Shown here one piece after another: positions 1-64,000 of a stretch of DNA of 64,000 bases; the stretch's first letter is position 1; each line of letters opens with the position of its first letter. A program made the translations under genes and the position numbers. The notes under the pieces were generated by a model, which ran no database searches, had not been told where the DNA came from, and worked only from the letters and a program-made list of their open reading frames with translations. The stretch comes from Geobacteraceae bacterium. GTDB taxonomy: Bacteria > Desulfobacterota > Desulfuromonadia > Geobacterales > Pseudopelobacteraceae. The stretch spans positions 1-64,000 of the forward strand of contig JANXZX010000209.1 in NCBI GenBank assembly GCA_025355325.1. Reading direction: 5' to 3'.

Positions 1-1
1 C

Positions 2-994
2 AACCCACCGTTTTTTCGAGGACGGGGCCAACTGGTCCGCGCAAAAATGCCCAATTTGACAGCGGCAGACACGCAATTTATTGCTGAAACCGTGCTGGCA
101 CACAATAACCGTAAAATCAGTAACGACCTTAAAGAGTGTGACGCCTCCTATGCCCTGCCAACAGGCGGGAGATTCAGGGTCAGCATTTTCCGACAGAAAG
201 GTCATTTCGGCATTGTCATGAGGGTAATCCCACCGGTCATCGGGACGTTTGACGATTTGAACCTGCCGCAGGTTCTGGGAGAAATTGCCCAGGTCCCAAA
301 TGGTCTGATTCTGGTAACCGGTCCAACCGGTAACGGTAAGTCAACCTCGCTGGCTTCCATGCTGAGATACCTCAATGAAAACTTTAGCTACAACATTATA
401 ACTATTGAAGATCCAATAGAATTTTTATTTACCTCTCAAAAAAGCTGTATTATCCAGCGTGAAATCGGAATCGACACCGACAGTTTTGGGTCGGCTCTCA
501 AAGCGGCACTCAGAATGGATCCGGATGTCATCATGGTCGGTGAAATGCGCGACAAGGAAACCATCGATTCCTGCATTAAAGCGGCTGAGACCGGACATCT
601 GGTGCTTTCTACCCTTCACACTCAGGGGGCGGTCTCAACCATCAACAGGATTATCGGGCACTTCCCACCCGAAGCTCAGGAAATCATGCGCCACCGACTG
701 GCTGACATTCTGGTCGCCACAATTTCGATCAGGCTCATCAAGGACAAAACAGGAGAATACATTCTGCCGGTGGTGGAAATCATGCGGGCAACGACAACCA
801 TCCAGGCCTGCATTCGCGAGGGCCGTCTGGATGAGATTGAAAAGCACATTGAAAATGGCGCTTCCCAATACCATATGCAAACTCTCGACATGCACCTTCT
901 GCAGCTCTACCGCCAGGATTTGATAACCATGCAGGATGCACAACGACTGACTCATTCGATGGATTTTGAACGCAAGCTGATGTTCGACAATTAA
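2..994 (+). CDS. PilT-like type IV pilus retraction ATPase (5' partial)
   Basis: Hexameric secretion ATPase of the PilT/PilU group, which powers type IV pilus retraction at the inner membrane. The reading frame is open from base 2 and the residues before the first ATG (PPFFRGRGQLVRAKM) look like the conserved PilT N-domain segment, so the true start lies left of the window and the ATG at 47 is internal. Visible motifs are Walker A GPTGNGKST (about 105 codons in), ITIEDPIEF (Asp box), Walker B region DPDVIMVGEMRD and the His box STLHTQGA. The gene is followed 27 bases later by a methyltransferase on the same strand. PilT-like is favoured over GspE/PilB because the protein is short and lacks the four-Cys zinc motif; whether it is PilT or the accessory PilU cannot be told here. 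Confidence 0.85.
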   Translation, partial: NPPFFRGRGQLVRAKMPNLTAADTQFIAETVLAHNNRKISNDLKECDASYALPTGGRFRVSIFRQKGHFGIVMRVIPPVIGTFDDLNLPQVLGEIAQVPNGLILVTGPTGNGKSTSLASMLRYLNENFSYNIITIEDPIEFLFTSQKSCIIQREIGIDTDSFGSALKAALRMDPDVIMVGEMRDKETIDSCIKAAETGHLVLSTLHTQGAVSTINRIIGHFPPEAQEIMRHRLADILVATISIRLIKDKTGEYILPVVEIMRATTTIQACIREGRLDEIEKHIENGASQYHMQTLDMHLLQLYRQDLITMQDAQRLTHSMDFERKLMFDN

Positions 995-1021
995 TTCAAC
1001 AGGGATTTAAAAAGTGGATTG

Positions 1022-1855
1022 ATGCTGATGCCAGAAAAACACGCGGTAAAGCCGGGACAATCGATTGAGCTGCTGAAAGAGCTGCACATCCTTACCCGTG
1101 ACGGAAAACTGAACCAGGACAGCAGGCGCAAACTCAAACAGGTTAATCATCTGTATCAGTTCATCGAACCGCTGCTGAAAGAGATTCAGCAGAACAATGC
1201 CGGTATCTCCCTGGTCGATCATGGCGCCGGAAAATCATACCTCGGTTTCATTCTGTATGACCTGTTTTTCAAATATCTGGATGACGGCTCGCATATTTTC
1301 GGCATAGAAACACGCGACGAACTGGTTGAGAAATCTCGGGAACTTGCTCAGCGGCTTCAGTTCACCGGCATGTCTTTTCTGAATCTATCTGTAGCCGAAT
1401 CGATTGATGCAGAGAGTCTCCCAGCAACTGTAGATATCGTAACCGCGCTGCACGCCTGCAATACCGCCACGGACGACGCCATCTTGTTCGCCCTCAGAAA
1501 AAAGGCCCGTTTCATCGTGCTTGTCCCCTGCTGCCAGGCAGAGGTCGCCAGCATCCTCCGAAAGAACAAAGCCGCATCACTAGCTTCGAATTCCCTCACC
1601 GAAATCTGGCGCCATCCGCTGCACACACGGGAATTCGGCAGCCACATCACCAATGTACTCAGGTGTCTTCAGTTGGAGTCGCACGGCTATCAGGTCAACG
1701 TTACCGAACTGGTCGGCTGGGAACACTCCATGAAAAACGAGCTGATTATTGCCACCTATAAGGATCTGCCGCGTCAGCGCCCGGCAAAGCGCTTGAACGA
1801 TCTGCTGGATTTTTTGGGGCTGACAGAGATGAATTGCCGTTTTTTTACTTCGTAA
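1022..1855 (+). CDS. SAM-dependent methyltransferase, METTL25/RRNAD1-like
   Basis: Predicted cytoplasmic class I methyltransferase of 277 residues. The SAM-binding motif region reads LVDHGAGKSYLGFILYDLF, followed by GIETRDELVEKS and then LHACNTATDDAI and VPCCQ, a combination typical of the Methyltransf_32 family. The family's substrate is generally unknown. The start is uncertain: ATG at 1022, ATG at 1028 and TTG at 1019 are all in frame and no strong ribosome binding site separates them. It follows the pilT-like gene closely and may be co-transcribed, though no functional link is evident. Confidence 0.7.
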   Translation: MLMPEKHAVKPGQSIELLKELHILTRDGKLNQDSRRKLKQVNHLYQFIEPLLKEIQQNNAGISLVDHGAGKSYLGFILYDLFFKYLDDGSHIFGIETRDELVEKSRELAQRLQFTGMSFLNLSVAESIDAESLPATVDIVTALHACNTATDDAILFALRKKARFIVLVPCCQAEVASILRKNKAASLASNSLTEIWRHPLHTREFGSHITNVLRCLQLESHGYQVNVTELVGWEHSMKNELIIATYKDLPRQRPAKRLNDLLDFLGLTEMNCRFFTS

Positions 1856-1898
1856 AATGAGTTAGAAAACTCAATGCGCAGGACCGTTGACTGCTGTG

Positions 1899-2324
1899 TC
1901 ATCGGGATTCGCCAAATGCATGCTGTTTGATATCTTCATACGGATAATTTGCATAGAGCGTGTCACAGCTTAAAATATGATCCATCAGCCATGAGCTAAT
2001 ATACATTGAGAGTGCCTCAGCGACAGTATGTCCACTTAAAAGTCTTTTTTGAAATCCAATCATTTTAGTCATGAATGCATTATGGTTATCATGATGTTCC
2101 CTCAGAAAAGGATAGTCATGCTCCTTCATCCACTCTTCTTCCGCTGTAAAGTGGTAACGAGCGTAATCCACAAGACTGTTTAATATCTTATTCAGTTCCT
2201 CAATCGGAGCACCATTTTCAATACAAGAATTTGTTTCATTTATTAAAGAGATGAAGTGTTTATGGTGCGAGTCTATTAAGTCGATCCCCAAAACGTAATA
2301 TTCAGTCCAAATAATTTCTCTCAT
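1899..2324 (-). CDS. Bacteriohemerythrin
   Basis: A 141-residue single-domain hemerythrin that binds O2 at a carboxylate-bridged di-iron centre; in microaerophiles and anaerobes such proteins sense, carry or scavenge oxygen. The ligand pattern is visible: DSHHKHF near residue 20, HFTAEEEWM (His plus bridging Glu), HHDNHN, and the C-terminal HILSCD segment supplying the last His and Asp. The start ATG at 2324 has a good GGAGGG ribosome site. It lies downstream of the HD-GYP regulator on the same strand with a 119-base gap, so it may be a separate unit. Confidence 0.88.
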   Translation of the reverse strand: MREIIWTEYYVLGIDLIDSHHKHFISLINETNSCIENGAPIEELNKILNSLVDYARYHFTAEEEWMKEHDYPFLREHHDNHNAFMTKMIGFQKRLLSGHTVAEALSMYISSWLMDHILSCDTLYANYPYEDIKQHAFGESR

Positions 2325-2443
2325 CTGTTTCCCTCCAGTTGTTGTTTCGAGATAATATAGTCTTCAAATCCTGTCATTCTGTTAATAGTCGTAACTTCAC
2401 GAATCTTGGACGATACCAGGTATGCTTTACACCAATTTGTACG

Positions 2444-3388
2444 TTAACTCGGTTGGCAGCAAGTCACGAATAGATCTACCAAAGCAGGCTCAAGTTCCTT
2501 ACCTTTCATTGAAATAACAAGTTCAAGAGCCTCCTCCTGGGAAAAACGCGGGCGGTAAGGTCGGTCCGAAGAAAGAGCGTCATATACATCGGCAACAGAA
2601 ACAATTCGTGACTCAATGGGGATGTCCTCTCCTCGCAAGCCACATGGATAGCCAGCACCGTCAAATCGTTCGTGGTGATATAAAATTATGTTGATGACAA
2701 CTTCTGAGAGGTTTGCCTTTCTGGCAACATCAGCTCCCCAACTGGAATGGTTCTTCATTAATTCATATTCGGACGCATCGAGTTTTCTGCCAGCGTTAAG
2801 CACATGCTCAGGCACACCGATCTTGCCGCAGTCGTGCAACCAACTGCCGTATTTTATCTCACGCTGCATATCCGTGGACAAGCAGAGAGCCTTTGCGATC
2901 TGTACAGCATAGGAGGCAACTCTGTCACAGTGCCCCCGGGTTTGGGAGTCTTTCAATTCGATGGTCTGAGCAAGTGAATGCAGCACGTCTTCGTTTTCGC
3001 GGTGCATAATCTGCAGGGTGCGGTAACGTCGCAGTGCATCTTTTACTGTATTAAGCATTTCCCTTGGTTCCCACGGCTTGGGAATAAATTTAAATACCTG
3101 GCACTTGTTGATTGCGCAAAGAGTAACCGAAAGGTCGGCATAGGCAGTCATCATAATCTTTACCGTCTCCGGAGATACAGTGTTGGCCTTTTCAATCAAC
3201 TCAAGTCCACCCATAACCGGCATATTATTATCAGAAACAAGGACTGCCACTTTTTCCTGCCCGATATATCTCAGCGCGGCTACCGGATCATTCATAGTAA
3301 CAACATTACATCCTTTGTCCCGGAACACCTCCTCGGCAAATTCGAGGATGGCCCTGTCGTCATCAACAAAAAGAACGGTTTCTAACAT
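2444..3388 (-). CDS. Response regulator with HD-GYP c-di-GMP phosphodiesterase domain (RpfG-like)
   Basis: Two-domain regulator of 314 residues. The N-terminal receiver (about 1-125) has the VLFVDDD acidic pocket, SDNNMP phospho-Asp site and KPWEP lysine. The C-terminal HD-GYP domain carries HDCGKIGVP, the HH pair in LYHHERFDGAGYP, and SVADVYDAL, which are the metal- and substrate-binding motifs of enzymes that hydrolyse c-di-GMP. The start ATG at 3388 is chosen over the upstream TTG because GAGGAGG lies six bases before it. It begins 35 bases after the preceding PAS/GAF kinase and is presumably its partner and co-transcribed, which places it under the riboswitch at 6237-6330. Confidence 0.9.
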   Translation of the reverse strand: MLETVLFVDDDRAILEFAEEVFRDKGCNVVTMNDPVAALRYIGQEKVAVLVSDNNMPVMGGLELIEKANTVSPETVKIMMTAYADLSVTLCAINKCQVFKFIPKPWEPREMLNTVKDALRRYRTLQIMHRENEDVLHSLAQTIELKDSQTRGHCDRVASYAVQIAKALCLSTDMQREIKYGSWLHDCGKIGVPEHVLNAGRKLDASEYELMKNHSSWGADVARKANLSEVVINIILYHHERFDGAGYPCGLRGEDIPIESRIVSVADVYDALSSDRPYRPRFSQEEALELVISMKGKELEPALVDLFVTCCQPS

Positions 3389-3422
3389 CCGTATCCTCCT
3401 CAAGCGTAAATGTAATAAAAAC

Positions 3423-5369
3423 TTACTGCACTACCGGCAGGTAAAACTTAACAGTTGTGCCCTGTCCTTCCTGGCTGTAAAGTTGTACTGCTCCTTTATG
3501 CACGTTGATAATACCGAGTACTGCCGACATTCCCAAGCCTCGACCGGTAAATTTTGTAGAAAAGAATGGTTCGAATATTCTCTGTTTCGTTTCTTCATTC
3601 ATACCGCAACCTGTATCAGTAATTTCCAAACTCAGGTACGTTCCGACCGGAATGCTCTTACCGAAGTAATCCTCTGCGGAGTTTTTCTCATCACTTATAA
3701 TTTTCGTTAGTGTGACAGTAATCTTGCCAGACATTTCTCCGATAGCTTCAACTGAATTGACGAACAGGTTTTTAACAAGCTGTCGCAATTGGCTTGCATC
3801 TGCCGCGATTGGTGGGCAATTTTCTGAAGTATTACATGTAATGGTCACATCCGTGGAAACACCCGATTTCAACATACTGACAGTTTCATCAACTATCGCG
3901 GCCACTTCGACCCGCGCTTCAATAAATTGTGTTTTGCCAGCGTATGCAAGCATTTGGCGGCATAATTCTGTAGCTCTTTCGGCGGCTTTTTCTATGTGGA
4001 TAATGTTATCCTGCGGCCTTACAGGATCATACTTTATGATAGCGCAATAACCGATGATAACCGCCAGAATATTGTTGAAATCGTGAGCTATACCACCGGC
4101 AAGCACACCAAGACTTTCCAATTTTTGGGTCTGCTGGTATTGCTGCTGGAGAGTTAGTCTTTCTTCTTCAATACGCTTACGCACCAACACCGTACCAAGG
4201 TACGATGCAATTTCTTCCAGACGTTCAACAGCGTCTAGCGTGAAACAGTCATTACGCCGGTCATTGAACTGGATCAGGCCTACAATATTTCCACTGTCCC
4301 GGATTGGCACCAATGCAACTGAGGCATAGCCCTGATGTATGCATTCATTGCGAGGATGAAGCCTCGGGTCAGCGCCGGGCGGCAGGTCAAGAAGCGGGAA
4401 AGAATTATTTGTCCAACAACTTCCACCTTCCGTAAAAAGCGGATTTGTCGGGTCAGTCTTTCCACATATAACCAAACCGCAGGTACATTCAAGACATACC
4501 TTACCGTCTATATCCCGGCAAATGCCGCCATCAATAGAACGCTCAATCAGCGAGTTTTCAACCAGCAGAAAATCCTTGGGAAAGCCTTCCTGGACGAAAT
4601 ACGGGAAATCATTCCCATCTTGCAGGCGAATGCCCACTGCATCAAAGCCGGTCCGCTCCTTCAGAGTTGATAGTACCTGAGGAACCAAATCCTCCAGATT
4701 TCCCGGTTTGTTGAGTATTTGCAATACTTCACGGGCCATTTCCCGATATGACTCGGCTCGCTTGCGCTCGGTGATATCCTGAAAGAAGCCGTAGACTCTA
4801 CGGTTTTCCAGATCGGCTTTTCCGATTACATGGATGCTCCGGGAGCGCCCCCCGGCAGTGATAATTTCCAATTCTTCATCGAATGTCTCACCATATTCTA
4901 TTGTTCGTTGTACAACTCGCTCAATAACCGGCCTGGACTCCGTTGTATAAAAGCTTAATCCTTTTTCCAGAGTGGGGTCATAGCGCGAATCCACTTCGAG
5001 AATATTGTACATCTCGTCCGTCCAGGACTGCTTTCCGGAATCAATATCAAACTCCCATCCACCGACCTTGCCAACCTGCTCAGTCTCCGAAAGCAATATC
5101 TGACTTCTTTTTAACGCCATCTCACTTGCAACCAGCGCCTCTTCTGCCTGTCTCCGGGAAAGTGACAGGGCAAGGCCGTCAGCCATTTTTTCAAAACACC
5201 TGATTTGAGAGGGCGTAAAGCAATCCGGGCGGCGATCATTAAACTGCAATAGCCCAATTATCCGGTCAGCAACGCGCAATGGGATCAACGCAAGCGACTC
5301 ATAACCCTGACTAAAGCAGCGGTTGCGAGCATGCGCCTGATTGGGGAATTCAGTAGCATTTGCCAGCAA
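3423..5369 (-). CDS. Histidine kinase, C-terminal portion (GAF-PAS-GAF-HisKA-HATPase) of a frameshifted gene
   Basis: This frame encodes the end of one GAF domain, a PAS domain (GGWEFDIDSGKQSW to FFQDITERKR), a second complete GAF domain with cysteines LECTCGLVICGK, a HisKA box GIAHDFNNI near residue 428, and a HATPase domain with NLFVNSVEAI, DTGCGMNEE and GRGLGMSAV. It should autophosphorylate and signal to the HD-GYP regulator just downstream. The first ATG-like codon lies in the middle of a GAF domain, so this is not a natural start. The frame continues the protein of 5285-6160: the two join seamlessly if one G is restored in the G-run at 5397-5399. The pair is best regarded as one kinase gene spanning 3423-6160, either a pseudogene, a phase-variable gene or a sequencing error. 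Confidence 0.8.
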   Translation of the reverse strand: MLANATEFPNQAHARNRCFSQGYESLALIPLRVADRIIGLLQFNDRRPDCFTPSQIRCFEKMADGLALSLSRRQAEEALVASEMALKRSQILLSETEQVGKVGGWEFDIDSGKQSWTDEMYNILEVDSRYDPTLEKGLSFYTTESRPVIERVVQRTIEYGETFDEELEIITAGGRSRSIHVIGKADLENRRVYGFFQDITERKRAESYREMAREVLQILNKPGNLEDLVPQVLSTLKERTGFDAVGIRLQDGNDFPYFVQEGFPKDFLLVENSLIERSIDGGICRDIDGKVCLECTCGLVICGKTDPTNPLFTEGGSCWTNNSFPLLDLPPGADPRLHPRNECIHQGYASVALVPIRDSGNIVGLIQFNDRRNDCFTLDAVERLEEIASYLGTVLVRKRIEEERLTLQQQYQQTQKLESLGVLAGGIAHDFNNILAVIIGYCAIIKYDPVRPQDNIIHIEKAAERATELCRQMLAYAGKTQFIEARVEVAAIVDETVSMLKSGVSTDVTITCNTSENCPPIAADASQLRQLVKNLFVNSVEAIGEMSGKITVTLTKIISDEKNSAEDYFGKSIPVGTYLSLEITDTGCGMNEETKQRIFEPFFSTKFTGRGLGMSAVLGIINVHKGAVQLYSQEGQGTTVKFYLPVVQ

Positions 5370-6160
5370 GGCACTTGTATTATTTGACCAGAAGCTCCCG
5401 AAGGCGGAAAGAACTGTTTGGTAAGATCGATTTTACCGCATAATATGTTTCCACACATGCATTCGAGTACGGGACTGCCTTCGTCATCTAGTAAAATAGC
5501 GCCGTCGGGAGAATACGCGCAGAGATAGTTTTCCTTTTGAACAAATTCCGGTGGAAAACCGCGTGTCTCATAGTAAGGATAATCGTCTCCGGAGCGGAGA
5601 CGAATACCGACAGCTTCACAACCTGACCAGTTTTGCAGGGACGCTGTCAGAGCAGATATACACTCATGAAGTTCGCTCCGGGAATCGACTAACTGAATCA
5701 ACTGAATGGTCCGCTCTTGTTCTTCTTCGATGGCTTTACGTGCGCTGATATCATTCAACACCACGTGATGTAATCCCACACCGATAGTATCATGCAACCT
5801 ACTGCTCACTATTTGCACCCAGACTGAGGTCCCATCATTTTTTATCATACGTAGTTCGTATGTCTGTGGGGCATCCGTGTGACAAAGCATTTTATCGTGT
5901 TTGTGGTGAATGTTCTGATCTTCAGGAAAGATAAATCGGGTGATTTGCTGGTTGATTAAATTACCGCAGCTTACGCCAAGCAAGAGTGAAAAAGTCAGGT
6001 TGGCCTCAAGAATTATTCCATTTTCGTTTATTGTAAAACTGCCTACTGGTGAAAGATTGTAGCGATTGAAGTATCGGGTTCGCTCAAAGTCCAATTCAGC
6101 TCGCAACCGTCCAATCTCTTCCTTCTGCATCTCCAGCTCTGTATTAGTTTGAGCGTCCAT
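5285..6160 (-). CDS. PAS-GAF sensor, N-terminal portion of the frameshifted histidine kinase
   Basis: Starts at ATG 6160, with GGAGG six bases upstream, 24 bases after a riboswitch terminator. Residues 1-30 form a short coiled coil (ELEMQKEEIGRLRAELDFE); a PAS domain follows (LSPVGSFTINENG to HHVVLNDISARKA) and then a GAF domain with the Cys pair LECMCGNILCGKIDL. After ...FFPPSG the sequence turns into unrelated residues and stops, while the missing remainder of the GAF domain (GSFWSNNTSALL...) is present one frame over in the gene at 3423-5369. The closely similar second GAF domain of the same kinase serves as an internal template for the correct join. No membrane segment is seen, so the sensor is cytoplasmic. 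Confidence 0.8.
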   Translation of the reverse strand: MDAQTNTELEMQKEEIGRLRAELDFERTRYFNRYNLSPVGSFTINENGIILEANLTFSLLLGVSCGNLINQQITRFIFPEDQNIHHKHDKMLCHTDAPQTYELRMIKNDGTSVWVQIVSSRLHDTIGVGLHHVVLNDISARKAIEEEQERTIQLIQLVDSRSELHECISALTASLQNWSGCEAVGIRLRSGDDYPYYETRGFPPEFVQKENYLCAYSPDGAILLDDEGSPVLECMCGNILCGKIDLTKQFFPPSGASGQIIQVPCWQMLLNSPIRRMLATAALVRVMSRLR

Positions 6161-6183
6161 ACATACCTCCGCTGTGCAAAAAC

Positions 6184-6216
6184 AAAAAAACCTGTCTCTT
6201 CGATTGAAAAGGCAGG
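6184..6216 (-). terminator. Intrinsic terminator of the riboswitch expression platform
   Basis: On the minus strand an imperfect hairpin (arms 6207-6216 and 6191-6199; CCTGCC paired with GACAGG, one mismatch) is followed by seven T. It lies between the GEMM aptamer and the ribosome site of the kinase gene at 6160, so it is positioned to stop transcription in the leader. Confidence 0.75.
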
Positions 6217-6236
6217 CCGGACGAGATGGAGACAAA

Positions 6237-6330
6237 CATCCCTTGGTAACCGCTTCGATAACCCCTCTTCCCGTTCTGGGCAGGTGGCTTTGCGTCATCC
6301 GGTTCCCCGGACTTTGCCTTTTCGGTGATA
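6237..6330 (-). ncRNA. GEMM-I cyclic-di-GMP riboswitch aptamer
   Basis: The minus strand carries the conserved GEMM-I blocks in order: GGCAAA (6313-6318), a CCGG stem closed by a GGAA GNRA tetraloop (6299-6310), GACGCAAAGCC (6286-6296), a variable P3 stem, and GGTTACC (6245-6251). The ends pair as a short P1 (ATC.CC with GGGAT). The G before CAAA and the GACGCAAAGCC core match the c-di-GMP-selective class rather than the cGAMP-selective Geobacter variants, which have other bases at these places. It leads the PAS/GAF kinase and HD-GYP regulator transcript. The remaining stretch up to 6501 should hold the promoter, but no convincing -35/-10 pair is visible. Confidence 0.85.
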
Positions 6331-6501
6331 CACTTATATTTGTATACATGATGAGCTTATTGATTCAGTAAGTCAATGAGAAAAATTAGAGGCATTAAAA
6401 TGAGGTTTAGGACTGGTTCTGTGGATGACCATACCAAAAGTTCATTGGCATTTTCAGTTTCTTTCTCGCCAACCTTGACCTGATGCCTCAAGGGGATGCT
6501 G

Positions 6502-9294
6502 TTAAATCAACCCCCTCCACACCCGTGATTCCTTGATTGCATTACTTGTCAATATTGCATGCCGTTCCAATCCGGGTAGCATCTTGATGATTGATGCAAC
6601 ATTACTGTCTTTGGCCTCAGTTTCGACCTCCAATGCTGCCTCACGCAATGCGGGTGCGCTGATGATGGACGCCACACCCTTTAACGTATGCGCTTGTCTC
6701 CGTAACAATACGGCATCGCCTGATCTACAGAGTTCTTGCAATGTTTCAATATGTTTTGGAATTTCACTCAGGGCATCTTCCAAAATGCTCCTGACAAAAG
6801 CATGATCATTGTCCAGCCGCTCAAGCATATCAGCTTCATCGAACAAGGAAAAATGCTGATTATCCAGTGACTCCAGTCGAGCAGGATCAGCATCGGATTT
6901 ATTTCCCTGCAACCATTTATGGATTAATATATTGAGCTCTTCTTTTTTTACCGGTTTTGTCAGGTAGTCGTTCATACCCGCACCCAGACACTTTTCCCGA
7001 TCACCTTTCATTGCATTACCGGTCATTGCGATAATCGGCACTGCGTGATTAATGACGTGTGAGGATGGGCTGCGGATTTCGGCAGTTGCATCATACCCAT
7101 CCATTTGCGGCATCATGCAATCCATCAGTACAAGATCGTAGTTTATTAGCTCAAGTGCCCTGACCGCTTCCAGCCCGTTTACCGCTATATCCGACTTGAA
7201 GCCAAGCTTGTTAAGGATGCTTTGTGCAACTTTTTGATTAATAACATTATCTTCAGCCAGCAGGATTCGAACACCTCGATTTCCGGCCTCTGCAACGGTG
7301 AACCGGGTAACAATACCGGAAGGTCCGGAGTGAGAATCCGCACGACCCAGCACAAGGGAAAGGCATTCATATAGCTGCGACTGTCTCACCGGCTTGGAAA
7401 GGTAGCCGTCAAAGCCGATCTGGTTCAGGATGGTTGCATCTCCCCGTTGCCCCAGTGATGTCACCATTACCATGATGGTTGATTTCAAATCTGGATCAGA
7501 CTTGATGCGTTGGCCAAGCTCCTGCCCATCCATAGTCGGCATCTGTTGGTCGAGCAGGGCAATGCGAAACGGATTCCCTTGTTCAAAAGCCTCGCGCATC
7601 AGCACGAGTGCAGCTTCACCATCCTCGACCGCCTCATTCGGGCATCCCCAATTGTTCAACAGGGCCGTCATCAACTTACGATTGGTGGCATTGTCGTCAA
7701 CCACAAGAATCCGCGAACCAGATATGTCCGCATGCACCACTAAGAGTGGGCTATGACACTGTGGCTGTTTTTCAAAACGCCCGGTAAACCAGAAGGTGGA
7801 ACCGCTGCCCTCGACGCTCTCCACGCCTATCTCTCCCCCCATAAGTTCAGTCAGTTGCTTGCATATAGTCAGGCCAAGGCCGGTACCACCATATTTACGC
7901 GTTGTTGAACCGTCAACCTGAGTGAATGGATCGAATATCGCGCCGAGCCGTTCCGCCGGAATTCCAATACCGGTGTCACTCACGGTAAAGCGAATCACTG
8001 CCGAACTGTCGTCTTCCGATTCAAGCACTGCTGCTATGACGACTTCTCCGGAATGGGTGAACTTGATGGCATTACCGGCAAGATTCATAATTATCTGGCA
8101 TATTCTGCCCGGATCACCTCTCAGAAAAGACGGAACCGTCGGGGTAATCTGGCATATCAGCTCCAGTCCTGATTCCATTGCTCGCACTGCAAGCATATCT
8201 GCAGTGTCTTCCAGCGTAACTCTCAGATCAAAGTCGAGCGTTTCCAATTCCAGTTTGCGCGCTTCAATCTTCGAAAAATCCAGAATATCATTAACCAGTC
8301 CCAGGAGGTTTTCACCGCTCTTTTTAATTATATCGGCATATTCGCGTTGCTCGGAGGTAAGCTCCGTGTCAAGTATCAGCCCCGTCATTCCGATTACGCC
8401 ATTCATAGGTGTCCGGATCTCGTGGCTCATGTTAGCCAGAAACTCGCTTTTTGCCTGGTTGGCTGATTCGGCGGCATTTCTGGCTTCCTTAAGATCGTTT
8501 ACAAGATTCTGCATTACTGATAACAGACGGCGGGTATCATCATTGCCAACGGCCGCAATTTGACAGTGATCAGCCTCACTGCCGGCCAGATTAGAAGCGA
8601 GCAACAGCGTTTCATGTAATGGCTGGTTGATCAGCCGGGCAGCATATACCGAATACGCGAGGATTAATACCGAGAGAAGAAGCGCTGAACCGACAACCTG
8701 ACGGCGCATTGTCGTTATTCCGGCATGAACATCTTCGATGTAGATTCCGGTACCAACAACCCATCCCCATGGTTTAAATAGCTGGATGCGGGATAATTTA
8801 TTAATTGGTACACTGCTGTTCGGGCGAGGCCACTGATAAGAGATAAATCCTTCACCATCAGTACTGACAATCCTGTTCATTTCAACGAATATCTTCTTAC
8901 CTGTCGGATCTTGATAGTTACTGAGGCTTTGGTTATCAAGTTCAGGATGCGTTGGATGCATAACCATCTTCAAGTCGAGATCATGTACCCAGAAATAATC
9001 GTCCTTACCGTAACGAAGTGACCGGAGTTCCAGTAACGTGTCCTTTTGTGCGACATCTTTTTGCTTCAGACCCTGCTGAACCAGATTTTCGTGACGCGCC
9101 ATGATGGAAACGGCAACCTCAACGAGATGCTGTGCGGCTACCTTCCGTTCATTTAAAATATGTTTTTCGTAGAGGGGAATAAGGAGGAAGTAAACGGCAC
9201 TTATGCAGATAACAACACTAACAAGCGAAATTCCGAATACTTTGATAAACACGTTGACGTTGCGGAGATACATATATTTCTGTGCGTTCATCAT
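6502..9294 (-). CDS. Membrane-bound hybrid histidine kinase with Cache sensor, two receivers and HPt
   Basis: A 930-residue BarA-type phosphorelay protein. A transmembrane helix (about 13-37) and a second one (about 200-218) enclose a periplasmic single Cache domain ([17 protein letters not shown]... [16 protein letters not shown]), which in this family binds small ligands. Then come a HAMP-like linker, HisKA ([12 protein letters not shown], near 288), HATPase ([23 protein letters not shown]), receiver 1 ([21 protein letters not shown]), receiver 2 ([21 protein letters not shown]) and a C-terminal HPt ([10 protein letters not shown], near 868). All phosphotransfer residues appear intact. The final output regulator is not obvious nearby. 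It lies between two other kinase genes on the same strand, but with gaps of over 130 bases on each side, so it is probably separately expressed. Confidence 0.9.
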
Positions 9295-9427
9295 ACCATC
9301 CCATACTGAATCAGAATGCGTTAAACACTATTTAAGTGTTATACAAATTCTTCCCCATTTTGTATACAGTATTTCGGATAGATGCTTGAAAGGGATTTAC
9401 ATATTGTGCCTTTTTGTCACTTTTATT

Positions 9428-11896
9428 TCAAATTTCACCATCCAATACCTCGCGCACCGTGTTCGCCAGATTTTGCAAGGAGAACGGTTTCTGGATAAAG
9501 TGTACCCCCAAATCGAGTACACCGTGCTGAGATATTGAATCGGCAGTATACCCCGACATGAAGAGACACTTGAGCTGTGGGTTGAGAGATGTAAGTTTAT
9601 TGGCAAGATCCTTGCCATTCATCTCAGGCATTATGACATCAGTTATGAGAAGGTGAATCTGCCCGACGTATTCTTTGACCTGGCAAATAGCTTCAGCCGG
9701 AGAGTTTGCCAACAGCACGGAATAGCCTTGTTTAGCGAGGATTGACGAAGTCATGGTCAGGATTGCAAGTTCATCCTCCACAAGCAGAATAGTCTCAAGA
9801 CCTCGTGGTGTCGGCAGTTCTTCGCCTTCCAGCTGTTTCAGAACGGCCGTTCCTGTATGCCGGGGAAGATATATAGAGAATGTCGCTCCTAATCCAGGTT
9901 CACTGTAGACGGTTATAAAGCCGTTGTTCTGCTTGACGACGCCGAACACTGTTGCCAAACCGAGACCAGTACCTTTACCCATCTCTTTGGTCGTAAAGAA
10001 AGGTTCAAAAACTCGATCCAGAATTTCCTTCTCCATGCCGCAGCCATTGTCGCTGACAACAAGTCGCACGTAGTCCCCTGGCAAAGCGTACTGATGAAGA
10101 ATGCAGTAGTCGCCTCCGATAACGATATTTTCGGTCTCAATGTAAATTTTTCCATCTTTGGAAATGGAGTCACGGGCATTGATACACAGGTTGGCAAGAA
10201 TCTGATCAATCTGGGACGGGTCTACTTTTATTTTCCATAGTTCAGCCGCCGGGTGCCATGACAATTGAATATCTTCGCCGATGAGGCGATTCAGCATCTT
10301 AAGCATGCCGGAAACGGTTTCGTTCAGATCAAGTACCTTGGGATCTATGGTCTGTTTTCGGGCAAAAGCCAACAGTTGTCTGGTAAGGTCTGCCGACTGT
10401 TCACCGGCCTTGCGTATTTGCTCCAGATATTGCTGCTGCAAAGCCTGATCAGGCTCAGATGAGGCCATACTGGCATATCCGAGAATGATACTCAGCTTGT
10501 TATTAAAATCGTGAGCGACGCCACCCGCAAGGCTTCCTATAGACTCCATTTTCTGAACCTGGCAGAGTTGGGATTCAAGCATCATCCTCTCTTTTTCAGC
10601 TGATTTCTGCTCAGTGATGTCACTGAAAACAGTCGCAAAGAAACCTGGTTTAGGACAATAGGCCCATATCTGATGGTAGCACTTACTCTCCGGTGAAAAG
10701 CTTTCAAATGAAATTGGTTCTCCATTTGCGGCAACTTTGCCAAATTTCTCAATCCAGTTTTTTTCGGTATTGGGCATAATTTCAAGCACTGTTTTGCCTA
10801 TCATATCAGCGGCGCTCAGTCCGGTTTGTTTTTCAAAGGCCGGGTTTACCTCAATAAACCGGTAGTCTGACGGATTACCATGTGCATCAAGGATCATCTC
10901 GTGAAATGAAAAACTATTGGCCATATTCTCAAACAAGAGGCGGTACTTTGCTTCACTCTCCTCTAAAGCTGCTGTACGTTTATGAATAGTGCCTTCTAAG
11001 CCATCCACAACACTTTTTAGCCTGAAAGACATCTTATTGAATGAAGTTGCAATTTCGTTCATCTCATGAGTGAAGACCTCCGGAATAGCCACGCCAAGAT
11101 TTTCAATATCATTTGAAATTGATTCGGCTTGGGATCTGAAATTTTGGAGGGGATCCAATACAAAACGGTTTATCAGCTTATTTTGCAGAAAGAACACCAG
11201 AAGTAAAAGTGAAAGAAGTACCGCTGAAAGCTGGATAGAAAAATGGTCTGCGTCACCGTAAGCTTCAGCAAGAGGTATGTGTATTGAAATGGCGGATACT
11301 ACCTCACCTTCAACCCGGTTAAAACTGCGCGCAGTGCCATATGCCTTAACCAGATTTCCAGGGGCCATATCAGATGAGCTGTGGCACCGCAGGCATCCTT
11401 TCCCCATCTTTTCCCCACGTATAAGAGTGTAAAAGTAAGGTTGACCGTTTATATCCTTCACTCCGGATGTTTTCTGGAGACTCTTGTCACTATTCAGGCG
11501 GTGTATGAAATCACTCTCAAGGTCATCAGCTTCATTTTGGGGACTTCTGGCATTTATGGCGGCTTCCTTGTAGTAGTAATGGATTCCGATATTCTTATCA
11601 AATACTTTGCCTATCTCTCTGACTGCATAAGTGGATGACATCCATGCAGGATCAAAGAAGTCAGGATCATTTTTGGCATCGATTAAGTCATATATCTTCG
11701 GTTTTAATTGTTCATTAAAGTAAGAGTGAAAGGCAAGATTATGCTGAAGGAGGATGAGACTCATATTTTCCGCGACTGTATATGAAAAACGCTTTTGGAA
11801 GTAGTTTACAGCACATACCATTGAAACAGATAATGTCGCCAACAACAAAAAAGCTGTGAAGTTTAAACGCACTTTAAGTTTAGAAAATATCGTCAT
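9428..11896 (-). CDS. Histidine kinase with periplasmic haem c sensor domain and C-terminal receiver
   Basis: An 822-residue sensor kinase. The start ATG at 11896 is preferred over an upstream in-frame ATG because GGAGG precedes it by six bases. A first membrane helix (about 10-32) and a second (about 225-245) bracket a DUF3365/Tll0287-like periplasmic domain containing GCLRCHS, a CxxCH motif for covalent haem c near residue 168. After HAMP come PAS ([15 protein letters not shown]... FSDITEQK), HisKA ([12 protein letters not shown], near 459), HATPase ([28 protein letters not shown]) and a C-terminal receiver ([24 protein letters not shown]). Such haem sensors are typical of Geobacter and are thought to read redox state or small gases. 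The receiver at the end lacks an output domain. Confidence 0.9.
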
Positions 11897-12222
11897 ACTT
11901 TGCCTCCATCGCATCTTCATGCCTTCAGCCGCCGAAAAAGTACTATGATGGTTTTTCTGTATAGAGAAGACCGGCAGGTGTCTATCTATCGGCCTGCCGA
12001 TGATATGAGTGTCGTTTAGATAATTCCAAAAAAAAGAGCTTATAGATAATTATGTTCATGTTCTAATAAACTATAACAAACATTTATATATGTCAATAAA
12101 GATATTTAAACGTATGTTTCACGGTGTTATCTTGTACACGCTATACGGCGGCTTGACATCCAGCGGTTAAGTGCTTAACTCATAGTTATAGAAGTACATA
12201 TAACGCAAAAAAGAGGCCGGAA
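11897..12222. promoter_or_regulatory. Divergent intergenic region between haem kinase and clpB
   Basis: This 326-base gene-free stretch is AT-rich. On the clpB side there is TTGACA at 12153-12158 followed by a perfect inverted repeat GTTAAG-TG-CTTAAC (12166-12179) lying in the would-be spacer, which could be an operator for a heat-shock repressor; the -10 is not clear. On the kinase side the minus-strand leader has a seven-pair hairpin CGGCAGG/CCTGCCG (about 11974-11999) of unknown role. No known riboswitch core was recognised. Confidence 0.35.
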
Positions 12223-14826
<2,604 letters not shown>

Positions 14827-14837
14827 AACCGCAACCA

Positions 14838-14874
14838 TAAAAAAAGGGCCCACGTCATGTGGGCCCTTTTTATT
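14838..14874. terminator. Bidirectional terminator between clpB and the aminotransferase gene
   Basis: A perfect eight-pair stem GGGCCCAC / GTGGGCCC (14846-14853 and 14859-14866) with a five-base loop is flanked by an A-tract on the left and a T-tract on the right, so it can end transcription from both convergent genes. Confidence 0.9.
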
Positions 14875-14902
14875 TCAACACTTCAGATGCTCAAACCGCT
14901 GA

Positions 14903-16207
14903 TCAAGCGAGATCCAAAACTCCCTGATAAATGATGTCAAACAGTTCCTGAATATTCTCCTCAGCAATGCAGGAGAAGGCGATACGGAGGTCCGTCTTGG
15001 TGGTGGAAATGGCACCGACGCCATACTTATCGAGCAAGTGGATACGCAGTTTTTCAGCTTCCACCGTTTTCAGCTTCAGGCACATGAAGTAACCGGAGTT
15101 GAACGGATAGTAGTCCCACGCTTTTTCGTATTTGCCGCTGTTGAGAACCTGCTTGGTCTTCAGGGCGCGACCCTTCATGACCTGGAATTTTTCTTCCTTC
15201 TGGACAAGGAACTGGGGCGAACGAAGCGCCTCAATGACAAACGTCTGGGAAGGATGCGGACAATTGGAGATCTTGGCACGGATAATACCCATAGCCTTTT
15301 TTTCGAGGGCGGTTATGACCGGTGTGTTTTCATACTCGTTGCCATCGGCAAAAGTGATGAAACCGGTTCGGAAGCCCCATACGAATTCTTCCTTGGTAGC
15401 GCCATCCAGTTTGATCGCCAGGATGCGCGGGTGAAGGTTGGCCAGCTTGCCGAACAATGATTCCTTGAGGCTGTCTTCATAGAAAAGACCAAAATAGGCG
15501 TCGTCAGCGATGGCTACTACGTTGCAGCCCGCTTCAGCAACTTCTTTGATAGCAGCCACGATGGCATTACCTTCAGCAACCGTCGGGGTATAGCCGCTCG
15601 GATTGTTGGGGAAGTTAAGCAGAACAACGGCTTTCCCTTTTTCTTCGGCAGTATTCTTTAATTCGGTTTTAAATGCTTCCACATCATAGCCGCCGGATGC
15701 GGTAAAAGTCGGGTGTTTCTTGACGATGGCACCGTTGCAGGTACCGAAGGTCAAATTATAGTTACCCCAGAGCATATCAGGAAGAATCAGATGATCCCCC
15801 TTGTCAACGAACATGTCGCCTACGATGGAGAGACCGTGGGTCAAAGCGTTGGTAACAATCGGGTTGCTGAAATGCTTACCGTTCTGGCTAGGGTTCTCCC
15901 GCAACATTTTTTCACGCCACAGCGCACGCAGTTCCGGCTTGCCGGCAGGAGGGGCATAGGGATAAATATCCTTCGGATCAAAAGCGGACAGCTTGTCCTG
16001 AATGCACTGTAGGAACATCGGCCCGCCGTTCTCGGTGGCGATGCCGATAGTGGCATTGTATTTATGAGCTTTGTCCTTGGCTTCGGCTGACTGGGTCAGG
16101 ATTCCCTTGGGAAAGAAGAGGTTCTTTCCAAGATCGGACAGCATTTCCAAGACATGCGGGCTGTGCTGGGTAAGCAGATCATTCAGTTCTTGTGCCAATG
16201 GGTTCAT
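14903..16207 (-). CDS. PLP-dependent class I/II aminotransferase
   Basis: A 434-residue fold-type I aminotransferase, longer than standard AspC. Motifs seen are NFPNNPSGYTPT (the NPTG-like cofactor loop), AIADDAYFG (Asp contacting pyridine N) and LDGATKEEFVWGFR, where the Lys should form the internal aldimine. A start at ATG 16207 is chosen because CAGGAGG precedes it; upstream in-frame ATG codons lack a ribosome site. Substrate is probably an aromatic or dicarboxylic amino acid but cannot be fixed from the sequence. It has its own sigma70-like promoter (16282-16310). Confidence 0.8.
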   Translation of the reverse strand: MNPLAQELNDLLTQHSPHVLEMLSDLGKNLFFPKGILTQSAEAKDKAHKYNATIGIATENGGPMFLQCIQDKLSAFDPKDIYPYAPPAGKPELRALWREKMLRENPSQNGKHFSNPIVTNALTHGLSIVGDMFVDKGDHLILPDMLWGNYNLTFGTCNGAIVKKHPTFTASGGYDVEAFKTELKNTAEEKGKAVVLLNFPNNPSGYTPTVAEGNAIVAAIKEVAEAGCNVVAIADDAYFGLFYEDSLKESLFGKLANLHPRILAIKLDGATKEEFVWGFRTGFITFADGNEYENTPVITALEKKAMGIIRAKISNCPHPSQTFVIEALRSPQFLVQKEEKFQVMKGRALKTKQVLNSGKYEKAWDYYPFNSGYFMCLKLKTVEAEKLRIHLLDKYGVGAISTTKTDLRIAFSCIAEENIQELFDIIYQGVLDLA

Positions 16208-16281
16208 TGTTTTCCTCCTGGAGTTTTTAAAAGCTGTACTCATCATAAGATCAACAGCAAAGTGCTCGGTGTGAAAAAGCA

Positions 16282-16310
16282 ATAGAACAGTACCCGCCTT
16301 GTTTTGTCAA
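16282..16310 (-). promoter_or_regulatory. Sigma70-type promoter of the aminotransferase gene with overlapping dyad
   Basis: The minus strand reads TTGACA (16305-16310), a 17-base spacer and TTCTAT (16282-16287). A perfect inverted repeat GTCAAT-AGGGA-ATTGAC (16306-16322) overlaps the -35 and could be a repressor site. Confidence 0.55.
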
Positions 16311-16353
16311 TAGGGAATTGACCTCCAGGATCATATTACGGGCATAACGACGA

Positions 16354-16998
16354 CTACTTCCGAACAAATATTTCCTTGGCCAGATTCGTATCAATCGCAA
16401 ATTCCGAGTAGCCTACCCTGAAAATATATGAAGGATACGCCTGCACAAGAATAATTTTGTTACCCGGCAGAACTCCCATCGCCATCAGCTTTTGCATTTT
16501 TTTGTTATCCTCAGTCTGGATGTAGGCAATTTCCCCCTCCTGCCCCGATTTGAACTCCGTCAGCGGCACAACTCCCAGATCACCATCAGCCCGTGCCTTA
16601 TGGCAGCACTCACCCGGAGGAATCGGCTTGCCGTGCGGACAGGTGGTCGGATGATTGAGCATGGTGCACACTTTGACATCCGCCCCTTCATTGAGCAAAT
16701 GCTCGAACTGACATGCCTTGAACTCGGCATCATCGCCGCGAATATTGAGCACATCCATCATCAGGCGTTCCGCCAAACGATGGCGGCGGATCGTCATTTT
16801 GCCTTCATCCAGCCCTTCGGGGCGGAAATAGATCATTCCCTGACGGATCTCGATCAGGGCATGATCGGTCAGCTCACGATAGGCGGCGTCATCCGTTGGG
16901 AAACCCATTTTTTCAGGGTCGAGAAAAGCTGCCCCGCCCTCTTCCACCGCAATCCACAGCGCTTCAAGTATCTCTTCTGCTTTTTCCGAAAGCTTCAT
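16354..16998 (-). CDS. DtxR-family iron regulator fused to a FeoA domain
   Basis: Residues 1-70 are a winged-helix DNA-binding domain; the centre carries DtxR-type dimerisation and metal-binding features (RRHRLAERLMMDVL, CQFEHLL, CPHGKPIPPGECC), and the last about 75 residues form an SH3-like FeoA domain (LTEFKSGQEGEIAYI... MGVLPGNKIILVQ). Proteins with this architecture repress iron uptake genes when Fe(II) is plentiful; the FeoA part may instead assist FeoB. It is the last gene of the feoB operon and its ATG overlaps the stop of the Cys-rich gene. IdeR-like behaviour is an inference from family. Confidence 0.85.
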   Translation of the reverse strand: MKLSEKAEEILEALWIAVEEGGAAFLDPEKMGFPTDDAAYRELTDHALIEIRQGMIYFRPEGLDEGKMTIRRHRLAERLMMDVLNIRGDDAEFKACQFEHLLNEGADVKVCTMLNHPTTCPHGKPIPPGECCHKARADGDLGVVPLTEFKSGQEGEIAYIQTEDNKKMQKLMAMGVLPGNKIILVQAYPSYIFRVGYSEFAIDTNLAKEIFVRK

Positions 16999-17186
16999 TC
17001 CCCGCCTCCTCTATTCAGTTCTTTCTTACCGAAGATTGTTTTCAGTTTTTTGACCACACCGGATTCCAGCGGGTTCTTGTAGTTGCAGCGCGGACAGTGC
17101 ACGCTATGACAGCCGCCGGAACAGCCTCCACACCCTTTCTTGCCGTTTTCTTCATCAAATTCCAAACCGCAGAACCCGCAAATCAT
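16995..17186 (-). CDS. Small Cys-rich (zinc-ribbon-like) protein of the feo operon
   Basis: A 63-residue protein with eight cysteines: CGFCG, GCGGCSGGCHSVHCPRC, followed by a basic tail (KKLKTIFGKKELN). The paired CxxC arrangement suggests a zinc ribbon or iron-sulfur site. It overlaps both neighbours by four bases (ATGA type), so it is translated with feoB and dtxR-feoA. By position it could replace FeoC, the small Fe-S/wHTH protein found in other Feo systems, but there is no sequence similarity to show that. Confidence 0.75.
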   Translation of the reverse strand: MICGFCGLEFDEENGKKGCGGCSGGCHSVHCPRCNYKNPLESGVVKKLKTIFGKKELNRGGGE

Positions 17187-19168
17187 GACAGTAAACCGGT
17201 TATCAATAAAGCTTTATTCAGCACATAGCCGCTACCAAAAGCCAGCAGACTGACAAAGAGGCCGATAGAGCTGGCGACCTTCCAGCCGCGCTCCTTTTTC
17301 ATAATCAGGAATTGGGCAATACACGGGATAAAAAGGGTCAAGGTCACCGCAGCGACGGTCAGCTGACGGGCATCCATCAAACCTTTGGTCTGCAATTCGT
17401 ACAGACCGGCAGCACCGTAATCGCGTCGGAAAAATCCGAAAATAAAGGCGACCGCTGTCTCTTTCGGCAGGCCAATCGAAGCCATTACCGGTGTCATGGC
17501 AGTTATCATTTTCTCGAAGAAACCGGTAATCTTGCCGAGCCAAAGCAGCACCGAAGCGAGTACGAACAGCGGCAGAATCTCCATGAAGTACCACTGCATT
17601 CGGGTATAGGTCTTGGTAACAACATTGCCCAGCTGCGGCAGGCGCATCGGCGGAAGCTCCATATAAAACATAGGCGCCTCACCGGGAAGGATTTTTGCCG
17701 AAAGCATCCCGACCACGATGAACAGCAGCAGCAGGCAACCTCCCCACACCGCCAGAGCACCGGGAAACTTCGAGAGCAGCGACATGATGACCCCCAGTTG
17801 CGCCGAACAGGGGATCGTAAGCGACAGAAGGATTGTGGCTATGACCCGTTCACGGGTGGTTTCAAGGGTGCGTGTAACCATAGTAGCCATTGTGTCACAG
17901 CCAAAACCGAGCACCATCGGGATCACCGCCCGACCGGTAAGCCCGAAATGTTTGAATATGCGATCAACCAGCAGTGCCAGGCGCGGGAAGTACCCAGTAT
18001 CTTCTAGAAAAGAGAAGAAGACAAAGAAGGTGGCCACTATCGGCAGGATAATACCGACCGCATAGCGGATGCCAAGGGTAATAATTCCATACTCGCCAAC
18101 AAACAACTCCTGGATTATCTCCCACGGGATCACGCTTTGAACTACTCCGATTATCCAGGGATTGAAAATCTCAACAAACAGCTTCTTTTCCAAAAAATCC
18201 ACCACGGTACCGGCGCCGAAAACCCCGACGAACTGGTACAGACCAAAATAAAGCACTATCAACAGCATCGGAATACCGGTCAGTGGCTGGACCGCAAGCC
18301 GCGACAGCCGCTCGGCGGCGGTCACCACCCGTTTTAACGGGGCCGTAAAAACACCATTCACCAGTTGACGGACCATATCGTTCCGTTCCAGAGACAAATC
18401 AAGGTGAAACGATTCGCGGCGATCAAAGGCAATTTCACGTATTTTTTCAGACAGGGGAGCATACCCGTCACCCTCGCGATGACGTACCAGTTCGGCAATC
18501 TCCTCGTCCTGCTGTAGCAGCAGTAAAGCCAGGGCACGACGGGAGAGAATATATTCTCCCTGCATCAGGCATGCTACTTCTTTAATGTCGCGCTCCAAAA
18601 GGCGGCTGTATTCAAAACGCTGCTGTTCGCAGGGGCAGCGATATGCATTCATTGCCGACCTGATGTCATCTATGCCCCGCTTACGGGCGGTCGCCGCTCC
18701 AACAACCGGAATGCCGAGCTTCTGCTGTAGCAGATCGATATCAATGGCAAGCCCCATCCGCTCGGCTTCATCCAGAATATTTACCACCAGAATTACCGGC
18801 AGACCAGCCTCTATCAACTGGATAGTCATAGCCAGCATCCGCTCAAGGTTGCGGGCATCGAGGACATGGATCACGACATCGGGAGTCTCGTGCAGCAAAA
18901 TCTCTCGCGCCACCCGCTCCTCTTCAGTAATGGTGTGGATTGAATACATGCCGGGGGTATCGATAACTTCCCACTGCTGCCCGTCTATTGTGGCATTGCC
19001 ACGCGAAACTTCAACCGAGGTGCCGGGATAATTGGAAACCGTTACGTATGCTCCGGTCAAGGCGTTAAACAACACGCTCTTGCCGACATTGGGATTTCCC
19101 ACCAAAGCCACTTTTCTGGCATTTCCGTGATTAATTATTTCAGTTTTTTTGCTGCAACATGAGGCCAT
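17183..19168 (-). CDS. feoB: Ferrous iron transporter FeoB
   Basis: Inner-membrane Fe(II) permease of 661 residues. The N-terminal G domain shows GNPNVGKS (G1, near 23), NYPGTSVE (switch I), DTPGMY (G3) and NILDEAE (G4), followed by a helical domain and a C-terminal membrane region with two Gate motifs (VIPMVLGFGCDTMAT; FFRRDYGAAG). In anaerobic iron reducers Fe(II) uptake through Feo is the expected main route. A Fur-box-like site lies 22 bases upstream of the start and the fur terminator precedes that, so the operon begins here. Confidence 0.95.
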   Translation of the reverse strand: MASCCSKKTEIINHGNARKVALVGNPNVGKSVLFNALTGAYVTVSNYPGTSVEVSRGNATIDGQQWEVIDTPGMYSIHTITEEERVAREILLHETPDVVIHVLDARNLERMLAMTIQLIEAGLPVILVVNILDEAERMGLAIDIDLLQQKLGIPVVGAATARKRGIDDIRSAMNAYRCPCEQQRFEYSRLLERDIKEVACLMQGEYILSRRALALLLLQQDEEIAELVRHREGDGYAPLSEKIREIAFDRRESFHLDLSLERNDMVRQLVNGVFTAPLKRVVTAAERLSRLAVQPLTGIPMLLIVLYFGLYQFVGVFGAGTVVDFLEKKLFVEIFNPWIIGVVQSVIPWEIIQELFVGEYGIITLGIRYAVGIILPIVATFFVFFSFLEDTGYFPRLALLVDRIFKHFGLTGRAVIPMVLGFGCDTMATMVTRTLETTRERVIATILLSLTIPCSAQLGVIMSLLSKFPGALAVWGGCLLLLFIVVGMLSAKILPGEAPMFYMELPPMRLPQLGNVVTKTYTRMQWYFMEILPLFVLASVLLWLGKITGFFEKMITAMTPVMASIGLPKETAVAFIFGFFRRDYGAAGLYELQTKGLMDARQLTVAAVTLTLFIPCIAQFLIMKKERGWKVASSIGLFVSLLAFGSGYVLNKALLITGLLS

Positions 19169-19190
19169 GATTTCTTCCTTGGTTTGCTTT

Positions 19191-19205
19191 TGATATTCAT
19201 TTTCA
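19191..19205 (-). promoter_or_regulatory. Fur box upstream of feoB
   Basis: On the minus strand TGAAAATGAATATCA matches 13 of 15 bases of the 7-1-7 Fur box consensus TGATAATNATTATCA. It lies between the fur terminator and the feoB start, where it would repress the feo operon under iron-replete conditions. Confidence 0.7.
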
Positions 19206-19214
19206 GTTACTGGT

Positions 19215-19246
19215 AAAAATAATACCCTCCCGATACAAGGAGGGTA
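19215..19246 (-). terminator. Terminator downstream of fur
   Basis: The minus strand forms TACCCTCC, an eight-base loop, GGAGGGTA, then TTATTTTT. It separates fur from the feo operon. Confidence 0.8.
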
Positions 19247-19259
19247 CTTGATTTACTGA

Positions 19260-19691
19260 TTACTGCCTGCAGGCAGCACAGAGGCCGTACATTTCCATCT
19301 TATGACTCTTGATCATAAAACCGTGACGAGCTGCAATCTCGTTCTGTAATTTTTCAATTGTTTCATCCTCAAACTCAATAATTGAATTGCAGCCGGTGCA
19401 GACCAGATGATCATGGTGCTCGCCCGCCACAATATGCTCATAGCGTGTTTGACCGTCATGCAGCAGTATTTCGCGGGCCAGGCCGGCTTCGACAAACAGC
19501 TTGAGAGTGCGATAGACAGTGGCATAGCCAATACCCGGATTGCTGAATTTAATTTTAAGGTACAGTTCTTCAACACTGACGTGCTGATGGGTGGAGAGAA
19601 ATATATCGAGGATGATATCACGTTGGCGGGTGGAACGAAGTCCCTTGGATGTCGCAAAATCGTTAAATATCTTCTTTTTTTCGAGTATCAT
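19260..19691 (-). CDS. fur: Ferric uptake regulator, Fur family
   Basis: A 143-residue Fur-family repressor. The N-terminal winged helix includes SKGLRSTRQRDIILDIFL and GYATVYRTLKLF; the dimerisation domain has the HEHHDHLVC-type metal site (GEHHDHLVCTGC) and a second Cys pair at the C-terminus (GLCAACR). Fur is favoured over PerR/Zur because it sits next to feoB and both genes carry Fur-box-like sites. Start ATG 19691 follows AAGGAGGG. Confidence 0.9.
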   Translation of the reverse strand: MILEKKKIFNDFATSKGLRSTRQRDIILDIFLSTHQHVSVEELYLKIKFSNPGIGYATVYRTLKLFVEAGLAREILLHDGQTRYEHIVAGEHHDHLVCTGCNSIIEFEDETIEKLQNEIAARHGFMIKSHKMEMYGLCAACRQ

Positions 19692-19704
19692 TCGCCCTCC
19701 TTAT

Positions 19705-19719
19705 TGAACATGAATATCA
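19705..19719 (-). promoter_or_regulatory. Fur-box-like autoregulatory operator of fur
   Basis: TGAACATGAATATCA (plus strand) matches 12 of 15 bases of the Fur box and is centred in a wider dyad (ATTGA...TCAAT, and CTCCTTAT...ATAAGGAG around it) 14 bases before the fur start codon. This fits negative autoregulation. Confidence 0.6.
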
Positions 19720-19763
19720 ATATAAGGAGGACGAATAAAAAATGCAAGCTTTATTTTTGAAAA

Positions 19764-20657
19764 TTATTTCTGACCGACAGCTAACAGATGCCTGCCTACC
19801 CAGTTCCTGGCAAACTGATAGGCGGTACGACCGCACCGCTTACTTTTGTCATGTGACCACTGGATCGCATCCCGCTCGATTTCGCTGCTCCAGGGAATTT
19901 TCACATCGCGCAGGCTGCATTCTTTTTCAACATTCAGCCGAACCGCATCAAGGTAGCGATCCTGTGAAAACGCATAGAAGGCGACCCAAATGCCGAATCG
20001 GTCCGAAAGAGACACTTTCTCCTCCATCGCCTCGCTCTGTTGAAGTTCGCCTTTAACGAATTTCCCCCCCAGATGATCGGATTCATATTCCGGCAATAGA
20101 TGACGGCGGTTGGAGGTGACGTAAATCAGGACATTTTCAGGCGCCGAATACACGGACCCGTCAAGGGCGCTCTTCAGCATCTTGTAGCTCAATTCACCGA
20201 CTTCGAAGGTAAGGTCGTCACAAAGCAGAATAAATCGGTACGGTTGATTCTCAACGGCAGTAAAGATTTCCGAAAGATAAATAAGATCTTCCTTTTCGAC
20301 CTGAATGAACCGTAACCCCTGCGGACCGAATTCATTCAGCAGCGCTTTAACCAGCGATGACTTTCCTGAACCGCGCGAACCCCATAACAGCGCGTTGTTG
20401 GCAGGCAGTCCGGCAAGAAACTGGCGGGTGTTGCTGACCATGATTTCTTTCTGTTCTTCTACGCCGAGAAGTTCCGAGAGCATAGTTGTATCAGTCACCC
20501 GGACCGGTTCAAGATACCCGGAAAATGAGTGACGCCGCCAGTTTGCAGCGTGACAGAGTGCCCAATCGATGGGAGCCACAGCTTTCGGAAGGAGCATTTC
20601 GACAGAACCCAACACGCGCTCAAGTTGGGCAACAACTTCAGGTTTCAAGTTAAACAT
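19764..20657 (-). CDS. DUF815-family P-loop ATPase
   Basis: A 297-residue AAA-like ATPase. Walker A is WGSRGSGKSSLVKAL near 103, Walker B is FILLCDDLTFE, and a sensor-1-like VTSNRRHLLPE follows, all hallmarks of DUF815. The cellular role of the family is not established. A start at ATG 20657 is used because it begins the conserved region; the longer upstream frame lacks a ribosome site. The gene lies upstream of fur on the same strand but with its own 70-base gap and the fur operator between. Confidence 0.85.
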   Translation of the reverse strand: MFNLKPEVVAQLERVLGSVEMLLPKAVAPIDWALCHAANWRRHSFSGYLEPVRVTDTTMLSELLGVEEQKEIMVSNTRQFLAGLPANNALLWGSRGSGKSSLVKALLNEFGPQGLRFIQVEKEDLIYLSEIFTAVENQPYRFILLCDDLTFEVGELSYKMLKSALDGSVYSAPENVLIYVTSNRRHLLPEYESDHLGGKFVKGELQQSEAMEEKVSLSDRFGIWVAFYAFSQDRYLDAVRLNVEKECSLRDVKIPWSSEIERDAIQWSHDKSKRCGRTAYQFARNWVGRHLLAVGQK

Positions 20658-20812
20658 GTTTTTTGTCTCTCTTTTTTTTATTGATGTGTATGACATTCAA
20701 TGCATGGCAGCGGCAGGGCTAACTAGCTGGGAAATGGCACTAAAATGCGGACACACTCTATACGTCATCCGGTGGTGTGCTGTCAAATCAAAAAACTGCA
20801 CTGATTCTTCTA

Positions 20813-20863
20813 TTGCTATTTGATTTCATTTTAATATAAAAAATCGGTAGATAAATCTGCCGA
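20813..20863 (+). promoter_or_regulatory. metF promoter and 5' hairpin
   Basis: TTGCTA (20813-20818), 16 bases, TATAAA (20835-20840) form a plausible sigma70 promoter. Immediately after it TCGGTAGAT-AA-ATCTGCCGA (20844-20863) can form a nine-pair stem at the very 5' end of the transcript, likely stabilising the mRNA. It does not match a SAM or SAH riboswitch that I recognise. Confidence 0.45.
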
Positions 20864-20883
20864 ATAAACAGTTGTGGAGAATT

Positions 20884-21756
20884 ATGAAAATCATTGACGC
20901 CATCAACCAGAGCAAACAGTTCATGTCGCTTGAATTTTTCCCGCCGAAAAAACGGGAAGAGTGGCCCACCTTTTTTCAGACGGTACAGCAGCTGGCTCAG
21001 CTGAAACCTCTCTTCGCCTCCGTCACATATGGAGCCGGAGGAAGCACCAACGCGGATTCCCTGGAAATTGTTACACGCCTACAGAATGAATATGGCATGG
21101 AAACAATGGCTCACCTGACATGTATCGGGTCTACACCGGATGAAATAGCCAATTTTTTGAACGAGCTGAAAACGGCTGGCGTCAGCAACGTGCTGGCCTT
21201 GCGCGGAGACCTGCCGCAGGATGGAACGGGCGAACCGCCTCTTTCTTCCCAGTTACTCTGTGCTTCGGATCTGGTCAGCATGATCCGGACTTCGTTCCCC
21301 GCTTTGGGAATAGCGGTTGCGGGATACCCTGAAGTACATCCTGAAGCGACAAGTCCTGAAGCGGATCTCTCCTATTTGAAATTAAAGTTGAACAACGGTG
21401 GAGACTTTGCCATAACGCAGCTGTTCTTTGATAACAGCCTGTACCACTCATTTGTCGAGCGGGCCAGGGAAGCGGGCATCACCAAACCGATCATTCCCGG
21501 CATACTGCCGGTCGTCAGCCTGAAGGTCATTAAACGAATCGTGTCGCTGTGCGGCTCAACTATACCGGCAGATTTTCTTGCTGAACTGGAAAAAGCTGAT
21601 CTGGCTGGAGGAGCTGCTGCGGTGCAGAAAGTCGGCGTTGCCCATGCCCGGAAACAAATTCGGGAACTCCTTGATTCAGGAGTTCCCGGAGTACATCTTT
21701 ACACCCTCAACAGGGCCGAGGTTGTTGTTGAGCTTCTGGATGGCATTGATCTGTAA
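20884..21756 (+). CDS. metF: 5,10-methylenetetrahydrofolate reductase
   Basis: FAD-dependent TIM-barrel enzyme that forms 5-methyl-THF for methionine synthesis and one-carbon metabolism; 290 residues is the usual bacterial MetF length. Diagnostic segments are SLEFFPPK (catalytic Glu region), SVTYGAGGST, LRGDLP, AVAGYPEVHPEA and FDNSLYHSF with PGILPV. The start ATG 20884 has GGAG six bases upstream; the in-frame codon at 20872 does not. Confidence 0.95.
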   Translation: MKIIDAINQSKQFMSLEFFPPKKREEWPTFFQTVQQLAQLKPLFASVTYGAGGSTNADSLEIVTRLQNEYGMETMAHLTCIGSTPDEIANFLNELKTAGVSNVLALRGDLPQDGTGEPPLSSQLLCASDLVSMIRTSFPALGIAVAGYPEVHPEATSPEADLSYLKLKLNNGGDFAITQLFFDNSLYHSFVERAREAGITKPIIPGILPVVSLKVIKRIVSLCGSTIPADFLAELEKADLAGGAAAVQKVGVAHARKQIRELLDSGVPGVHLYTLNRAEVVVELLDGIDL

Positions 21757-21791
21757 CAGTGCTTCGATTGCCGGTTTTACTTCCGAATCTC

Positions 21792-22091
21792 TTATTTTTT
21801 CCTGCTTTTTTCTGTATCCTTTACCGGTTCAACTTCCGTGCGACGGTACCCGCATTCACGCGGGAGCCAGCGCAAGGTCTGCACCAGTTCCGGAGTCAGC
21901 TTTATGCAACTGGGATTAATCTCAAACCGCCGCTCAAAAATTTTACACTCACGACTGATGACGTCAAGAAAACGACAGGCGGTCTGGGTGTAAAATATTG
22001 TGCCCCGATCATTCTCGATTTTTTCAAAACAGCAGCGACCGCACTGCAAGCAGCGACTGTCCCAATCAGCATCTTCTTTAGAAATATCCAT
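21792..22091 (-). CDS. YkgJ-type CxxCxxCC putative metal/Fe-S cluster protein
   Basis: A 99-residue cytoplasmic protein with RCLQCGRCCFE near residue 14 and later cysteines TACRFLDVISRECKIF, the pattern of the YkgJ/UPF0153 family, thought to coordinate zinc or an iron-sulfur cluster. Function is unknown. It is convergent with metF and is followed on its 5' side by a large inverted repeat. Confidence 0.75.
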   Translation of the reverse strand: MDISKEDADWDSRCLQCGRCCFEKIENDRGTIFYTQTACRFLDVISRECKIFERRFEINPSCIKLTPELVQTLRWLPRECGYRRTEVEPVKDTEKSRKK

Positions 22092-22110
22092 TAATAAAAA
22101 TCCTGGAATT

Positions 22111-22243
22111 TTACCGCAGAGAGCGCAGAGGAAAGAGGAGAAAATCTAAAACGTAACAGGCTAAAATAATATGTATTTTCCTGGTTTAACCACATAAAGA
22201 TTTTGTTTTTCTCTGTTTTTCTCTGCGTCCTCTGCGGTGATAT
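22111..22243. repeat. Large imperfect inverted repeat (CGCAGAG family)
   Basis: Left arm 22111-22147 (starts TTACCGCAGAGAGCGCAGAG) and right arm 22199-22243 (ends CTCTGCGTCCTCTGCGGTGA) are imperfect reverse complements of about 37 bases enclosing an AT-rich centre. The same design occurs at 52907-53039. It fills the gap between the YkgJ gene and the S1 protein gene. Confidence 0.7.
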
Positions 22244-22249
22244 TTGAAT

Positions 22250-23497
22250 TTATTTCTTACCCTTCTGGTTTTTTGGTCGCATCATATCTGCCAGCGTTCC
22301 CATTCCCTTCGGCGCATCAGCCGCCTGGGTGCGGAATTCAGAAAGGGTGGCCTCTTCCTCTGCGGCTGCCCGTGCCGGGCCAGCCAGAGCGAGTGAAATT
22401 CTGCGATTGCCGCGATCAATGCTCTCTATTTTCACTTCAATCTGTTCGCCCTCTTTGACGACCTCACGAGGATGATTGATCCGTTTGCCCGAGCCCAGCT
22501 TGGAAATGTGAAGCAGCCCATCAACCCCGTCTCCAAGGGTGACAAACGCACCAAAAGTGTCAAGACGGGCAACCATACCGGCATGAAACGAACCCTCCGG
22601 AAACTTGTCGATCACCTGTTCCCACGGATCAGCCAGAGTATCCTTTATACTTAAGGAAATACGCTCCTTCTCCTTATCAATCGACTTGACGACAACCTTC
22701 ACCTGCTGACCGACACTCAGCACGTCGCGAACATCTTTTACCCGGCTCCAGGCTATTTCAGAAACCGGTATAAGGCCCTCCAGGCCGCCGATATCAACAA
22801 AAGCGCCGTAATCCTGTACCGATGTGATCGTCCCGGTCAGCGCCATACCTTCACTTATTCCTGCTTGTGCTTCCTCTTTCAGCCGACGCTGTTCCTCTTC
22901 AAGCAGAGCACGGCGGGAGACGACGATATTTCGGCCGTTTTCGGCATAATCGCTGATCTGAAACGTCAACCGGGTGCCGATCAATGCTTCAGGGTTTTCA
23001 ACGCGCCGGAGAGCAATCTGGGAATATGGACAGAATGCGCGGGTCGTGCCACCCAGTTTAATTTCGTAGCCACCTTTGATTTCTTTTTCGACAACCCCTT
23101 CAACCGGAACCCGTGCCTGCCAGGCCTGCTCCAGCTGGGCAGTGCCGCCACCCGATACGCTACCACCAATCCGTGTTGTGAAGCGCATCTCGCCATGGCT
23201 TGACGAAAGGAAATAGGCCGAAATCATGTCACCTTCCTTCACCGTGAGGTTTCCATCAAGATCCAGGAATTCCTTCCGTTCAATGACTCCTTCACCTTTC
23301 TGGCCGGTATCCATGAAGATCCATTCGTTACCGATCTTCAGCACCTTTCCGGTTAATTTCTGACCCGGCTCCAGCCACCGCTTATTTTCTTTGCCGCTCT
23401 GCTCGAACAGTTGGGCAAAGCTGCCGTCATCAGCATCTTCAGTGTCCTCGATCTCCTCAAGCATCTCATCGTCGTCAATATCATGTCTACTTTTCAT
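22250..23497 (-). CDS. RNA-binding protein with four S1 domains
   Basis: A 415-residue acidic-start protein with four S1 repeats: KLTGKVLKIGNEWIFMDTG, PVEGVVEKEIKGGYEIKLG, ALTGTITSVQDYGAFVDIGGLEGLIPVSE and FHAGMVARLDTFGAFVTLGDGVDGLLHISK. It resembles a shortened ribosomal protein S1 and probably binds mRNA or ribosomes. Full-length S1 in this group has six domains, so this is likely a paralogue rather than RpsA itself. ATG 23497 is chosen since GGGAG lies nine bases upstream; a GTG at 23503 is the alternative. Confidence 0.8.
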   Translation of the reverse strand: MKSRHDIDDDEMLEEIEDTEDADDGSFAQLFEQSGKENKRWLEPGQKLTGKVLKIGNEWIFMDTGQKGEGVIERKEFLDLDGNLTVKEGDMISAYFLSSSHGEMRFTTRIGGSVSGGGTAQLEQAWQARVPVEGVVEKEIKGGYEIKLGGTTRAFCPYSQIALRRVENPEALIGTRLTFQISDYAENGRNIVVSRRALLEEEQRRLKEEAQAGISEGMALTGTITSVQDYGAFVDIGGLEGLIPVSEIAWSRVKDVRDVLSVGQQVKVVVKSIDKEKERISLSIKDTLADPWEQVIDKFPEGSFHAGMVARLDTFGAFVTLGDGVDGLLHISKLGSGKRINHPREVVKEGEQIEVKIESIDRGNRRISLALAGPARAAAEEEATLSEFRTQAADAPKGMGTLADMMRPKNQKGKK

Positions 23498-23678
23498 CAG
23501 CACACGCTCCCTTGAATAAATATGGTTTCGAACCAGAATTTTTACAGATTATGAAATGCGAACTATAGCACAACTGACCCGATAATCAATTGTGTAACAT
23601 TCCGGCCTGGAATTTCATATTTTGTGCAGTTCCCTGTTCCAAACATAAATGGAATCAGTTTTTTTACATCTCCCCCCC

Positions 23679-23707
23679 TTGAAAACCGGAGATATTATGA
23701 TTATGTT
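23679..23707 (+). promoter_or_regulatory. Candidate heat-shock promoter of htpG
   Basis: CCCCCCTTGAAAA ending at 23685 is very like a sigma32 -35 element; TATGTT (23702-23707) sits 17 bases after TTGAAA. The -10 lacks the CCCCAT of E. coli sigma32 promoters, so the sigma factor is uncertain. Confidence 0.4.
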
Positions 23708-23749
23708 GAGGCCATCAGATTCCATTACACCGAAGGAGATGCAACAGTT

Positions 23750-25684
23750 ATGTCCAAAACCACCAAACAGTTCCAGACTGAGGTCCAGCAATTGCTTGAT
23801 CTGGTAATCCACTCGCTCTATTCAAACAAAGACATTTTCCTCCGCGAACTTATTTCCAACGCTTCCGATGCCATCGACAAAGTCCGCTTTGAATCCCATT
23901 CCGACGAATCACTTCTGGAAGGGAACAGCGACTGGAAGATTAAACTGATTCCGAACAAGGATGCAGGCACTCTGGTAATCCAAGACAATGGCATCGGCAT
24001 GAATATGGCTGAAGTCGAAGAGAATATCGGCACCATCGCCCGCTCCGGTACCAAAGCATTCATGCAGTCACTGAAAGAGAAAGCCGCCAGCGACAATCCC
24101 GAATTGATCGGTCAGTTCGGCGTCGGCTTCTATGCCTCATTCATGGTAGCAGATCGCGTCACGTTGGAGACCCGCAAGGGTGGCGCAGCAACGGACGGCT
24201 GCCGCTGGGAATCGACCGGAGACGGCAGCTATACGGTCGAAGAATGCACCAAAGAACTGCGCGGCACCGAGATCACCCTGCACCTTAAGGAAGAATTCAA
24301 GACCTATCTGGATGAGTGGAAGATCCGCTCAATCGTCAAAAAATACTCCGATTACATCCAGTATCCGGTTGTTATGGATGTCACCCGCACCGAAACACCC
24401 AAAGGGGTTAACGGCGAAGAGATCGAAGGCGCCGGCACCATCGAGAAGACTGAAGAGCAGACCCTGAACTCGATGAAAGCCATCTGGACCCGAGCCAAGA
24501 GCGACGTTACCGAAGAGGAATACACCGAATTCTACAAGCACGTTTCCCACGATTACGATGCGCCGTTCCGCACGATTCACTTTTCCGCCGAAGGTACCAG
24601 CGAATTCAAGGCGCTGCTCTATCTTCCGGCCAAGAAACCGTTCGACATGTTCATGAACGACCGGAAGAAAGGTCTTCAGCTGTATGTTCGCCGCGTATTC
24701 ATCAGCGACAAGTGCGAAGAGCTTATTCCGGACTACCTCCGTTTCGTCAAAGGGGTCGTAGATTCGTCCGATCTGCCGCTGAACGTATCCCGCGAAATCC
24801 TCCAGGAAGACGTCCAGATCAAACGCATCCAGAAAAGTCTGGTTGGAAAAATTCTCTCGACACTTTCAGAGGTTAAGGATCAGAACTTCGATGAGTACGT
24901 TACCTTTTGGAAAGAGTTTGGCCAGGTCATCAAAGAGGGTATGCACTTTGATTACGCCAACAAGGAAAAGCTGCAGGAACTGGTTCTGTTTGAAAGTACT
25001 TCAACCGAGGCTGGCGCTTTTGTTTCTCTGAAAGAGTATGTCGGCCGGATGCCTGAGGCACAGAAGGACATCTATTACATCACCGGCGCAAGCCGCGAAA
25101 CACTTGAGCAGTCTCCGCATCTGGAGGCATTCCGCGCCAAGGGCTTTGAAGTATTGTTCCTGACTGATCCGGTTGACGAATGGGTTGTCCAGTCTCTGAC
25201 TGAATACAATGAGAAGGCGCTCAAAGCGGTTGACCGCGGCGACATCAGCCTGGACAGTGAAGATGAGAAGAAGGAAAAAGAGAAGAAGCGGGAAGAGGCA
25301 TCGAAGGAGTTCAAGGATCTGATTTCCCTGATCAGCGACCGCCTCAAGGACAAGATCAAGGAAGTGCGCTTCTCCAACCGTCTGACCGACAGCGCCTGCT
25401 GTCTGGTTGCTGACGAATACGGCATGAACGCCAACATGGAGCGCATCATGAAGGCCATGAATCAGGCCGTTCCGGAATCAAAGCGCATCCTGGAACTGAA
25501 CCCTGATCACGCCATCCTGAAAGCGATGGCATCAATCCACCAGAAGGATGCTTCGGCAGTTGCGCTGAATGATTACGCCGATCTGCTCTACGATCAGGCG
25601 CTGCTCACTGAAGGCTCGACAATCAAGGATCCGCTCCGTTTCACGAAGCTGGTAAGTGATCTGATGGTTAAAGCGGCCCAGTAG
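23750..25684 (+). CDS. htpG: Molecular chaperone HtpG (Hsp90)
   Basis: Hsp90 homologue of 644 residues. The GHKL ATPase domain shows [18 protein letters not shown], and [14 protein letters not shown]; the middle domain has [36 protein letters not shown]; the C-terminal dimerisation domain is complete. The start ATG 23750 aligns with the conserved family start and has AAGGAG upstream; an open frame reaching 23624 is probably untranslated leader. A charged linker [14 protein letters not shown] is seen around residue 505. Confidence 0.97.
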
Positions 25685-25710
25685 CTTCTACCGCAATTTT
25701 GTTGCAAACA

Positions 25711-25751
25711 GAACGGCCTCCGGAAAGATACATTTCCGGAGGCCGTTTTTA
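25711..25751. terminator. Terminator between htpG and pnp
   Basis: A perfect 15-pair stem (25711-25725 with 25732-25746, arm AACGGCCTCCGGAAA) and a six-base loop, flanked by T's on the right; it serves htpG and probably also the convergent pnp. Confidence 0.92.
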
Positions 25752-25775
25752 TTGATTCAAAGAAGAAACTGAAAT

Positions 25776-27884
25776 CTATTCAGCGTCAACCTTTGTACCA
25801 TCAAGATTCAATCCAAGCGCTTCCTTGCGGGAGAGCTTTATTTTGCCGTTTTTATCTACGCCGATGCATTTAACCAGCACTTTGTCGCCTTCGTTCAGAA
25901 CGTCGGTAACAACCTTGACACGAGCCGTATCAAGTTCGGAGATGTGAACCAGTCCGTCCGTACCGGGCATGATTTCAACAAAAGCGCCAAAATCCATAAT
26001 TTTGCGGACAGTACCCATGTACAATTTGCCCTCTTCGGCTTCATCGGTCAGACCGCGAATCATCTGAATGGCAAGGTCACAGGCTTCCTTGTTGGTGCTG
26101 GCAATATTGATTTTGCCGGTATCATCGATATCAATCGTAACGCCGGTAGTTTCAGTGATGTTACGGATATTCTTGCCGCCGGTACCGATGACGTCGCGGA
26201 TACGGTCAGTCTTGACATAGATTGTGGTAATGCGCGGAGCAAAAGGCGACATTTCAGCGCGTGGTGCGGCAAGGGTTTCAGCCATCTTGCCGAGGATGTG
26301 CAGACGTCCTTCACGGGCCTGTTTCAGGGCCTGCTGCATGATTTCCTTGGTTACGCCGCCGATCTTGATATCCATCTGAAGAGCGGTAACGCCTTCAGCG
26401 GTTCCGGCAACTTTGAAGTCCATATCGCCCAGATGATCTTCATCACCCAGAATGTCGGAAAGGATTGCAAATTTATCGCCTTCCTTGATCAGTCCCATTG
26501 CGATACCAGCTACCGGTGCAGTAACCGGGATACCGGCATCCATCATCGACATACAGCCGCCGCAGACGGCAGCCATCGAGGAAGAACCGTTACTCTCAAG
26601 CGTTTCAGACACAATGCGGATTGTGTACGGGAAATCGTCATGAGCAGGCAGAACAGCGGCAAGAGCGCGTTCAGCCAACATGCCGTGACCGATTTCGCGA
26701 CGGCCAGGTCCAAGACGGAAGCTGGTTTCGCCAACCGAAAACGGAGGGAAGTTGTAATGCAGCAGGAAGCGCTTGCGCGAACCGCCGTACAGTGTGTCGA
26801 TGCGCTGCTCATCACTGGAGGTACCGAGAGTTGCGGCAACCAGCGCTTGAGTCTCACCACGGGTGAACAGAGCGGAACCATGAACGCGCGGCAAAAAGCC
26901 GGTTTCAGTGCTGATTGGACGAATGGTGCTGGTAGTCCGGCCATCAATGCGGATGCCGGTGTCAAGAATGTCAGCGCGGACGCGTTCATATTCGAAATCA
27001 CCCAAAAGGGCTTTGATCTGTTTAGCGGAGCCTTCGAATTCTTCTTTGAGGGATTCAATAGTCTCAGTCTTGATGAGATCGATCTGATCATGACGCTCAT
27101 TTTTTGCCTTGAGCTTAACCGCTTCGCCGATCCGGTCGTACGCAAGTTCACGAACACGTGCCTGCAGAACCTCGTCAACAACAACCGGTTTAACTTCACG
27201 TTTCGCTACGCCGGCCATTTTCTGAAGCTCAATCTGGGCTTCAATCAACGGCAGCATCGCTTCCTTGGCAAAAAACACCGCTTCCAGGAGATCAGCCTCT
27301 GATACGAATTTTGCTTCACCTTCAACCATGATTACAGCGTCACGACTGGCGGCAACAACAATTTCTAGATCGCTTTTTTCAAGCTCTTCAGCAGAAGGAT
27401 TACAGATGAAAACGCCATCAACGCGGGCCACTTTGGCACCGGCAATCGGACCTTGAAAAGGAATGTCAGAGATCATCAACGCTGCGGAAGCGCCGAGCAT
27501 TGACAGAATCCCCGGATCATTATCCTGATCGGCGGAAACAACCGTCGCCATAATCTGGGTGTCATTGAGGAATGTTTCCGGGAACAACGGGCGAATAGGA
27601 CGGTCGATCAGACGACAGGTAAGTGTCTCTGGATCTGACGGACGCGCTTCACGCTTGAAAAAACCTCCGGGAATCTTGCCGCCGGCATACGCCTTTTCGG
27701 TGTAATTAACGGTAAGCGGAAAGAAGTCCTGCCCTTCTTTTGCTTCTTTTGATGCCACAACAGTGACAAGCACAACGGTATCGCCACAGCTTACAACAAC
27801 TGCGCCACTTGCCTGCTTTGCCATCTTGCCGGTGGACAGCGTAATCGTTCTGCCCCCGAACTCAACCTGAACATTTTGTTCCAT
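25776..27884 (-). CDS. pnp: Polyribonucleotide nucleotidyltransferase (PNPase)
   Basis: Trimeric 3'-5' phosphorolytic exoribonuclease, 702 residues, a core degradosome activity. Two RNase PH domains (first with [23 protein letters not shown], second with [15 protein letters not shown] and [12 protein letters not shown]) are joined by an all-alpha segment; KH ([15 protein letters not shown]) and S1 ([28 protein letters not shown]) domains end the protein. It is the last gene of the rimP-nusA-infB operon, behind rpsO as in many bacteria. A 452-codon antisense open frame across it is a codon-bias artefact. Confidence 0.97.
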
Positions 27885-27978
27885 ATTTCATTCTCCTCTT
27901 CGGTTGCGTTGGGGCCGTCGATACAATCATTGCGGCAATTTTGCCGCAAAAACTCTACCCACGTCCCCAACAAATAAT

Positions 27979-28000
27979 AAAAGGGCCGCAAAGCCCTTTT
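27979..28000 (-). terminator. Hairpin between rpsO and pnp
   Basis: AAAAGGGC, six-base loop, GCCCTTTT on the minus strand. It resembles a weak terminator or processing hairpin that may allow readthrough into pnp. Confidence 0.6.
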
Positions 28001-28026
28001 CTGAAATGAGCATATCGTAAACGGAA

Positions 28027-28060
28027 CAGCGGTATATCAGGTGTTACAGATATACCGCTG
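28027..28060 (-). promoter_or_regulatory. Hairpin immediately downstream of rpsO
   Basis: CAGCGGTATAT (28027-28037) and ATATACCGCTG (28050-28060) form a perfect eleven-pair stem four bases after the rpsO stop. In E. coli the rpsO-pnp junction carries an RNase III site and a terminator; this stem is in the corresponding position. Confidence 0.55.
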
Positions 28061-28064
28061 TTTA

Positions 28065-28331
28065 CTATCTACGTATGCCGAGTCTTTCGATAACTGTTTT
28101 GTATCTGCCCATCTCTTTGCCCTTCAGGTAGTCCAGCAGACGCCTTCTCTGGCCAACAAGCTTAAGAAGACCACGACGGCTGTGATGATCTTTCTTGTGT
28201 GTTTTGAAGTGTTCGGTCAGATAAGTGATCCGCTCGGTCAGGATGGCAATCTGAACCTCCGGTGAACCTGTATCGCTATCATGTTTCTTGAATGCATTGA
28301 TGATTTCTTGTTTTTTATCGGTTGCCAGCAC
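28065..28331 (-). CDS. rpsO: 30S ribosomal protein S15
   Basis: An 88-residue S15, complete, with the conserved [19 protein letters not shown] and [21 protein letters not shown] segments that bind 16S rRNA helix 22. The start codon is GTG at 28331, supported by GGAGGAG just upstream. It precedes pnp in the same transcription direction. Confidence 0.97.
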
Positions 28332-28498
28332 AGTCTACTCCTCCATTCATTTGTGGGTTAAGCGCAATAAAACGCATATATTTTTTCCAGAGTTGATTTT
28401 TCTACCACATTATTACCAGCATGTAAAGCCTAATATGTACTGTCACATGTTGCACAGCCCTCAATTTAAATCATGCAGCACCAGACGTGGACATTCGA

Positions 28499-29410
28499 TT
28501 ATATCAAGACCCGTTTCAAAACGATTGCGGCTTCCGCCCCGTTTCCGGGAACGAGTTTGGCAACAGCGACAAGGTTTCCGTCTGACGTCAGGCGAACCGG
28601 GGTTTCAACCAAACAACTGACAGGGGTTTCCAGACAGGTTGCACCCCACGACGGCGCCCTGCCGAAACGGAGGCCGTCAACTCCCTCCAAAGTCAGGGGA
28701 ATATCAGGGAGATGAGCGAGGGCTTTCATCGGAGACAGGCAGAGAGACTCAACCTTCCCTTCACCGACAATTACTTCAAGATCAGTCAGGGTAATGGCGT
28801 CTTCGATGCGGAACGGGCCGCTGGCTGTGCGCCGCAATTCCTGCAGGGCGGCACCGCATTTAAGTTCACGGCCGATATCGTCGGCCAGACTGCGAATATA
28901 GGTGCCACGCGAGCAGACAACACGTACGGCTGCATGCGGCAGTTCGTAAGAGAGCAGCTCAAGAGAATATATTTCCACGTTGCGCGCTTCACGTTCAACG
29001 TCCACTCCCTGGCGGGCGAGCTTGTAAAGCGGCTGACCATTCTGCTTGATGGCCGAATACATGGGGGGAATCTGGCTGATGGCACCGGTGAATCCGGCTA
29101 GACATGAAGTAAACTGAGAACTGGTGATATGGGATGGATCAACTTCAGAGAGTGTGACACCGGTCATGTCAAGCGTATCGGTAGTTACGCCGAGACGAAG
29201 CAGCGCTTCATAGGTTTTGCTTCCTTCGTCAAGGAACGGAATGGCCTTGGTGCCGTCATTAACCGCAACGGGTAAAACTCCGGTGGCAAAGGGATCAAGC
29301 GTACCGGTATGACCAACCTTGCGGGTGTCCAGAATGCGGCGAACCCGGCTGACCACATCATGTGAGGTAATGCCGGCCGGCTTATCGATAACCAGAAAAC
29401 CGTTAATCAA
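28499..29410 (-). CDS. truB: tRNA pseudouridine-55 synthase TruB
   Basis: 303 residues. Makes pseudouridine 55 in the tRNA T-loop. Conserved blocks are GFLVIDKPAGITSHDVV, GHTGTLDPFATGVLPV with the catalytic Asp, YEALLRLGVTTDT and CSRGTYIRSLADDIG. Translation appears to start at TTG 29410, which overlaps the nrnA stop codon, so the two are coupled; no ATG fits the conserved N-terminus. Confidence 0.95.
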   Translation of the reverse strand: MINGFLVIDKPAGITSHDVVSRVRRILDTRKVGHTGTLDPFATGVLPVAVNDGTKAIPFLDEGSKTYEALLRLGVTTDTLDMTGVTLSEVDPSHITSSQFTSCLAGFTGAISQIPPMYSAIKQNGQPLYKLARQGVDVEREARNVEIYSLELLSYELPHAAVRVVCSRGTYIRSLADDIGRELKCGAALQELRRTASGPFRIEDAITLTDLEVIVGEGKVESLCLSPMKALAHLPDIPLTLEGVDGLRFGRAPSWGATCLETPVSCLVETPVRLTSDGNLVAVAKLVPGNGAEAAIVLKRVLI

Positions 29411-30366
29411 AGAGATTCTTCCACAATTCTGTACACAATGGCCTTGACGTCGGCCAAATCGCCATCAACGGTGCACCCGGCAGCGTTATGGTGACCGCCC
29501 CCGCCAAGCGCTGCGGAAAAAGTTGCAACATTCACCTTCCCCTTTGAACGGAAACCGACCTTGAACTTTTTTTCATCCAACTGCCTGAAAAAGATTGCCA
29601 CCTCAACGCCACGTATGGAGCGGGGATAATTGACAAAGCCGTCCGTTAATTCGGCATCAGCTCCGCATGATGCATACATATCACTCGTTACGGTAACCGA
29701 GGCGGCCTGTCCGTCTTTAAACACTTCAAGGGTAGGCAAGCACTTTGCCAACAGCTCCAGGCGCCTCTGCGGCTGATTTTCATATAGTTGTTCAGCCACA
29801 TCCCAGGCATTGATTCCGCAGTCTATCATTTCTCCGGCAACGGAAAAGGCCTCCCGGTTGGCATTGGAGTACCGGAAAGAGCCGGTATCAGTAATAATGG
29901 CAACATAGATGCAAAGTGCCGTTTCGTAATCAAACCGGTAGCCGAAGGCTGCCGCAATACGATACACAAGAATGCCGGTTGCGGCAGCCGTAGAGTCTAT
30001 AAGGTTATAATCACCGAAATTATCGCAGGAAAGGTGGTGGTCCAGGTTGATGACAGTGGAAATCCGGGTAAAATCGCAGAATTCTTTCCCGGCGCGCTTG
30101 CGCTCGCCAATATCGAGTACACATGCGACGTCAAAGTGTTTATCGGGAATGTGAGACAGTACGGAATCTGCACCGGGAAGAAAGGCATATAAATCAGGAA
30201 CATTGTCCTGATAATGAACGGTTACATCTTTACCTATCTTGCGTAAAAATGACGCAAGGGCCAGAGAAGATCCGATTGCGTCTCCGTCCGGCCCCTCGTG
30301 AGTGGTAAGAAGGAATGAAGAGTTGGTACGTATTACTTCAATTATCTGTCGAATTGTTTCCGTCAT
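29407..30366 (-). CDS. nrnA: DHH/DHHA1 bifunctional oligoribonuclease / pAp phosphatase NrnA
   Basis: A 319-residue DHH phosphoesterase that degrades nanoRNA and may dephosphorylate pAp. The DHH domain has HEGPDGDAIGSSLAL, VLDIGERKR and NLDHHLSCDNFGDYN, and the DHHA1 domain ends in LGGGGHHNAAGC. Its start overlaps the end of rbfA by 29 bases. The rbfA-nrnA-truB order is common in bacteria lacking Orn. Confidence 0.9.
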   Translation of the reverse strand: MTETIRQIIEVIRTNSSFLLTTHEGPDGDAIGSSLALASFLRKIGKDVTVHYQDNVPDLYAFLPGADSVLSHIPDKHFDVACVLDIGERKRAGKEFCDFTRISTVINLDHHLSCDNFGDYNLIDSTAAATGILVYRIAAAFGYRFDYETALCIYVAIITDTGSFRYSNANREAFSVAGEMIDCGINAWDVAEQLYENQPQRRLELLAKCLPTLEVFKDGQAASVTVTSDMYASCGADAELTDGFVNYPRSIRGVEVAIFFRQLDEKKFKVGFRSKGKVNVATFSAALGGGGHHNAAGCTVDGDLADVKAIVYRIVEESL

Positions 30367-30709
30367 GCTCAGCGTGTATCTCCTTGAGAAGAGATTCTAT
30401 CCTGCTACCGTAATCAAGAGACTTATCATATTTGAAAACAAGTTCAGGAGTATGGCGTATCGTCAGTTTTTTTCCGATATCGCGGCGAATAAAACCTTTG
30501 GCACTGTTCAGACCGGCTTCAGTATCTTTTTTAACCTTATCATCACCGATTACGGTGAAAAATATGCGGGCAAGACTCAAGTCATCCGTTACCTCAACAC
30601 CGGTAATCGTGACAAATCCTATCCGTGGGTCGTTAAGACCACGGGAAAGAATTGAGCAGATAATTTCATGGATTGTTTCAGCAACTTTTTCGGAGCGTTT
30701 GTGCTGCAT
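30338..30709 (-). CDS. rbfA: Ribosome-binding factor A
   Basis: 123-residue KH-like 30S maturation factor. Motifs include RSEKVAETIHEIICSILSRGLNDPRIGFVTITGVEVTDDL in pieces and the C-terminal PELVFKYDKSLDYGSRIESLL. ATG 30709 is used (AAGGAATAAAC upstream); the longer frame to 30778 is encoded by the repeats between infB and rbfA and is unlikely to be protein. Confidence 0.93.
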   Translation of the reverse strand: MQHKRSEKVAETIHEIICSILSRGLNDPRIGFVTITGVEVTDDLSLARIFFTVIGDDKVKKDTEAGLNSAKGFIRRDIGKKLTIRHTPELVFKYDKSLDYGSRIESLLKEIHAEHDGNNSTDN

Positions 30710-30727
30710 GTTTATTCCTTTAAAGGC

Positions 30728-30792
30728 GTGAATGGTGGGAAAGGCGTGAATGGTGAAAGGAAAAAAATCACTATTCACTATTCACCATTCAC
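30728..30792. repeat. Short direct and inverted repeats between infB and rbfA
   Basis: AAAGGCGTGAATGGTG is repeated directly (about 30722-30757), and GTGAATGGTGAA (30746-30757) has its exact complement TTCACCATTCAC at 30781-30792, with further copies of ACTATTC between. The unit resembles dispersed intergenic repeats and can fold into a hairpin inside an operon. Confidence 0.7.
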
Positions 30793-30795
30793 TAT

Positions 30796-33537
30796 TCACA
30801 GTTTACCAGCAATTTTTTCCATCTCAAAGGCTTCAATAATATCGCCGATTTTGATGTCATTGTAGTTTTCAAGCCCAATGCCGCATTCATACCCGGTGGC
30901 AACTTCCTTGACATCATCTTTAAAGCGGCGCAGTGACGACATTTTACCCTCGTACACGACAACGTTATCGCGCAGCAGGCGAACCTGGCCATTCCTTACC
31001 ATTTTTCCATCAAGAACGTAGCATCCGGCAACACTGCCTATTTTTGGAACGGTAAATACATCCCTGATTTCAACGCGACCAAGGAATTTCTCCTTGAACG
31101 TAGGGGAAAGAAGTCCTTCCATGGCTTTCTTAACATCCTCAACCGCATCATAAATAATGCTGTAGAGCCGGATATCGACGCCTTCACGCTCTGCATGTCC
31201 TTGGGCTTTGACTTCAGGACGGACATTAAAGCCGATAATGATGGCATTCGAAGCCGCTGCCAGGTTAACGTCGGTTTCGGTAACTGCACCAACGGCGGAA
31301 TGGATAACATTCAAGCGAACCGCATCCGTTGACAATTTGCGCAGAGATTCACTGACAGCCTCGACAGAACCCTGTACATCGCCTTTGACAACGACGTTGA
31401 GATCCTTGACTTCACCGCTTTGTATCCGCTTGTAAAGATCGTCAAGCGACAGCTTGGTATGCTTTGCAAACTCGACTTCACGCTGTTTGATCTGGCGTAA
31501 TGTGGCAATTTCCTTGGCCTGCTTCTCATCCTTCATAGCTACAAAGATATCTCCGGCATCCGGCACTCCGGACAATCCGACCAACTCGACAGGCACGGAG
31601 GGACCTGCTTCCGTGACCTTCTCGCCACGATCATTCTGCATCGCTCTGACACGTCCGGAATGAACGCCAACAACGCAGTAGTCTCCGGTTTTAAGTGTTC
31701 CCTCCTGTACCAGAACAGTAGCAACAGGACCGCGACCCTTGTCAAGCTTGCCTTCGACAATCGTCCCTTTAGCCAGTTTATTCGGATTTGCCGTCAACTC
31801 CATCAAATCAGCTTGCAGCAGAATCATTTCCAGCAACTCATCAAGGTTCAGGCGCTGCTTGGCTGAAACTTCAACCATAGTTACATCGCCACCCCAATCT
31901 GAAGAGACAAGACCCTGATCCGTCAGCTCCTGCTTGACCCGATCCGGTTTTGCACCCGGTTTGTCGATTTTGTTGATAGCAACCAGAATTGGTACGCCGG
32001 CAGCTTTGGAGTGATTGATCGCCTCACGCGTCTGAGGCATAACACCGTCGTCAGCAGCTACCACGAGAACAACGATGTCGGTAACCTTGGCTCCACGAGC
32101 ACGCATGGCGGTAAACGCTTCATGACCCGGAGTATCGAGAAAGGTTATCTTACGACCATTCAATTCGACGTCATAAGCTCCGATATGCTGCGTGATTCCC
32201 CCCGCCTCACCGGCTATGACGTTTGCTTCACGAATGGCATCAAGCAAAGATGTCTTACCATGATCGACATGGCCCATAATCGTTACAACTGGCGATCTCT
32301 TTTCCAGTGTCTCCGGTGCATCAACAGTGGATTCAAGAATCTCGTCAAGATCGACCGCTACGTTTTCAACTTCATAATCATACTCGGACGCCAGAATGAC
32401 CGCAGTATCAAAATCAAGCTGGTGATTGATGGTAACCATCGTCCCCATCTTCATCAGCGATTTTATCAGGTCATTTGCCTTTATACCGAGACGCTTGGCA
32501 AGTTCACCGACAGAAATGCTTTCAGAAATCTTGATAATACGCTTGATAGCCTTCGGAACGGTAATTTCAGTTTTCTTGGTTTCGGAAACACGCTCTTTAC
32601 CACCGCGCTTCTTTGATCCTTTGTAGACCGGATCAAATGCGCGCTCACGTTTTTCGATAATTTCATTCTTACGCGGCTGCTCTTTTTTCTTGGCTGGCGG
32701 AGCACCTTTTTTTGCACCTTTACCGGCGTCTCCGTAGCCTGGTCCATCTTTCTTGACTCCGCGACGATTGTCACCGGCCGGAAGTGCAGCCGGAGCAAGC
32801 TGGACCTGCTTCATCCGTGAGCGATCAAGTTCGGTTGCAGGAGCAGACGGAGTCGTAGAGGCAGGACGTTTCTGGTCATATCCGGGCGAAGGGCGCCGGG
32901 TATCCGCGCCAGTGGCAGGCCTTCTCTGATCAGCCGCAGCGGGAGCGGGTCTTCGTTGCTGTGTTGGATCCTGTGCAGGGCGTTGTGGAGCGGTTCTCGG
33001 TGTAACGGGAGTTTCCGATGTAACGACGCGGGTAGGACGATTGGTAACTCCCGGGATCTCCATCATACCGAGGATTCTGGCCTGATTCGGGCCCGTTTTT
33101 ACCGGTTCAACCGTTTTTTCGGGAGCTGCCGCAACAACTGCTTCAGCCACTTTAGGTTCGACTTCGCTTTTAACGACGGCGGCAACAGGTGATTCAACTG
33201 ATGGAGTCACGCTTGGCGGAGGAGTTACCGATTGTACCTGCACCGGCTGTTGTTGAACCGGTTGTTGAGCCGGCGGCTCTTCAGTGGTAACGACTTTTTC
33301 TGTAGCTTCAACTTCCGGAACTACCTTGGCCCGGCGACGGATAATATTCGACGCCACCCGTACCTCATTGGTACCGGTATCCTTTTGCTGGGGGGCTGTC
33401 AAGCGCGCAACGACACCCTCATCTACTTGCGATGTAGCCGTTTTTGCGTCAACACCAATTTCCTTAAGCCTGGCAATAGCCTCTTTGGGCTCAATGCCCA
33501 ACGTTTTTGCCAAACTACCAACACTAATTTTACCCAT
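30796..33537 (-). CDS. infB: Translation initiation factor IF-2
   Basis: GTPase that places initiator tRNA on the 30S subunit; 913 residues. The N-terminus ([13 protein letters not shown]) is the IF2_N domain, followed by about 250 residues of Pro/Gln/Ala/Arg-rich low-complexity linker, a second IF2_N domain ([25 protein letters not shown]), and the G domain with [14 protein letters not shown] near 424, DTPGHEAF and NKIDK. The C2 domain binding fMet-tRNA ends the protein. The expanded linker is typical of this lineage. Confidence 0.97.
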
Positions 33538-33542
33538 ATCCT

Positions 33543-34145
33543 TTATACCTCCCCCAGGAAGTTTGTGTATCTGTCGATTGCCTTTTCCAGCTGTGCAACA
33601 AAACCGCCTGATGCCACAGCAACAGCACTTCTTGGCGCCTTGCCTAAAATAGCGCCGATATCATCTTTTGTTACGGCAGTTCGATGCGAAACATGATGTG
33701 CTTCTGCTGCATGAACCAACTTTGCGCCAATTGCCGGTGAAACGTCCGTTGCAACAATGACGAGACCAGGCTTTTTCTTGCTCCTGAGCGCATCACTTAC
33801 CATGGCACCGCCGCCGGTAATCAGCCCGGCTTTGTTTGCCAGTCCGATCAGTCCGATAATGCGACCATGCAATTGATGCCGGACATACTCTATAAGTTCT
33901 TCCGCCGGCATGACAACCACATCTTGCCTGAAGGAGCGTTTGAATTGTTTCTGTGCAATTGCAGCGGCAACACAACGCTTATCGATGCAGGTATAAGCGC
34001 CTCTGCCGGGAAGTTTGTTTTCCAGATCCGGTAAAACTTCCAGGTCAGGTGTCTGGACAAAACGGATCAAGAGACTTTTGTCTTTGCTCGTTCGGCACCC
34101 GAGACAACTGCGCTGCGGTGCTTCTGCATTCCCTTTATGGGCCAT
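33543..34145 (-). CDS. YlxR (RnpM)-YlxQ (L7Ae-like) fusion RNA-binding protein
   Basis: Two proteins that are separate genes in Bacillus are joined here. Residues 1-90 are YlxR/DUF448 ([43 protein letters not shown]), a modulator of RNase P in Firmicutes. Residues 95-200 are an L7Ae/YlxQ K-turn-binding fold ([27 protein letters not shown] in pieces, [15 protein letters not shown]). It sits between nusA and infB, as ylxR and ylxQ do elsewhere. Confidence 0.9.
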
Positions 34146-34153
34146 ATTCCCTG

Positions 34154-35314
34154 TTACTCGGTAACTGATTCGTCACCACGGTCTGCGGCAACAACATCCT
34201 GCTGCTCAACGGGCGCTTCATCAGCTTCTTCAATTTCAGTTCCATCAAACGATGAAAATTCCTGCGCCTGAGATTCCGAAACTTTTGATTCGCTCTTGAT
34301 ATCAATGCGGCATCCGGTCAATCGCGCAGCCAGGCTGACATTCTGACCCCGTTTACCAATGGCAAGCGAGAGTTGATCATCAGCTACGATAATTTCAAGA
34401 GCACGTTTTTCCTCATCAACAAATACTTTGGAGACCTGTGCCGGTGAAAGTGCATTGCAGGCAAAACGGGCAATGTCCTCTGACCATGGAATTATATCAA
34501 TTTTTTCACCACGCAGCTCAGATACGACATTCTGAACGCGGGCTCCGCGCATACCAACACAGGCGCCTACGGGATCAACATCACGATCATTCGATGAAAC
34601 AGCTATTTTGGCACGACTGCCGGCATCACGAACAATTGCATTAATTTCGACGATACCTTCGGCGATCTCCGGGACTTCCGCCTCGAACAGTTTGGCCAGC
34701 ATGCTGGGATGAGTCCGGGAAAGCATGATCTGTGGACCCTTCGTTGTCATGCGAATATCGGTAATAATCGCACGGATACGATCACCGGGACGATATACCT
34801 CCCGAGGCATTTGCTCTTTGGCAGGTAAAACAGCCTCTGCGCGACCCAGGTCAATTAGCAGTTCGCCCTTTTCAAAACGACGCACCATTCCGGTTATAAC
34901 TTCCCAGATACGATCACTGTATTCGTTATAGATAGTTTCGCGCTCCGCATCACGCACTTTCTGGATAATTACCTGCTTGGCGGTCTGGGCAGCAATACGA
35001 CTGAATCCGCTGGCATCCAGTTTTTCGCCCAGTGAATCTCCGATTTCTGCTTCAGGATCTATCTCGTGGGCTTCTTCCAGGCTGATTTCCTTGTATGAAT
35101 CCTCGACCTCTTCGACCACGGTGACAAACTCAAAAAGCTCGACCTCTCCACTCTCATGATTGTAATGAGCCTCAAGTTCACGAGTATTGCGGTACTTTTT
35201 ATTAGCTGCCGTTAAAACCGCTTGTTCCATTGCTTCCAGAACGACCAGACGGTCGATGCCCTTCTCTTTTACAAGTTGGTCAATAGCATGCTTGAGATTA
35301 ATGACTGTATCCAC
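34154..35314 (-). CDS. nusA: Transcription termination/antitermination factor NusA
   Basis: 386 residues: N-terminal RNAP-binding domain (about 1-130), S1 domain ([25 protein letters not shown]), and KH1/KH2 ([48 protein letters not shown]). The C-terminus is a short acidic tail ([16 protein letters not shown]) without the AR repeats found in gamma-proteobacteria. Confidence 0.96.
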
Positions 35315-35352
35315 GATTGCTTCTCCTTGCTGGCATATATGGGTATTTCAGA

Positions 35353-35838
35353 TCAGAGTACGAATTCAAGGTTTGCCTTGGCAATCCGCTCCAACGGAAT
35401 GGAAGCGGTTTGCCCCTCAGTGAGAGTCATTTTGACGACACCGTCGCTGAGTCCTTCAAGCTTCCCGAGAAAGGTCTTGCGTTTGTTTCCGCTATCATCG
35501 AGAAAAGGTTGATAGGTGCGAACTTTAATAAGGCGACCGGCAAATCGGTCATAATCAGCCTGTTTTTTCAGCGGACGATCAAGTCCCGGTGACGAAACTT
35601 CCAGCGTATAGTTGCAGGCAATGACTTCTTCAACATCAAGGATCAGTGACAATTCCCGGCTAAGTCCGGCGCAATCGTCAAGCATTACGCCACCCTCCTT
35701 GTCGATAAATAGACGAAGGACAGCATCGGGACCGACTCTTCCGAATTCAATATCAACCAGTTCAAGTCCCATGGACTCAAGAATAGGCTGAGCAATTTTA
35801 CTGACTGTAGTGCAGGTATCTTCTTTTTGAGCGGCCAT
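35353..35838 (-). CDS. rimP: Ribosome maturation factor RimP
   Basis: 161-residue 30S assembly factor, first gene of the operon. Conserved segments: ELVDIEFGRVGPDAVLRLFIDKEGGVMLDDC and VSSPGLDRPLKKQADYDRFAGRLI in pieces. ATG 35838 is chosen as it matches the family start; a longer frame to 35883 would be read through the terminator hairpin at 35855-35885. Confidence 0.92.
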   Translation of the reverse strand: MAAQKEDTCTTVSKIAQPILESMGLELVDIEFGRVGPDAVLRLFIDKEGGVMLDDCAGLSRELSLILDVEEVIACNYTLEVSSPGLDRPLKKQADYDRFAGRLIKVRTYQPFLDDSGNKRKTFLGKLEGLSDGVVKMTLTEGQTASIPLERIAKANLEFVL

Positions 35839-35854
35839 AACGTTACCCGATTGG

Positions 35855-35885
35855 ACAAAAAAAAGTGAGCCTTGCGAGCTCACTT
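35855..35885 (-). terminator. Terminator hairpin just upstream of rimP
   Basis: On the minus strand AAGTGAGC (35878-35885), a seven-base loop, GCTCACTT (35863-35870) and a run of T's form a textbook terminator ending 17 bases before the rimP start. A second dyad ACTGAGT...ACTCAGT lies at about 35887-35918. It may end gspE transcription or act as an attenuator of the rimP-nusA operon. Confidence 0.85.
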
Positions 35886-35960
35886 ACTGAGTGAACATAA
35901 ATTGTCTTTACTCAGTACCATGCTAACACAAGGATTGCAAGTATATTTTATCCCGAAAAC

Positions 35961-37901
35961 TCATTTAATACAGACTCTGCGCACTTCGTGAATATCGGTA
36001 TACCCCCGCAGCACCTTGAGAATACCATCCTGTTTGAGAGTGCACATACCATCAAGGGCTGCCTGTTCCCGAACGTGATCCGTATCTGCCCGCCGCTTAA
36101 TAAGACCCTTCAGAGCATCAGTACATTCAAGCACCTCATGAATACCGAGACGACCTCGATAACCGGTGTGGCCGCACTTATCACAGCCAACCGCCTTAAA
36201 CATGGTTACATCCTTAATGTCCAGTCCAATATTGGCAAATTCATCTCTACCGTATTCATTCACATAGTCATCAAATTCCGCTTCGGTCAAATCAATAGAA
36301 ACCTTACAATCTTTGCAAAGTCTCCGGGCGAGACGCTGCGCCAGTATACAGACCAGTGAATCGGAAAAACTGTACGGATCAAGCCCCATTTCCAAGAGCC
36401 TTGTCACTGTTTCCGGTGCCGAATTCGTATGCAGTGTCGAAAAAACCAGATGTCCGGTCAATGACGCTTCAACTGCCGTACTCGCAGTTTCTTCGTCGCG
36501 CATTTCGCCGACCATAATAACATCGGGATCAAGACGAAGAAATGAGCGGAGCGCCGCCGCGAAAGTGAAGCCGATGCGAGGGTTTACCTGCACTTGGCGA
36601 AGACCGGACTGAGTAATCTCTACCGGATCTTCTGCGGTCCATATTTTTCGATTTGTCTGATTTATCTGGGCAAGTCCGGAGTGAAGCGTTGTTGTTTTAC
36701 CTGAACCGGTAGGACCAACCACAAGAACCAGTCCGTGTGGTCGCGCAATTGATTCTTTGAAAACTCTCAAATTTCGTTCCGTCAAACCAAGGTCGGTAAA
36801 TTTAATCGGGTCACCGGTAGCGAGAACACGAATAACGACATCCTCAAGACCGCCAACCGTCGGCATAGTTGCAATACGCAGCTCAATATCAAGCGGACCG
36901 AATTTTTTAAACTCTATTTTTCCGTCCTGCGGCCTTCTACGCTCGGCAATATCGAGATCACCCATTATTTTGATTCGGGAAGGAAGAGCAAATTTATATT
37001 TATACGGAATGCGTTGATACACAGAACATTGGCCGTCTATCCTGGTACGCACAATGACATCGTTTTTTCCCGGATACGGCTCGATGTGGATATCGGAAGC
37101 GTTATTCATATAGGCATCATAAATGATTTTGTTGACCAATTTGACGATAACACTGTCTTTTTCGGTAACTTTCTTGGTTTCTTCCTCGATTTCCGGCTCA
37201 TCTCCGGAATTCGTTTTGCTTAAAAGATCAACGATACTATCCGGAACAAGATCGAGATTGACCTCATCGTTGGCGGTTGTGGTGCTCGCCGTGGTAACAT
37301 TGTACAGCCGTTTGAGGGCCTTGGCGATGTTCGTTTCCGAGGAAATTACCGAGATGATTTTAAATGGAAAGCTGTCTTCCAGTTCGCGAAATTCATGCGA
37401 CTTGAGCGGTTGCGCCATTGCCAGGGTAAGTGTATTGCCTACTTTAGAAATAGGCGCAATACGCTGCTTTTGGGCATATACCGCACTTATGTAACGGGAG
37501 AGCGTTTGATCAAGGGTTTTAGCGTCAATATCAACGTACGGCATGTCAAACTGACTGGCAACAGCTTTTGACAATTCTTCTTCGTTGAGATAGTTCAGCT
37601 TTATCAACGACTTTTCAAAGGTAATATTATTCTGCTTTGCTACCTCATTTGCATGGGTAACTTTCTGCTGATCCACTACCCCGCTCGACAGAAGAATATC
37701 AGTCAGTTTTCGACGTTTACCCTTCTGATCAAGCACAAAACCGAGATCCCGTTCCTTTATATATCCGAGCCTGCACAGAAGCTGCCCAAGCGGCTGGTCC
37801 GGAAAGACCTTCTGCATGTCAAGCGCTTCAAGCAGGTCATCCTGCGTAATCAGTTTTTGTTCTACAAGCAGCTCACCAACTTTTTTTACATCCATATCCA
37901 A
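35961..37901 (-). CDS. GspE/PilB-type assembly ATPase with MshEN-like N-terminus
   Basis: 646-residue hexameric ATPase for pilus or type II secretion assembly. Residues 5-55 carry tandem motifs KVGELLVEQKLITQDDLLEAL and PLGQLLCRLGYIKERDLGFVL, close to the MshEN c-di-GMP motif RLGxxLVxxGLIxxxxLxxxLxxQ, followed by a further T2SSE_N domain. The catalytic half has Walker A GPTGSGKTTTLHSG near 398, Asp box AEDPVE, Walker B RLDPDVIMVGEMRD, STLHTNSA, and the zinc tetracysteine CKDCK...CDKCGHTGYRGRLGIHEVLE. The start is either TTG 37901 (GGGAG at correct spacing) or ATG 37895. PilB and GspE cannot be told apart without the neighbouring assembly genes, which are absent. Confidence 0.85.
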   Translation of the reverse strand: MDMDVKKVGELLVEQKLITQDDLLEALDMQKVFPDQPLGQLLCRLGYIKERDLGFVLDQKGKRRKLTDILLSSGVVDQQKVTHANEVAKQNNITFEKSLIKLNYLNEEELSKAVASQFDMPYVDIDAKTLDQTLSRYISAVYAQKQRIAPISKVGNTLTLAMAQPLKSHEFRELEDSFPFKIISVISSETNIAKALKRLYNVTTASTTTANDEVNLDLVPDSIVDLLSKTNSGDEPEIEEETKKVTEKDSVIVKLVNKIIYDAYMNNASDIHIEPYPGKNDVIVRTRIDGQCSVYQRIPYKYKFALPSRIKIMGDLDIAERRRPQDGKIEFKKFGPLDIELRIATMPTVGGLEDVVIRVLATGDPIKFTDLGLTERNLRVFKESIARPHGLVLVVGPTGSGKTTTLHSGLAQINQTNRKIWTAEDPVEITQSGLRQVQVNPRIGFTFAAALRSFLRLDPDVIMVGEMRDEETASTAVEASLTGHLVFSTLHTNSAPETVTRLLEMGLDPYSFSDSLVCILAQRLARRLCKDCKVSIDLTEAEFDDYVNEYGRDEFANIGLDIKDVTMFKAVGCDKCGHTGYRGRLGIHEVLECTDALKGLIKRRADTDHVREQAALDGMCTLKQDGILKVLRGYTDIHEVRRVCIK

Positions 37902-38100
37902 ACATTCTCCCTGAAGAAAAAAACGAGCACTCTCGTGAGGTTCGGTGTTATAGCACAGAAATTAATGAAAATAAAATGGTTTCGCCGACGATGAATTGCG
38001 GCCCTGCTTGAAAAAGAGATATTTCATGATACGAAGCAGTTACCTCAAAATAGTTGATCAGAAGTGTACGACAAAAATGTTGGTGTTCTCAAAACAACCT

Positions 38101-38121
38101 CCCCTCCCCTTGCGGGAGGGG
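38101..38121 (-). terminator. GC-rich hairpin downstream of sucA
   Basis: CCCCTCCC (38101-38108) and GGGAGGGG (38114-38121) form a strong eight-pair stem with a five-base loop in the 284-base gap between sucA and the gspE-like gene. The T-tract is poor, so its terminator role is only probable. Nothing else convincing is seen in the gap except a short ACGAG/CTCGT hairpin near 37922-37936. Confidence 0.45.
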
Positions 38122-38185
38122 GAATATAAAAACATCAGAGTGGTGACTTCCAACAAATTAGTCGCAGACCCACGGTTCAGTGAAA

Positions 38186-40897
38186 TCACAAATCAGAACA
38201 GGACGTACTGAAGGCACTATTCATAATCTCGGCCTGTTGTTCAGCATGAGCATGATGCCCCCCTACGGCCGGACAGGAATCGGCAGGACGGCCAATATAC
38301 CGGACAGGAATTGACAGAGCTCTGAACTGCTGTTCAATATGCCGCCAGGCACCCATGTTTTCCGGTTCTTCCTGCACCCAACTAAAGCAGCAATCAGACG
38401 CGCACTGATCGACAAAACTCCGGACGGCACTGCAATCCAGCGGATACAGCTGTTCAACTCTGACAATTACGGTATCATGTTTTTCCCGCCGAACCCGCTC
38501 TTCTTCCAGTTCGAAATAAATTTTCCCGGAGCAAAACAAAACCTGTCGAGCATAAGAAAAATCTTCTGTGCCTATGATACAGGCTTGGAAAGTTCCCGTA
38601 CAGCATTCAGCGACAGTCGAACTGCACACAGGATTTCGCAGCAGGCTCTTTGGTGTAAATACAACCAGAGGCTTTCGAAATGACTGCAACATCTGGCGCC
38701 TGAGCAGATGAAACATCTGTGCCGGAGTTGACGGACTGGCCACAATCATGTTCTCCGCGGCGCACAACTGCAGGTAGCGCTCAATGCGGGCGCTGGAGTG
38801 TTCGGCCCCCTGCCCTTCATACCCATGAGGAAGCAGCATCACCAGGCCGCTGGCACGATGCCACTTGGTTTCTCCACTGACAATAAACTGATCAATAATC
38901 ACCTGTGCCCCATTGGCAAAATCTCCAAACTGGGCTTCCCACAGTGTGAGGCAATGGGGCGTTTCCAGCGAATATCCATACTCAAAACCAAGTACTCCAA
39001 ACTCGGAAAGCGAACTGTTCCACGCCTGAAAGAGTGCACCATCCCGGGCTGCCGATTCCAATGGGGCATAGGTGTGCTCGTCCGTGCTATCTATCACTAC
39101 GCAGTGACGATGATTAAACGTGCCGCGCCGCGAGTCCTGACCGGAGATGCGAACGGAATACCCCTGATCAAGCAGCGTCGCATACGCAAGCGTTTCGGCA
39201 TTTCCCCAATCGATGCCGCTCCCTGTGAGAACAGCCTCCAGACGTTTCTGAAGAAGGGTGGCAATTTTGGGGTGAAGCGTAAGCCCCGAAGGAAGTGCCG
39301 CCAGGTTCCGGGCAATGGCTTCCAGCTTCACGATTGAAACGGTTGTATCGACAGGATAGGCACTGTAGGAAGTACTGATGGAACGCCATTTATCGGAAAA
39401 TCCGACCGGCATATCTACGGGAGGTTTATCAAAGGATGCGGTCAATGCATCGTTGACTTTCTTTTCAATCAATTCCAGCGTTTCCGGAGCAACGCCGGAC
39501 TCTTCAGCCAGGATCTGCGCATACATGCGGTTAACCGGCGGTCTGTTGGCAATCTGCTGATACATCAACGGCTGGGTGAACGCCGGTTCATCGCCCTCGT
39601 TGTGGCCATGACGACGGTAACAGATCAATTCAATCACAACATCGCGATGATACGTCCGGCGATATTCCATGGCAAGGTTTACGACATGCAGCGCCGCCTC
39701 CGGGGATTCTCCCTGTACATGGAAAATCGGACAGGAGAGCATCTTGGCAACATCCGTTGAATAGCAGGTGGAACGGGAATCTTTGGGAAGGGTCGTAAAG
39801 CCGATCTGATTGTTCAGCACAATATGAATCGTCCCGCCGGTTCCATAGCCGGTCAGCCGGGACATATTCAGAACCTCCATGACGCTCCCCTGCCCCGCAA
39901 ATGCCGCATCTCCATGAATCAGAACCGGCAGCACCCTTCCGGCCCCTTCTGCTCCATAGCTATCCTGCCGGGCGCGGCATTTACCCTCAACAACGGCATT
40001 CACCGCTTCAAGGTGGCTTGGGTTTGCGGCAAGCGTTACGTGTACCTGGTGACCGTCAAGATCAATTCTGCACGTATGGCCTTTGTGATACTTTACATCG
40101 CCGTCGCCGATAAAACCTGCCGAGATATTTTCCCGAAACTCCCCAAAGAGAGCCTCATACGGTTTGCGCAATATGTGTGTCAAAACGTTCAGACGGCCGC
40201 GATGAGACATCCCCAAAATGACATCGCTGACTCCCGCCTCAGGGCAACCGCGAACGATCCGATCAAGAACAGGAATCAGAATCTCGCCCCCTTCAAGAGA
40301 AAAACGTTTTTGCCCGACAAACCGGCGATGCAAAAACTGCTCAAACAGAGCGGCTTGATGGAGTTTTTCCAGGATATGCAGTTTTTCAATCAGAGAAAAT
40401 ACGGGACGATTTCGAGTCAATTCCATACGGTCTATCAGCCACTGCCTCTCATCAGGTTCCTCAATATGCATGAATTCAACGCCGGTTTCCCGACAATAGG
40501 TTTCACGCATGGTATCCAGCACCTCACGCAATGACGCATGCGGCTTCAGAAACCGGCGACAGGCAAAAATTGTATCAAGATCGGCATCATCAAGCCCGAA
40601 GGCTGAGAGATCAAGCAGAGGGTGAGACAACTGACAGGGTGAAAGCGGGTCGGTACATGCCAGGAGATGACCGAGAGAACGGTAGCGATAGATAAGGGAC
40701 TGAACACCCGACAGCTTCAGCGCGGCACGCTCGTCGTACCGGCTATCATCGGTGTCGGGCGTACGCTCCGAACCGAGCTCAAATCCTGAAAAGAAGAGCC
40801 GCCACTCTTCCGGAACCGAATCGGCTGAACGCTGCCAATCGCGATAGAGTTCATCAAGATATTCACCCGACAATGCGGCCAGAAAAGCTTTATTCAT
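38186..40897 (-). CDS. sucA: 2-oxoglutarate dehydrogenase E1 component
   Basis: Thiamine diphosphate enzyme of 903 residues that decarboxylates 2-oxoglutarate. Visible: the short N-terminal helix typical of OdhA (FLAALSGEYLDELYRDW), GVEFMHIEEP, ILGMSHRGRLNVL, IHGDAAFAGQGSVMEVLNMS, NNQIGFTT, the ThDP motif region GESPEAALHV to YRRHGHNEGDEPAFTQPLMY, and the C-terminal transketolase part ending LYPLD...VQEEPENMGAWRHIE. E2 and E3 genes are not adjacent: the downstream neighbour is a secretion ATPase and the upstream neighbour is YihY. Geobacters commonly also have a ferredoxin-dependent oxidoreductase for this step. Confidence 0.93.
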   Translation of the reverse strand: MNKAFLAALSGEYLDELYRDWQRSADSVPEEWRLFFSGFELGSERTPDTDDSRYDERAALKLSGVQSLIYRYRSLGHLLACTDPLSPCQLSHPLLDLSAFGLDDADLDTIFACRRFLKPHASLREVLDTMRETYCRETGVEFMHIEEPDERQWLIDRMELTRNRPVFSLIEKLHILEKLHQAALFEQFLHRRFVGQKRFSLEGGEILIPVLDRIVRGCPEAGVSDVILGMSHRGRLNVLTHILRKPYEALFGEFRENISAGFIGDGDVKYHKGHTCRIDLDGHQVHVTLAANPSHLEAVNAVVEGKCRARQDSYGAEGAGRVLPVLIHGDAAFAGQGSVMEVLNMSRLTGYGTGGTIHIVLNNQIGFTTLPKDSRSTCYSTDVAKMLSCPIFHVQGESPEAALHVVNLAMEYRRTYHRDVVIELICYRRHGHNEGDEPAFTQPLMYQQIANRPPVNRMYAQILAEESGVAPETLELIEKKVNDALTASFDKPPVDMPVGFSDKWRSISTSYSAYPVDTTVSIVKLEAIARNLAALPSGLTLHPKIATLLQKRLEAVLTGSGIDWGNAETLAYATLLDQGYSVRISGQDSRRGTFNHRHCVVIDSTDEHTYAPLESAARDGALFQAWNSSLSEFGVLGFEYGYSLETPHCLTLWEAQFGDFANGAQVIIDQFIVSGETKWHRASGLVMLLPHGYEGQGAEHSSARIERYLQLCAAENMIVASPSTPAQMFHLLRRQMLQSFRKPLVVFTPKSLLRNPVCSSTVAECCTGTFQACIIGTEDFSYARQVLFCSGKIYFELEEERVRREKHDTVIVRVEQLYPLDCSAVRSFVDQCASDCCFSWVQEEPENMGAWRHIEQQFRALSIPVRYIGRPADSCPAVGGHHAHAEQQAEIMNSAFSTSCSDL

Positions 40898-40935
40898 TAC
40901 TCCATCTCCGTTATCACAAAAAACCGGTGTTCAAG

Positions 40936-42222
40936 TTACTGCTTACGCACCAGATCCCCTACGGTAACATCGTTCAGGGAAATACGGGCGCCGTTCCACC
41001 CCTGCAGAATAGTCTCTTCGGCGCATTGCATGACAGGAGATGTTGACTGTAGTACGGAAGCGCCACGCAACGCGCCGATAACCTCACTCACGTGAATTTC
41101 AACCGGATCACGTGCCGGAAGCCAGCCAGACTCGTTCCCCGACGTTTCAACAATAAAACCCACATGTTCCATTTCGTCGATAATGGTCTCAAGCTGCAAC
41201 AGCGGCACGTCCAATTCATCAGCAAGATACTGTGCAGAAGGTGGAACTCCGCCTTTTTTAAAGTTGAGACTCACCTGCACCAGCAGCGCCACAGCCAGCT
41301 CTTCGCGGGATGTTACCGACAAACGAAAAGAGGTGCTGGCCATAAGGCCATGACCGCGATGTTGATGGGCAAAGACAATTTCAAGTCCGAACAGAACAAT
41401 AAGCCAACTCGTATAGATCCAGACCAGAAAAACAGGGACAGCCGCCAGAGTTCCGTAGATTGCATTATAATTGGCGACGCCGACCTGAAAGTGAAAATAG
41501 CCCCATTGCGCCAGTTCCCAGGCAGTTCCGGCAACAACCCCACCCGTAACCGCGGAAGCAAAACGAACCCGCGTATTCGGAATAAAAATGTACAGAAAAA
41601 CCATGGCTATCCAGACGCTGAGATACGGTAAAAACCGGAACATAAACAAAATAGCATCACCAAAATACGTTTTCTGGATTATCCACTGCAGCATCCATTG
41701 ACTTTGTAATGAGGAGGTCATACTGGTTGCAGCGAGCAGCAGCACCGGTCCTACAACAATTACACTCAAATAATCGCTGAAACGCCTCTGAAACGACCGG
41801 GTCTCGCGCACCCCCCAGACGGCATTGAATGCCTCCTCAATGTTTCCCATCAAAGACACCACGGTCAGAATAAGCATCACGAGGCCGATTGCACCCATTG
41901 ATTTAACGTTGGTGTTATTCACATAGGCGATTAAACGGGTAACCGTTTCCTGAGAATCACCGGCAACCTTCTGTAGAAGCGGTTCGAGTGAATTTTGAGC
42001 GCCGAGCCCTTTAAGGACTGAAAAGGCTATTGCCAGGAACGGAACGAGGGAAAGAACGGAAGTGTAGGTAAGAGCAGCGGCGCGCAGGTAACCTTGATGG
42101 GCGGTAAAGTTCATCCATATGGAATAGACAAACTGGATAAATAAATATACTTTCCCCTTGAATCCACCCCAATCATCAGGAGAATCGGTTTGCAACAGGT
42201 CGGGAATTTTTAAATTCTGCAT
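40936..42222 (-). CDS. YihY/UPF0761 family inner-membrane protein
   Basis: 428 residues with six predicted helices in the first 300 positions and a cytoplasmic winged-helix-like C-terminus (PPSAQYLADELDVPLLQLETIIDEM). Diagnostic motifs are RAAALTYTSVLSLVPFLA, WGVRETRSFQRRFSDYL and YGTLAAVPVFLVWIYTSWLIVLFG. The family was once labelled ribonuclease BN, which is incorrect; its role remains unclear. Confidence 0.9.
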   Translation of the reverse strand: MQNLKIPDLLQTDSPDDWGGFKGKVYLFIQFVYSIWMNFTAHQGYLRAAALTYTSVLSLVPFLAIAFSVLKGLGAQNSLEPLLQKVAGDSQETVTRLIAYVNNTNVKSMGAIGLVMLILTVVSLMGNIEEAFNAVWGVRETRSFQRRFSDYLSVIVVGPVLLLAATSMTSSLQSQWMLQWIIQKTYFGDAILFMFRFLPYLSVWIAMVFLYIFIPNTRVRFASAVTGGVVAGTAWELAQWGYFHFQVGVANYNAIYGTLAAVPVFLVWIYTSWLIVLFGLEIVFAHQHRGHGLMASTSFRLSVTSREELAVALLVQVSLNFKKGGVPPSAQYLADELDVPLLQLETIIDEMEHVGFIVETSGNESGWLPARDPVEIHVSEVIGALRGASVLQSTSPVMQCAEETILQGWNGARISLNDVTVGDLVRKQ

Positions 42223-42259
42223 AGATAAGCCTCGTTTTACAGAACGCTACAGAAAATTT

Positions 42260-42625
42260 TCAAATGGTGATGGTTTCTCCCGGACGTACCCGCCGCTGCT
42301 CATCTCTGGCTGGAGCCTCGATCATGGCGGAAAGTAGATAGAAGAAGAGAAATATCAGGATAATAATACCACTAAAAATTGGCAGAAGGCGAATGTGAGC
42401 ATCATTTTTAAGCGGTGAAAACGCACAGCCGAAAGCTGTCAACACAACGCCGTAGCCTCCAATCGCAGCCGCCCAGAATATTCCGAGTCGATAAATTCGA
42501 CTCTCAGCTGATATTGACAATGAAAACAGATCCGAGAGCTGTGCATGATAAAAGCTGGACAGAAGTATCAATATCAAAGCCGCCATGACCAGGCGCAAAC
42601 CATTTCTGACGGTGCGTTTGCGCAC
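42260..42625 (-). CDS. Small hypothetical membrane protein
   Basis: 121 residues with three hydrophobic stretches (about 10-27, 48-68 and 80-103) and a charged C-terminus (EAPARDEQRRVRPGETITI). No family is recognised. It is packed between the YciO-type gene (gap 3 bases) and yihY, so is likely part of the rmuC-yciO-yihY transcript. Confidence 0.65.
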   Translation of the reverse strand: MRKRTVRNGLRLVMAALILILLSSFYHAQLSDLFSLSISAESRIYRLGIFWAAAIGGYGVVLTAFGCAFSPLKNDAHIRLLPIFSGIIILIFLFFYLLSAMIEAPARDEQRRVRPGETITI

Positions 42626-42628
42626 AGC

Positions 42629-43246
42629 CTACCTCCCCTGCCCGCACCACGAAACATCGCCAAGTCCGACCCGCAGCACCTCATGGGACGCCCCGATCAG
42701 ACTCACCACAGAACTGACATCCGTAGTCAGGATGCCGCCGTCAATAACGTAATCGAGCTGATTGCCGAATGTTTCGGCAATTATGCGTGGATCTCCTACC
42801 GGCTCTTCGCCGGAAAGATTGGCACTGGTGGTAATGATCGGATTGCCCAGCCTGGCGACAAGTTCGCAACAAATCCTGTTATCCGGAATACGGATTCCGA
42901 TGGTTTTCTGACGGGTAAGGAGCAGATCAGGAACTTCACGCGTTGCCTCAAATATGAATGTGTATGGCCCTGGAAGATAACGCTTTATAACCTTAAAAGC
43001 AGAGTTACTGACCCGGGCATATTTGGATATTTCCGACAACGACGAGCAGATAACCGAGAACGGCTTACGACGATCACGCTGCTTCATCTGATAGATCCGT
43101 TCGATACTTTTTTTACAGAAAATAGAGCAGCCGATGCCATAGGTAGTATCGGTCGGATAGGCAATAACCTGGCCATCCTTGAGACTTTCAACAACCCGCG
43201 AAATCTGGTGTGGTTGAGGGAATTCGGGATTAATTTCCAAAATCAT
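42629..43246 (-). CDS. Sua5/YciO/YrdC-family protein
   Basis: 205 residues with the YrdC fold that binds ATP and threonine to make threonylcarbamoyl-AMP, the precursor of t6A in tRNA. The motifs YPTDTTYGIGCSI, KQRDRRKPFSVIC and ITTSANLSGEEPVGDP correspond to the nucleotide/threonine site. The sequence is nearer to YciO than to TsaC, so activity should be checked. Its start overlaps the rmuC stop by four bases. Confidence 0.85.
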   Translation of the reverse strand: MILEINPEFPQPHQISRVVESLKDGQVIAYPTDTTYGIGCSIFCKKSIERIYQMKQRDRRKPFSVICSSLSEISKYARVSNSAFKVIKRYLPGPYTFIFEATREVPDLLLTRQKTIGIRIPDNRICCELVARLGNPIITTSANLSGEEPVGDPRIIAETFGNQLDYVIDGGILTTDVSSVVSLIGASHEVLRVGLGDVSWCGQGR

Positions 43247-44622
43247 GACACTGTTCCTTCGCTTTGAATATCATCCGGAACGTCGGATATTTCTTCCGGT
43301 TCAAAAACATCTTCCGGCAGAAGGTCAGATTCCGAATGGGGGACATCCTGTACATCACGCAGCTTACGTTCAATGACCCGTGTTCTGGTAGCGGCCTGAT
43401 CAATATGATTTCCCGCTTCAACCAGCTTCTTACGCGTTTTCTCAAGGATTATACCAAATTTCGAGAACTCGGTGCGAACCGCCCCCAGAAGATTCCAGAC
43501 TTCGGCAGACCGTTTTTCGATGGCAAGCGTTCTGAACCCCATTTGCAGACTGTTCAGCAGCGCTGCAAGAGTGGTCGGGCCAGCGACCATCACCTTGAAA
43601 TCACGCTGCAAAACTTCAAAAAGTCCCGGCAGGCGCAGCACTTCGGCATATAACCCCTCGGTCGGCAAAAACATGACACCGAAATCGGTTGTATGGGGTG
43701 GATCAAGGTATTTGTCCCGAATAGCTTTCGCCATCTCCCGCACCGCACGGTCGAGCTGTTTTCTTGCGTCAACCGCCGCTCCGACATCAGCGTTTTCCAG
43801 CGCCTCCACCAGACGCAAATAATCCTCCTGGGGAAACTTTGCATCAAGGGGAAGCCAGACCATGCCATCCGGTGTGCCGTCACGGCCCGGCAATTTCAAG
43901 GCGAACTCAACCCGCTGGCCGCTCCCCCGCCTGGTTTCAACATTCGATTCGTACTGACCGGGGGCCAGAATCTGCTCCAACAAACTCGCCAGCTGGATCT
44001 CTCCGAACGTACCGCGCGTCTTTACGTTTGTCAGCACTTTTTTCAGATCGCCGACACCGGTGGCAAGCGACTGCATTTCGCCCAGTCCGCGCTGCACCAG
44101 TTCGAGGCGTTCACTGACCAGCTTGAATGATTCGCCAAGCCGTTTTTCCAGGGTATCATGCAGCTTCTCATCAACAGTGGCCCGCATCTGTTCCAGCTTA
44201 CGGGCATTATCCTCCTGAATCAGCCGCAGCCGGGCATCGACCCCCTCCCGCAGTTTATCGAGCCGCCCTTCGTTGCTCGTCGTAAGTTCCTTCAATTGGG
44301 CGGCAAACAGTTCCAGCTGATTTTTCTGCAGACCGGCAATGTCACTCATCCGCTTTGACAGTGAATCACCCAGCATGGTGATGCCGCCGTTCATCTCTTC
44401 CCGCATGCAGCGGGCGCCAGTTTGGGCTTCCTCACGGCTTCGGGCAAGCTCCTCACGCAGAAGCCGTTCATGACGCTCCAGCAGCTTTTCAATGCCGTCA
44501 ATTCTGTTTTGCAGATCAGCAGCCTCACCGGTCCCGCGCCTGGTTTTCATGAACAACGCCAGCAGAAGTCCGAGACAGGCCAGAAGAAGCAGAATAATGC
44601 TATATGCAATTACATCGTTCAT
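43243..44622 (-). CDS. rmuC: DNA recombination protein RmuC
   Basis: 459 residues: one N-terminal membrane helix (about 5-25), a coiled coil of about 160 residues, then the RmuC nuclease-like domain with RGTFGEIQLASLLEQIL, LPLDAKFPQEDYLRL, DFGVMFLPTEGLYAEVLR and PTTLAALLNSLQMGFRTLAIEKRS. RmuC limits inversions and recombination at repeats; its activity is not well defined. The stop codon overlaps the next gene. Confidence 0.92.
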   Translation of the reverse strand: MNDVIAYSIILLLLACLGLLLALFMKTRRGTGEAADLQNRIDGIEKLLERHERLLREELARSREEAQTGARCMREEMNGGITMLGDSLSKRMSDIAGLQKNQLELFAAQLKELTTSNEGRLDKLREGVDARLRLIQEDNARKLEQMRATVDEKLHDTLEKRLGESFKLVSERLELVQRGLGEMQSLATGVGDLKKVLTNVKTRGTFGEIQLASLLEQILAPGQYESNVETRRGSGQRVEFALKLPGRDGTPDGMVWLPLDAKFPQEDYLRLVEALENADVGAAVDARKQLDRAVREMAKAIRDKYLDPPHTTDFGVMFLPTEGLYAEVLRLPGLFEVLQRDFKVMVAGPTTLAALLNSLQMGFRTLAIEKRSAEVWNLLGAVRTEFSKFGIILEKTRKKLVEAGNHIDQAATRTRVIERKLRDVQDVPHSESDLLPEDVFEPEEISDVPDDIQSEGTVS

Positions 44623-44635
44623 TCAGTAATGATCC

Positions 44636-44983
44636 TCAGACCAGACGCACTGTCGCGGTGAACTCATCCCACGGAACACAGTACTGTCCTTTATCAGTCT
44701 TTTCAACCAATCCGGCGCTCTCCAACGTTTTTACATCCTGGAATACATTTTTGTAATGCCGGTGCAGGTGTTTGGCAAGACCGTTAATACTGGTGCATCC
44801 GACCTTGTGGAGTTCCTGCAAGAGCTGGAGGCGCTTGGGAGTACAGTAGCGGTAAAATGTCTCCAGATCGGCAAATGATACCCTTTCGACGGTCTTTTCC
44901 GGGATATTCATTTCGGCCTGAAAATTGAGTTCAGTAAAAAACTCTTTTTCAGTCTCGATCTTTACCTTGAAATTTCTGGTCAT
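44636..44983 (-). CDS. HTH DNA-binding protein (HVO_A0114-like)
   Basis: 115 residues. The middle contains a winged-helix pattern, PKRLQLLQELHKVGCTSINGLAKHLHRHYKNVFQDVKTLESAGLVEKT, of the MarR-like HVO_A0114 type often found beside toxin genes. ATG 44983 is supported by GGGAGG. It lies divergent from the vapBC-type pair with 149 bases between; no RelE-like partner of its own is adjacent. Function as antitoxin or stand-alone regulator is open. Confidence 0.7.
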   Translation of the reverse strand: MTRNFKVKIETEKEFFTELNFQAEMNIPEKTVERVSFADLETFYRYCTPKRLQLLQELHKVGCTSINGLAKHLHRHYKNVFQDVKTLESAGLVEKTDKGQYCVPWDEFTATVRLV

Positions 44984-45074
44984 TCGATACCTCCCATAGC
45001 TCAAGACCGGTTGGGCAAATCCCACGCAGTCCCCTCAAAACAATTATGGCTTTTTATGCCATAGTGATATTTTG

Positions 45075-45122
45075 TTGTCAATGACGAGTATTTGTATGTA
45101 AAATATGATTATCACATTTTAC
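45075..45122 (+). promoter_or_regulatory. Promoter and operator of the Phd/VapC pair
   Basis: TTGTCA (45075-45080), 18 bases, TAAAAT (45099-45104). An exact inverted repeat GTAAAAT (45098-45104) / ATTTTAC (45116-45122) covers the -10 and would be the autorepressor site for the antitoxin. GGAGG follows at 45124. Confidence 0.6.
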
Positions 45123-45132
45123 GGAGGTTGCT

Positions 45133-45414
45133 ATGCAGGTAGCGATCAGTTCAACTGAGGCGGTGAGAAATTTTTCTGAACTGCTCAACAACATAAAATA
45201 CCGTGGAGAGCGGTATACCGTTATCCGTGGTGGTAAACCGGCCGCATCCCTGGTTCCGGTGGAACCAATCCGCAGTGGCGCAACTCTGGCTGACCTGCGC
45301 AAGATTGTACAGGCCTTTCCCCATCTCGACAGAAGTGACACCTCATTCGAAGCCGATGTTATAGCTGCAGCAAATTCACAACCTTCAATGCCAAAGGCTC
45401 TGTCATGGGAGTGA
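45133..45414 (+). CDS. Phd/YefM-family antitoxin
   Basis: 93 residues. The N-terminal part (VAISSTEAVRNFSELLNNI... RYTVIRGGKPAASLVPVE) is the Phd/YefM DNA-binding fold, the C-terminal tail should wrap the toxin. The stop lies inside the first codons of the toxin gene (10-base overlap), a typical toxin-antitoxin arrangement. Confidence 0.88.
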   Translation: MQVAISSTEAVRNFSELLNNIKYRGERYTVIRGGKPAASLVPVEPIRSGATLADLRKIVQAFPHLDRSDTSFEADVIAAANSQPSMPKALSWE

Positions 45415-45812
45415 TACTTGATTCCAGCGAGATCATCGCACTGGAAAGAAGCCGGGGGTTAGTCGAAAATCTGGTAGCTGGTCGAGAGGATGAGCCATTC
45501 GGCATCAGCGTGGTAACAGTGGCCGAACTTCTCCATGGAGTTGAGCGGGCCGACACGGAAACCAGAAAAATAAGACGTCAGGCCTTTGTGGAAAAAGTGA
45601 TCGAGATGATCCCGGTATTTCCGTTTGAGACAGGAGTCGCCCGCATCTACGCCAGAATATGGGCATCACTGGTGCAGCGAGGCTTTACGATAGGTTCACA
45701 TGATCTGATCATCGCAGCGACGGCCATTTCACTCGATTACACGGTTATTACCACTAACCGGCGTGATTTTGAGAAGATTGATGGATTACGGCTCGAAGTG
45801 CGACAGGCGTAG
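45405..45812 (+). CDS. vapC: VapC-family PIN-domain toxin
   Basis: 135-residue PIN endoribonuclease. Metal-binding acidic residues are in place: D6 (VILDSSE), E41 (TVAELLHG), D100 (GSHDLIIAA) and the TTNRRDF motif with N118/D121. VapC toxins cleave tRNA or rRNA and are neutralised by the upstream protein. Here a PIN toxin is paired with a Phd-type antitoxin, a common combination. Confidence 0.9.
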   Translation: MGVILDSSEIIALERSRGLVENLVAGREDEPFGISVVTVAELLHGVERADTETRKIRRQAFVEKVIEMIPVFPFETGVARIYARIWASLVQRGFTIGSHDLIIAATAISLDYTVITTNRRDFEKIDGLRLEVRQA

Positions 45813-45936
45813 TTAATCCAGGTACTTCTCACATATACACAGGATAAATATTCCATTTGGAGATATCACCTGTTCATGCGCGCACGCGCGTGAACAGGTG
45901 ATCAACGAGTTAGCTTCATAAAGAGAGATTGAGTCT

Positions 45937-46479
45937 ATGCATAAAAGAAAACTTCCTTGGAGGGGGTTGAACTTAATAAGGTGGGAATACTCCTCTGTAA
46001 TCGGAGCCATTACTCTAGTAATCGGAGCCGTTACTCTAGGCTGTACTATTTACCTGGTCAACCTCGAACCCAACCTAAAATATTCCTCCTTTACCTTCAA
46101 GAACAAAATTGTTGGTCGTAAGATTGACAGCAAAAACAACCTCGTGTACCACTTCAGCATCACTCCAAGGTTCAAAAATGTTTCCTATAAAACTGGATAT
46201 GTTGACAAAGTTGAGTTTGTACCAGTTTCGATTAATACAATTCCTGATGTGAAGGTTATAAGCATTAGGAAAACACCAATCTCCTGGCGTTCTGAAGAGG
46301 ATGTTGAGATTCAGTTTATAGTGACTGTACCAACTGATTTTGATGCTAAATTAAAATAAAATAAAGTGAGTACTGAAATGATTGTTAATGCATATGACAA
46401 TACTGGAAAAAAGATTGAGAGATCGACTGACGGACAATTCATACGAGGTCAGCTGAATCTTTGGGGGACTATCAGGTAG
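45937..46479 (+). pseudogene. Single-pass membrane protein with in-frame stop codon
   Basis: The intact part (to 46356, 140 residues) has one N-terminal helix, IGAITLVIGAVTLGCTIYLV, and a beta-rich exported domain. A TAA at 46357-46359 is followed in the same frame by 39 codons (NKVSTEMIVNAYDNTGKKIERS...GTIR) before TAG at 46477, and the character of the sequence continues across the stop. The helix contains a 21-base tandem duplication (45997-46017 and 46018-46038, one mismatch). The protein family is not recognised. It may be a recently inactivated gene or simply a gene that ends at 46359. Confidence 0.5.
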
Positions 46480-46489
46480 GAATTAAGAG

Positions 46490-46507
46490 CACCTTCGAGG
46501 GTCAGAC
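46490..46507 (+). repeat. 18-bp repeat, copy 1
   Basis: CACCTTCGAGGGTCAGAC, present again exactly at 47358-47375, on either side of the ParDE genes. A partial third copy, GCCTTCGAGG, follows copy 1 directly. GGGTCAGAC-type sequences often mark ends of REP/IS200-type elements, but no transposase is present. Confidence 0.6.
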
Positions 46508-46588
46508 CTGCAGCGCCTTCGAGGTAGAGTAGAGAGCAAGGGGCTCTTGAGGGACATTGTTGATTAGTTGACTAACTCCGCACTCATA

Positions 46589-46909
46589 CTAAAAATCAAT
46601 AACGTCACCTACCCCAGATAGATGATTTTCAGCATCCATATGCCCGTGTAGAACACGAACGATCTCAATTGAATCAGAGATAATTTGGCGGTAGAAAATA
46701 ATATGGCTGCCAACATTAAATTTGCGGTAACCGCTACGGATTTCGCTACAATCCTTGCCATTTAAAGGATTTTCAGCAAGCTGACGGAAACAGGCATCAA
46801 GAATTGAAAGATAATGATTACGTTGCTCTCGCCCCCATTTATTGAGTGTGTAGCGACCAATATCTTTCAAATCAGCCTTCGCCATGTTGGTGAGAGTAAA
46901 CGATGGCAT
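46589..46909 (-). CDS. parE: ParE/RelE-superfamily toxin
   Basis: 106-residue type II toxin, FTLTNMAKADLKDIGRYTLNKWG... and SEIRSGYRKFNVGSHIIFYRQ... IVRVLHG, the ParE pattern whose members inhibit DNA gyrase. It is downstream of and overlaps the antitoxin gene by one to three bases. Confidence 0.9.
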   Translation of the reverse strand: MPSFTLTNMAKADLKDIGRYTLNKWGREQRNHYLSILDACFRQLAENPLNGKDCSEIRSGYRKFNVGSHIIFYRQIISDSIEIVRVLHGHMDAENHLSGVGDVIDF

Positions 46910-47151
46910 CAGTTGAGCAACTCGCCATCAATCTCATCAATTAAACTTTGGAGAGAATAATCAGATGTGCCGCTTTCTTCACCTTTAATAAGTGCTTGGC
47001 GTAACAAGTATTGTTTTGTCTCACGTTCTTCCAAAAGTCGTAGACCAGCACGAATCGTCTCGCTTGCTGAACCAAAACGACCATGAACGACCAGTTGAGA
47101 AATGAACTTTTCGTAGTGGGCACCAAGAGTGACGCTGGTATTTTTTTGCAT
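46909..47151 (-). CDS. parD: ParD-family antitoxin
   Basis: 80-residue ribbon-helix-helix protein (NTSVTLGAHYEKFISQLVVHGRFGSASETIRAGLRLLEERE in pieces) with an acidic C-terminal tail for toxin binding. ATG 47151 follows GGAGG. A possible promoter on the minus strand is TTGACC (47207-47212) with TATACG (47186-47191), spacing 15. Confidence 0.9.
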   Translation of the reverse strand: MQKNTSVTLGAHYEKFISQLVVHGRFGSASETIRAGLRLLEERETKQYLLRQALIKGEESGTSDYSLQSLIDEIDGELLN

Positions 47152-47357
47152 GGCGGAACCTCCATCAACACAGTTATGAAACCATCGTATAATATTTATT
47201 GGTACTGGTCAACTGAGAAAAGGAATAGGATTGAACTCAAAGAAAAGGCGAGTGAACCGAATATCCAACCGACGGCAGCACCGGTCAGCGGAAAAAAGCC
47301 CCCGCCGAGCCGGTGTGTCTTGCACCCGTTGAACAGGGAGAGGCAACAGGACAAAAA

Positions 47358-47375
47358 CACCTTCGAGGGTCAGAC
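47358..47375 (+). repeat. 18-bp repeat, copy 2
   Basis: Second exact copy of CACCTTCGAGGGTCAGAC, 850 bases from the first and in the same orientation, between parD and the secreted Cys-rich protein gene. Confidence 0.6.
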
Positions 47376-47415
47376 ACATTTTGACAAAACCAGGTAAATC
47401 TGAAAGGAAACCATT

Positions 47416-47883
47416 ATGAAGCTAATATCACCATCACTAACTATCATGAACACTGCTCCAGTTACACGGGTTGGATTGCATGTCGTCATGGTGCTGTTCA
47501 CTGTTGCGTTTCTGTCATTGGCATCTTTCGCCGATGCCGAAAGCAGCAACACCACAAACACAAACGTCGCAACTCCCGCCACGTTTGCCGGGAGTTGCAA
47601 TAACGGTGCAAGAGGGTTTTGCAACGAGTTTACCGGATCATCCTATAAGGTCGAGCGGGTGAAGCGGTCTTGCAAGGAAGGCAATGGGGTTAAGTATCTG
47701 GGCGGCGCATGTCCCACGGAGGGGCGTATCGGCACGTGCATTGTGTACAAGGGTAAAAACACAGAATCCCTGTATCGCTACTATAAAAACTTTCCAGGCT
47801 ACGGTGTCAAGCCCGCAGGCGGTGTTGCTGCGGCCGCCGAAAACCAATGCACCAAGCTCAAGGGTGAATGGATACCGAACTGA
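47416..47883 (+). CDS. Small secreted cysteine-containing protein
   Basis: 155 residues. A signal peptide is clear (hydrophobic VGLHVVMVLFTVAFLSLASF, likely cut after ADA near 41). The mature part is basic, with six Cys (GSCNNGARGFCNEF, RSCKEGNG, GACPTEGRIGTCIVY, ENQCTKLKGEW), compatible with three disulfides. No family is recognised beyond a general likeness to small secreted lipoprotein-like Geobacter proteins. AAGGAAA precedes the ATG. The following 276 bases up to 48160 hold no supportable gene. Confidence 0.7.
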   Translation: MKLISPSLTIMNTAPVTRVGLHVVMVLFTVAFLSLASFADAESSNTTNTNVATPATFAGSCNNGARGFCNEFTGSSYKVERVKRSCKEGNGVKYLGGACPTEGRIGTCIVYKGKNTESLYRYYKNFPGYGVKPAGGVAAAAENQCTKLKGEWIPN

Positions 47884-48159
47884 GTATTAAAAGATCCGAA
47901 GCTTTGCGAATTGCAAACAGTAATCAGACAGGGGGAGTTGGTTTTATTGGAGAGAAGATGGTACATCTTCAGAAATTATGCAGCCACCTTCTCTGTCACA
48001 CACCGCGACAGCATGCGGATTTCGCACCAAGTCGGCCACCTATTTCGATTGATCTCAGCCACCCTCTAGTACTTCGCACCATCCCCCGTTAATTGTCGTA
48101 GCTGAGGGAAAGGCAACAGTGTCGGATTCAGCCGACATCCTCTTTATATTCCAAGGTTA

Positions 48160-48693
48160 CTATTCTTCTAACCCCAAAGTAGGGGCTGTTTGCGAAGAGT
48201 ACCCTAGTTCAGTAAACTTTTCAGCAGCTTCTTCAGCACTCAACACAGGGAAAGTTGATAATTCCCGCCGTTCCCATTTATCATCACTGTTAAATACCTC
48301 AATAACTAAATCGCTTACGGGAATATTAGAATAGCACCCCATCCACTGGAAAGGAACCATCCTTTCTTTTAGAAAAACATTCTGTGTAGTTGATGATATT
48401 CGGGCTTCTTTGTATAAATCCTTCCAAGGTATTAGAGATTCTTGAGGGTATCCCAAGCGGACTAACCCTTTTCCTGCTTCCTTCGTTTCTTTCAAGGAAT
48501 AAATGTGCATCTTACCATTTCTAGATCCTGTGTAGGAAGCTGATAGCTCCCATCGCTGGTGAATAGTAAACCAGACTACTGGTCGTTCGATATGCCGCCC
48601 ACCCATATTGGGTCTGGAAGTTTTAAGCAATCCACTTGCTAAAATTAAATCAAACTTTTCTCCTGTTGTGTAATGCCAAGCCAGATTTGCCAT
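48160..48693 (-). CDS. Hypothetical protein with ADP-ribosyltransferase-like N-terminal motif
   Basis: 177 residues, no signal peptide or membrane helix. It begins LAWHYTTGEKFDLILASGLLKTS, which looks like the HYT...IL.SG.L opening seen in DarT-like and RNA 2'-phosphotransferase-like ADP-ribosyltransferase folds, then PVVWFTIHQRWE. The remainder is not recognised. A GGGG ribosome site lies before ATG 48693. Given the toxin-antitoxin genes nearby, an effector role is possible, but that is inference. Confidence 0.6.
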   Translation of the reverse strand: MANLAWHYTTGEKFDLILASGLLKTSRPNMGGRHIERPVVWFTIHQRWELSASYTGSRNGKMHIYSLKETKEAGKGLVRLGYPQESLIPWKDLYKEARISSTTQNVFLKERMVPFQWMGCYSNIPVSDLVIEVFNSDDKWERRELSTFPVLSAEEAAEKFTELGYSSQTAPTLGLEE

Positions 48694-48824
48694 TTATCCC
48701 CTACCAATTCAGATGTGATTTTGAATGTGACTTCAGAGTCAATGTAACCATTCAATTGCGCAAGGTCAACTTTTTTAGGTTGCCCATATCCGTCATTCAC
48801 AACATCAAAAAGTTCGTAAATAAA

Positions 48825-49268
48825 TTAAGGTCGGCTTCTGAATAATCTCTCGATCTGCCTGAAAGCGAACAATAGCCATAGCAGAAAAGGCAGCAGATAG
48901 TGTGCCACTACAAGCCACCCATATGAAACTGCCATATTCATCAGAGAAGGTTGTGGAGTTTTTAGATACGGCTGCCATATCGCCGTCATAAAGAAATCTA
49001 CAAAAAGAAACATGCCAATGCCCGTAACAACACCGATTCCCCTTTTCCTGATTTCCAGTCCCGGTGTAGCCAGAATAAGAACCAGAAACGTGTACAGATT
49101 ACCAGAACCGTCATAGGGAAGTGCTTTCATCATCTCTTCAGTCGGCATAGTTCCGGAAGTAATCGCCACCAGCACAAACTGATAGGCTTGGTGCAGCGGC
49201 GATAAGACTGGCAAGAACAACAAGGATATAATGACCAGCCTAGTGAGATACGGTAACAGTTTTTTCAC
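48825..49268 (-). CDS. Exosortase H-associated membrane protein
   Basis: 147 residues with four predicted transmembrane helices (about 8-25, 57-72, 80-100 and 116-139). It begins inside the exosortase gene (29-base overlap) and matches by position and topology the membrane partner commonly found after exosortase H. Its biochemical role is unknown. Confidence 0.7.
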   Translation of the reverse strand: MKKLLPYLTRLVIISLLFLPVLSPLHQAYQFVLVAITSGTMPTEEMMKALPYDGSGNLYTFLVLILATPGLEIRKRGIGVVTGIGMFLFVDFFMTAIWQPYLKTPQPSLMNMAVSYGWLVVAHYLLPFLLWLLFAFRQIERLFRSRP

Positions 49269-49827
49269 GATTCACCACCAGGTTGACCCATACAAACCAG
49301 AGCGCAATTATGAAGAAGAGGAAGATGGTTTCCCAGACATAGTCATGGAACAACCTGGCTTGCTTGGGCCAGTATTCCGTCACCCAGCCCAGTACGACAA
49401 GGCGGAGTATGTTGGTACACAGAATAAGCGGTATGCCGGCAATGAGGCCAATAACCTTTGATTTGACTGTTGACGAATAAGCCACGATGAAGGATATGAA
49501 CAGAAATACGGCATTGACTGCGGTACACTCAGAGGTGACATTCCATGTGTCGTTGCGCAGGTGGATGATGTTGTAGTCACAGGTATTCTGGATACCTGTA
49601 GCGTTCAGAATGGTTGAAACGATGGAGGCCGTTCCATAGCCCCACTTGATATAGCCCTTGAGTGCAAAGAGCCAAGTGAAACCGTGGAGGAAGAGCAGAA
49701 TCCCTGCAAAGATGGCGCAGGTCCTCAAAAGGGAAGAACCGGGGCGAATGCTTACACCGGCTTCTTCTTGTACTGGCTGTTCAGCCCTAATTTTGGCTGA
49801 TTTTTTTATTCTGTTTTTCTTACCCAA
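49240..49827 (-). CDS. xrtH: Exosortase H-type membrane cysteine protease/transpeptidase
   Basis: 195 residues, multi-pass inner-membrane protein. The exosortase catalytic triad is visible: C101 in SECTAVN, R142 in TNILRLVV and H161 in ARLFHDYVWE. Spacing and the HDYVW motif are those of the XrtH branch, which processes IPTLxxWG-CTERM proteins. Translation probably starts at TTG 49827, five bases after the stop of the sorting-signal remnant. The charged N-terminal 30 residues are cytoplasmic. Enzymes of this type remove the C-terminal signal and may attach the substrate to a surface molecule. Confidence 0.8.
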   Translation of the reverse strand: MGKKNRIKKSAKIRAEQPVQEEAGVSIRPGSSLLRTCAIFAGILLFLHGFTWLFALKGYIKWGYGTASIVSTILNATGIQNTCDYNIIHLRNDTWNVTSECTAVNAVFLFISFIVAYSSTVKSKVIGLIAGIPLILCTNILRLVVLGWVTEYWPKQARLFHDYVWETIFLFFIIALWFVWVNLVVNREKTVTVSH

Positions 49828-49832
49828 CAGTA

Positions 49833-50063
49833 TTACTCTTTCCGTCTACGGGCGAACATTCCAAGCCCTGCCAATATTCCAAGCACCAACCACCATCCTT
49901 CCATGACAGGAACCTGTGTGCCGCCACCACCTCCAACGCTTGAGTTACTGACTTCCATAGCAGCAAATGGTGATAGCGTCGTAGTGGTACCACTAAGGCA
50001 AATTGTCATAGTACCGTTCAAGGCAGCAGTGGAGGTAATTAGATAACCAAGATTTAGTGAGTC
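49833..50063 (-). pseudogene. Remnant of an IPTL-CTERM-type exosortase substrate
   Basis: The frame encodes about 76 residues ending in VPVMEGWWLVLGILAGLGMFARRRKE in pieces: a VPxMxxWW motif (compare IPTLxxWG), a transmembrane helix and an Arg-rich tail, preceded by a GGGGG spacer and NGTMTICLSG-type beta sequence. There is no signal peptide; a TGA lies at 50064-50066 just before the first readable codon, and the only possible start is TTG 50021. It therefore looks like the 3' end of a larger secreted protein gene whose front was lost. It is immediately upstream of xrtH. Confidence 0.65.
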
Positions 50064-50285
50064 TCATAATACATTTTCGAGGACAGTGAACTAAAGTGTA
50101 TATAAAGTCAATGGCTCTATTGAACTCATGGCTTAACTCCCCCGAAGAAGCAAGCAGCTTGGGACAGATATATATGGGACAAGGCATCCCGATTTCTGCA
50201 AAAGCTCCCCTCAAAAAAACATGGGTCGTTACCTCCGAGCTGTGTGTACCATTCTGCGTACCACTCGAAAACAACGACCCATAAA
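50064..50285. other. Non-coding stretch beside tRNA-Ala
   Basis: No gene is supportable. An exact ten-base inverted repeat ATGGGTCGTT / AACGACCCAT (about 50220-50282) flanks two GTACCA-containing copies (TGTGTACCATTC, TGCGTACCACTC), a feature sometimes left by integrated elements, but no integrase or tRNA 3'-end duplicate is present. Confidence 0.35.
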
Positions 50286-50320
50286 CAAAAAAAAGCACCT
50301 AGCCATTTAAGCTAGATGCT
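50286..50320 (-). terminator. Terminator of tRNA-Ala
   Basis: Minus strand: AGCATCTAGC, seven-base loop, GCTAGGTGCT (one G-T pair), then a run of T's, ten bases after the tRNA 3' end. Confidence 0.85.
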
Positions 50321-50329
50321 TGAATTTAT

Positions 50330-50405
50330 TGGTGGAGCTGAACAGGATCGAACTGTCGACCTCTTGACTGCCAGTCAAGCGCTCTCCCAGCTGAGCTACA
50401 GCCCC
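50330..50405 (-). tRNA. tRNA-Ala (anticodon GGC)
   Basis: 76-base cloverleaf on the minus strand with encoded CCA. The acceptor stem GGGGCTG pairs with CAGCTCC and includes the G3-U70 wobble that identifies alanine tRNA. The anticodon loop is CTGGCAG on a CTTGA/TCAAG stem, and the T-loop reads TTCGATC. Decodes GCC. Confidence 0.97.
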
Positions 50406-50565
50406 ACAAAGTGAACCGACTATTTAACAAACTATACCCGGCGTGTCAATATTTTTATGACATAGTCATTTGCAGCTGGTCAACCAGCCCCGCCTTGACG
50501 AGTTACTTGTATCCGGTGTAATGTCTGATATTGCTTTATCTTATAAATTTACCCGGAGACCCTTG

Positions 50566-52335
50566 ATGCCGAATACCGCTCTTACCTGGAATACTGCTCT
50601 GCTCTACCCTGCCCCCGATTCACCTGAACTGGAGGCGGATCTCGGTTCATTCGAACAGTTGGCAGCCGACTTTCGTGATACCTATTTTGAGAGAATCAGC
50701 ACTCTCGACAACACGGCGCTTCTGAGCGCGATTCGCGAGTATGAAGCACTACAGACCCGCATGTCGAAACCTTTTTGCTATGCCCATCTGCTGTTTGCCG
50801 CAGACTCCGGTAATGAAACGAATCGGGCTCTCTCCCAGCGCTGTTCCGAGCTGGGGAGCAAACTTTCCCAACAGTTGCTGTTTTTCGATCTGGAACTGAT
50901 GGAGCTGAACGATGAGCGCTTTGATGAGTTCCGATCACTTCCTGATGCGTCCGCATACCTCCATTTCATGGAAGGAATTCGCAAGTTCTGTCCCCATACC
51001 CTGAAAGAGAATGAAGAACGGCTCCTGACCCGCAAGGATCTGACCGGAGTCCGCGCCTTCACCAAGCTGTTTGACGAACTCTCGGCGTCATTCAGTTATC
51101 AAATTGAACTGGATGGTGAGCAGAAAACACTTACCGGAGAGGAATTACTCTCCCTCCTCCATCACACGTCACCCGATGTCCGCTTCCGGGCGATGACCAT
51201 TTTTCTGGAACGCCACGGCGAAAACGGCATAGTGTACAATTCTGTGTTCAACAATATGGCCCTTGATCATGGCCAGGAAATGGAGTTGCGTCAGTACAAA
51301 ACGCCGATCCAACCGACCAACATCGGCAATGAAATTCCGGATGAAGCGGTTGAACACCTGATGAGCGTGACCGAATCCAATTACGGCCTGGCACAGGAAT
51401 ATTTCCGGATCAAAGCCGGTATGCTCAAGGTCGATAAACTGCGCAACTGTGATATCTACGCCCCGGTCGCCGAGGCGGAGCGGACCTATACTTTTGAAGA
51501 AGCACGGTCGCTGGTAGTGGAGTCATACCGGGAGTACCAACCGGAATTTGGCGATATTGTTGATGCGTTTTTCGCCGAAAGGCGTGTTGATGTCCTGCCC
51601 CGTACCGGAAAATCCGGAGGCGCGTTTGCCATGGGAATTTCGCCGGATGTGCCACCGTTTCTGTTGTTGAACTATACCGGCACCTTGCGTGATCTGGCCA
51701 CTATCGCACATGAAGCCGGACATGGTCTGCACTTTGTGATTTCCCAAAAGCAGAGCATGCTGAACTATCATGCCCCGCTGCCTCTGGCCGAAACCGCCTC
51801 TGTGTTTGGCGAAATGCTGCTGACCCGCCGACTGCTCGATAACGAACAGGATCCGGACGTGCGCAGGTCGCTGCTGTGCGCCAAAATTGAAGACATCATC
51901 GCAACCACCTTTCGCCAGACAGTTTTAACACGCTTTGAGCTGCGTTTGCATAATGAGCGTACGACCGGACTGCTGTCAAACGACCGGATTGCCGAATTAT
52001 GGCTGGAGGAAAATGGAAAACTGTATGGCGAATCCGTCGAGATGATTCCGGCCTATCGCTGGGGCTGGAGCTACATCAGCCATTTTATCCACAGCCGCTT
52101 CTACTGTTACTCCTACACATTTGCCGAGCTGCTGGTGCTGGCGCTCTTTCAGAAATATCGTGAGGATGGAGATGCATTCAAACCGGGGTATCACGCCCTG
52201 CTGGAATCGGGCGGAGCGCTTTCGCCGGCCGATACCGCACGCCTTGCCGGTATTGACATCACCGATAGCGGTTTCTGGCAGAAAGGGTATGATGTTCTGG
52301 CTGGTTTGATTGAAGAACTGAAACTGATAGCCTGA
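50566..52335 (+). CDS. M3-family oligoendopeptidase (PepF-like)
   Basis: 589-residue cytoplasmic zinc metallopeptidase. The active site is IAHEAGHGLHFVIS (HExxH) with the downstream Glu in LAETASVFGEML; family segments include MALDHGQEMELRQY and YRWGWSYISHFIHSRFYCYSYTFAELLVLALF. It degrades small peptides. ATG 50566 has CGGAG upstream; the in-frame extension to 50470 is not supported by similarity. Confidence 0.92.
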   Translation: MPNTALTWNTALLYPAPDSPELEADLGSFEQLAADFRDTYFERISTLDNTALLSAIREYEALQTRMSKPFCYAHLLFAADSGNETNRALSQRCSELGSKLSQQLLFFDLELMELNDERFDEFRSLPDASAYLHFMEGIRKFCPHTLKENEERLLTRKDLTGVRAFTKLFDELSASFSYQIELDGEQKTLTGEELLSLLHHTSPDVRFRAMTIFLERHGENGIVYNSVFNNMALDHGQEMELRQYKTPIQPTNIGNEIPDEAVEHLMSVTESNYGLAQEYFRIKAGMLKVDKLRNCDIYAPVAEAERTYTFEEARSLVVESYREYQPEFGDIVDAFFAERRVDVLPRTGKSGGAFAMGISPDVPPFLLLNYTGTLRDLATIAHEAGHGLHFVISQKQSMLNYHAPLPLAETASVFGEMLLTRRLLDNEQDPDVRRSLLCAKIEDIIATTFRQTVLTRFELRLHNERTTGLLSNDRIAELWLEENGKLYGESVEMIPAYRWGWSYISHFIHSRFYCYSYTFAELLVLALFQKYREDGDAFKPGYHALLESGGALSPADTARLAGIDITDSGFWQKGYDVLAGLIEELKLIA

Positions 52336-52368
52336 TTCAGATTACAGGCGATTCACAGGGAATTAACT

Positions 52369-52905
52369 ATGGTAATTCATGATAAAGAGCTTCTGGAAGC
52401 TCTCAGCAGTTCACGCATTTTGACATCGATGATTACCCCCGCCGTCCTGATATCGGCGTGCGGTACGCTCATATTTTCCACGTCGGCCCGCCTGGGGCGT
52501 ATCTTTGACCGGGTGAATGTAATGAAGGGGGAAGTGGAGGCTATTATCACCGGAAAGATATCCTTTCCGGAAGAGCGGATGAAACACCTGCGCGGCCAGA
52601 TTGACCTGCAGCGACGGCGGGCGCGACTGATTCAGAAAGCGATGGTTTCCCTCTATACCGCGACGTTGTTTTTTGTTACTTCGAGCCTGGCTATCGCCGT
52701 CAATGTCGCCTACGGCAGTAGTGACCAGGGGTGGATTCCAACAGTAATCGCCCTTTGTGGCGGGCTTTTTCTCTTCGTCGCATCGACACTGTTGCTCTAC
52801 GAAAGCCGTTTCAACCTCCGTTTTGTCCATCGCTCCATCGATTTTATCGAATTCCTCGAAAACAAAGCGGAGGAGCTGAATAAACCTAAAATCGGCAGTT
52901 CATGA
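52369..52905 (+). CDS. DUF2721-family membrane protein
   Basis: 178 residues with an N-terminal helix (about 18-40) and two further ones (105-127, 132-153), and the family motif ITPAVLISACGTLIFSTSARLGRIFDRV in pieces. Function unknown. It follows the peptidase gene by 33 bases and is probably co-transcribed. Confidence 0.85.
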   Translation: MVIHDKELLEALSSSRILTSMITPAVLISACGTLIFSTSARLGRIFDRVNVMKGEVEAIITGKISFPEERMKHLRGQIDLQRRRARLIQKAMVSLYTATLFFVTSSLAIAVNVAYGSSDQGWIPTVIALCGGLFLFVASTLLLYESRFNLRFVHRSIDFIEFLENKAEELNKPKIGSS

Positions 52906-52906
52906 A

Positions 52907-53039
52907 CCACAGAGCAACTGAGCAACAGAGGAATCAAGCAGTTACATCAACAACAGGCATAACCAAAATGGTGAGTTATTATTTCTGGTTTTAACCTGAA
53001 TTCTTCTTTGTTTTTGCTCGGTTGCTCAGTTGCTCTGTG
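52907..53039. repeat. Large inverted repeat (CACAGAG family)
   Basis: Left arm CACAGAGCAACTGAGCAAC (52908-52926) and right arm GTTGCTCAGTTGCTCTGTG (53021-53039) are perfect complements over 19 bases; similarity continues inward (GAGGAATC / GAATTC...). Same design as the element at 22111-22243. It lies in the convergent gap after the DUF2721 gene and may work as a terminator. Confidence 0.75.
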
Positions 53040-53101
53040 TTTCAATTGTTTTTTTAGGATAAATAGCTCCTCCGCCTCATTCGAACCTGCTTAGCCCTAC
53101 C

Positions 53102-54295
53102 CTACCCCTTTAGTCCGGCCTCTTTGGCCAGTGCTCGCCAGGCTGGCAAGCTCCGCTCGATCATGCTTTTATCAAAGCAATAAGCTATCCGGAAGAAACC
53201 GGGTGCGCCAAAACCTGCTCCCGGCACCAGCAGAATGTGGTGTTTCTGGGCCATTTTGACGAACTCCACATCATCAGCCAGCGGAGATTTCGGAAAAATA
53301 TAAAATGCGCCATCCGGCTTCACCATAGTGAATCCCATGCCACTCAGCTCGTCTACCAACAGATCCCTTTTAGCCTGATACGCAGCGATATCGACTGATT
53401 CATCCTGTAGTTTAGCCACCAGCCGCTGCATCAACGCCGGAGCGTTGACGAAGCCAAGAACACGATTGCTGAAAACCGCCCCTTCCATGAATTGTCCGGC
53501 AGTTGCCATGCGTGGGTTGGCTGCCAGATACCCGATCCGTTCACCCGGAAGAGCCAGATCCTTGCTGTGCGAAGTGACGATAACCGAGCTTTCCACCAGC
53601 GGAAAGATATTCGGCACATGCTGGCCGTCAAAAGCAATTCGGGCGTACGGTTCATCGGATATGACATAGATCAGGTGTCCATTGCGCTCGTGAATGTTTT
53701 TCAGAATAACGCCGAGCCGCTTCAGACTTTCAGCTGGATAAATGACCCCTGTCGGATTATTTGGCGAGCAGATGATGATGGCACGGGTTTTTGAAGTGAT
53801 CGCTTTTTCAATGGCATCAATATCAAGCTGGAAAGTATCTTTATTCGTCCAGACTTCAACCGGCACTCCGCCATGATTGTCGATGTAGAACTTGTACTCA
53901 ACAAAGAAGGGAGCAAGTATAATAACTTCTTCCCCCGGATTGAGGATGGTTTTAAGCACCACATTGAGAGCGCCACCGGCTCCGCAGGTCATGATGATAT
54001 TATCGGCAGGGACGGTAATACCAGAATCACGGGATATTTTTTCCGCAACGGCGCCCCGTGTTTCGGCGTATCCGGCGTTGTTCATGTACTTATGCATACC
54101 CGGCAGCGGATTTTGTGCAAGCTTCAGTAATTCCAGGCCAAAAGCTTCGGGCGGTTCCACATCAGGGTTGCCAAGGGTAAAATCGTAGATATTATCCGCA
54201 CCGAATTCCTGCCGTAAACGCTCCCCCTCTTCAAACATCCTGCGAATCCAGGACGATTTGGATATTTGACTGGCGATCTTCATTGAAATAGCCAT
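53102..54295 (-). CDS. PLP-dependent aminotransferase (AspC-like, class I)
   Basis: 397 residues. Motifs: YMNNAGYAETRGAVAEKIS, CGAGGALNVVLKTIL, CSPNNPTGVIYP (cofactor loop), ISDEPYARIAFDG and SHSKDLALPGERIGY with the PLP lysine, and RIAYCFDKSMIERSLPAW. Probable substrates are aspartate, alanine or aromatic amino acids. ATG 54295 has GGAGGGAG upstream. Confidence 0.88.
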   Translation of the reverse strand: MAISMKIASQISKSSWIRRMFEEGERLRQEFGADNIYDFTLGNPDVEPPEAFGLELLKLAQNPLPGMHKYMNNAGYAETRGAVAEKISRDSGITVPADNIIMTCGAGGALNVVLKTILNPGEEVIILAPFFVEYKFYIDNHGGVPVEVWTNKDTFQLDIDAIEKAITSKTRAIIICSPNNPTGVIYPAESLKRLGVILKNIHERNGHLIYVISDEPYARIAFDGQHVPNIFPLVESSVIVTSHSKDLALPGERIGYLAANPRMATAGQFMEGAVFSNRVLGFVNAPALMQRLVAKLQDESVDIAAYQAKRDLLVDELSGMGFTMVKPDGAFYIFPKSPLADDVEFVKMAQKHHILLVPGAGFGAPGFFRIAYCFDKSMIERSLPAWRALAKEAGLKG

Positions 54296-54369
54296 TACTT
54301 CTCCCTCCACGATAATTTTTCTGATAGGATGACGGGGCAAAATATTACATCAATTTACGGATAACTTAA

Positions 54370-55260
54370 ATGGAAATTCCTTCGTATCCTGAAACACGGC
54401 CTCTTGAAATGGCCGATAAACCCCGCCTGGAAGTCTTGCTTTCAGATCTCCAGCCGCGTATTTCCGAACTGACCTTCGCGGGCCTCTATCTGTTCCGGAA
54501 AGCTCACGATTATCAACTCACTTCCGTAGCCGGGTCGCTCGTCATAATCGGCAAAGGATATAACGACAAAAGATATTTTCTGCCTCCACTCGGAGGGGAT
54601 TGTGCGGAAGCCCTGAAGACTCTTTTTGCGGACGGCTTGCCTCTGTATGGCGCAGACGATCAATTCGTCTCCGGATACCTTGCCGGAATGAACGTCCATA
54701 TAACCGATTTGCGCGATTCTCACGACTACATCTACCTGCGCGATGAACTGGCAACATTGCCGGGAAGCCGCTTTCACAAAAAGAAAAACCGCATCAACTA
54801 TTTCACCAATCGTCATCACTATACAGTAGCGCTCTATTCCGGAAATCACCTCGATGAATGTCTGGAGCTTTTGGAAATGTGGTTCCGGATTTCCCGGAAT
54901 GATGCCGCGAAGTCGCTCATCCTTGAAGTTGAAGCCACACGAGAGGCGTTACAATCCGCTAAAGTTCTTGGCCTTGAAGGCGTCGTTATTCTGGTGGACA
55001 ACACAGTAAAAGCCTTTGCCCTTGGCGAGCGACTTAACAGTGACACCGCCGTATGCCATTTCGAGAAAGCTGATCCGTTTGCAGAGGGATTATATCAGCT
55101 CGTAAACCGGGAATTTGCCAGATTGCTGTTTCAAGAATGCCGATTCATCAACCGGGAACAGGATCTGGGAGACATGGGACTTCGTAATGCCAAATTATCC
55201 TATCATCCGGTGGAACTTTTGAAGAAATATTTAGTTAGTTTCCAGAGGGAAACCAGTTAA
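54370..55260 (+). CDS. DUF2156 (MprF C-terminal/GNAT-like) protein
   Basis: 296-residue soluble protein. Two tandem GNAT-like halves are suggested by LYLFRKAHDYQLTSVAGSLVIIGKG and LEGVVILVDNTVKAFALGERLN, with HFEKADPFAEGLYQLVNREFA and INREQDLGDMGLRNAKLSYHPV. The fold is that of aminoacyl-phospholipid synthase catalytic domains, but without the membrane part, so an aminoacyl-tRNA-dependent transfer is only possible. Confidence 0.82.
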   Translation: MEIPSYPETRPLEMADKPRLEVLLSDLQPRISELTFAGLYLFRKAHDYQLTSVAGSLVIIGKGYNDKRYFLPPLGGDCAEALKTLFADGLPLYGADDQFVSGYLAGMNVHITDLRDSHDYIYLRDELATLPGSRFHKKKNRINYFTNRHHYTVALYSGNHLDECLELLEMWFRISRNDAAKSLILEVEATREALQSAKVLGLEGVVILVDNTVKAFALGERLNSDTAVCHFEKADPFAEGLYQLVNREFARLLFQECRFINREQDLGDMGLRNAKLSYHPVELLKKYLVSFQRETS

Positions 55261-55348
55261 TTGTGTAGATCATAAAGATTTTGTTGCACTTAACGACAAA
55301 ACATAGTAGAAGGGTTGTTCTTTTAAAGACGGCATTTAATGCCGAAAT

Positions 55349-55400
55349 CTCCTTGCTCCGGGTAGGACCGGGGCTCGAATCCGTGAGGAGGATTATCAAC
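55349..55400 (+). promoter_or_regulatory. Candidate S6:S18 leader element in rpsF mRNA
   Basis: CTCCT (55349-55353) pairs with AGGAG (55386-55390), which overlaps the Shine-Dalgarno sequence. Inside, GCTCCGG (55355-55361) and CCGGGGC (55368-55374) form a hairpin followed by an unpaired CCG (55381-55383) in a bulge. A CCG in such a bulge is the known recognition feature of the S6:S18 complex, so this should permit autogenous translational control. Confidence 0.5.
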
Positions 55401-55799
55401 ATGAGGAAGTACGAAACAATTTTCATCCTCCAGCCTGAACTGAGCGAAGACGACATCAAGTCCGTCACCGCAAAGGCGCAAGACGTCATTTCGACGTACA
55501 AGGGCGAGTGTCTCAGAATGGACGACTGGGGTATCAGGAAACTGGCATATCCCATCAAGAAGTCAGCCAGAGGTCGTTACTATTATCTCCGCTTTGATGG
55601 TGACAGTGCCCTTATCTTTGAACTTGAGCGGCGTCTGAGACTTGATGACAAAGTTCTGCGTTACCAGAGCATCAACATCACTGACCAGCCCGAACGAATT
55701 GCACCGGAAAAGAAAGTAGAAATTCCGGACGCCGTATCGGAAGAAACTGTTGAAGAAACTGTTGAAGAAACTGCCGCCGCTGAAGAAGCTGCCGAATAA
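55401..55799 (+). CDS. rpsF: 30S ribosomal protein S6
   Basis: 132 residues. Conserved KYETIFILQPELSEDDIKSV, DWGIRKLAYPIKKSARGRYYYLRF and LRYQSINI. The C-terminus is an acidic tail with a tandem repeat (EETVEETVEETAAAEEAAE; 12-base DNA units), longer than usual. ATG 55401 with GAGGAGG upstream; the longer open frame to 55281 is leader. Confidence 0.97.
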   Translation: MRKYETIFILQPELSEDDIKSVTAKAQDVISTYKGECLRMDDWGIRKLAYPIKKSARGRYYYLRFDGDSALIFELERRLRLDDKVLRYQSINITDQPERIAPEKKVEIPDAVSEETVEETVEETAAAEEAAE

Positions 55800-55820
55800 T
55801 TTCCTGGAGGAGATATACTC

Positions 55821-56189
55821 ATGAGTGACGAAAGACCAACTACAACTTCATCCTATCAGCGTCCAGCAGGCGGACCGGGACAGCGCCCGGCGGGCGGACC
55901 TGGACAGCGCCCGACTGGCGGTCCTGGCGGTCCTGGCGGCCAGGGTGGCCCACGCAAGAGACGCCCGTTTCAACGCCGTAAAGTCTGCCGTTTCTGTGCA
56001 GAAAAAAACCTTACTATTGATTACAAAGAGCCTCGTACACTCCGTTTTTTCATCACGGAGCGCGGCAAAATTGTTCCACGCAGGATTTCAGGAAACTGTG
56101 CTGCCCACCAGCGTCATATCACCGAAGCTATCAAGCGGGCACGTAACATAGCTCTTCTGCCGATTGCAGCCAATCACGCAGTTAGCTGA
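55821..56189 (+). CDS. rpsR: 30S ribosomal protein S18 with Gly/Pro-rich N-terminal extension
   Basis: 122 residues. The conserved core starts at about 45 ([12 protein letters not shown]... [29 protein letters not shown]) and keeps the CxxC...C..H zinc-binding set. Ahead of it is a 30-residue repeat of [24 protein letters not shown] units. S18 normally needs only a short N-terminal tail. Spacing to rpsF is 21 bases. Confidence 0.96.
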
Positions 56190-56198
56190 TCTGCCTGA

Positions 56199-57161
56199 AT
56201 GACGTTTACATCACCAGCCGACCACAACCTGTATATTCGCGTAAAAGCGTCTCTGCTTGGTGTGGTCGGTTCGTTTGTTTTATTTGCAGCCTATCTGGCT
56301 ATTCCGCCACTCGGAATTTTTTCCGGAATTCTGGCACCGTTTCCCGTAGCATATAACCGGGTTCTTCATGGTCGGTTATCATCCCTGATTGTAATGCTCG
56401 GTACGACAACAGCGGTAATGGCCTTGTTTGGAATATTTGCCGGGTGCCTGTACGTGGGAATGTGCGGGATAATCGGCTTTCTTATGCCGGAACTTCTGTT
56501 ACGGAACTTTGGTGGCAGCCGGGCGCTTTTCTGGACAACACTTGCTAATGTTCTGTTTTTTTCTGTAGGTGTTTTTGTTTACAGCACTTATTCCAGCATC
56601 AACCTACAGCAGCTGATTTCTGCTGAAATAAGCGGCAGCATAAAACAAGCCGTTGCATTGTACGAAAAAGGCGGGGTAACCGGAGAGGATCTGGAACTTC
56701 TCAAAAGTTCGATGACTACAGCAGCAGAACTGCTGAAGCGTCTCTATCCCTCGCTCGTTACTGTAATGCTTATTGTTATCGCTACCTGTAATCTTGCTCT
56801 TTTAAAGAAGTCTCTGGCCAAAACAACGGTAAATCTGGTTATTGACGATTTCAGTTCGTTCAGGAATCCTGATCAACTGGTCTGGATACTGATTGCGTCC
56901 GGAATTTCTCTGTTATTACCGGACTCTTTGATAACAACTCCGGCACTTAACATTCTGTTGATACTCATACTGCTTTATTTTTTTCAGGGTATGGCTGTTA
57001 TTTCGGCATTGGTTACCAAGCATTCCGTCCCGGCATTCGTGAGAATTCTTTTTTACGTAATGCTGGTTATTCAACCCTATCTGCTGGCATTTATTGCCGG
57101 CTTTGGATTATTTGATTTATGGGGTGATTTTAGAGCCCCAAAAAAACAGGACAACCTGTAA
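56199..57161 (+). CDS. DUF2232 (YybS-like) multi-pass membrane protein
   Basis: 320 residues with about eight hydrophobic helices. The family is usually encoded between rpsR and rplI, as here. Function unknown. It begins 10 bases after the rpsR stop without a strong ribosome site, suggesting coupled translation. Confidence 0.88.
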   Translation: MTFTSPADHNLYIRVKASLLGVVGSFVLFAAYLAIPPLGIFSGILAPFPVAYNRVLHGRLSSLIVMLGTTTAVMALFGIFAGCLYVGMCGIIGFLMPELLLRNFGGSRALFWTTLANVLFFSVGVFVYSTYSSINLQQLISAEISGSIKQAVALYEKGGVTGEDLELLKSSMTTAAELLKRLYPSLVTVMLIVIATCNLALLKKSLAKTTVNLVIDDFSSFRNPDQLVWILIASGISLLLPDSLITTPALNILLILILLYFFQGMAVISALVTKHSVPAFVRILFYVMLVIQPYLLAFIAGFGLFDLWGDFRAPKKQDNL

Positions 57162-57189
57162 ATACTTAACAGGCTTGAAAGGAGAGAAC

Positions 57190-57633
57190 ATGAAAGTAAT
57201 TCTGAATGAGAACATTGAATCGTTGGGTCACATTGGTGATGTAGTAAAGGTAGCACCCGGTTACGCACGTAACTATCTGATCCCGAAGAAATTGGCTGTT
57301 GTGGCCACAGAAGGCAATGCCAAGGCACTTGAGCACGCAAAACGCCAAATGGCCTATAAGAAAAACAAGTCACTTGAAGCTGCAAAAAATCTGGGGGCAA
57401 AGCTGGAAGCGTTGTCAATAGTTCTTTCTCACAGAGCAGGCGAAGAAGGCAAACTGTTCGGCGCAGTTACAAATATGGAAATTGCGTCCTTCCTGAAAAC
57501 CAATGGTTTTGATATTGATCGCAAGAACATCGTACTTGCCGATGCAATCAAGCACACCGGCGAGTTTTCCGTAACAGTCAAAATTCATCCGGAAGTAACC
57601 GCTACTTTGAAAGTAACCGTAGCAGCGGCATAA
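57190..57633 (+). CDS. rplI: 50S ribosomal protein L9
   Basis: 147 residues with the conserved N-terminal domain MKVILNENIESLGHIGDVVKVAPGYARNYLIPK in pieces, a connecting helix, and a C-terminal rRNA-binding domain (LFGAVTNMEIASFL... HPEVTATLKVTV). ATG 57190 with GAAAGGAG upstream; the in-frame start at 57094 lies in DUF2232 and is rejected. Confidence 0.97.
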   Translation: MKVILNENIESLGHIGDVVKVAPGYARNYLIPKKLAVVATEGNAKALEHAKRQMAYKKNKSLEAAKNLGAKLEALSIVLSHRAGEEGKLFGAVTNMEIASFLKTNGFDIDRKNIVLADAIKHTGEFSVTVKIHPEVTATLKVTVAAA

Positions 57634-57651
57634 TTTTTCAACTTTTAGTTT

Positions 57652-57691
57652 AAAAAAAGCCCGTAGACCTCCAGGTCTTCGGGCTTTTTTT
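57652..57691 (+). terminator. Terminator of the rpsF operon
   Basis: AAAAAAAGCCCG-T-AGACC...GGTCT-T-CGGGCTTTTTTT: a 12-pair stem with one internal mismatch, T-tail. Works for the leftward gene too, because A's precede the stem. Confidence 0.9.
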
Positions 57692-57720
57692 GTTTCCCGC
57701 AACGTCTTCACCACGACCCG

Positions 57721-59511
57721 CTATCCGGTCATGGAAATGATCTCTTCATAGGTTGTCACACCTTCAAGCATCTTGCGGGTCGCCACCTGTCGCAACGATT
57801 CCATTCCTTCCTTTCGGGCAAGATCAGTCAAATCGGAAAGTTCCACCGATGCGGTTATTACGCTTTTGATCCGTTCACTCATCTCCAGCACTTCAAATAT
57901 CCCGCTACGTCCCTTGTACCCGGTGCCGCGACATTCCTTGCACCCCTGTCCTTCCCAGGAAATATGCGATTTTTTATCGAGCTGGAGATAGGCGAGTTCA
58001 TCAGCGTTCAGTTCATAGACAATTTTGCATTGCGGACATATTTTGCGAACCAGTCGCTGGGCAATGACACCTATCAGCGTGGCTGAAATAAGAAATGGCG
58101 GTATCCCCAAATCAAGCATACGGACAATTGCCGACGCTGAATCGTTGGTATGCAGGGTGGAGAGGGCCAGATGTCCGGTCAATGCCGCCTGAACGGCACT
58201 CTCTGCGGTTTCCCGGTCACGGATCTCGCCGATCATGATGATATCCGGATCCTGACGCAGGATATTGCGCAGTATGGAATCAAAACCTACTCCGATGGCT
58301 TGTTGGACGCCAATCTGATTGAACTCTTCCATGACCATTTCAATCGGGTCTTCCACCGTAACGATATTAACTTCCGGAGAAGCAAGCGACCGTAAACTTG
58401 AATAGAGCGTTGTCGTCTTGCCGCTGCCGGTAGGGCCGGTAATCAGGATAATTCCGTTGGGGCGACGGATAAAGGAATTATACAGTGACAGCTCCCGGGG
58501 ATAAAATCCCATGCTGTCCAAATCCTGTAGCAGGATGTCGGGATCAAAAATCCTGATGACAACTTTTTCTCCAAAAGCCACCGGGACCGTAGAGACGCGC
58601 AGCTCTATATCCTTGTTGTTAAAATTAGTCTTAATGCGACCATCCTGAGGGCGGCGCTTCTCGGCCAGATCCATGCGTGAAAGCATTTTTATCCGCGAAA
58701 CTATCGGGGCATGCAGCAGCTTGGGAATAACATGGATATTATGCATGACCCCGTCAATCCTGAAACGAATCAAGGTCTTCTCACGTTTTGGTTCAATATG
58801 GATGTCGCTGGAATGTTGTTCAAAGGCGTAATGAAGCAGGAAATCCACCGCCGAGATGACATGCGTGTCATTGCTCTCAATATCCTGGTTCCCTCTGAGC
58901 TTGAAGTACTGTTCCAGGTTGCCCAGATCAGCACCGGTTGAAGATTCCTGCTCGGCAGCCATGACCGAAGCCCGGAAACCATAGAACTCACGCAGTATCT
59001 TGAGAATGTCCTTCTTGGAACTGAGGACACGCTTGATTTCCAATTTGCGGGCAATAGCCAGTTCGTTGATTATGGCTGTGTTAAACGGGTCTGCCACAGC
59101 TACGGTTAGAATTCCGCCCTTCTCGGCAACTGCCACAATCAGGTTTTTAAGGGAGAAAGGGCGCGGAATATGAGCAGTGACGACATCCAGATTCAATTTG
59201 AGCGGATCAATTTTAAGATATTCCATACCGACTGCAGCGGCAATGGCCTCGGTTATTACATCCTCAGTGAGAAATCTTCCCGGAAGGCCGCGCAGTTCAA
59301 GATTGAACGAGGCGATTACCTCTACAGGTGAAATATTCTCAACTACAGCCCGAAGTCTGCGTGAACCACCCGCAAGATGTTGAGCGTACAAACGGGTTTC
59401 CTGAGCTTTGCCTCGAGCAAGAACATCGCTCAACTGATCCGCCGAAATCAGGCCGCAATGTTTGAGCAGTCTGGTACAATTTTCCAGGGTAAGCTTTTTA
59501 ATTTCCGGCAT
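57721..59511 (-). CDS. GspE/PulE-type secretion ATPase
   Basis: 596 residues. The N-terminal T2SSE_N domain (about 75-165) precedes the catalytic domain with Walker A GPTGSGKTTTLYSS near 358, EDPIEM, Walker B RQDPDIIMIGEIRD, STLHTNDS and the zinc Cys set CPQCK...CKECRGTGYKGRSGIFEVLE. It resembles GspE more than the gene at 35961-37901 does and lacks MshEN repeats. ATG 59511 with AAGGGAAG upstream. No other secretion genes adjoin, so its machine is unknown. Confidence 0.87.
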   Translation of the reverse strand: MPEIKKLTLENCTRLLKHCGLISADQLSDVLARGKAQETRLYAQHLAGGSRRLRAVVENISPVEVIASFNLELRGLPGRFLTEDVITEAIAAAVGMEYLKIDPLKLNLDVVTAHIPRPFSLKNLIVAVAEKGGILTVAVADPFNTAIINELAIARKLEIKRVLSSKKDILKILREFYGFRASVMAAEQESSTGADLGNLEQYFKLRGNQDIESNDTHVISAVDFLLHYAFEQHSSDIHIEPKREKTLIRFRIDGVMHNIHVIPKLLHAPIVSRIKMLSRMDLAEKRRPQDGRIKTNFNNKDIELRVSTVPVAFGEKVVIRIFDPDILLQDLDSMGFYPRELSLYNSFIRRPNGIILITGPTGSGKTTTLYSSLRSLASPEVNIVTVEDPIEMVMEEFNQIGVQQAIGVGFDSILRNILRQDPDIIMIGEIRDRETAESAVQAALTGHLALSTLHTNDSASAIVRMLDLGIPPFLISATLIGVIAQRLVRKICPQCKIVYELNADELAYLQLDKKSHISWEGQGCKECRGTGYKGRSGIFEVLEMSERIKSVITASVELSDLTDLARKEGMESLRQVATRKMLEGVTTYEEIISMTG

Positions 59512-59713
59512 ACTTCCCTTCCCTTTCTCATATCCTGTTTTTTTGTACCAATTCATCGATTAAAAAGACGGACTCGCCATTTCAATCCCAAATTTTCTTT
59601 CATAATCATGTTGTATACTCGAATACAAGACTGGAAGCAAGAAACATTAATAGACATTTAACCCTCAAGCTTGTCAACTTGCGGTTGCACAGTGTCAATG
59701 GTAAACTTGCAGC

Positions 59714-61294
59714 ATGATAAGTTCATTTCTCACACCGCATATTCTGGAATCGCTTCTGAACCCTTCTGTATATCCGGTTCAGACCAACACGGTTGAACTG
59801 ATCCAGACACATGTTTCCTGGCTCTTTCTCACCGATACTCATGTTTTCAAACTTAAAAAGCCGGTTAACTTTGGCTTTCTCGATTTCTCAACTCTTGATC
59901 TTCGCCAGTTTTACTGCAATGAGGAGCTTCTCCTCAATAGGCGGCTCTGCCCGGACATATATGAGCAGGTTGTTGCGCTTCGTGAATCGGATGGAGGCGC
60001 CTCGTTTGTCGGTGATGGAAATATAATCGAGTATGCTGTCATGATGAAACGGCTTCCCGCTTACAGGATGCTTGATAAGCTTGTTGATGACGACACTGTT
60101 TCAGTGGAAGAAATACAAAGCGTCGCACGAGAGATAAGCAGATTCCATGCTCACGCCCCCACATCACCGCACATTTCAGAATTCGGCTCAATTGATCAGA
60201 TCCGGTTTAACTGGCAGGAGAATTTTGGGCAGACTCTGGCATTTCATAACCATACTCTTCCGGACGCGGTAAGAGAGAACATCTACAAATATGTTGAAAC
60301 TTTTATCGACTCGCACCGCACACTTTTCGAAGACCGGATCACGAAGGGATTTATCCGGGATTGCGATGGCGACATCCACCTCGGGAATATCTGCGTTGTA
60401 AATAATGCAGCGTATATCTTCGACTGTATTGAATTCAACGAGCGCTTTCGCTTTTCCGACACAGCTGCCGATATCGCTTTTTTTCTTATGGACCTTGATT
60501 TCCATCGTCGGCCGGATTTGGCTGATATAGCAATGTCCACCTATATTTCGGCATCCGGTGATTTGAACATTTCAAAACTCATCCCGTTTTACAAAGTATA
60601 TCGGGCTTTCGTGCGTGGTAAAGTTGAAAGCATGCAGCTTCTCGACGACGGTATTTCAGAAATCAAACATACAGAAGCCAAAAACCGGGCCATGCGCTAC
60701 TTCCGCCTGGCACAAGGCTATTGCGTCAGAAGCAACCTTCCCCCTACCCTGTTCATCACCTGTGGAACAATGGGATGCGGCAAAAGCACGCTGGCTGATC
60801 AACTCAGTTTTGAGCTCGGCTTGAAAATCTACAGCTCAGACATTGAGCGCAAGCGTCTGGCAGGGTTGTTGCCGGGAACAGCGGTACAGGTGCAGTTCGG
60901 AGAAGGTCTGTATTCCAGGGAATCAACTGAAGACACCTACCGGCATTTGCGGCAGACAGCTGACAATGAACTTGCTTCAGGACATTCAGTAGTGGTTGAT
61001 GCCGGGTTAGGAAGCGCTGCTGATCGTACTGAATTTGCCCGGGTGGCGGCTGCACATCAAGCACTGTTTGTTATCCTGTTCGTCCAGTGCGATCCTGACG
61101 AGCAGCGTCACAGATTGCGTGAACGATCTTCTCGCGGCGATTCCGTTTCAGATGGCAGAGTGGAACTGCTGGAACAACAGAGATTGCTATTTGAGCCCCC
61201 CTCAGATTCAGAGGGCATAACAATTTCCATTTCAACCAATGCGGATTCAGAATATACTTTAGACTCGGTATATGAGAGGTTGATTCGGTTATGA
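59714..61294 (+). CDS. Aminoglycoside-phosphotransferase-like kinase fused to P-loop AAA kinase
   Basis: 526 residues. Residues 1-330 form an APH-like domain with HVSWLFLTDTHVFKLKKPV (nucleotide Lys) and RDCDGDIHLGNICV with the catalytic Asp and FDCIEFN. Residues 340-526 are a P-loop kinase with GTMGCGKSTLADQLS. Such fusions are widespread in proteobacteria without known substrate. Start context is GCAGCATG, without a strong ribosome site. The stop overlaps the next gene by four bases. Confidence 0.85.
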   Translation: MISSFLTPHILESLLNPSVYPVQTNTVELIQTHVSWLFLTDTHVFKLKKPVNFGFLDFSTLDLRQFYCNEELLLNRRLCPDIYEQVVALRESDGGASFVGDGNIIEYAVMMKRLPAYRMLDKLVDDDTVSVEEIQSVAREISRFHAHAPTSPHISEFGSIDQIRFNWQENFGQTLAFHNHTLPDAVRENIYKYVETFIDSHRTLFEDRITKGFIRDCDGDIHLGNICVVNNAAYIFDCIEFNERFRFSDTAADIAFFLMDLDFHRRPDLADIAMSTYISASGDLNISKLIPFYKVYRAFVRGKVESMQLLDDGISEIKHTEAKNRAMRYFRLAQGYCVRSNLPPTLFITCGTMGCGKSTLADQLSFELGLKIYSSDIERKRLAGLLPGTAVQVQFGEGLYSRESTEDTYRHLRQTADNELASGHSVVVDAGLGSAADRTEFARVAAAHQALFVILFVQCDPDEQRHRLRERSSRGDSVSDGRVELLEQQRLLFEPPSDSEGITISISTNADSEYTLDSVYERLIRL

Positions 61295-61545
61295 AGCATT
61301 TATTCACGCACATAATCCAGCGCCTGCAACTGCGTGAGTCATGGATAATATTCTTTATTCTCGGCATCATTATGATGACGTTTCCATTTCTGCATATATT
61401 CAACAAGCCGATCCTGATTTTGGGTGTTCCATTGCTGTTTCTCTATTTGACCGGAGGCTGGATAATTTCAATTGTAGTAATTTATTTATTTATGAGTGCC
61501 AGTCGCCATGCAGAGAAGACGACTGATGAAAAGAACAAGCCATGA
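61291..61545 (+). CDS. Small two-helix membrane protein preceding symporter
   Basis: 84 residues: two or three hydrophobic segments (SWIIFFILGIIMMTFPFL, ILGVPLLFLYLTGGWIISIV) and a charged C-terminus. By position it corresponds to small subunits that accompany sodium:solute symporters (DUF485/DUF4212 type), though no clear family motif is visible. Overlaps both neighbours (ATGA). Confidence 0.7.
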   Translation: MKHLFTHIIQRLQLRESWIIFFILGIIMMTFPFLHIFNKPILILGVPLLFLYLTGGWIISIVVIYLFMSASRHAEKTTDEKNKP

Positions 61546-64000
61546 ACAATGTTATTTCTTCACTGGCCACTCTATCGCTCATATATACCGTACTGATCTT
61601 TTTGATCGCATGGTACGCCCACAACCGTAAAGAGGCCGGACGCAGCATCATCAGCAACCCTATTATCTATTCTCTTTCACTTGCAGTATATTGCACTTCC
61701 TGGACGTTCTACGGGAGCGTCGGTAAAGCAGCGACAACCGGTATCGATTTCATCCTGATCTACCTTGGGCCGTCGCTGACTGCATTTTCATGGCTTTTTC
61801 TTCTGCGGCGTATTGTCAAAATCAGCAAGGAACACAACATCACTTCCATTGCTGATTTCCTGAGCCAGCGCTACGGTAAATCTCCCTGGCTCGGCGCCCT
61901 TGTCACAGCCATCTGTTTCCTTGGCGTCATGCCCTATATCGCGCTACAGTTGAAGGCGGTTACTACCAGTTTTTTTCTGCTCAGCGGAACTCAAACGGAT
62001 TCGCTCAATTTTATTCGTCTTGGTCCCGGCATTACTATTTCAATCCCTTTCCTCCTCGCGTTAACGCTGGCTCTTTTTAGCATAATCTTTGGCGCCAGGA
62101 GATTGGTATCTTCAGAGCGCCATGAAGGTCTTATTGCAGCGATTGCTTTTGAATCCATCGTCAAACTGGTTGCCCTGGTGGTGGTCGGACTTTTTGTTAC
62201 CTACGGACTTTTTGATGGATTTATTGATATTTTTGACCGTCTCAACCGTATCAACCCGGATAAATTTTCGCGGTTATTCACTTTCAGCACTTCCAAAAAT
62301 GATCCCAATTATATATCAGCATTCACGCTCCTGTTTTTGTCCATGGGAGCAATAATGCTTCTGCCGCGACAGTTTCACGTCATGGTAATTGAAAATTCCG
62401 ATGAGCGACATATTTCTACCGCGATGTGGTTCTTCCCCGCTTACCTGTTCCTGATTAATCTTTTCGTCATGCCGATTGCCATCGGCGGCATTCTCACCAC
62501 CGGCAGCAGCAGTAATGCCGATTACTTTGTGCTTTCCATTCCTCAACTTGCGGGAAATCGCGGAATTGCACTGCTCGCATTTCTGGGTGGTTTTTCTGCT
62601 GCCGCCGGGATGGTCATGGTTGAGTCGATCGCAATATCAACAATGCTTCTCAACCATATCTTCATGCCTATTATTGTCCGGTGTACCCCCCAGGCTTGGT
62701 TCCCTGTCTTACTGATCAACCTCAAACGGTTCGGCATTGTTCTGATTGTGCTGCTCGGATATTTTTATTTCACGATCATTGGAGACACGTACACTCTCGT
62801 AAACATGGGGCTCATCTCTTTTTCAGCCGTAGCGCAATTTATGCCGGCAATGCTGGGAGGCCTTTACTGGAAAAGAGGCAACAAGGCCGGTGCTATCAGT
62901 GGTACTCTACTCGGTTTTCTGATCTGGTTTTATACACTGCTGCTCCCTTCATTCGGCACGTCCGGCTGGATTTCAGGGACACTCCTTTCACGCGGCCCGT
63001 TTGGCATTTCCCTATTGAAGCCGACTGAACTTTTTGGAATGTCCGGAATGGATCTTTGGAGTCACTCCCTGTTCTGGAGCATGCTGTTCAATATCAGCGC
63101 ATACATCATCAGCTCGATACTCATAAACCAGAATGAAATGGAACGTGATCAGGTACATAAGTTTATCGGCATTTTCGGCCGTGAAGAAGCACATCGCCGC
63201 ACCGAACGAAAGCGGCTTTCAAAACCGGTCACCACTCAGCAATTTGTTACTCTTATGAGTAAGTTTATCGGCGAAACGGAAGCCCAGCGGGCACTTGAAA
63301 TATATTCCAGCAACCGGGAAATTGCTGAAGATGGGACAATTTCCGAATTTGATCTGCCGAATCTGAAACGGTTTACTGAAAAAACACTGGCTGGTTCCGT
63401 TGGCGGAGCAGCTGCCAGAGCCATAGTAAATAATTTCCTTTCCGACATCGGTTCAAGCATGGAATCGGTTTATGATATTTTCAGCAGTGTCCGAACTAAC
63501 CTTGACCAGAACCGTGAATCGCTCTTCGTTCGACTTAAAGCTTCCGAAATCATTAACAGGACGTTAGACCTTCAAGTAATCATGGATGATCTTCTCAGGC
63601 TGCTCGTAAAAGAATTCAAACTTGATGTGGTGATGATACTGACAAAGAATAACGCTGAATCCTTTTCAGTTCTCAGCATTCAGGGTAAGGAAATTTCAAA
63701 ATCAGACCCGCAGGGCTGGTATCAGGAGAATATGCCGTTTCTGGAGTTGGTGTACAGCGATCAGAAGGCGCACTTTATTAACGATCTGCGTCAGGAAAGC
63801 CCTGACCCGATGCTTGATGGAATTTCAGTGGAAGGTTTTATTTCCTGTGCCCATATTCCGATAAATCGTGAAGGTGAGCCGGTTATTGCCGTCTTAACGC
63901 TGCTTTCAAAATCCATTGCCGGCCTGTTCACTCAGGAATTCATCGAACTGCTTTCAAATCTTGCCGGCCAACTTGCCCAGGCAATTACCATCGTGCGGGA
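61542..64000 (+). CDS. Sodium:solute symporter-family sensor protein (3' partial)
   Basis: Open from ATG 61542, overlapping the preceding stop, to the right edge (over 819 codons). Residues 1-520 are a 13-helix SSS permease domain (SLAVYCTSWTFYGSVG, LGPSLTAFSWLFLLRRIV, FLGGFSAAAGMVMVESIAISTM). This is followed by a linker with a conserved domain (FIGIFGREEAHRR... SVGGAAARAIVNNFLSDIGSS) and then a GAF domain (SEIINRTLDLQVIMDDLLRLLVKEFKLDVVMIL) at the end of the window. Proteins of this type (CbrA-like) usually continue into a histidine kinase, so the missing part is predicted to be HisKA and HATPase. Confidence 0.85.
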   Translation, partial: MNNVISSLATLSLIYTVLIFLIAWYAHNRKEAGRSIISNPIIYSLSLAVYCTSWTFYGSVGKAATTGIDFILIYLGPSLTAFSWLFLLRRIVKISKEHNITSIADFLSQRYGKSPWLGALVTAICFLGVMPYIALQLKAVTTSFFLLSGTQTDSLNFIRLGPGITISIPFLLALTLALFSIIFGARRLVSSERHEGLIAAIAFESIVKLVALVVVGLFVTYGLFDGFIDIFDRLNRINPDKFSRLFTFSTSKNDPNYISAFTLLFLSMGAIMLLPRQFHVMVIENSDERHISTAMWFFPAYLFLINLFVMPIAIGGILTTGSSSNADYFVLSIPQLAGNRGIALLAFLGGFSAAAGMVMVESIAISTMLLNHIFMPIIVRCTPQAWFPVLLINLKRFGIVLIVLLGYFYFTIIGDTYTLVNMGLISFSAVAQFMPAMLGGLYWKRGNKAGAISGTLLGFLIWFYTLLLPSFGTSGWISGTLLSRGPFGISLLKPTELFGMSGMDLWSHSLFWSMLFNISAYIISSILINQNEMERDQVHKFIGIFGREEAHRRTERKRLSKPVTTQQFVTLMSKFIGETEAQRALEIYSSNREIAEDGTISEFDLPNLKRFTEKTLAGSVGGAAARAIVNNFLSDIGSSMESVYDIFSSVRTNLDQNRESLFVRLKASEIINRTLDLQVIMDDLLRLLVKEFKLDVVMILTKNNAESFSVLSIQGKEISKSDPQGWYQENMPFLELVYSDQKAHFINDLRQESPDPMLDGISVEGFISCAHIPINREGEPVIAVLTLLSKSIAGLFTQEFIELLSNLAGQLAQAITIVR

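Follow-up and report, generated by a model that had tools for sequence, protein, structure and literature searches.

A predicted c-di-GMP-I OFF riboswitch ahead of a kinase/HD-GYP gene array as a candidate double-negative, state-reinforcing loop

Riboswitches of the c-di-GMP-I class, their OFF polarity and the occurrence of GEMM RNAs before cyclase or phosphodiesterase genes are already known. In Clostridioides difficile, class I switches are as a rule OFF switches, and riboswitch control of c-di-GMP metabolism has been called rare (PMC6366702). GEMM RNAs upstream of diguanylate cyclase and phosphodiesterase genes go back to the work of Weinberg and Sudarsan, as related in a review (PMC12564702). 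Furthermore, a G20A change leads the c-di-GMP-I aptamer to accept cGAMP (PMC7288161, PMC6274999).

A leader of this kind is found on the minus strand of the window, that is, the whole stretch of 64,000 nucleotides of a Geobacteraceae genome that was analysed, where it precedes genes for a kinase and an HD-GYP response regulator (Table 1). We regard it as evenly balanced whether this c-di-GMP-I leader turns a kinase/HD-GYP operon OFF by terminating transcription, which would create a double-negative, state-reinforcing loop. The ligand, the switching direction, co-transcription, the activity and substrate of the enzyme, and the pairing of kinase and regulator are the parts of this reading that we infer.

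Table 1. Features of the riboswitch leader and the genes behind it (positions in the window)
Feature	Position	Strand	Basis or remark
Sigma-70-like promoter candidate, TTGACT-17-CATCAT	6348..6376	-	9/12 matches; just upstream of aptamer
c-di-GMP-I (GEMM-I) riboswitch aptamer	6254..6328	-	RF01051; G at the Vc2 G20 site = window 6318
Strand P (GAAAAGGCA), aptamer ligand-binding 5' strand, proposed 5' half of antiterminator	6315..6323	-	Complementarity to T across the 40 leaders, with coupled A-U/U-A change
Strand T (CCTGCCTTTTC), terminator 5' arm, predicted partner of P in antiterminator	6206..6216	-	Leader comparison and folding
Strand H (GAAGAGACAGG), terminator 3' arm	6191..6201	-	Sequence; T tract 6190-6184 next
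Kinase gene, open frame 1 (PAS, beginning of GAF); ATG 6163 preceded by GGAGG	5285..6163	-	ORFs, Pfam
One-base frameshift in kinase gene, place approximate	5405..5413	-	Orthologue alignments
Kinase gene, open frame 2 (GAF, HisKA, HATPase_c); stop 3423	3423..5369	-	ORFs, Pfam
REC-HD-GYP response regulator, predicted cyclic-dinucleotide phosphodiesterase; ATG behind GAGGAGG	2444..3388	-	Pfam, motif alignment
Hemerythrin-domain protein gene	1899..2324	-	PF01814, 57.9 bits; 119 bases after HD-GYP gene

The claim that a GEMM-I aptamer lies ahead of the kinase and HD-GYP genes is borne out by the RF01051 search that the original prediction had named as its check: cmscan matched the whole model with 56.9 bits (E 1.8e-8) against a gathering cut-off of 35 bits. 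In all, the genome contains 11 GEMM-I aptamers, this one among them. The predicted GGCAAA, the CCGG stem with a GGAA loop and GACGCAAAGCC are all present in the leader, while GGTTACC exists but lies at 6244-6250, immediately 3' of the matched aptamer, whose own equivalent is GGTTATC. With regard to ligand class, the alignment places a G at site 20, within GGCAAA (core GACGCAAAGCC), an A at site 47 and the ligand-pairing conserved C of the 3' strand, read from AAAAGGCAAA, GACGCAAAGCC and GGTTATCGAA, respectively. The A at site 20 that marks cGAMP-binding GEMM-Ib RNAs (AAUAC.AAACC core) is replaced by G in this aptamer, the ligand of which is likely c-di-GMP. The promoter candidate just upstream is weak, since such promoter-like sites are no commoner in the aptamer-upstream region than in shuffled sequences.

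A terminator had also been predicted between the aptamer and the kinase gene, and it was located at 6216-6184 on the minus strand, where CCTGCCTTTTC, AATC and GAAGAGACAGG are followed by seven T (computed hairpin energy -10.8 kcal/mol). When 76 genomes of the same family were searched at the DNA level, many homologous leaders were returned, several of them matched through the terminator, and 40 regions were aligned; the P and T columns are complete in all 40, and the terminator 3' arm was read from the raw sequences. Across these leaders, strand P (CGAAAAGGCA) is complementary to the terminator 5' arm T (UGCCUUUUC). Standard pairs fill 88% of the P:T cells, as compared with 35-51% after T has been shifted by 1-3 bases, and the real complementarity was matched in none of 2000 row shuffles. 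The mean energy of the P:T duplex is -13.2 kcal/mol, whereas shuffled sequence gives -8.8 kcal/mol. Immediately 5' of G20 lies a variable aptamer base, which in most leaders is an A facing U and in six a U facing A in T; two further leaders carry the U without compensation in T, and on the leader tree the coupled A-U to U-A change may represent one event or a few. In addition, P is a better match for T than the terminator's own 3' arm in 26 of the 40 leaders and a poorer one in 4, a bias not easily accounted for without selection on the P:T pairing.

Folding of the window leader places the P:T helix (about 8.7 pairs) at the stage when T has been transcribed and H has not yet been made, and forcing the aptamer fold at this point costs 7.1 kcal/mol (-37.0 vs -44.1). 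In the full-length fold the terminator beats P:T (7.6 vs 2.1 pairs), therefore switching would rely on kinetics, and termination could leak in both states. Two other pairings were considered. Pairing of strand H with the aptamer CCUG was rejected, as it offers four pairs, and pairing of T with the aptamer 3' strand appears when P is omitted from the fold; the ligand would block the latter as well, leaving the direction unchanged.

The 40 leaders thus have an OFF layout, in which the terminator stands apart from the aptamer and the predicted antiterminator competes with the ligand-bound aptamer. No alternative pairing by which ligand would block the terminator was found, the terminator strands being outside the aptamer. 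Because the antiterminator uses the ligand-binding strand itself, ligand should favour termination. The original prediction had rightly held that direction cannot be read with certainty; comparison of the leaders makes the direction readable as a predicted OFF.

According to the proposed mechanism, strand P, which includes the ligand-contacting G20 and G21-C22, would pair with T in the absence of ligand, and this antiterminator would allow transcription of the kinase and HD-GYP genes. Binding of c-di-GMP would lock P into the aptamer and free T, whereupon the terminator would form and transcription would stop. Since the final gene product is predicted to be a c-di-GMP phosphodiesterase, high c-di-GMP would lead to less c-di-GMP degradation; when a substrate represses the phosphodiesterase that degrades it, the feedback is positive rather than negative. 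The kinase might provide an override by acting on HD-GYP protein that has already been made.

The product of the HD-GYP gene consists of Response_reg and HD_5 domains (HD_5 113.9 bits, Pfam). Its HD, distal His and HHE...GxGYP motifs are intact when aligned with the solved structures 4mcw, 5z7c and 4r8z, and Gln takes the place of the Glu in the DPETQNH of PmGH. The substrate could be c-di-GMP or cGAMP, between which the sequence cannot distinguish. The gene was predicted to follow the kinase at 35 bases; the gap from the kinase stop (3423) to the HD-GYP ATG (3388) measures 34 bases, and together with the intact core motifs this upholds the prediction. Such a gap would leave little room for a promoter, and a weak promoter-like site is found further upstream at 3508-3536. 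The kinase and HD-GYP genes thus form an operon-like array behind the riboswitch and are predicted to be co-transcribed, and the hemerythrin-domain gene may belong to the same transcript.

The closest relative of the HD-GYP protein that was found in a protein search of named genomes shares 75% identity and comes from a Desulfobulbus sp. MAG (L012), where it lies within a chemotaxis-like cluster. No riboswitch was found at that cluster, which therefore has no bearing on the loop. In-family homologues are at most 53% identical among the matches listed and are uninformative on gene order. In view of these identities, the HD-GYP gene of the window may have undergone horizontal exchange.

The original prediction that a c-di-GMP-type riboswitch heads an array ending in an HD-GYP gene finds a parallel in relatives. 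An HD-GYP gene lies within about 3 kb and on the same strand behind 11 of the 42 leader instances, that of the window included, where the chance per leader would be about 0.6% given about 18 HD-GYP genes in the genome. Because the instances share descent, a binomial figure computed from this does not represent a probability. At least three arrangements occur. In the window the HD-GYP gene stands behind the kinase gene; in L120-L123, four cases of the same RR-HD-GYP and EAL-HDOD pair, the HD-GYP gene comes first and the EAL-HDOD gene next; in L105, L110, L111, L112 and L129 its operon also encodes one or two small unnamed proteins; and in L124 it is the first gene behind the leader. Other targets are PilZ genes (L116, L125, L128, L100) and EAL-HDOD genes (L099, L114, L127, L138), and the only other canonical leader in the genome of the window (L004/L100) precedes the gene of a PilZ-domain protein.

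The operon found behind the canonical leaders L105, L110, L111, L112, L129 and others is conserved. It encodes proteins of 111 aa, with YWMGVRP, and 66 aa, for both of which Pfam gives no match, together with an HD-GYP-like protein that has HDYGM in place of HDxGK. Directly behind the canonical leaders L119, L131, L133, L134 and L135 lie genes for small proteins (about 90 aa) that contain WHVP and hydrophobic stretches, also without a Pfam match.

Eight other leaders of the same genome have the A-containing core of cGAMP riboswitches (AAUACUAAACC...GGACGGAAAGCC or near variants), and one further leader, L001, matches RF03167 (c-di-GMP-I-GGC). In at least four of the cGAMP-type leaders (L003, L005, L009, L010) and in L001 the terminators absorb the aptamer 3' strand, which is an ON layout; L006-L008 and L011 showed no distinct layout. 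Behind L001, L003 and L005-L011 lie cytochrome-like, lipoprotein, RCC1-repeat and transpeptidase-like genes, with L006 and L007 1.4 kb apart. The many cGAMP-type leaders would be in keeping with a relative of Geobacter. Among the 21 GGDEF proteins parsed, the Hypr position, the role of which has been described (PMC6456294), is occupied by Asp in 19, by Ser in one and by Thr in one. Since proteins with Ser or Thr stand beside those with Asp, this bacterium plausibly makes both c-di-GMP and cGAMP. In L163 (G000:C18:10272-10739) Ser and in L168 (G000:C30:26130-26600) Thr replaces the Asp of GHxxGD, and the motif is GGDEF, not GGEEF, as in Hypr cGAMP synthases.

The cGAMP-type leaders of this genome and its GGDEF protein that carries Ser at the Hypr site would fit the strongest alternative, which grants a real OFF riboswitch but no closed loop: the HD-GYP enzyme would be inactive, would degrade cGAMP or would be expressed mainly from another promoter, and the operon would be an ordinary c-di-GMP output. 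One relative of solved structure, 5z7c, is an HD-GYP enzyme specific for cGAMP, and both the weak promoter-like site and the Gln described above would fit this explanation. We consider it rather unlikely, as the core motifs are intact, the short intergenic gap leaves little promoter room, and canonical leaders recur before HD-GYP, EAL-HDOD and PilZ genes.

The conserved P:T pairing, which predicts OFF and hence positive feedback, speaks against the original title of a candidate homeostatic loop, in which c-di-GMP would turn the operon ON and excess signal would yield more phosphodiesterase. That version is improbable also in view of the position of the terminator, which lies outside the aptamer, unlike in the ON-type leaders of the same genome, and of the failure to find a pairing through which ligand would block it. 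It does share the gene set and the aptamer as described, ON switches of the c-di-GMP-I class exist, e.g. Vc2 (PMC12564702), and the weak antiterminator of the full-length fold leaves it some room.

The kinase had been described as a PAS/GAF kinase, and Pfam finds PAS, GAF, HisKA and HATPase_c; the domains are therefore as predicted, but the gene is not a single open frame. The two frames overlap at 5285-5369, whereas intact single-frame orthologues exist in two relatives (G036, 957 aa; G010, 959 aa). In tblastn searches with these orthologues the frame switches between DLTK..F and GSFW, and nucleotide alignment shows that the window is one base short near the site given in Table 1. The window kinase also lacks the C-terminal receiver that its orthologues carry. 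Upstream of the G036 orthologue there is the same kind of leader, while no canonical leader was detected at the G010 orthologue, and neither is followed by an HD-GYP gene. The gene that comes next after the orthologues has c-di-GMP-I-GGC matches upstream (L181, 4182-4258, 47.3 bits; L180, 5055-5131, 45.2 bits), both below the gathering cut-off of 59. Through a polar effect, the frameshift may also reduce distal gene expression. That the operon is decaying, with the kinase a pseudogene and the regulation left with little present function, is very improbable: the frameshift set against intact orthologues would agree with it, but the aptamer, antiterminator, terminator and HD-GYP frame are all intact, and in a draft assembly of 241 contigs a sequencing or assembly error is as likely as a true mutation.

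If the double-negative loop holds, c-di-GMP would guard itself against breakdown by switching a phosphodiesterase off, which would offer a simple route to two stable cell states. A broader and more tentative proposal, which we think somewhat likelier to fail than to hold, concerns the whole family: canonical c-di-GMP-I OFF switches, with the ligand-binding strand as antiterminator, would repress phosphodiesterase, EAL-HDOD and PilZ genes at high c-di-GMP in a bistable manner, and cGAMP riboswitches in the same cell would be ON, giving opposite outputs from sister signals. An internal contrast is present within one genome, where c-di-GMP-type leaders appear to be built OFF and several cGAMP-type leaders ON.

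No description of the P:T expression platform or of the family-wide target set was found in the literature searched. The Cd1 riboswitch of the Clostridioides difficile flgB operon resembles the window leader in its c-di-GMP-I aptamer, separate terminator and OFF control via a competing antiterminator (PMC9262584, PMC6366702), OFF being only predicted for the window leader. However, the Cd1 antiterminator is P[AT], formed with the aptamer 3' strand (P/A/T/H notation, PMC9262584), whereas that of the window is P:T, with the 5' ligand-binding strand; and Cd1 targets flagella, the window leader the kinase/HD-GYP operon. The pilM and other Geobacter GEMM-Ib cGAMP riboswitches, eight such leaders being present in this genome, belong to the same RF01051 superfamily, but they have A at site 20 and ON-type terminators overlapping the aptamer (pilM layout, PMC9262584), in contrast to the G and the separate terminator seen here. 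The HD, distal His and HHE...GYP motifs of the HD-GYP protein align with PmGH (4mcw), PA4781 (4r8z) and V-cGAP3 (5z7c), and PmGH differs in the Glu of DPETQNH. The GEMM RNAs before cyclase or phosphodiesterase genes share with the window a riboswitch ahead of a c-di-GMP turnover gene, while the window type is seen repeatedly within one family, where the predicted OFF platform is common to the leaders and the gene arrangements number at least three. Although such metabolic control has been called rare (PMC6366702), one leader type recurs here before HD-GYP, EAL-HDOD and PilZ genes, and its predicted direction is legible from comparative sequence.
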